21,290 nt of DNA from positions 1-21,290 of the IMG/VR virus record IMGVR_UViG_3300007276_000374; one strand, written 5' to 3'. The notes beneath the pieces are model-generated. The model did no database searches and was not told the origin of the DNA. It saw only the letters and a list, made by a program, of their open reading frames with translations. This document shows positions 1 through 21,290 of the stretch, in pieces. The position numbers were made by a program, and so were the translations under genes. This DNA is from a virus. How positions within the stretch are numbered: position 1 is the first letter of the stretch; each line of letters opens with the position of its first letter.

Positions 1-120
1 AAGCTCGGCGGGTGCCGTGGCCATAGGGCCGTGCTTTTCAAGCATCGAATCAGATAAGTCCAGCTCGTTTACTACATCTGAAAGCATATCTTCCAGCTCT
101 TTTTTATTCCAGCAAGTCAT
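1..120 (-). CDS. Unknown phage protein, N-terminal fragment running off the left edge
   Basis: An ATG at 120 opens a minus-strand frame that stays open for all 40 codons to the edge of the window, so the stop is not seen. It begins MTCWNKKELEDMLSD and is acidic and probably helical. A strong Shine-Dalgarno sequence (AAGGGG, about 8 nt before the ATG) supports the start. It follows the gene at 151-348 by about 30 nt in the same direction, so both are probably in one transcript. No family is recognised, and forty residues are too few to assign a function. Confidence 0.6.
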   Translation of the reverse strand, partial: MTCWNKKELEDMLSDVVNELDLSDSMLEKHGPMATAPAEL

Positions 121-150
121 TCTATTAATCCCCTTGTATCGTTGTTTAAT

Positions 151-348
151 TTATTCGAATCCAACAATGTGCCCCATTTCCCTAAAATTGTATTTTGCGC
201 GATCATCAGATGGCGCCCAGCACTCAGCTATAACCATTTTGTACCCGAAACCACCCCACTTTAAGAACCTATTCAGCTTATTAACTCTAATTAAATGAGT
301 ACAGCTATACATCATGTTTTGAGATAGCCAGTATTGTTTGTGAATCAT
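151..348 (-). CDS. Small unknown phage protein (65 aa)
   Basis: The protein starts MIHKQYWLSQNMMYS and is basic and aromatic-rich, with a GGFGYKMVIAECW segment in the middle. I chose the ATG at 348 because GGAG lies 7 nt upstream. An in-frame ATG at 384 with a weaker AAGG would give 77 aa. There is no signal peptide, membrane segment or cysteine motif. The hydrophilic C-terminus (DDRAKYNFREMGHIVGFE) reads like a real globular protein rather than a chance frame. It is followed by the gene leaving the window at 120. Function unknown. Confidence 0.55.
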   Translation of the reverse strand: MIHKQYWLSQNMMYSCTHLIRVNKLNRFLKWGGFGYKMVIAECWAPSDDRAKYNFREMGHIVGFE

Positions 349-384
349 ACATTCTCTCCGGTTTATTTTGACAATATCAATCAT

Positions 385-725
385 TTAGACCTTATGGACA
401 CCCTAATAGATTATTTAGGGCCCTGGCCTTTCCTTTGTTCTTAGTAGTGCTCATCAACACTATCTAAATTATTCTCCCACACACTGCTTAACTATTCGGA
501 ATCCGCTTCAACATCCTGTTCAGTTGATCAAACTGCCCCATTTAGTGCCCTGTTACCCGCTTTTAGCGTCGGTCTCAAACGCTGTTTGTGTGTGTCGTGG
601 CGTCTCTTTGTGTGCCAGGGTAAATGCTTAATGTTTCGGATTAGTTGGTTTACGACGGACTACACGCGCTTCTAACGTCGAACTGTTGCATATATTGCAA
701 TAGTTGAGGTATAGGGGTGTGGGGT
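385..725. other. Gap without a clear gene (left of the tRNA-like element)
   Basis: I see no convincing protein gene here. Two very short minus-strand frames have some translation signals. One runs 541 to 488 (17 aa, AGGG 6-7 nt before the ATG). The other runs 454 to 392 (20 aa, MSTTKNKGKARALNNLLGCP) and ends 8 nt before the alternative start at 384. Either could be a leader peptide, but neither is strong enough to call. A minus-strand transcript coming through the tRNA-like element would cross this region into the genes at 1-348. Confidence 0.4.
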
Positions 726-744
726 TAGTCGTTATAGATAAGAG

Positions 745-846
745 TGTGCGGGCTGGACTCGAACCAGCGACCTTAGTTCGCACATTATCAAACCTTGCAA
801 AGCCTGATAAATATAAACCGCGCTCTCCCAACTGAGCTACCGCACA
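745..846 (-). tRNA. tRNA-like gene with enlarged anticodon arm (isotype unclear; UGC in the apical loop)
   Basis: The minus strand shows a 7-bp acceptor stem (TGTGCGG / CCGCACA), T8-A9, a canonical D arm (GCTC-AGTTGGGA-GAGC) and a perfect T arm (GCTGG-TTCGAGT-CCAGC), preceded by AGGTC as in class I tRNAs. The region between D arm and variable loop is 47 nt instead of 17. It folds as a long hairpin: GGTT/AACT, an internal loop, TTATCA/TGATAA, then a C-G pair closing the 7-nt loop TTTGCAA. That loop has T33, TGC and A37 as in a tRNA-Ala(UGC) anticodon loop. The whole is 102 nt; CCA is not encoded. It could be a degenerate tRNA, a tRNA with a 30-nt insertion, or a tRNA mimic. It sits inside the inverted repeat 726-892. 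Confidence 0.6.
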
Positions 847-851
847 AGCGC

Positions 852-880
852 TTGACTAGTATCGCGCCAGTTACTCTTAT
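852..880 (+). promoter_or_regulatory. Possible sigma-70-type promoter on the plus strand
   Basis: TTGACT (852-857, 5 of 6 to consensus) is followed after 17 nt by TCTTAT (875-880, 4 of 6). Transcription would start near 887 and run to the terminator at 1161-1186. The -10 lies in the right arm of the inverted repeat. This is based on pattern only. Confidence 0.3.
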
Positions 881-892
881 CTATAACGACTA

Positions 893-1189
893 TGGAGGAC
901 TTTAGAAAGGATTGTGTCTACGTATTCGGAAAGCACGTGCATTATTCAATACGGCTTATTCAACAACTGGCTCCGGCGCATTTCTGCTAGGCACAAAAAA
1001 AGGCTATTAATAACAAGCCTAGTTGGTGTTAGGCTGCTTAGGGTGCAGTTGAGTCGATACAAAAACCCGATGCCTCTAAACTTGTTACTAATAACCTTTC
1101 ACTCAACAATCTTCTAAACATTCCAGGCCACCACAGCCTATAACATTATTTTACTACATTACCCGCAAATGTCTAGCGGGTTTTTTATA
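893..1189. other. Gap without a clear gene; possible structured plus-strand RNA
   Basis: No protein gene is convincing. A GTG frame at 914-1117 and a 32-aa ATG frame at 892-990 look like chance. The stretch has several pairable segments: 1006-1017 with 1081-1092 (11 of 12 pairs), AGCCTA/TAGGCT (1016-1021/1030-1035, which competes with the first), and GTTGAGT/ACTCAAC (1048-1054/1101-1107). It is bounded by a possible promoter at 852-880 and a plus-strand terminator at 1161-1186, which together would give an RNA of about 300 nt. Confidence 0.35.
1161..1186 (+). terminator. Rho-independent terminator, plus strand
   Basis: ACCCGC and GCGGGT form a 6-bp GC-rich stem with a 9-nt loop, followed directly by a T run. 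On the minus strand the hairpin is followed by AATGTAGT, not a T run, so it should act only on plus-strand transcripts. Its position just past the end of the minus-strand operon therefore calls for a plus-strand transcript from the 880-1160 region. Confidence 0.6.
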
Positions 1190-1459
1190 TCAATCACTAA
1201 ACCTGAAAAGGTTTCCACCATCAAACTCAGCTTTTATACGCCTAGGACAAAGTCGGTTAATCTCATATCTATAATAACCGTCTATATCTTCGGCAGTGAA
1301 TGAGAAAACCATCTCCCCTCTAACCTCCTCTCCTTCAATACGTATAGATTCATTAATCCCCAGTATTTTTATATATGTCTCATCTTTGTTTGATATCGCG
1401 CGTATAATATTTAACATTTCGAATATATTATGAGTCGAACCAGAAACATGTATTGCCAT
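1190..1459 (-). CDS. Small unknown phage protein (89 aa)
   Basis: The ATG at 1459 is preceded by a near-perfect ribosome-binding site (AGGAGGTGA, 3-5 nt away), the strongest in the window. The protein (MAIHVSGSTHNIFEMLNIIR...) has alternating hydrophobic and charged segments consistent with a small alpha/beta fold. It has no signal peptide or membrane segment and one cysteine. It is the last gene of the minus-strand operon that starts at 2927, 27 nt after the zinc-ribbon gene at 1487-1678. The strong binding site suggests high expression relative to its neighbours. I do not recognise the family. Confidence 0.75.
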   Translation of the reverse strand: MAIHVSGSTHNIFEMLNIIRAISNKDETYIKILGINESIRIEGEEVRGEMVFSFTAEDIDGYYRYEINRLCPRRIKAEFDGGNLFRFSD

Positions 1460-1486
1460 TAATCACCTCCTATTGTTGAATAATAT

Positions 1487-1678
1487 TTAGTCTTTATAGT
1501 CCATAATGTTTTTTAACGCCGTCTTAACCCGATCTAGCTCACTCATACACTTCTTGCACGGCCCTATCGATACCTGAAAATTAATAGATTGCCCCCCGCT
1601 AACTTTAGGAAGCCCAACACGAAGATCACCGTCGCACTCCGAACATGTAAACTTAGTTGTCATATGTGTTGCTGCCAT
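1487..1678 (-). CDS. Mini zinc-ribbon protein (63 aa)
   Basis: Two CxxC pairs are present: CSEC near residues 13-16 and CKKC near 41-44. They are separated by a short glycine-rich, beta-prone stretch, followed by a C-terminal helix (SELDRVKTALKNIM). This is the layout of a single zinc ribbon with a helical tail. GGGGGA upstream supports the ATG at 1678. An internal ATG five codons later would also keep the whole ribbon. The start overlaps the 3' end of the preceding gene (1653-1877) by 26 nt, which implies translational coupling. The role is unknown; such proteins bind nucleic acid or host proteins, but nothing here shows which. Confidence 0.7.
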   Translation of the reverse strand: MAATHMTTKFTCSECDGDLRVGLPKVSGGQSINFQVSIGPCKKCMSELDRVKTALKNIMDYKD

Positions 1679-1877
1679 TATTATTCCCCCTAATTTCTCT
1701 GTCAGCCCACCCGAACACGTAGCTCAACGCCTCGCCGACCGTCTCAAAGCTTCGACTACTTGAGCCTTGGCTTACATCGATTAGACTAGTTATCAGATTA
1801 AGCTCGACAACTAAATCGAACTCTTCAGCCTCACCTTTTAAATCCTCAAAAGCTTGTAGTGTTTCTGCGTCATTCAT
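1653..1877 (-). CDS. Small acidic unknown protein (74 aa)
   Basis: The protein opens with an acidic helix (MNDAETLQAFEDLKGEAEEFDLVVELNLI), has a serine-rich middle (SQGSSSRSFET) and ends in a polar Asn/Gly tail. The ATG at 1877 overlaps the TGA of the previous gene in an ATGA junction, and the end overlaps the next gene, so it is embedded in a coupled operon. There are no cysteines, unlike its zinc-ribbon neighbours. No family is recognised. The strongly negative charge could suit a DNA-mimic or protein-binding role, but that is only a charge argument. Confidence 0.6.
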   Translation of the reverse strand: MNDAETLQAFEDLKGEAEEFDLVVELNLITSLIDVSQGSSSRSFETVGEALSYVFGWADREIRGNNNGSNTYDN

Positions 1878-2071
1878 TTAATCGCCCCACCTTTATATGA
1901 CCCCGTAGTCGTGCTACCGCAAGCGCGACACTCAAAAAGATCTCTAGCTACAGCGGGTAGTGTAAACTCTTTTTTATAGTTGCAAGAAATACACTCAACT
2001 AGACACCTGTCTCTGTTTTTCCATTTTTCAATATTGATAACGTTATTAACTGCGTGTGTTGCTTCAATCAT
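1874..2071 (-). CDS. Mini zinc-ribbon protein (65 aa)
   Basis: Two CxxC pairs (CISC near residues 28-31 and CRAC near 48-51) enclose a basic beta-prone stretch (NYKKEFTLPAVARDLFE), the typical look of a small zinc ribbon. The ATG at 2071 follows the TAA of the upstream gene directly. Its ribosome-binding site GAGGA lies inside the last codons of that gene, in the repeated cassette described at 2072-2089. The end overlaps the next gene by ATGA. Phage proteins of this size are often early host-modifying or nucleic-acid-binding factors; no specific function can be assigned. Confidence 0.7.
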   Translation of the reverse strand: MIEATHAVNNVINIEKWKNRDRCLVECISCNYKKEFTLPAVARDLFECRACGSTTTGSYKGGAIK

Positions 2072-2089
2072 TTAACAGTTCCTCGGTAT
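2072..2089 (-). repeat. Stop/ribosome-binding-site cassette, copy 2
   Basis: ATACCGAGGAACTGTTAA on the minus strand is identical to 2392-2409. In both places it encodes the C-terminal residues IPRNC plus the stop of one gene and supplies GAGGA as ribosome-binding site for the next gene's ATG. Confidence 0.85.
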
Positions 2090-2392
2090 GACTATCTGAT
2101 GTAATTCCATCACTCCATGAGCAGCTATATACGCTCGTTCCTGCTCTCTAATTGCTATACCCTCCAATACTTCAAAACCCTCCAATACTTCAAATATTTC
2201 ACCTGTACGAATTGAATACCACTCAGAAAGAAAACCATTGCGCCGAATTTTCAACACCTCCGAAACCTCCCTTTTTTTTAGTAATAAAAAACCATACCTC
2301 TCATACTCAAATTTTGTTATTTCCGCTTCGTAAAATCTATCTATAATACTGGAACCAGAATGTTTTGTTAGTTTGAAATTCCCGTACTTCAT
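2072..2392 (-). CDS. Unknown phage protein (106 aa) ending in IPRNC
   Basis: It starts MKYGNFKLTKHSGSSIIDRFY at the ATG at 2392, chosen because GAGGA lies about 8 nt upstream. The longer frame from 2428 would run back into the preceding zinc-ribbon gene. The TAATG junction overlaps that gene by one base. The protein is rich in charged and aromatic residues and looks cytoplasmic. Residues around 70-81 contain an exact repeat FEVLEG-FEVLEG, made by an 18-bp tandem duplication at 2159-2194. The C-terminus IPRNC is shared with the upstream gene at both protein and DNA level. No family is recognised. Confidence 0.7.
   Translation of the reverse strand: MKYGNFKLTKHSGSSIIDRFYEAEITKFEYERYGFLLLKKREVSEVLKIRRNGFLSEWYSIRTGEIFEVLEGFEVLEGIAIREQERAYIAAHGVMELHQIVIPRNC
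2159..2194. repeat. 18-bp perfect tandem duplication inside a gene
   Basis: ACCCTCCAATACTTCAAA occurs at 2159-2176 and again, without a break, at 2177-2194. Being a multiple of three it keeps the frame and adds a second FEVLEG hexapeptide to the gene at 2072-2392. The identity at DNA level suggests a recent slippage event. Confidence 0.9.
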
Positions 2393-2409
2393 TAACAGTT
2401 CCTCGGTAT
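2392..2409 (-). repeat. Stop/ribosome-binding-site cassette, copy 1
   Basis: This is the first of two identical 18-nt copies (the other at 2072-2089). It ends the zinc-ribbon gene 2392-2562 with IPRNC and a stop, and provides GAGGA for the following ATG at 2392. Confidence 0.85.
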
Positions 2410-2562
2410 TTGTTCTAGCCAATCCCACGACTTAACCGTGTACCACTTGTGCGCTGCCGGACAATCTCTCTCGTTATCGCATTTAATTAGTGATCCATCG
2501 GTTGTTGTTGTGCTATTGCAGATCGGGCATGTTTTTGATTTAACCTCTTCGTCTATAGTCAT
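2392..2562 (-). CDS. Mini zinc-ribbon protein (56 aa) ending in IPRNC
   Basis: Translation of the minus strand from the ATG at 2562 gives a protein starting MTIDEEVKSKTCPICNS. CPIC (residues 12-15) is followed by Cys28, Cys34 and His38, a plausible zinc site, and then by a tryptophan-rich tail ending in IPRNC. The ATG overlaps the TGA of the MarR-like gene (ATGA), and its stop overlaps the next gene's ATG (TAATG), so it is coupled on both sides. The pattern (short CPxC, polar spacer, CDNERDC) resembles small phage zinc-finger proteins given to restriction-alleviation or Lar-like families, but the match is not good enough to name it. Confidence 0.7.
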   Translation of the reverse strand: MTIDEEVKSKTCPICNSTTTTDGSLIKCDNERDCPAAHKWYTVKSWDWLEQIPRNC

Positions 2563-2927
2563 ACAATTTTCCCAAATCTAATAAGATCCTCTTTAGTTAG
2601 TTTAAAAGCAGCTTTAACTTCACCATATAGGCTTTTAACAAACTGCTCAGCGTATGGCGTCAAACTATGCTCTTTACCGCGCCAATCCTCCCCTGATTCA
2701 GTCACAAATATAAATCCCCGCTTCTCTAGCTTTTTAGCGCTCCTAGATACTGCCGGTTTAAGTAGTGATGTCTTAGCCGCTATATCTTTCGATATCATTG
2801 GTTCATCAGACAAGCACACCAGTATCCGCCATTGCTCCTCTGTTATATTGTGCGGGTCTAGTACATCACGAACTCGCTTAGATATTGGCGCCCTAAAATC
2901 CCCTGTATCCTGTAATACATTATTCAT
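2559..2927 (-). CDS. MarR/HpaR-like winged-helix transcriptional regulator (122 aa)
   Basis: The core reads ITEEQWRILVCLSDEP, then a helix-turn-helix-like segment (SKDIAAKTSLLKPAVSRSAK), then KLEKRGFIFVTES for the recognition end and wing, and finally SLTPYAEQFVKSL as the C-terminal helix. This is the order and spacing of MarR-type proteins, nearest to the HpaR type. At 122 aa it is slightly short for the family (about 140). The ATG at 2927 has AAGGG at good distance; an upstream in-frame ATG at 2963 has no binding site and lies in the promoter region. MarR proteins act as dimers on palindromes. This gene heads a minus-strand operon and faces the plus-strand early operon across a region with GTTA/TAAC palindromes, so it is a good candidate for the local switch. 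Confidence 0.8.
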   Translation of the reverse strand: MNNVLQDTGDFRAPISKRVRDVLDPHNITEEQWRILVCLSDEPMISKDIAAKTSLLKPAVSRSAKKLEKRGFIFVTESGEDWRGKEHSLTPYAEQFVKSLYGEVKAAFKLTKEDLIRFGKIV

Positions 2928-2951
2928 ATGAAGCCCTTTATTGTTTCGGCA

Positions 2952-2980
2952 ATTATTACACATTAGTTATGGATTAACAA
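2952..2980 (-). promoter_or_regulatory. Probable promoter of the MarR-like operon
   Basis: On the minus strand TTGTTA (2980-2975) is followed after 17 nt by AATAAT (2957-2952, 5 of 6 to the -10 consensus). The start point would be about 20-25 nt before the chosen ATG at 2927. Confidence 0.45.
2966..2978. promoter_or_regulatory. Possible operator GTTA-N5-TAAC
   Basis: The palindrome GTTATGGATTAAC covers the -35 box and spacer of the minus-strand promoter. A related element with a 2-nt centre, GTTAGATAAC, lies at 3003-3012. The half-sites are short, so this is suggestive only. Confidence 0.3.
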
Positions 2981-2993
2981 GTTACATTAGCGC

Positions 2994-3021
2994 TTGACAG
3001 ATGTTAGATAACGCGTAAACT
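2994..3021 (+). promoter_or_regulatory. Early plus-strand promoter
   Basis: A perfect TTGACA (2994-2999) is followed after 16 nt by TAAACT (3016-3021, 4 of 6). It lies about 30 nt before the first early gene at 3051. GTTAGATAAC (3003-3012) occupies the spacer, where a bound repressor would block polymerase. Confidence 0.6.
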
Positions 3022-3050
3022 TAGGGCATACAAACGAAACGGAGAAGATC

Positions 3051-3440
3051 ATGAGAACAGAGCGAAGCAGAAACGATGCACATTATGATAGTGAATCTAA
3101 AGACGTACACTTGATAGCATCTCACGCAGATGATAGTGAGCCGGACGGTTGTGGCATCCCTCTTGACTTTGATCACGTTAAGTCTGAGAGTGAGTTTAGG
3201 GCAGCTGAAGCTATCCAAGCATATATGGAAGGTGTCCCGAAATTCTCACAAATGGAAGCCGTATCTTCAGTAATGAGACTTCCATCCATGTCGATTACAT
3301 TTATGTCCGTTTTTAAACACTCGACAGAAACCCCAAACATGCCATCTACCGCCGAGGCTGCGAGATCAAAGGTGCTTATCAGGAATGAATTAATTAAATA
3401 CTACACTCGAAAACTGGAGGCGCAGAATGTTCAAAAATGA
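3051..3440 (+). CDS. Unknown early phage protein (129 aa)
   Basis: This is the first gene of the plus-strand early operon, with GGAG 7 nt before the ATG. The N-terminal 50 residues are polar and acidic (MRTERSRNDAHYDSESKD...), probably disordered. The C-terminal half looks helical (FRAAEAIQAYMEGVPKF; AARSKVLIRNELIKYYTRKLEAQ). It has no membrane segment or metal-binding pattern. It overlaps the following membrane mini-gene by 14 nt. As first early gene it may act in takeover or regulation, but the sequence does not show how. I do not recognise the family. Confidence 0.7.
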   Translation: MRTERSRNDAHYDSESKDVHLIASHADDSEPDGCGIPLDFDHVKSESEFRAAEAIQAYMEGVPKFSQMEAVSSVMRLPSMSITFMSVFKHSTETPNMPSTAEAARSKVLIRNELIKYYTRKLEAQNVQK

Positions 3441-3522
3441 CGCGATACACTTACCTAAAATCATAGCTATCGTCTTATTGCTAGCTGTTGTTGTGCCGAC
3501 TATTGAGGGGTTGCCGTTGTGA
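3427..3522 (+). CDS. Single-pass membrane mini-protein (31 aa)
   Basis: The protein begins MFKNDAIHLPKIIAIVLLLA. It has a short charged N-terminus, one hydrophobic segment (IIAIVLLLAVVVPTI, about residues 12-26) and a tiny tail. The ATG has a strong GGAGG 6 nt upstream. It starts inside the end of the preceding gene, and its TGA overlaps the GTG of the next (GTGA). The good binding site and double coupling make a real peptide likely despite its size. It would sit in the inner membrane; no function can be given. Confidence 0.6.
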   Translation: MFKNDAIHLPKIIAIVLLLAVVVPTIEGLPL

Positions 3523-3692
3523 TCATTGACATTATCAAGCAAGTTAAAGCTGACTGGGATTTTGCAAAGGGGCGCAGTGATTGTGATCTTGGCGTTGAGC
3601 ATCGAGAAGGGAAAAGCTTGGCGTATGATGAGGGTTATGCGCATCAATACGATTTAGACTCAGTTGCAGACGAGAATACACGATGCTTTTAA
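3519..3692 (+). CDS. Small unknown protein (57 aa), GTG start
   Basis: Read from the GTG at 3519 (GAGGGG 5 nt upstream) it begins MIIDIIKQVKADWDFAKGRS. It is acidic and aromatic, with two cysteines far apart. The start overlaps the previous stop as GTGA, and the end overlaps the ATG of the Rad52-like gene at 3683 by 10 nt, so it is embedded in the coupled operon. It has no recognisable domain. Position immediately before the annealing protein suggests a role in the recombination module, but this is context only. Confidence 0.6.
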   Translation: MIIDIIKQVKADWDFAKGRSDCDLGVEHREGKSLAYDEGYAHQYDLDSVADENTRCF

Positions 3693-4237
3693 ATACCCCG
3701 CTAACAGTCTCAGATATTGATTTTCGAGTGCAGTCAATTAATCGTGGCGGCTACGCGACAATACTAGCATACAAAGATGCGCGAGTTGATATGCAGCGGT
3801 TAGACGACGTTTACGGGTGTCTAGGATGGAAGCGCGAGCACACGAACAATAATAGAAATTGTATTGTATCAGTGTGGTGTGAAAAGTCTTCGCAGTGGGT
3901 TAGTAAAGAGGATGTTGGTGTCGAGTCGAATACTGCAAAGGAAAAAGGCTTAGCGAGTGATTCATTTAAGCGCGCGTGTTTTAACTGGGGTATCGGTCGA
4001 GAGCTTTATGATTACCCTTTTATGTCAATTAAATTAAACGCATCTGAAAGTGGTCAACCCCAGTATGGGGAATGGTATTTGGACGGCACGAAACCAAAGC
4101 AGGGATACGGATTAAAAATGAAGGAATGGGAATGGTACACGGAGTTTGAAGGCAATAGATTAACATTCATAGCCTGTAGGGACGAAAAGAAAGTCACCAG
4201 GTTTAAGTGGGGAAACAGAAAGGTGGTTGAATCATGA
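3683..4237 (+). CDS. Rad52/Rad22-family single-strand annealing protein
   Basis: The 184-aa protein carries the family's signature block, KEKGLASDSFKRACFNWGIG at residues 86-105, followed by RELYDYPF. The N-terminal IDFRVQSINRGGYATILAYKDARVDMQRLDDV matches the start of the Rad52-like fold in phage annealing proteins, where the partner of this block is usually a short beta-rich N-terminus. These proteins form rings on ssDNA and anneal complementary strands in phage homologous recombination. The length fits phage members (about 170-250 aa). The start overlaps the gene before it, and the stop overlaps the ATG of the gp157-like gene (ATGA). No exonuclease gene is seen next to it within the window. 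Confidence 0.85.
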   Translation: MLLNTPLTVSDIDFRVQSINRGGYATILAYKDARVDMQRLDDVYGCLGWKREHTNNNRNCIVSVWCEKSSQWVSKEDVGVESNTAKEKGLASDSFKRACFNWGIGRELYDYPFMSIKLNASESGQPQYGEWYLDGTKPKQGYGLKMKEWEWYTEFEGNRLTFIACRDEKKVTRFKWGNRKVVES

Positions 4238-4713
4238 ATCTTTATGAAATAAATCAAACGTACAAAGCTGTGCTAGCTGATCTCGAAGCTATGGATGATA
4301 TCAGTGATGAATGTGCTCAAGATACGTTAGAGACTTTCAAAGATGATTTAGATAATAAATGTTTGGCTGTAGCGGCGTTTATTAAAAATCTCGACGCTGA
4401 AGCTCTAGCGGTTAAAGATGCTGAAAGTAAATTATCAGCAAGGCGTAAATCGATAGAGAATAAATCTAAGCGAATGCGCGAGTATTTAGCAGCTAATATT
4501 CCTGGTAAATTGAAAGACAGTCAAACAACGATATCTCCGACAAAAGGCCGTGAGAGAGTTGTGGTTGATAATATTGACTTACTTCCTGATTCATGTGTTC
4601 GGCGTGAAGTTATACAAAAAGCAATTCTAGCAGAAGTTAAAAATGTATTTGATGATTTGCCCGAAGGCGCGGCACACATCGTAACCGGTTCACCATCAGT
4701 AACTATAAGGTAA
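4234..4713 (+). CDS. Siphovirus gp157-like protein
   Basis: This 159-aa, mostly alpha-helical, highly charged protein starts MNLYEINQTYKAVLADLEAM. A long coiled-coil-like middle (AEALAVKDAESKLSARRKSIENKSKRMREYLAANIP) is followed by a beta-prone part with TKGRERVVVDNIDLLPDSCVR. This is the pattern of the gp157 family first described in streptococcal phage Sfi, found beside annealing proteins and SSB in many siphophages. Reports link the family to phage resistance of the host when cloned, but its biochemical role is unsettled. Here it sits between a Rad52-like gene (4-nt overlap) and ssb (6 nt gap), which fits the family's usual neighbourhood. Confidence 0.8.
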   Translation: MNLYEINQTYKAVLADLEAMDDISDECAQDTLETFKDDLDNKCLAVAAFIKNLDAEALAVKDAESKLSARRKSIENKSKRMREYLAANIPGKLKDSQTTISPTKGRERVVVDNIDLLPDSCVRREVIQKAILAEVKNVFDDLPEGAAHIVTGSPSVTIR

Positions 4714-4719
4714 TTAATA

Positions 4720-5208
4720 ATGGGTATCACGGTAACAGGAAAATTAAATAAACCAGCTAATCAGTTCCAGGCCGGTGAATCAGTGGGATTCGGTGTTGGT
4801 ATCGGCGTTCAGTATTACGACCGGGCAAGTAAAACAAAAGAATGGACAAACTACAAAGCTGTGCTTTTTGCCAAAGCGCCTGGTCAAATCCAGTTTTTGC
4901 AAAACAATCTTGTAGAAGGTGCGATCATTGAGGTGTCAGGCGACCGGCAAAAAATTGACGTGTACGAAGGCCAGAACGGCTCAATGTATTCTATTGAAAT
5001 ACTAGACGCTAAAATAGGCTATGTATCTAGTGGGGTGGGAAACGCAATCCAGGCTCCACAACAGCAACAGTATGCGCAGAACCAACAATATGCACCGGCA
5101 CCCGCACAGAGTGGTGCTGCCCAGCATCAGCAGAATGCGCCTGCACAAAATGTTGCGGCATCCCATTCTAACCAGGGCGCCGGATTTGATGATGATATAC
5201 CGTATTAA
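4720..5208 (+). CDS. ssb: Single-stranded DNA-binding protein (SSB)
   Basis: Residues 1-105 form a compact OB-fold-like domain (MGITVTGKLNKPANQF... WTNYKAVLFAKAPGQIQFLQNNLVEGAIIEVSGD). A Gln/Ala/Pro-rich linker (about 110-152) follows, and the protein ends in an acidic tail DDDIPY. The linker and tail are the SSB layout; the tail recruits partner enzymes in E. coli SSB (DDDIPF). The final residue here is Tyr instead of Phe. The OB part is divergent from host SSB. The gene follows Rad52-like and gp157-like genes, so it serves recombination or replication intermediates. A terminator follows at 5229-5250, marking the end of the main early operon. Confidence 0.85.
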   Translation: MGITVTGKLNKPANQFQAGESVGFGVGIGVQYYDRASKTKEWTNYKAVLFAKAPGQIQFLQNNLVEGAIIEVSGDRQKIDVYEGQNGSMYSIEILDAKIGYVSSGVGNAIQAPQQQQYAQNQQYAPAPAQSGAAQHQQNAPAQNVAASHSNQGAGFDDDIPY

Positions 5209-5228
5209 CTAATACTTAGCAGTATGCG

Positions 5229-5250
5229 CCCCTGGCAACGGGGGTTTTTT
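5229..5250 (+). terminator. Rho-independent terminator after ssb
   Basis: CCCC (5229-5232), a 7-nt loop and GGGG (5240-5243) form a GC stem followed by G and six T. It lies 20 nt after the ssb stop. The two small genes beyond it would depend on read-through or a separate promoter. Confidence 0.65.
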
Positions 5251-5269
5251 AATTAATTAGGGCGAGATT

Positions 5270-5434
5270 ATGAGTATAGAAATTAAAGAAGTCGAGAATG
5301 GATTCGTTGTGACAAATTATAATGCTGTGAAAAGTCCTGGTCTAGGTCAGCCGCTCGATCGAGTTGATCACCACATTTTTGTATTTTCTCAATGGAGTAA
5401 GGTTGTAGAGTATTTAGGTTTATTGTATTTATAA
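5270..5434 (+). CDS. Small unknown phage protein (54 aa)
   Basis: The frame from the ATG at 5270 starts MSIEIKEVENGFVVTNYNAV and ends in VFSQWSKVVEYLGLLYL. This beta-strand then helix outline is common in tiny phage early proteins. GGGCGAG lies a few bases upstream as a modest binding site. It follows the ssb terminator directly and has no overlap with a neighbour. No cysteines and no clear membrane segment. Its function is unknown. Confidence 0.6.
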   Translation: MSIEIKEVENGFVVTNYNAVKSPGLGQPLDRVDHHIFVFSQWSKVVEYLGLLYL

Positions 5435-5483
5435 AGTTAGGGTTAGGCATTACCTGGCCGCGTGCTGGCCCACGTAAAAAGGC

Positions 5484-5498
5484 CAATACAATTTAAAC
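5484..5498 (+). repeat. 15-nt direct repeat CAATACAATTTAAAC, copy 1
   Basis: An identical copy stands at 5843-5857. A reverse-complement core (ATTGTATTGA) is at 5721-5730. The two direct copies bracket the small zinc-ribbon gene. Confidence 0.8.
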
Positions 5499-5513
5499 GT
5501 ATAGGGTGAAGTG

Positions 5514-5720
5514 ATGGCAGGTAAAGGCAGTAAGCAACGACCGACAAATCATAAATCATTTAGTGATGGTTTTGATCGTATATTTGGTAAAGCTGATAGT
5601 AGGCCATCAAAAGGCGGATGGATAACAGGCGGCTATTGCTGTGAGTGCGTTCATTGCGGGGAAAAGTACCAAGGGTATAAACGCTCATTTAGTTGTGCTG
5701 ACTGCGCTTACAAAGATTAG
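5514..5720 (+). CDS. Small zinc-ribbon protein of the KGSKQRP type (68 aa)
   Basis: The N-terminus MAGKGSKQRPTNHKSFSDGF is a basic block seen in many short phage proteins that I know only as hypothetical. It is followed by a glycine-rich bend and two cysteine pairs (CxxC near residue 45 and CADC near 61), a probable zinc ribbon. I chose the ATG at 5514; an adjacent GTG at 5511 would add one residue. AGGGTGA upstream is an acceptable binding site. It is the last plus-strand gene before the convergent late operon. The basic start and ribbon suggest nucleic-acid binding, unproven. Confidence 0.7.
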   Translation: MAGKGSKQRPTNHKSFSDGFDRIFGKADSRPSKGGWITGGYCCECVHCGEKYQGYKRSFSCADCAYKD

Positions 5721-5864
5721 ATTGTATTGATTAGGGTGTTATATAGGTGCTAGGTGCGACAAAGTTAGTGTAAGGGTTTCTCATGATGTTAAAGAGATTG
5801 CAACGCCTGACCTCTCCCTTCCGCATCTTATAGCACTCTATTCAATACAATTTAAACTAAATAA
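5721..5864. other. Convergent intergenic region with repeats
   Basis: The early plus-strand genes and the late minus-strand operon meet here. ATTGTATTGA (5721-5730) is complementary to TCAATACAAT (5842-5851), and GTGCTA (5747-5752) to TAGCAC (5831-5836), giving an imperfect long hairpin. The second copy of the 15-nt direct repeat lies at 5843-5857. No canonical GC stem with a T run is visible in either direction, so termination of the late transcript is not explained by an obvious terminator. Confidence 0.5.
5843..5857 (+). repeat. 15-nt direct repeat CAATACAATTTAAAC, copy 2
   Basis: Identical to 5484-5498, with 344 nt between copies. It lies just beyond the stop of the last late gene. Confidence 0.8.
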
Positions 5865-6365
5865 CTACGCTGTTAAATAACCGTTATATGTTCGGGTTTC
5901 AAATGCGCCCCATGTCGGAGCCGCTACAACTGTATGAGCAACGGCCCAATCACTAGAGTTATCGCTATATTCTAGTGTCCAGTCTACGGGGTTACGCCCC
6001 GGTGAATCCTCAGCCGTAATAAGATACTCAGCGACCCTAACAGCGCTAACAAAATCGTACATGACCCACCATGGAGAATTATCTGTTGCGTCAGTTTCCC
6101 ATCTCTCGGAGTTAAGACTTATAGAGTCATTGAATGCGTGCCTAACCCTAGTTACATCCGAACCCGACCAGCTATTTGTGGTCGCTGCTGTTATCGCGCC
6201 TGCTGGTGTTGTTAGATCCGCGCCACCTGGCGAGTTTCTAAACTCTATCTCGTCAATCGCACACTTTGAATTTGTTCCAGATTCCGTTATACATAAGCGC
6301 CAATATCTGGCAGTTGGCCCAACGATAAGAGGAGTGCTCGCAATAATGCCGGGGATAAAATTCAT
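5865..6365 (-). CDS. Discoidin (F5/8 type C)-like tail protein
   Basis: The 166-aa protein carries the marks of a galactose-binding-like beta sandwich: ARYWRLCITE near residue 20, then AIDEIEFRNSPGG, RHAFNDSISLNSERWET, PWWVMYDF, VAEYLITAEDSPGRNPVDW and LEYSDNSSDW. F5/8C domains bind carbohydrates or lipids on surfaces. The ATG at 6365 overlaps the stop of the tail fibre gene (ATGA) and has no own binding site, so it is translated by coupling. As the last late gene after the fibre it is a good candidate for a receptor-binding or virion-surface lectin. An in-frame start at 6395 would add ten residues inside the fibre gene and is less likely. Confidence 0.75.
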   Translation of the reverse strand: MNFIPGIIASTPLIVGPTARYWRLCITESGTNSKCAIDEIEFRNSPGGADLTTPAGAITAATTNSWSGSDVTRVRHAFNDSISLNSERWETDATDNSPWWVMYDFVSAVRVAEYLITAEDSPGRNPVDWTLEYSDNSSDWAVAHTVVAAPTWGAFETRTYNGYLTA

Positions 6366-6952
6366 ATATCTGTGACCTGCCCAAACACGACCCATCGATT
6401 CGATGTTATTGATGGATAATAAATACTAACTGTACCGTCGGCGGGTATAACTAAAGTACCGTTATTTGGCGGCTGCGCTGTAACCCCTGATCCCTCAACT
6501 ATGGTTAGTGTTCCTGTCCCATCGTGTCTAATGTGCGCAATAAACCCCGCTTCTAAATCAATCGTTGAAACCGGTGGGATTGTAACGTTAACCGTACCCG
6601 ATCCCGTAATAACAAACATTTTATTTAAATCGAATTCTCCGAGGGTAAAACTAGCGGTTTTTTCTTCAGGGACAATTGCCTGTGATCTAATTAAAACGTC
6701 GCTCCATGTGACTGTATCAGCTCCGCGTGTAGCTGTAATGTCGTATCTGCCAGGGTCGGCGTAAAGCTCAATCTGTCCCGTTGTCGCAATATTAAAGGGG
6801 TTTGTTTTAGCTGCGCCATCTCTATCGCTGTATATTGTAGCCACGGCTGCATCGCTACTATTAACCACTGAAATACTTGTAGTTGTGTCCGCTGCAGAAA
6901 GGGGCGAGTCAACAAAAACGCCCGCATTCCAAGCTGTTTTTTTAGCTGCCAT
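6362..6952 (-). CDS. Tail fibre / adhesin-like protein
   Basis: The first 90 residues hold a block I know from many phage tail fibre proteins: IYSDRDGAAKTNPFNIATTG followed by QIELYADPGRYDITATRG, a small beta domain. The second half (about 100-196) is beta-rich and glycine/threonine-rich, with EAGFIAHIRHDGTGTLTI and a final SITSNRWVVFGQ, like surface-exposed fibre domains. GAGGA lies about 9 nt before the ATG at 6952. It follows the tail hub gene and precedes the discoidin-like protein, so it likely forms part of the tail-tip adhesion apparatus. It is short (196 aa) for a complete fibre. Confidence 0.7.
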   Translation of the reverse strand: MAAKKTAWNAGVFVDSPLSAADTTTSISVVNSSDAAVATIYSDRDGAAKTNPFNIATTGQIELYADPGRYDITATRGADTVTWSDVLIRSQAIVPEEKTASFTLGEFDLNKMFVITGSGTVNVTIPPVSTIDLEAGFIAHIRHDGTGTLTIVEGSGVTAQPPNNGTLVIPADGTVSIYYPSITSNRWVVFGQVTDI

Positions 6953-6953
6953 T

Positions 6954-9176
6954 CTAGTTAATCCTCGTGCCGTGAATTGTGCCTACCGCCGTCCAGGTTA
7001 CCAATGTATCACCATCTACCGCAACACCAGCCGCGCCCGCTGTAGAAGGACTCGCCCCAGTTCCCGCCGCACCAGCCGCACCCAAGTCGCCACCGTCGCC
7101 GCCCTGGTCGTATCCATTGCCGCCAGTATCTAAAAGCCCGTCGTCGCCATCTGGGTCGCTTCCTGTACCGTTTCCGCCCTGACCTATCAGTCTACCCGCA
7201 CCGCCGCCGCCCGGTTGTGTTTGAGTGTATGGTGGGGCAGGTATTGAATTATTGCCACCGCTACCACCACCACCACCGCCACCAATTACACCACCGGTAT
7301 TATCAACAGTAAACGCGACGGTCACGTTTAAAGCGTCACCACCATCATCAGCGTCAACAGTTGGGATGTCTGAAGCGTCGCCGCCCTTGCCAACGATATA
7401 GCCGTTATTGTCCAAAGTCGGTACAGTACCGCCCGGCCACGTTCCTGTAACAACTGCAAAAGTGGTGTTAGAAGTTGACCCAACAACAACACCAGATTTG
7501 ATTTTAAATGTAATAGGGTTAACTGTATCGACGCTCGCATATAGAGAGTCGTACAGCGCCCGCAAATCTAGGTTATTGGTGTCGTAATCGATTAATATAT
7601 TTTTATCACCAGTGATAATTGAAGAGTCAAAATTCTGCTCTTCTGCTGTAATTTTAACGCCATCATCCTCAGTTTTAACCCCGACTATTGAAACGTTTAT
7701 TTCTTCCTGGGCACCGTAGCAATCTTCCAAACTTGCGCTGGTTAGTGGGATTGTTGCGCCTAAACTTAGGTTGTCTTCAGCCCACAATTCGAATGTGAAC
7801 TTTCTTGGCGGGTTTTCATATCGAGCTAATAATCTAGCCGCAACATCTTCAGCAATCGATAAACCCCCACCGGGAACCCATCGAGAATAGATATTCTTAA
7901 TTGATTCGGTTTCGTATTGATTATCCGCAACTGGATCAACCAAACCGCTATAGTAATTACCCGGGTCATTTAGGTTTTTAAACCTGTCTTTTTGATTGTA
8001 GAAAACCCAGACTTGAGAATACCTTAACTTTGGCTGGTCTGTTTGTCTAAATGTGCCGTCTATAATTCTGCGATCTGTAACCGTTGCTTCTGTCGTCGCA
8101 ACATTTCGTATCACATCAAAAAATACTTCATTGTTTTTATTATCACCAAAAACTATAAGCCCGGCCTGCTCCACTAATTCATTAAGCAGCGTTACAACTG
8201 GTGTAGGTTTAACAATTAGAGTGGTATATAAAACGTCGCTATAATCAGAAACTTTTGTTTCCCATTCTGGCAAATCTGTATAGCTTGAATCTAGCGGCGT
8301 ATAATTTACGATTAGATCATCGATTATGTAAGCGGATGTTTCAGCACTATATTCAAGGACTTTTTGAAATACGTCTTCGGTCTCATGCGCAACCGCTGTT
8401 GTGCCCTCTATCCCTCGCGTACATGTAAAGACATCAGCGGAACGCGTATAACTTACAATCTCTTCACCAATAGCAGCTTTACCGCTTGCCGGATAGGATG
8501 AGTTACCAATTCCTACGGGGTTTAACGTTATAGATGTCGCACCTGCTGTAGCATTTGCAGACAAATAACCTTTTGAAAGTTCTGGGGCTTGTGCTGTTTT
8601 CTTTTCTAATAGGCGCATAAAATCAACGCCTTTTATTGTAACTATTCCCTGGCTACCTGGGCCGGTTATTGTATCAATTACATAGTGTTCTGTTTCCATT
8701 TCCGTAATAGCTTGACCAACATATCCACGGATTAATCGCATTGGTCTATATCTGAAATAGGGGTTTCTTGCTCTAAACTTTCCCCAATACGTACCTTGGT
8801 CATAGGGGTTATATGTTCTATCGACAATATACTGATCTAAGCCAGCATCACCGAATCTATGGTTTTTGAAGGTTGCCGTCACACCTGCACGTTGCCCAAT
8901 ATTTTGACCTGGGTTAACAACTGCGTCTGTTGTTGAGACTCTAAGTAGTGAAGGTACGCAACTAATTGATTCGGGCAAAAATCCATTATCCAAACCAAAT
9001 CTAAGCGTTTTAGTTCCCGCGTTAAAATTCGGCGTGTCTTGACAATCACAATTGAAACTACGAACGTTAAAACATTTGGCGTCACCGCTGCCCGTCGCAG
9101 TGCAAGGCGCTACACTGAAAACCTCTTGGCAGTAATTTAGATCTATCTCAATGTAAGTTAGAGATTTTAAACCCAT
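6954..9176 (-). CDS. Tail tip hub protein with glycine-rich C-terminus
   Basis: The 740-aa protein begins MGLKSLTYIEIDLNYCQEVF and has a cysteine-rich N-terminal region (six Cys in residues 15-46) with CQDTPNFN...TLRFG, a pattern I associate with siphophage tail-tip proteins. The middle contains hub-like segments (GIVTIKGVDFMRLLEKK; TLLNELVEQAGLIVFGD). The last about 110 residues are extremely glycine-rich (a run of seven Gly, GGNG and GGDGG motifs), then end VTWTAVGTIHGTRIN. Such stretches can fold as polyglycine-II bundles in phage adhesins such as T-even gp38. It overlaps the Dit-like gene by 10 nt. It probably plays the role of the central tail hub and may carry receptor-contact loops. 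Confidence 0.75.
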   Translation of the reverse strand: MGLKSLTYIEIDLNYCQEVFSVAPCTATGSGDAKCFNVRSFNCDCQDTPNFNAGTKTLRFGLDNGFLPESISCVPSLLRVSTTDAVVNPGQNIGQRAGVTATFKNHRFGDAGLDQYIVDRTYNPYDQGTYWGKFRARNPYFRYRPMRLIRGYVGQAITEMETEHYVIDTITGPGSQGIVTIKGVDFMRLLEKKTAQAPELSKGYLSANATAGATSITLNPVGIGNSSYPASGKAAIGEEIVSYTRSADVFTCTRGIEGTTAVAHETEDVFQKVLEYSAETSAYIIDDLIVNYTPLDSSYTDLPEWETKVSDYSDVLYTTLIVKPTPVVTLLNELVEQAGLIVFGDNKNNEVFFDVIRNVATTEATVTDRRIIDGTFRQTDQPKLRYSQVWVFYNQKDRFKNLNDPGNYYSGLVDPVADNQYETESIKNIYSRWVPGGGLSIAEDVAARLLARYENPPRKFTFELWAEDNLSLGATIPLTSASLEDCYGAQEEINVSIVGVKTEDDGVKITAEEQNFDSSIITGDKNILIDYDTNNLDLRALYDSLYASVDTVNPITFKIKSGVVVGSTSNTTFAVVTGTWPGGTVPTLDNNGYIVGKGGDASDIPTVDADDGGDALNVTVAFTVDNTGGVIGGGGGGGSGGNNSIPAPPYTQTQPGGGGAGRLIGQGGNGTGSDPDGDDGLLDTGGNGYDQGGDGGDLGAAGAAGTGASPSTAGAAGVAVDGDTLVTWTAVGTIHGTRIN

Positions 9177-9994
9177 GGTGCGTGAGCCCTATAATCAATA
9201 CTAAATTCCATCATCCCGTTTGCCCTTTGATTGCTCGGCACTATATTTCGAGTGTTCCAGCAATAGCCTATTTCTAAAGGATAAGACGAAGGACGCCATG
9301 CGAAAAAATAAGGCTCAGATTCAACGTCTGCATGTTTTACAAAAGGCTCAATATCTGACCGGTAAAACGATTGTGATATATTTTCCTGTTTTACGCTCGA
9401 TTTGAGTACGCGCTTTTTAACTACTCTACCGAGATAATCGCCAACCTCACTTAGTCCAGTTTGGACGCTCGTTTGCCTGCCGTAATTTATAGGCGTATGG
9501 CCTACATAAACCCTACGCTGCAATCTTAATACTGTACCAATATACACAACGCCTATTTTTGGGTTTGTGCCGCTTACCGGGGTTATTTTAATGCGCCAAT
9601 TGTCAGCCGTTGTATCTTCGAAGTACCACATAATAGCGCTATTATCATCGGGGATCAGCGCAACACCTACCGCTGTCCAAGAACCTGCACCAACTTTATA
9701 TTCTATTTCGTACGTAGCACCAACTAAATTGTGTGCAGCTATACCAACATAATTCACTAACTGTGAAGTAAACGCTACGGTTACATATTGCACCGTATCA
9801 ATTGCCGATTCCCAATACTCACCCGTCGAAGTGTTCGCCATATTTGTGGCTGGAAAGTCTGTAGCTTCACTATCTGCAGTAATTGAAGAAGAAGTCACAG
9901 AGCTATCATAACCTATCACGGGATTGTTAGCGTTGAAATCAGTCGCGTCTAATGTGCCGCTCGCATATAGTCCCGTTGTTATATAGATTGCCAT
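9167..9994 (-). CDS. Distal tail (Dit)-like protein
   Basis: This 275-aa protein directly follows the tape measure gene (2 nt apart), the standard place of the distal tail protein. Residues about 45-165 look like a galactose-binding beta sandwich (FPATNMANTSTGEYWES; VTVAFTSQLVNYVGIAAHNL; WRIKITPVSGTNPKIGVVYIG). The C-terminal part has the belt-like RRVYVGHTPINYGRQTSV and ends with FSIDYRAHAPWV. Dit proteins form the hexameric ring joining tail tube and tip. The embedded carbohydrate-binding-like fold could add host adhesion, which is inference. Assigned from position and general fold rather than a firm motif. Confidence 0.65.
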   Translation of the reverse strand: MAIYITTGLYASGTLDATDFNANNPVIGYDSSVTSSSITADSEATDFPATNMANTSTGEYWESAIDTVQYVTVAFTSQLVNYVGIAAHNLVGATYEIEYKVGAGSWTAVGVALIPDDNSAIMWYFEDTTADNWRIKITPVSGTNPKIGVVYIGTVLRLQRRVYVGHTPINYGRQTSVQTGLSEVGDYLGRVVKKRVLKSSVKQENISQSFYRSDIEPFVKHADVESEPYFFAWRPSSYPLEIGYCWNTRNIVPSNQRANGMMEFSIDYRAHAPWV

Positions 9995-9996
9995 TA

Positions 9997-11835
9997 TTAA
10001 CCCTCTGGAACTAGAATAGAGCCGTTATCAAGCGCCTCTTGCATTAAACTAATCATAGTTCGACCGCTAATCATTTCGTCTGGATTAATACCAACAACAG
10101 TTCTAGTCATTTCAGGACTACCACCCCCACCGCCCGTATCACCGCCGATACCTATAGCGTTTGATGCTTGACCTGGCGTTCCTCCGCCTCTAGCCGCTGC
10201 ACTACCAGCCCCGCCAAATGATTGAGATTTAATTTGTTGAACTTGTGCAAAACCAGTTGCCGCCGCCGCTGCCACAAGTGGAATCGCCATTGGATAACCA
10301 GCCGCAACGCCTTTTGCTATACCTTGATATGTAGAGATTAATGCATCTGATATAGCCCACGCTTTAGATATTTTAAAAGCTTTTTTACTATTCGCACCAA
10401 TTGTATTAACAATGCTTTTTGAAGAATTAGCAACCGAGGCCGCATTGTCCCCCCATTTATTCCTAATTAAATTAGTTATAGCCCCATATGCTTTTTGGTT
10501 CATATTAACCATTTTTTTAAGGTGTTCTTGCTCTGCTACCTGGGCAAGCTCGCGCATTTCTTGCTCTTTTATAAGCCGCTCTTGCTCTTCTTCTTGAGGG
10601 CTTATTGTGACCGCACCCTCTGCAACCAATCTTTGTTTTTCTATTACTCTATCTAAGAACGCCTCAACGCCTGAGCTCGGCATTTCTTCCATAGCTAAGG
10701 ATTGCAGCTGTTCTTTTGCTATGGAAATGTTCCTAACGGTTTCCTCTGAGAAATTCCTTAACCCCTTCATGAATTCGCTATCAGTAAAATAATCTATATT
10801 AGCAATATCTACGCCTGGGATTAAATTAAGTCCCTCGATTATTTTGTTAACATCCCTTATAGCTGCGTCAGCAAATATTGTTACACCTTCAGCCGCAAGC
10901 CTAAAAACCGATACAACAGCCGCGCCAAAACTAACCGCGATAACTTCAACGCCTTTGAATACAACCCTTAAACCGTGTAAGACATCCGCGAATTTACCCG
11001 CGATTCTAATTGATGTCATTATTACGCTATTAACAACCTTACCGAACCCCTCACCCTGTGCCGCTGCCTCAACAAACCTATCAGAAGCCTCTGAAACGAA
11101 CGGAGATAATTTAACTGTTATGGTATTGGCTAAACCAGTGACAACCTCTTGAGCCTTTAAAAATGCATCATTTGCCGCCTCTACTTGTGCCGCATCAACT
11201 CGCGTTATCGCTGCGCCGTACTTCTTTAATAGATCGACGGTAGGCTGAATGCCTTCTTTTTGAATTTGGTTTAAAACTTTAACCATTTTTAGACCATCAC
11301 GTCCAAAAATATCTGTAGCAATAGAAGCTTTTACAGTTTGGCTTTCAACATTCGCTAAAGCTTTAGCTAAAACCTCTATTTGTTCGTCTGCACTTAATGT
11401 GTTTATATCCTTTAAATTAATTCCTAGATCTTCGAGAGCTTCAGCCGCCGCGCCGCCTTTTCTTTCAGCCTCGCCTAATCTAACTTCCATTTTTTGCAAA
11501 CCTTTAGCCATCGCGGTACTAGAAACACCGTTCAATTCTGCTAGATGGTTTAACGCCTGCAAGCTTTCTGTTGTAACGTCTAAAGCGTCAGCAGTTTTCG
11601 CAAGAGCATCAATAACTTTAGATTGTTTAGCGAATAATGCCGCAGTCATAGCAGCACCAGCCGCCACCGCAGCCGCAGCCATTTTCACAGTGTTAGCAGT
11701 AACCCTTTTTAGCTTTTTAGATGCTTTATCTGAAAACTTAGTAACAGAATGAGAAGCGTTATTCATTCCACGCTTCAAGGGCTCAACATCAGCCCCCACT
11801 CTAACCGCTACATCCCCTATTGGACTACCTGACAT
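9997..11835 (-). CDS. Tape measure protein
   Basis: The 612-aa protein is mostly helical and Ala-rich. It starts MSGSPIGDVAVRVGADVEPL, the usual tape-measure opening. It has coiled-coil stretches (QEEEQERLIKEQEMRELAQVAEQ region), hydrophobic segments near residues 52-66 and 290-315 and in the PMAIPLVAAAAATGFAQVQQ part, and ends in a Gly-rich then acidic tail. Taking about 0.15 nm per residue it would set a tail of roughly 90 nm, short for a siphovirus. Tape measures span the tail tube and help DNA entry. It lies between the tail assembly chaperone genes and Dit. Its ATG overlaps the end of the gpT-like frame. Confidence 0.85.
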   Translation of the reverse strand: MSGSPIGDVAVRVGADVEPLKRGMNNASHSVTKFSDKASKKLKRVTANTVKMAAAAVAAGAAMTAALFAKQSKVIDALAKTADALDVTTESLQALNHLAELNGVSSTAMAKGLQKMEVRLGEAERKGGAAAEALEDLGINLKDINTLSADEQIEVLAKALANVESQTVKASIATDIFGRDGLKMVKVLNQIQKEGIQPTVDLLKKYGAAITRVDAAQVEAANDAFLKAQEVVTGLANTITVKLSPFVSEASDRFVEAAAQGEGFGKVVNSVIMTSIRIAGKFADVLHGLRVVFKGVEVIAVSFGAAVVSVFRLAAEGVTIFADAAIRDVNKIIEGLNLIPGVDIANIDYFTDSEFMKGLRNFSEETVRNISIAKEQLQSLAMEEMPSSGVEAFLDRVIEKQRLVAEGAVTISPQEEEQERLIKEQEMRELAQVAEQEHLKKMVNMNQKAYGAITNLIRNKWGDNAASVANSSKSIVNTIGANSKKAFKISKAWAISDALISTYQGIAKGVAAGYPMAIPLVAAAAATGFAQVQQIKSQSFGGAGSAAARGGGTPGQASNAIGIGGDTGGGGGSPEMTRTVVGINPDEMISGRTMISLMQEALDNGSILVPEG

Positions 11836-11992
11836 TTTTAGTACCTAATTTAGAATACAAACCAGCCCATTTATCTGCTGGTGTTTCTCGCTGCTCTGGC
11901 GTTGTTTTAGCTTCGTATAAATACCAAAACTCTCTAGGGTGCATTCTCCAAAATTCAGAAGGTGGTAAATTCCAAGCCCCACACACCACCAT
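11825..11992 (-). CDS. gpT-like tail assembly chaperone segment (55 aa alone, or −1 frameshift extension)
   Basis: The frame from the ATG at 11992 starts MVVCGAWNLPPSEFWRMHPR and goes on with EFWYLYEAKTTPEQ. The PPSEFW...REFW pattern is like small tail assembly chaperones of the TAC type in siphophage and gene-transfer-agent tail clusters. AAAGGAAG upstream is a fair binding site, partly held in a small hairpin (GCTTC/GAAGC, 11997-12012). The same frame stays open upstream to 12051, so it is also reachable by a −1 shift at the A7 run (12034-12040). The end overlaps the tape measure start by 11 nt. Too short to be listed by a simple length cutoff, but well placed between gpG-like and tape measure genes. 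Confidence 0.7.
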   Translation of the reverse strand: MVVCGAWNLPPSEFWRMHPREFWYLYEAKTTPEQRETPADKWAGLYSKLGTKNVR

Positions 11993-12003
11993 ATAAGCTT
12001 CCT

Positions 12004-12363
12004 TTACGAAGCGTTTTCTTGTGGTGCTTCCTCTTTTTTTGGTTCTTCCTCTACCGCGTCACCTTGTAAATGTTCAGGCGGTATCATTAGCATCAAAATA
12101 AAATTAATAATAGATGTTAATTCAACCCCTGCCGAGTCATCGAAAAACTTATTGTATACATCCTCAACAGGTACGCGTTTGCCAGCATAAGAAAGTGCAG
12201 CACAAAACGCGCGGGATATTTTCGCCCGCTTTATGCCCTTAGAGTTTAGTTCTTCCATCGTGATAATATCCTCAACGACTTCAACCAAACCCATAACTTT
12301 GTCAGCTCGTATAAGGTATTCTTCGCCCGCCCAGGTGATACCAACCTCTTTAAATATGCTCAT
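12004..12363 (-). CDS. gpG-like tail assembly chaperone
   Basis: This 119-aa protein starts MSIFKEVGITWAGEEYLIRA and has a helical core (VMGLVEVVEDIITMEELN; AKISRAFCAALSYAG). It ends in a Glu/Lys/Pro-rich tail (EEEPKKEEAPQENAS). It lies between the tail tube and tape measure genes, where the chaperone that coats the tape measure is encoded in lambda-like phages (gpG/gpGT). The codons CCA AAA AAA GAG create the slippery heptamer A-AAA-AAA. A −1 slip there would fuse residue 110 to 69 residues of the gpT-like frame, ending at 11825, for a 179-aa product. The start overlaps the tube gene's stop. Confidence 0.75.
   Translation of the reverse strand: MSIFKEVGITWAGEEYLIRADKVMGLVEVVEDIITMEELNSKGIKRAKISRAFCAALSYAGKRVPVEDVYNKFFDDSAGVELTSIINFILMLMIPPEHLQGDAVEEEPKKEEAPQENAS
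12034..12040 (-). promoter_or_regulatory. Candidate −1 ribosomal frameshift site (A7)
   Basis: The minus strand reads CCA AAA AAA GAG, so the heptamer A-AAA-AAA is in the correct phase for tandem −1 slippage. The −1 frame has a stop just upstream (TAG, 12053-12051), then stays open through the site to 11825. A 5-bp stem (GAAGC/GCTTC) lies 3 nt downstream. Lambda and many siphophages use such a shift at this locus. Confidence 0.5.
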
Positions 12364-12785
12364 TAAGTCACCGATTCAGCGTCAAACGTCCACGCGCCGC
12401 TTGATTCTAGCGATCCTGAGAATGTGATTGCATCTTGATATGGTGCACCCTCCTCATAAGACGAAAGCCTAAAACTACCAGATATATCTGCTGGATCGGC
12501 ATTTGTTGCCGTGTCAAAAATAGGCCATTCAATAGTTACATCAGTTAAAAGTTTTGAAGCTGACCCTAAAGCAATATCCCTTAAAACAGAATCTTTAGTA
12601 ATCCCGTCAAATGAAATATCGATCTGCTCTTGACCACTTGCAGCGATTAACGTTCTAATCCCAGAATCTTCACCGCTTGTGATGTCAATTGATTCTCCAC
12701 CCCATGATACGCTGACATTACGCAAGCCAGCAATGATCACAGAATTCTTTTTTAATAATAGCTCTCTACCGACTGCACCAGTCAT
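12363..12785 (-). CDS. Major tail tube protein
   Basis: The 140-aa beta-rich protein starts MTGAVGRELLLKKNSVIIAG and continues with VSVSWGGESIDITSGEDSGIRTLI, the opening of the TP901-1 / phage_tail_2 type major tail protein. Its remainder fits the family: ISFDGITKDSVLRDIALG and FSGSLESSGAWTFD. The family forms hexameric rings stacked into the tail tube. Length agrees with the short members (130-170 aa). It sits between the DUF3168 tail terminator and gpG-like genes. The stop shares a base with the next ATG. Confidence 0.85.
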   Translation of the reverse strand: MTGAVGRELLLKKNSVIIAGLRNVSVSWGGESIDITSGEDSGIRTLIAASGQEQIDISFDGITKDSVLRDIALGSASKLLTDVTIEWPIFDTATNADPADISGSFRLSSYEEGAPYQDAITFSGSLESSGAWTFDAESVT

Positions 12786-12786
12786 A

Positions 12787-13185
12787 TTAATTCCTCTCGA
12801 TTAAAACTCTAAAAATTTGCACGCCGTGACGTGTTAAGCCATCAGCATCAATAAAACTATCAGAACCCTCTAACTCTATATTGATTATATCATAGCCAGT
12901 ATATGTTAACGTTGCCCTGTTTAGCGCGTCGTAAATCTCGGCTTGTATTAATTTAGCCTCTCTACGCCCGCGATCCCTAGACCACACATTTATAGTTGCT
13001 CTAACCTCAGTGCCAAGGGTCGTATTTGTCGACCAATCCGAATGATTGTCATCACCTATAGTGACGTAAGGGAAAACCTCAGTCTGTGGGACTGCATCAT
13101 AAACCCCGGAAATTAAAGCCATCAAACCAGCATCAGCAATAAGCTTGTCATAGATTGCCGTTTGAATAGCTACCTCAAAACTCAT
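12787..13185 (-). CDS. Tail terminator/completion protein (DUF3168-like)
   Basis: The 132-aa protein fits the DUF3168 pattern: MSFEVAIQTAIYDKLIADAG, an NxxVPxx-like turn (GVYDAVPQTEVFPYVTIGDD), then TEVRATINVWSRDRGRREAKLIQAEIYDAL and a C-terminal strand GVQIFRVLIER. The family is related to tail terminators that close the tail tube and meet the head connector (gpU-like in lambda). It overlaps the gp10-like gene by 4 nt and is followed after 1 nt by the tube gene. This is the standard order in HK97-like genomes. Confidence 0.85.
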   Translation of the reverse strand: MSFEVAIQTAIYDKLIADAGLMALISGVYDAVPQTEVFPYVTIGDDNHSDWSTNTTLGTEVRATINVWSRDRGRREAKLIQAEIYDALNRATLTYTGYDIINIELEGSDSFIDADGLTRHGVQIFRVLIERN

Positions 13186-13622
13186 TTTTTAGCCTGCTTT
13201 TTAGCTTCACGTTTTAAAAGTGCTTCTAGTTTTTTACCAAACTGCTCTCTATAAATATTCGTTAGATCTGCTCTAATTTTTTCTGCAGCCGGGCCGATAA
13301 AAGGTCTAGCTTTTTGGCCGGTCTTACCCCTTGTTCCGTACTCTATAAACCGCCAGTAGAATCCGTCATTCTTTGCACTCTTACCATGTTCAACAAAAAC
13401 ATGACTAACGGGCTTGTCTGGTGGTGACTTCTTACGCTTTGTTTTTAGCGACTTTTTCAGTATTCCGGTTTTATTTCTTATGTTTTGTTTAGCGCCTTTT
13501 GTTATTTCGGCGGCCACCGCATGATTAGTTGTTCTAGCTAAATTCCGGGCATACTTTGGCGCTATTTCTTCGAATATTTCTTTTATCTCTTTTATTCCGC
13601 TAATATCGAAGCCCTTAGCCAT
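13182..13622 (-). CDS. HK97 gp10-like head-tail joining protein
   Basis: The 146-aa basic protein carries the family's hallmark region GFYWRFIEYGTRGKTGQKAR followed by PFIGPA (around residues 88-113), after a helical, Lys-rich N-terminal half (TGILKKSLKTKRKKSPPDKP). HK97 gp10 and its relatives act at the head-tail junction or in tail completion. The C-terminus is very Lys/Ala-rich (LLKREAKKQAKK). It overlaps the gene upstream by one base and the DUF3168 gene downstream by four, in the conserved gene order gp6 - adaptor - gp10 - terminator. Confidence 0.85.
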   Translation of the reverse strand: MAKGFDISGIKEIKEIFEEIAPKYARNLARTTNHAVAAEITKGAKQNIRNKTGILKKSLKTKRKKSPPDKPVSHVFVEHGKSAKNDGFYWRFIEYGTRGKTGQKARPFIGPAAEKIRADLTNIYREQFGKKLEALLKREAKKQAKK

Positions 13623-13957
13623 TACTGAGCAACCCCACTTTCAGCAATTATTTCAGTGTATAGTTTACGCCCGCCGTTGTTTGGAATATGGCGAATATTA
13701 TATTCTTCGCCCATCCATAATATTCTGTCATCTTCTCGCAAATCGTCTCGGTATCTAACCACAAATAAATTTAAACTAGTCGCGTTTAGCTTGTCGTATC
13801 GCTCAGACTCTTTGCCGCTTAAGTTTCGACTTTTAGCACTTAAGCACGTAGCTATATTTTCCAAGCGTTCTGTTTGCCCACCCATAACATCATCTGCCAA
13901 AACTTCTCGCTTAATGTCTATGCGTTGGTCTAATTCGCCTGGGCGGTAGTTAATCAT
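13622..13957 (-). CDS. Head-tail adaptor (SPP1 gp16-like, Phage_H_T_join)
   Basis: The 111-aa protein starts MINYRPGELDQRIDIKREVL and includes the family's GELxxRIxIxxxxxxxDxxGG pattern, then NLFVVRYRDDLREDDRILWM and GEEYNIRHIPNNGGRKLYTE. The type is a small beta barrel that forms the stopper or adaptor ring under the connector, keeping DNA in the filled head. Length matches the usual 100-115 aa. It overlaps the gp6-like gene by 4 nt. Confidence 0.9.
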   Translation of the reverse strand: MINYRPGELDQRIDIKREVLADDVMGGQTERLENIATCLSAKSRNLSGKESERYDKLNATSLNLFVVRYRDDLREDDRILWMGEEYNIRHIPNNGGRKLYTEIIAESGVAQ

Positions 13958-14523
13958 ACTCGATTCAATACCCGCTCAGAGTCCAAAAGCCCGTTCACGT
14001 AGTCTCTAGGCACTTCAGCAACACTAGAACCAATTACTACGGGGTTTCTGTTGTCAAAGTAGTGAGAAACTTGTAATTTTATCCATTGCTTTATACATTC
14101 AGGCACCGAAACTGCCAAACCATAACCGGCCACAAACTGAATAGTTACCGCGTTTGTTTGGCTATAAGTTGAAGGCCATGTGACCCCATAAGCCCTGGTT
14201 ATTCGTGCGGGGATACTTTTAGAATCAACTGTATATTGACTACTTTCCAACGTTTGCGAATTTCCATCACTATCTAAATAAGTAATACTTGAAACTGTCT
14301 GAAGGGGGGGCATTTCAAAGCAGCTTGGGAAACTATCGTAATAAGCGTCTATTGTCTGTGTGATAATAGCGCGATTCAAATATAATTCGGCTTGATTTCT
14401 AGCTGCAATAATAATGCCTGTTATTTCGTCGTCGTCGTAAGTACTCTCAATCCTACATTGAATTTTGGCCTCTTCTAGAGTTATAGGTTCAACCGATGGC
14501 GCAGTACTTACAACAAAAGTCAC
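13954..14523 (-). CDS. HK97 gp6-like head-tail connector
   Basis: The 189-aa protein starts with the family marker: PSVEPITLEEAKIQCRIE, then YDDDEITGIIIAARNQAELYLNRAI and SITYLDSDGNSQTL. The C-terminal helix (VPECIKQWIKLQVSHYFDNRNP) is also typical. Such proteins form the 12- or 13-fold ring that docks on the portal. It overlaps the adaptor gene by 4 nt and the small unknown gene at 14520 by 4 nt. Length is in the family's long class (about 190 aa). Confidence 0.9.
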   Translation of the reverse strand: MTFVVSTAPSVEPITLEEAKIQCRIESTYDDDEITGIIIAARNQAELYLNRAIITQTIDAYYDSFPSCFEMPPLQTVSSITYLDSDGNSQTLESSQYTVDSKSIPARITRAYGVTWPSTYSQTNAVTIQFVAGYGLAVSVPECIKQWIKLQVSHYFDNRNPVVIGSSVAEVPRDYVNGLLDSERVLNRV

Positions 14524-14729
14524 TTTTTAGAGCCCTTTTTAGATTTGCCGCTTGTTAAAATAGCCTTATTTTCGATATTTAAAGCCGGTTTTTCAGTAAC
14601 TTTTTCAATCCACGTTTTATCTATACAAGACAATAGGTAATCAGATAATTCGACCTCATCACCCGCGTTAAATTGAGTCGTTACCGCTCCACTCTGTGAG
14701 CCTTTGAAGCTTTTTAAAATCTTATACAT
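14520..14729 (-). CDS. Small unknown virion-region protein (69 aa)
   Basis: It starts MYKILKSFKGSQSGAVTTQF, followed by NAGDEVELSDYLLSCIDKTW, and ends in a Lys/Ser-rich tail (TSGKSKKGSKK). Small proteins with this beta-strand opening and FxAGDxVxLxD-like turn are common between capsid and connector genes in HK97-like phages, without known role. It overlaps the connector gene by 4 nt and shares one base with the upstream DUF115-like gene's stop, so it is translated by coupling. Confidence 0.75.
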   Translation of the reverse strand: MYKILKSFKGSQSGAVTTQFNAGDEVELSDYLLSCIDKTWIEKVTEKPALNIENKAILTSGKSKKGSKK

Positions 14730-15469
14730 TATTCAACCTTTGGTATTTTGTGCTGGTCTGCTATCGGTGCCGAATGGTCATAAGCCTTTTCGATAGCTTC
14801 AGCAGTCGGTAAATTTTCGATTGGGGTCATTGTCAATTTGACCTCTCCGCTGTCTAAATGTTCATAGCTGACATCTAGCGTGTCATAACCGTATAACCTT
14901 TCCGCAGCGGTGGAACTTGAGTCCATCAATGATGTATTTTTAGGGAAGTTTAAACTAATCCCCCGCGCGTGTGCCTGGCCTAACCAAAATTCTACACAAG
15001 CCCTACCTTTTTCCGCGTGGTGTACATTTTTATAGGTGAAATCCATACCAAAAACGCTAATCTTTGCAGCGTTTAAATGTACCGCCAACGCTACCGCATA
15101 AGCAGCTGTAGAATTGAAATAGTCATAGCCTAAATTATTTAAAACATCTTCAAGTGGAAATTCTATTAAACTGGGGTAGTCTTCATGATCTCGGCTAGTA
15201 ACTACCGGTGTTTTAGTCGTTTTTAACCACTTAACCATCGCCCCAATATTTGAATCTGGTAGCGCTTCCGCTCTAACTTCTTGGATTCTAACATCGTCCA
15301 TGTGAAAAATTAAATCACTACTAAAGACATCACCCAAAGCATTAATCGACCACACCTCATCGCAAAATTTACTTTTACCGCCCTGCCTTTTAGCTATATC
15401 TAAATACTGGGCTACGCTCGGCCCCAAAGCTAAAATAGTTATATGTTTTCCTGATTTATCACTTAACAT
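14729..15469 (-). CDS. DUF115 / GT-42-like protein inside the head module
   Basis: The 246-aa protein has a Rossmann-like opening ITILALGPSVAQYLDIAK (residues 10-27; GPS at 16-18), then VWSINALGDVFSSDLIFHMD near 39-58. The central motif is NSTAAYAVALAVHLNAAKIS plus VFGMDFTY (119-146), followed by H150-H151. This GxGPS ... S/T-x-x-A ... GxDF pattern is shared by MptE/Maf-type DUF115 proteins (flagellin glycosylation) and GT-42 sialyltransferases. GAGGGG before the ATG is strong. It is not a known part of the HK97 head set, yet it sits between the decoration and connector genes. Possible roles are sugar transfer to a virion protein or a nucleotide-related reaction; neither is shown. Confidence 0.55.
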   Translation of the reverse strand: MLSDKSGKHITILALGPSVAQYLDIAKRQGGKSKFCDEVWSINALGDVFSSDLIFHMDDVRIQEVRAEALPDSNIGAMVKWLKTTKTPVVTSRDHEDYPSLIEFPLEDVLNNLGYDYFNSTAAYAVALAVHLNAAKISVFGMDFTYKNVHHAEKGRACVEFWLGQAHARGISLNFPKNTSLMDSSSTAAERLYGYDTLDVSYEHLDSGEVKLTMTPIENLPTAEAIEKAYDHSAPIADQHKIPKVE

Positions 15470-15540
15470 TTATTATCCCCTCGCCGGAATTGGTGCCGAG
15501 TTTCACGGCTTGAGCGGACGAGCGCCCAACTAATTCTAAA

Positions 15541-15972
15541 TTATGGGTTTGTGGTTGGCGCTAGATCTGGATGACCAAGAACAGCTGCCACCGCTACAAC
15601 GCCAACGGAAGTTACACCAGTCTGCACAGCATCAACGCTTACATAACGTTTATTACCTGTATAACCAACACGTTTGGTGACTTCTTTAGTTGTGCCGGTC
15701 GTTCTAGGCGTTGCAGCCAGCAAACTTGCAAGCGCTTCAGTACCAAGTAAATCGGTATCTGCAACGCTTGTTAGCGCGCCTGTTGCGTCGCCTTCTTTAA
15801 CAATTAAAGTTACCACTGTGCCTGTAGTTGTTACCGCACCGTATGACGCGACAAACTCACAAGACAAAAAACCTTGTCGGTCGATTACAGTGCCCGTTTT
15901 TGTAGCATTTGCGCCGATTGCCAACGGAGAAATAACCGTTTTAGTCCGCACGTTATTATGTAAATCTCTCAT
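15541..15972 (-). CDS. Probable head decoration or capsid accessory protein
   Basis: This 143-aa protein begins MRDLHNNVRTKTVISPLAIG. It is rich in Thr, Val, Ala and Gly in alternating strands (GTVVTLIVKEGDATGALTSV; KRYVSVDAVQTGVTSVGVVA). Proteins with this opening and beta-rich content are found directly after the major capsid gene in many HK97-like phages. They are usually unnamed; a decoration role fits place and composition. GGTGATAATAAA precedes the ATG, a fair binding site. A hairpin lies between capsid gene and this one. There is no signal peptide. Confidence 0.6.
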   Translation of the reverse strand: MRDLHNNVRTKTVISPLAIGANATKTGTVIDRQGFLSCEFVASYGAVTTTGTVVTLIVKEGDATGALTSVADTDLLGTEALASLLAATPRTTGTTKEVTKRVGYTGNKRYVSVDAVQTGVTSVGVVAVAAVLGHPDLAPTTNP

Positions 15973-16014
15973 TTTATTATCACCTTATTTCGGATGTTTG
16001 CCGAATACAATTAA

Positions 16015-16033
16015 AGCCCGTTTTTACGCGGGC
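16015..16033 (-). terminator. Hairpin after the capsid gene (weak terminator or attenuator)
   Basis: On the minus strand GCCCG (16033-16029), an 8-nt loop and CGGGC (16020-16016) form a stem followed by TTTAATTG. The T run is short, so partial termination or mRNA end protection of the abundant capsid message is more likely than a full stop. Confidence 0.4.
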
Positions 16034-16041
16034 GGTTTTGT

Positions 16042-17250
16042 TTAGCTAGTCGCGAACTTCATTAACTTAATCGCTTCATAGTTATGAATTCCGCCACCGT
16101 TGCGACGTCTAAAGTTGAACTTGGTTTTCCCTTTGGCCGTGATATTGTCACGAATCAAAGTGGTACCAGTACGATTCACAACAGTATAGCCGCGTGCAAA
16201 GTTACCATAAGCCAACGAATAACTACCCGCGCCCACATCGGCCATATTGTCGTCGATTTCAACTGGCGAACCTAAAAAGCGACCACCAAAACCGGCTGAA
16301 GCGTCAGGATTCCACAAGTAATAAGCGCCTGAACCGTCTTTAAACTGGCGCATAGTGTTAAGCGTTGCGTCACTAGTTAAAAACACGGCGCCCGGTCTAT
16401 ATTGAGATTTTAGAGCACCTTGTAATTGAACTACTTGGTCACCTGGGTTTGAACTAGCAAAAGCACCAGCCGCACCGGATGCGATATAACCAACAGAGCC
16501 CCAAGTATAGGACGCGTTAGCAATATTTGTATAAGAAGTAATACCGCGCGCTTTACCTACACCATCACCACTCACGTACTCAGAACCAAGGCCTTCAGCA
16601 AAAGCAATAGCGGCTTCTTCGGCTAGATCCGATTCAAGATTCACAGAACTATCTTCTAGGGTTTCATTAAACACCCATGGCTCAACTTCGGCAGTGAATA
16701 CGTCGAGTATAATTTGATCATACTTAGGTTCTGTTGTTTCGCCGCCAGTGCTGCCGTCATCAACTCGACGCATCGCCATACCAGAAGTTTTAACAAGCTT
16801 CTTATATTGATTTGTAGAGATTGTTTTGTTGCTAGCAAGTCTACCAAGTGTTGAAATAGTCCCAACAATACGATCAATTTGTGAGTCCATTTCTGGTAGC
16901 ACTGTATAGCCGCCGTCTGGATCACTGCCAGAATTCATTGCCTTTAATTGCAATTCATTCAAGCCATCAGTCTGCCCTTTGCGAACAAAACGAGAGAATG
17001 ATTTTTTGTGCTCTTGCTGGTCTTCGGTTAGTTCGTTTTCAGCATTTGGGCGGCCAGACTTCTTATCGAAATCAGCCATTTCCTTAGCAAGATTATTCAT
17101 TTCTGTATTGATCAACGAAAGTTTTTCGTCAAGATCAGAAACTGATTTTCCACTCGCTAATTTATCAATTTTCTCGTCATTAGTTTTCTTGTACTGATCC
17201 CAAGCTTCATTTTGCTTGGTGATACCGTCTGCAATATCTTTGATTTCCAT
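16042..17250 (-). CDS. HK97-family major capsid protein
   Basis: The 402-aa protein has the HK97 layout. A charged, coiled-coil N-terminal part (about 1-75, MEIKDIADGITKQNEAWDQY, then DEKLSLINTEMNNLAKEMAD) acts as built-in scaffold (delta domain) and is normally removed by the prohead protease. The body follows with GGYTVLPEMDSQIDRIVGTI, RRVDDGSTGGETTEPKYDQI, EAAIAFAEGLGSEYVSGDG, ASSNPGDQVVQLQGALKSQY and GRFLGSPVEIDDNMADVGAG. Size and order agree with the family. The gene follows the protease gene by 11 nt. I did not assign cross-link residues. Confidence 0.92.
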   Translation of the reverse strand: MEIKDIADGITKQNEAWDQYKKTNDEKIDKLASGKSVSDLDEKLSLINTEMNNLAKEMADFDKKSGRPNAENELTEDQQEHKKSFSRFVRKGQTDGLNELQLKAMNSGSDPDGGYTVLPEMDSQIDRIVGTISTLGRLASNKTISTNQYKKLVKTSGMAMRRVDDGSTGGETTEPKYDQIILDVFTAEVEPWVFNETLEDSSVNLESDLAEEAAIAFAEGLGSEYVSGDGVGKARGITSYTNIANASYTWGSVGYIASGAAGAFASSNPGDQVVQLQGALKSQYRPGAVFLTSDATLNTMRQFKDGSGAYYLWNPDASAGFGGRFLGSPVEIDDNMADVGAGSYSLAYGNFARGYTVVNRTGTTLIRDNITAKGKTKFNFRRRNGGGIHNYEAIKLMKFATS

Positions 17251-17261
17251 AGTTTTTTGCC

Positions 17262-17909
17262 CTAAATGGGTGATTTTAAGTTTTTTATAGCCTCAGATAA
17301 CACGGCCATATCTTTGTCAGCTCTTGAATCACTCAAAGCAAAACCTTTTATTCGACTTATAACAGCTTGGGATTCTCGTTTTGACAGACCTGATTCTCTC
17401 AAATATGCCTCAACGTCCCTTAAGTTCTCTAAATTCTCTATACTTTTTACGTTCTGTACTCGCGCTTCATCGTTAGCAGGAAAAGTCACCAGCGATGTTT
17501 CCCATAAATCGACCTCTGTTAGCGTAGTAATGCCGCTTTTTCTGTCAAACTCTTCGCTCTTCGGAACAAACCCAATAGATAAACCACTAATCGCTTTCAA
17601 CTTCATTAACTCGTAAGCTTCTGCCCCACGTTGAGTTTTCATTGCGATCTGACCGGAAAGTTTTAAACCTATATCATCTTCTTCCATCGAAGTGAAAACA
17701 CCAAGCGGTTCTGCGCTATTATGCTGCCACAACATAGCTGGCATAGTGCCTTTTTCTTTGTGCGACTTTAGCGAACTAGCAAAAGCACCTTTTGAAACAA
17801 TTTCTTGATAGCTGTCAACTACTCCAAACACACTTCCGTAACCTGAAAATGTGCCATCTTCGCCGACTTCTTTTATATTAAATAAAAAGTCTTTTTGCTT
17901 AAGTTTCAT
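17262..17909 (-). CDS. Prohead maturation protease (S78/HK97 type)
   Basis: From the ATG at 17909 the 215-aa protein starts MKLKQKDFLFNIKEVGEDGT, followed by FSGYGSVFGVVDS, a classic U35/S78 opening. The catalytic candidates are His63 in MLWQHNSAEPLGVF, Ser111 in AISGLSIGF, and a Glu in LWETSLVTFPAN. The enzyme cleaves the delta domain of the capsid protein and itself during head maturation. Upstream in-frame ATGs at 17918 and 17939 exist; 17909 fits the family's N-terminus and has AGGAAG upstream. It overlaps the portal gene's end by 11 nt. Confidence 0.88.
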   Translation of the reverse strand: MKLKQKDFLFNIKEVGEDGTFSGYGSVFGVVDSYQEIVSKGAFASSLKSHKEKGTMPAMLWQHNSAEPLGVFTSMEEDDIGLKLSGQIAMKTQRGAEAYELMKLKAISGLSIGFVPKSEEFDRKSGITTLTEVDLWETSLVTFPANDEARVQNVKSIENLENLRDVEAYLRESGLSKRESQAVISRIKGFALSDSRADKDMAVLSEAIKNLKSPI

Positions 17910-19119
17910 CTGTGTCATCTTCCTGTGTCGCTGCTGCACCGACTACATTAGCAGGTATTCTTAATTCGTTTGATAGTTCGCTTTCGTCTGGATTTAAATC
18001 TAACAGCGCTCGACCTTCGTTAGCTGTCATCATTCCGCCGTTTACGTAACCAAGTATAACATCTTTGCGGGTTTCCATCGAACCACGCAGAAGAGCGTCG
18101 TCTATGAACCGAGAGTATAAGCCGCCAGCCCTTTCATCATCCGTTAAAAGGTTAGCGTCAATGCTCTGCTCAATTCGTTTATACCATGGGGATAAAGTGT
18201 GGACAACGTGTGCTAAAAACATCTGCTCGGCGCTGGCGTAGGTCGTATTTTTTGACTCAGCACCAACCATAATTGGATTAACTCGAAAGAATCTGCATAT
18301 CTCCTCGACTTGATAACGGCGGGTCTCTAGGGTCTGAGCGTCCACACTGGTCATTGATGTCTGCGAATACTTGGCATTCCGGTCTAACAACATCACACCA
18401 GAATTACTACTGCCTTCTATATTTGCGCTTATCCATTTTTTTAATGCCTTATACTGATCATCTTTTAAAACTCCATCGACACTATAAATGCCGCTAGTTT
18501 TAACGCCGTTTTGTTGTGTGTGTATTTGTTGGGATTCAATTTCGGACGATAAGAGGATGGATTTTCTGGCAAGCTTTACCGCGTCCAATCCTTGCCAACT
18601 ATTCCACGACGGGCCTTTGATATGCCAAATTGATTCACCTGGGAATATTTTAGAACTGCCATTCTTGCCAGTTACTTTATATTGTAGCGTTAGATGCTCA
18701 TCATCACGAAGAACTTCAACAGAACCCGGTGCAAATGGTATTAATTCCATTATTCCGCGCTTTTCTGATCGATTTATAAATGAGTAATGATTGCCGACTA
18801 GAACCGCGTGCATCGCTATCGTTTCGCGATATTCAAAGGATGTTTGCCATTCGTTAGGCTTTACTGATAAGACTTTATAGAGTGGGTGGTCTGTTGCTGG
18901 CGCTCTGTTGTCGCCGTCCCTTTTCATTATTTTTAATGGTACTTGTGCAATACCCTCACCGATAACACGCACGCACGCCGAAACCGCCGAAACCTCTAGC
19001 GAAGTAACAGCCGATACGCTACCACTAAAAACTGTATTTTCAGCTATTGCTTTTCTAATCTCGTCTAGCGTCTGACCAGATTTTTTACTAGCCGAGTTAA
19101 ACCAGTTCGAAAAAAACAT
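17899..19119 (-). CDS. HK97-family portal protein
   Basis: The 406-aa protein carries family segments in order: VSAVTSLEVSAVSACVRVIG then EGIAQVPLKIMKRD (residues 35-68), HPLYKVLSVKPNEWQTSFEY, HAVLVGNHYSFINRS, HIKGPSWNSWQGLDAVKLAR, GVMLLDRNAKY, RFFRVNPIMVG and the acidic C-terminus TQEDDTDET. The portal is the dodecameric ring through which DNA enters and leaves the head. Its ATG overlaps the terL stop (TAATG), and its end overlaps the protease gene, the standard arrangement. Confidence 0.92.
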   Translation of the reverse strand: MFFSNWFNSASKKSGQTLDEIRKAIAENTVFSGSVSAVTSLEVSAVSACVRVIGEGIAQVPLKIMKRDGDNRAPATDHPLYKVLSVKPNEWQTSFEYRETIAMHAVLVGNHYSFINRSEKRGIMELIPFAPGSVEVLRDDEHLTLQYKVTGKNGSSKIFPGESIWHIKGPSWNSWQGLDAVKLARKSILLSSEIESQQIHTQQNGVKTSGIYSVDGVLKDDQYKALKKWISANIEGSSNSGVMLLDRNAKYSQTSMTSVDAQTLETRRYQVEEICRFFRVNPIMVGAESKNTTYASAEQMFLAHVVHTLSPWYKRIEQSIDANLLTDDERAGGLYSRFIDDALLRGSMETRKDVILGYVNGGMMTANEGRALLDLNPDESELSNELRIPANVVGAAATQEDDTDET

Positions 19120-20588
19120 TAATCATTTAGCCCCATAGATTCATAAAAACTTTCACCGTCTTCAGCCTCTACTAAGTTTAGCATGCCAATAGCCATTGTT
19201 AAAGCAATCATGCCATCTATGCGCCCTATAGCCTTGTGCTTGTCCATTTTTCTATTGCCTGCCGGGTCTTTAGTTATAACCGTATTAGCGGCACACATCG
19301 TAAGAACTGGGTTTAATCCATGGCATATCCTATCATTTAGTAGCTCAGCTTCAAGATTATCAATCGCCGGACTCATATCCTTATAGCCCTGACCAAATTG
19401 AACCAAAGGGAATTCTATACTTTTCCTTTCGCATTCCTTCTTAAAGACATCTATTCGCCACCGATCAAATCCCAGTGAAATTATATCCCTATCTGCAATA
19501 ATCTCCTCTATTTCTGTAACTACATATTCATAGTCTACAGTTTTGCCTGGCGTGGTTCTTATTAATCCGTCGCGCTCCCATACATCATACGGCTGCCTAT
19601 CCTCTTTCGACCGGTCATAAATAGTATCGCCTGGCATCCAAAAATATGACTCTACACCTATGAGGCCATCTTCACCTTTACCAATTAAAACTAATGACGT
19701 TAAATCAGTTCTAGCCGACAAGTCTAGACCGCCATAAATCTCATCGCCTTCAAGTATTCCGCGGTCATCACCATTAGCTTCCCATACCGACTTTGAAACA
19801 AAAGGCGACACCAACGAAACACGTTGATTTAAGTTTAAGTTTCGAAAAGTATTTTCAAAGCTTGGCATTCTCGCTGCTTTCTCTGCCTGTTTTCGCATAT
19901 CCTTTTCGCTACGAAATAAACCTATAGCAGGGTTCGCCGCCTTCCACGCTGCTTCGTCTAAACAATCAGCATCTTTATCCGCTGCGTAAACGTGGCATAT
20001 AGTTTTTTTAGGTTTATTTATTTTAGCGTCATCGATTAAGATGCTGAACATATCACCATCGTTAGCCGCCTGGGTACTGATGTAAATTAGTAGCGGGCTA
20101 TCATAAGCACCCTGCGCCGTAGTAATTGCATCAACAAAGTCAGATTGTGGTCCGCTTATCTGTCCAACTTCATCCAGAATAGCAAGGATAGGGCTTTTAC
20201 CGTGGGCGGTTTTACCTTCTGAACTAATTGCTTGATACTCAACATTCAGTGGTAAGCCAATTAACTTTTTAGAGCTTTCTATTATTGTTATAATGCTTGA
20301 CAGTGTTGGCGACTGTTGGACACATTTTTTTGCAAGATTGAAAACTTCTCCCGCCTGATCTCTCGACATTGCTCCAGAAACTATTCTTGAATTTTGTTTG
20401 GCCTCTGGCCCGACGGTATGAAGAATAACTAAGAATGAAATTGTTGCGGTCTTGGCGTTCTTCCTTGCCATCGAAAGAGCGGCTGTATCAGTTATATTTA
20501 CGTTGTCGTAAATTGACAAAATAAACAAAACCTGAAAGTCAGCAAGCACCACTGCATTTCCAACCTGATCACCCTCGGGGATTACCAT
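19119..20588 (-). CDS. Terminase large subunit (Terminase_1 type); true start probably upstream
   Basis: From the ATG at 20588 it has 489 aa. The Walker A-like motif is ARKNAKT (41-47), Walker B ILAILDE (134-140), and the coupling motif LLIYISTQA (about 166-174). The nuclease carries Asp289 (GGLDLSARTD), Asp375 and Asp458 (GRIDGMIALTMA). It cuts and pumps DNA into the head. However, the frame is open upstream to 20711 and reads RDWRSIPIAELTRGERNCTF then IERYM, the usual N-terminus of this family. That stretch has no ATG, GTG or TTG. An ATT at 20669 has AGGG 6 nt upstream, and another ATT is at 20705. The family needs these residues, so a rare start codon or a shift from terS is possible. Confidence 0.9.
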   Translation of the reverse strand: MVIPEGDQVGNAVVLADFQVLFILSIYDNVNITDTAALSMARKNAKTATISFLVILHTVGPEAKQNSRIVSGAMSRDQAGEVFNLAKKCVQQSPTLSSIITIIESSKKLIGLPLNVEYQAISSEGKTAHGKSPILAILDEVGQISGPQSDFVDAITTAQGAYDSPLLIYISTQAANDGDMFSILIDDAKINKPKKTICHVYAADKDADCLDEAAWKAANPAIGLFRSEKDMRKQAEKAARMPSFENTFRNLNLNQRVSLVSPFVSKSVWEANGDDRGILEGDEIYGGLDLSARTDLTSLVLIGKGEDGLIGVESYFWMPGDTIYDRSKEDRQPYDVWERDGLIRTTPGKTVDYEYVVTEIEEIIADRDIISLGFDRWRIDVFKKECERKSIEFPLVQFGQGYKDMSPAIDNLEAELLNDRICHGLNPVLTMCAANTVITKDPAGNRKMDKHKAIGRIDGMIALTMAIGMLNLVEAEDGESFYESMGLND

Positions 20589-20700
20589 GTAACGTTCAAT
20601 AAATGTGCAATTCCTTTCACCTCTAGTCAGCTCAGCAATCGGAATACTGCGCCAATCCCTTAAGGTAATATTTGGCCCTGAATATATATGCGAATTGATT

Positions 20701-21180
20701 TTAATGACGATTCATCCCTGGAATTAAACCGTCGTCCGTCTCTTCGACAACTTGCGCCGCTCTGCTCGCTGCCTTATTCCCTTTAACCTGATCCTTTGCT
20801 TTGCCTAATGTGGCCTCGGCGTGTACGTGTAGCATTCTCGAAAGCGCAACCGATCGACGCGACAGGGTCTCAAGTAGTTGGTGTTTAGGGTTTACTATCG
20901 GCGTGCCCCTTTGATTCTCAATCACATCACCCTCGGCATATATTTGAGCCTGCATTCTCTCGATATCATATTTGCATCTGGCAAGATTTGCCGCCGTCTC
21001 TAAATCCGCGTTATTCCATTTGTGTTTTGCTCTGGCTTCCATAAGCGAATACCAAAAAGGCATAGCTTCACCGGCTAGGCTTACATGCTCGGGCGGCTCG
21101 TGTGGCCCGTCGATAGCGTCCGTCATTATTTCACCAGCCCCCTTTGCGCTGTCGCACCTTGTTCGTTTCTTATCCGTCAT
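20701..21180 (-). CDS. Terminase small subunit (P27-like)
   Basis: From the ATG at 21180 it is 159 aa. It starts MTDKKRTRCDSAKGAGEIMT, followed by HVSLAGEAMPFWYSLMEARA and WNNADLETAANLARCKYDIERM. Its centre has GTPIVNPKHQLLETLSRRSV, matching the pattern of P27-family small terminases (NPxxxxxxxLxxxxxxLxxxLGL). The subunit recognises the packaging start site and recruits TerL. A GTG at 21228 would add 16 residues but has no binding site. The end is followed immediately by the terL frame. Confidence 0.85.
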   Translation of the reverse strand: MTDKKRTRCDSAKGAGEIMTDAIDGPHEPPEHVSLAGEAMPFWYSLMEARAKHKWNNADLETAANLARCKYDIERMQAQIYAEGDVIENQRGTPIVNPKHQLLETLSRRSVALSRMLHVHAEATLGKAKDQVKGNKAASRAAQVVEETDDGLIPGMNRH

Positions 21181-21290
21181 ATTATGGCGCCTGATTAATG
21201 TTTGTCCTATAATCGCGCGCGTGCGCACAACTGGTTGATTCTTGCCGCCATATTATGGCTAGGCTTTGTTGGTTAACGATAAAAGAAGGC
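21181..21290. other. Region upstream of terS (possible packaging or promoter region)
   Basis: Two copies of CATATTATGGC (21178-21188 and 21249-21259) flank a 16-nt stretch of alternating purine and pyrimidine (21214-21229, CGCGCGCGTGCGCACA). No convincing sigma-70 promoter is seen. Sites recognised by the small terminase often lie just before terS, so this is a place to expect cos or pac signals, but nothing here proves it. Confidence 0.35.

Follow-up and report, generated by a model that had tools for sequence, protein, structure and literature searches.

The closest described case to the locus reported here is GOLLD with tRNAs in its linker. GOLLD is a large noncoding RNA of phages that has a conserved 3' part and a variable 5' part or linker, in which tRNAs are sometimes found (PMC12286853). 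The locus resembles it in its conserved 3' part, its variable part and the presence of tRNAs in or near the linker (PMC12286853), so that the phage locus here shares with GOLLD and ROOL the presence of tRNAs within or next to a large noncoding RNA. However, the locus has no sequence or structure match to the Rfam models of GOLLD or ROOL, and its tRNA-like part is abnormal and lies inside a long inverted repeat. In a second described arrangement, a theta ribozyme comes after a phage tRNA, and a role in tRNA-end processing has been proposed for it; the likeness in this case is that a phage tRNA is joined to a second RNA motif (PMC10879173). The order of the parts differs from that arrangement, since CCGGAGCCAGTTGTTGAATAAG lies upstream of the element studied here, while it directly follows tRNA-Met in two other records (L264 and L291). 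Moreover, no match to an HDV-like or other ribozyme was found in Rfam scans of the sequences analyzed. A third comparison is mascRNA (MALAT1), which is tRNA-shaped, has a non-canonical anticodon region, is part of a longer noncoding RNA and carries an RNase P cut site. The tRNA shape, the odd anticodon region and the longer noncoding RNA are shared, and an RNase P cut, known for mascRNA, is putative here; mascRNA is an animal nuclear RNA and no relatedness is implied.

The stretch of DNA analyzed, hereafter the window, is a 21,290-base IMG/VR virus record from a marine tailed phage. Genes for terminase, portal and capsid are encoded on the minus strand and genes for Erf and SSB on the plus strand; of the cultivated phages, Vibrio phages 1.112.O and 1.265.O have the Erf proteins most like that of the window (62% and 61% identity, respectively). 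The region from approximately 395 to 1190, about 800 nt around the tRNA-like element, is without a convincing gene. Searches of IMG/VR with the tail-fibre protein found no relatives, searches of IMG/VR for the exact inverted-repeat arm found no match, and a search of plasmids for similar DNA found short tRNA T-arm and D-arm fragments only. In an Rfam cmscan of the window at E <= 1, tRNA was the sole family and neither GOLLD nor ROOL was matched. Likewise, tRNA was the only named Rfam RNA in the window, in Oceanospirillum phage GJ44, in L243 and in the Vibrio loci described below.

A tRNA-like element enclosed by a perfect inverted repeat

The covariance search proposed in a first-pass annotation of this DNA reports a tRNA on the minus strand at 846-744 (Rfam RF00005, full model; 41.6 bits, E 6.8e-6, with a gathering threshold of 29), an element of 103 nt that was missed when ARAGORN was run on the window. 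The acceptor stem (846-840/751-745) has 7/7 pairs, the T arm (768-752) has a stem of 5/5 pairs and the D arm (837-822), delimited from sequence and fold, has a stem of 4/4 pairs. The 7-bp acceptor stem and the D and T arms of a functional elongator tRNA are therefore all present, and these complete stems, together with the Rfam score, confirm that the element is tRNA-like with near-canonical acceptor, D and T arms. Base 73 is a C (at 744) and CCA is not encoded in the window copy. G-1 is absent at the 5' end of the element, and acceptor pair 3-70 is U-A rather than G-U. Folded alone, the tRNA part reaches -36.5 kcal/mol (z -2.5) on the minus strand, with 7 G-U pairs, versus -26.5 kcal/mol without any G-U pair on the plus strand, and this better minus-strand fold favors a minus-strand RNA.

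The anticodon arm is where the element departs from a tRNA. Positions 27-43 correspond to 820-774, which is 47 nt versus the usual 17, and the fold bears out the previous description of an arm 30 nt over the normal length that forms a long interrupted hairpin, with a 4-nt UGCA apex. The extra 30 nt fold back so that their pairing keeps the register of the anticodon stem, and they include G-U pairs that are possible in the RNA strand only. The element lacks a 5-bp anticodon stem that carries a 7-nt loop and U33, so that decoding is ruled out for the element as it stands, in agreement with the first-pass annotation. The same annotation had taken the apical TTTGCAA as the loop of a tRNA-Ala(UGC), and this did not hold. 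A G-U pair at acceptor position 3-70 is the mark of tRNA-Ala, and this identity pair is absent; in addition, forcing a 7-nt UUUGCAA loop gives a fold 6.1 kcal/mol worse than the fold with the 4-nt UGCA loop. TTTGCAA is thus an apical sequence only, and a displayed Ala(UGC) loop was rejected. Among the pattern-found phage tRNAs listed, several others (for example L112, L044, L090, L085, L105 and L029) combine intact acceptor, D and T stems with an anticodon arm of 37-53 nt that forms a single long hairpin; long-armed tRNAs are therefore not unique to the window.

The element is enclosed by a perfect inverted repeat at 726-745 and 873-892 (20/20 complementary, 127 nt apart), of which 873-892 is the 5' arm and 726-745 the 3' arm in the sense of the minus-strand RNA. 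No repeat of this kind was reached in 500 shuffles of the flanks, and no perfect inverted repeat in the window is longer at spacings up to 300 (maximum 15 and mean 11.3 in 60 dinucleotide shuffles). The 3' arm begins at acceptor base A72 and thus shares one base with the acceptor stem, which substantiates the earlier account of a perfect 20-bp duplex whose 3' arm abuts the acceptor stem. A small hairpin, GGCGC...GCGCUU, is predicted between the 5' arm and the acceptor stem (847-868, minus strand), and the whole element, comprising repeat and tRNA part, folds at -70.9 kcal/mol (z -6.0). Leader-trailer repeats were also considered as a general trait of long-armed phage tRNAs and rejected, since the window alone has a repeat of more than 12 bp among the matches listed of pattern-found phage tRNAs.

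The noncoding locus and its variable slot in related phages

Six Vibrio phages have a complete copy of a noncoding locus of approximately 490 nt, and partial copies were found in 52 phage records. The usual layout of this locus begins with a TATAAT promoter and a 105-137-nt 5' domain that ends in a hairpin and a U tract; a variable slot comes next, and a 3' block last. P1, a 7-bp helix formed between the leader and the hairpin loop, covaries through compensatory changes; with strands placed by hand, a phage's own strands form 6.77 of 7 pairs versus 3.87 for strands combined across phages, and an automatic longest-match test gave a difference in the same direction that was less sharp (7.19 versus 5.79). 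The pattern CTTTTTTNTGCCTANCAGAAA was rejected as a marker of the locus because it is also carried by ordinary terminators (L404 and L405). In L004 (2240-2730) and its relatives, the promoter is conserved within an inverted repeat and is accompanied by the covarying helix and the U-tract hairpin. The Vibrio-phage locus is possibly an antitermination or attenuator RNA.

The noncoding region of the window is homologous to this locus, and parts of the layout can be recognized on its minus strand. A promoter-like site, TAGACA-16-TAAAAT, lies in a short inverted repeat at 1148-1175 and aligns with the position of the Vibrio-phage TATAAT promoter, with matches to the consensus no commoner than chance. 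It is followed by a 5' domain (989-1148) comprising a P1 helix (1107-1101/1054-1048), in which 7/7 pairs form, and a long hairpin that ends in a U tract (1001-995). With a covariance model built from 15 Vibrio-phage 5' domains and the window left out, the top match in the window is at 1148-989 (minus strand, 19.8 bits, E 0.0063 with filters off); the same place has an E of 1.6 in a 945-kb search, and the covariance-model match taken alone is weak evidence for homology of the 5' domain. Local alignments of the 5' side beat all 200 shuffles for L004, L392, L393, L403 and GJ44, though not for every member, and those of the 3' side did so for L004. The 3' block motif GCGTTTGAGACCGACGCTAAAAGC (558-589, minus strand) is common to Vibrio phages such as 1.003.O, and 589-558 matches their noncoding region; the alignment score of the 3' block versus L004 is 51 (shuffle maximum 35), and other members gave weaker or non-significant scores.

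Between the 5' domain and the tRNA-like element lies a first slot element (914-994, minus strand), which is closed by GTGCCTA/TAGACAC (6/7 pairs). This closing stem is acceptor-like, and the repeat-enclosed tRNA-like element starts 21 nt beyond it. The first slot element contains the conserved motif CCGGAGCCAGTTGTTGAATAAG (976-955) and CACGTGCTTTCCG (939-927), and the 52 nt upstream of the tRNA-like element at 977-926 (minus strand) match phage GJ44 with E values of 3e-6 to 3e-7. The same part of the window (976-926, minus strand) can be described as GAATAAGACACGYGNTTTCCG, a stem, GGAGCCAGTTGTTGAATAA and a second stem, an arrangement that is also present in GJ44 (L003, 2755-2806) and in L243, L244, L248, L255, L259, L264, L271, L274, L276, L280, L291, L296 and L301. 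Compared with the other carriers, the window and GJ44 have the motif in circularly permuted form; it is directly 3' of tRNA-Met in L264 and L291, and is often located just ahead of a start codon. It has no Rfam match and is a candidate ribozyme or regulatory RNA. L243 additionally carries a noncoding stretch (2580-1980, minus strand) with a repeated hairpin, GACAGCTTGGAAAGACAAGCAC, and variants of it, and a similar hairpin, TGACAGCCGGAAAGACGGCA, was observed in GJ44 (L003, approximately 2663-2682).

The contents of the variable slot differ widely among the relatives. The slot is empty, with a linker of 20-22 nt, in L004, L390, L395, L396, L397 and L400, and holds ordinary tRNAs in phages Seahorse (Trp, Arg and Gly) and vB_VaM_H2 (Met and Arg). 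Vibrio phage 242E40-1 has a 103-nt tRNA-like element (36.6 bits), which is annotated as tRNA-Und, and Vibrio phage phiV208 has another of 103 nt, with 7/7 acceptor and 4/5 T-stem pairs. Hairpins that are not tRNAs and have a 7-bp acceptor-like closing stem were found in 1.275.O (98 nt including the following base) and 1.054.O (62 nt); in L402 and L408, 7-bp closing stems of the acceptor type persist with different sequences around a body that is no longer a tRNA. A model search of Erf-related IMG/VR contigs yielded two further members. In one of these, L335, a first slot element closed by GTGTCTG/CAGACAC is followed by an 11-bp inverted repeat (1/500 flank shuffles) that encloses a tRNA-like element of 97 nt; this element has perfect acceptor and T stems, an encoded CCA and a degenerate, unusable anticodon arm. 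The other, L311, has a tRNA-Ser within an 8-bp repeat (27/500 shuffles, so that the repeat by itself lacks significance) as well as another element of 104 nt, which is weakly tRNA-like and scores 27.5 bits, below the family threshold. Overall, the abnormal tRNA-like contents (242E40-1, phiV208, L335 and, weakly, L311) span about 97-104 nt. Their apical loops differ, and the relatives' anticodon arms are not homologous.

These comparisons bear in two ways on the first-pass annotation. The idea of a tRNA in a long duplex as something recurrent gains from the same layout in L335 and from the abnormal elements of approximately 103 nt in 242E40-1 and phiV208. The annotation had also held that homologues with an ordinary tRNA would make the element a decayed tRNA; such homologues exist (Seahorse, vB_VaM_H2 and L311), but others carry an abnormal element or none. 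The slot contents of the related phages suggest that the tRNA shape has been reused for a non-decoding purpose.

Explanations for the element

The reading that we tentatively prefer, and would place a little below an even chance, is that the element is a tRNA-derived, non-decoding module that occupies the variable slot of a noncoding RNA locus in phages and retains its acceptor/T half for a role in end processing. It is based on the complete top half combined with an overlong anticodon arm that looks unspliceable. The locus would be transcribed from the minus-strand promoter near 1175-1148, through or past the U-tract hairpin. RNase P recognizes mainly the acceptor/T-arm stack, and an RNA that retains the top half of a tRNA could be cleaved there by RNase P and 3' tRNA nucleases. 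The tRNA-like module, joined to the remaining transcript by the 20-bp helix, might thereby serve to mark RNA ends or to protect them, and its role is probably that of an end-processing signal. An anticodon arm that decodes nothing would be free to vary, and retention of the acceptor/T half as a processing mark would explain the variable anticodon half. Against such a module, CCA is unencoded and the 3' flank is locked in a 20-bp duplex that could hinder 3' processing; ordinary tRNAs in some relatives are furthermore what would be expected if the abnormal elements were decay products.

Decay is the main rival, although we consider it rather unlikely. By this explanation, a phage tRNA from a cassette was hit in its anticodon arm by an insertion or by fusion of tandem tRNAs and is now being lost. 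The slot does grade from three or two ordinary tRNAs via abnormal elements to hairpins of 61 nt and empty 20-22-nt linkers; BT-1011 retains only the beginning of the tRNA-Met of vB_VaM_H2, and the lack of an encoded CCA in the window copy also fits. A decaying tRNA is harder to reconcile, however, with acceptor, D and T pairs that are all intact, with an extra 30 nt whose pairing follows the register of the anticodon stem, using G-U pairs that form in the RNA strand only, and with a 20-bp repeat that is free of mismatches. The similar layout of L335 would also need an independent origin.

Phage tRNAs are known to counter tRNA-targeting defences, and the element could be a decoy that mimics a tRNA and soaks up host anticodon nucleases or other such defences. 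While it is tRNA-shaped and non-decoding, and its long arm could display a cleavable loop, the preferred fold has no canonical 7-nt anticodon loop, the apical loops of comparable elements are unlike each other, and a literature search, mostly of open-access journals, gave no paper on tRNA-like phage RNAs as decoys for anticodon nucleases. None of the observations points specifically to a decoy role, which is conceivable but which we regard as improbable.

Equally improbable is a large ornate RNA, that is, a structural transcript of approximately 770 nt like GOLLD or ROOL that shows its tRNA-like part on the 20-bp arm. The minus-strand folds of the noncoding regions are better than random (z -2.9 in the window, -4.4 in GJ44 and -4.1 in Vibrio phage 1.003.O), but the element itself supplies part of the z-score of the window and the Rfam scan did not match GOLLD or ROOL. 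In addition, the U-tract hairpin resembles a terminator, so that a single continuous RNA is not assured.

Intron-bearing tRNAs of archaea and phages likewise have extra sequence in the anticodon region. Among the matches listed, there are tRNA genes with inserts of 38-50 nt that interrupt the 5' side of the anticodon stem beyond approximately position 28-30, both in viruses (L013, L019, L031, L045, L050, L057, L060, L065, L069, L071, L082, L096, L104, L107 and L109) and in bacterial genomes (L167, L170, L180, L191, L231 and others). In most of these inserts, a short hairpin precedes CAGCAA or a similar (C)AGCAA-type motif. Excision of the insert gives a perfect 5-bp stem, U33 and a purine at 37 in 39 of the 56 motif-bearing tRNAs among the matches listed (17 of the 30 viral ones; 0.04% of shuffles), the 56 including some archaeal tRNAs that have the motif by chance. 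Chryseobacterium and Winogradskyella tRNAs have a different insert with a common ACTTTYCGCT...GGCA...AAAGTTCCTAT (L157, L186, L189, L200, L201, L210, L216, L224 and L227). By their sequences, the 38-50-nt inserts look like tiny introns. A 2014 review describes phage tRNA genes as being without introns (PMC3984707). Given the many phage tRNAs with such inserts, the previous statement that bacterial tRNA introns of such a length are not known is doubtful in general, even though the window element itself is not such a case. An intron-containing tRNA, perhaps a tRNA-His(GUG) from which the 30 nt are spliced out, is the least credible explanation and very improbable, because, despite the insert-bearing phage tRNAs and a C at base 73, which is usual in bacterial tRNA-His, the best 30-nt excision leaves a C27-A43 mismatch, C37 and G38 and restores the anticodon arm no better than chance (score 7.0, equalled by 42% of 2000 shuffles), and the element has neither a CAGCAA motif nor a G-1. 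Taken together, the shuffle result and the loop energy support neither an intron-containing tRNA nor a displayed Ala anticodon.

On a broader level, the locus could represent a new class of structured noncoding RNA in marine phages, with an exchangeable slot in which tRNAs were converted into non-decoding mimics that a long helix presents or from which they are cut, for RNA processing or defence against tRNA-targeting host systems; we regard this proposal as doubtful. A literature search, mostly of open-access journals, found no paper describing these loci. Standard tRNA finders miss such elements, as ARAGORN did here, or label them undetermined. If the preferred reading of a non-decoding module is correct, the top half of a tRNA would have been kept and decoding dropped at a recurrent genomic slot, and the natural series from tRNA to tRNA-like element to acceptor-stem hairpin to empty slot would provide a test of the roles that phage tRNA genes may have apart from codons.
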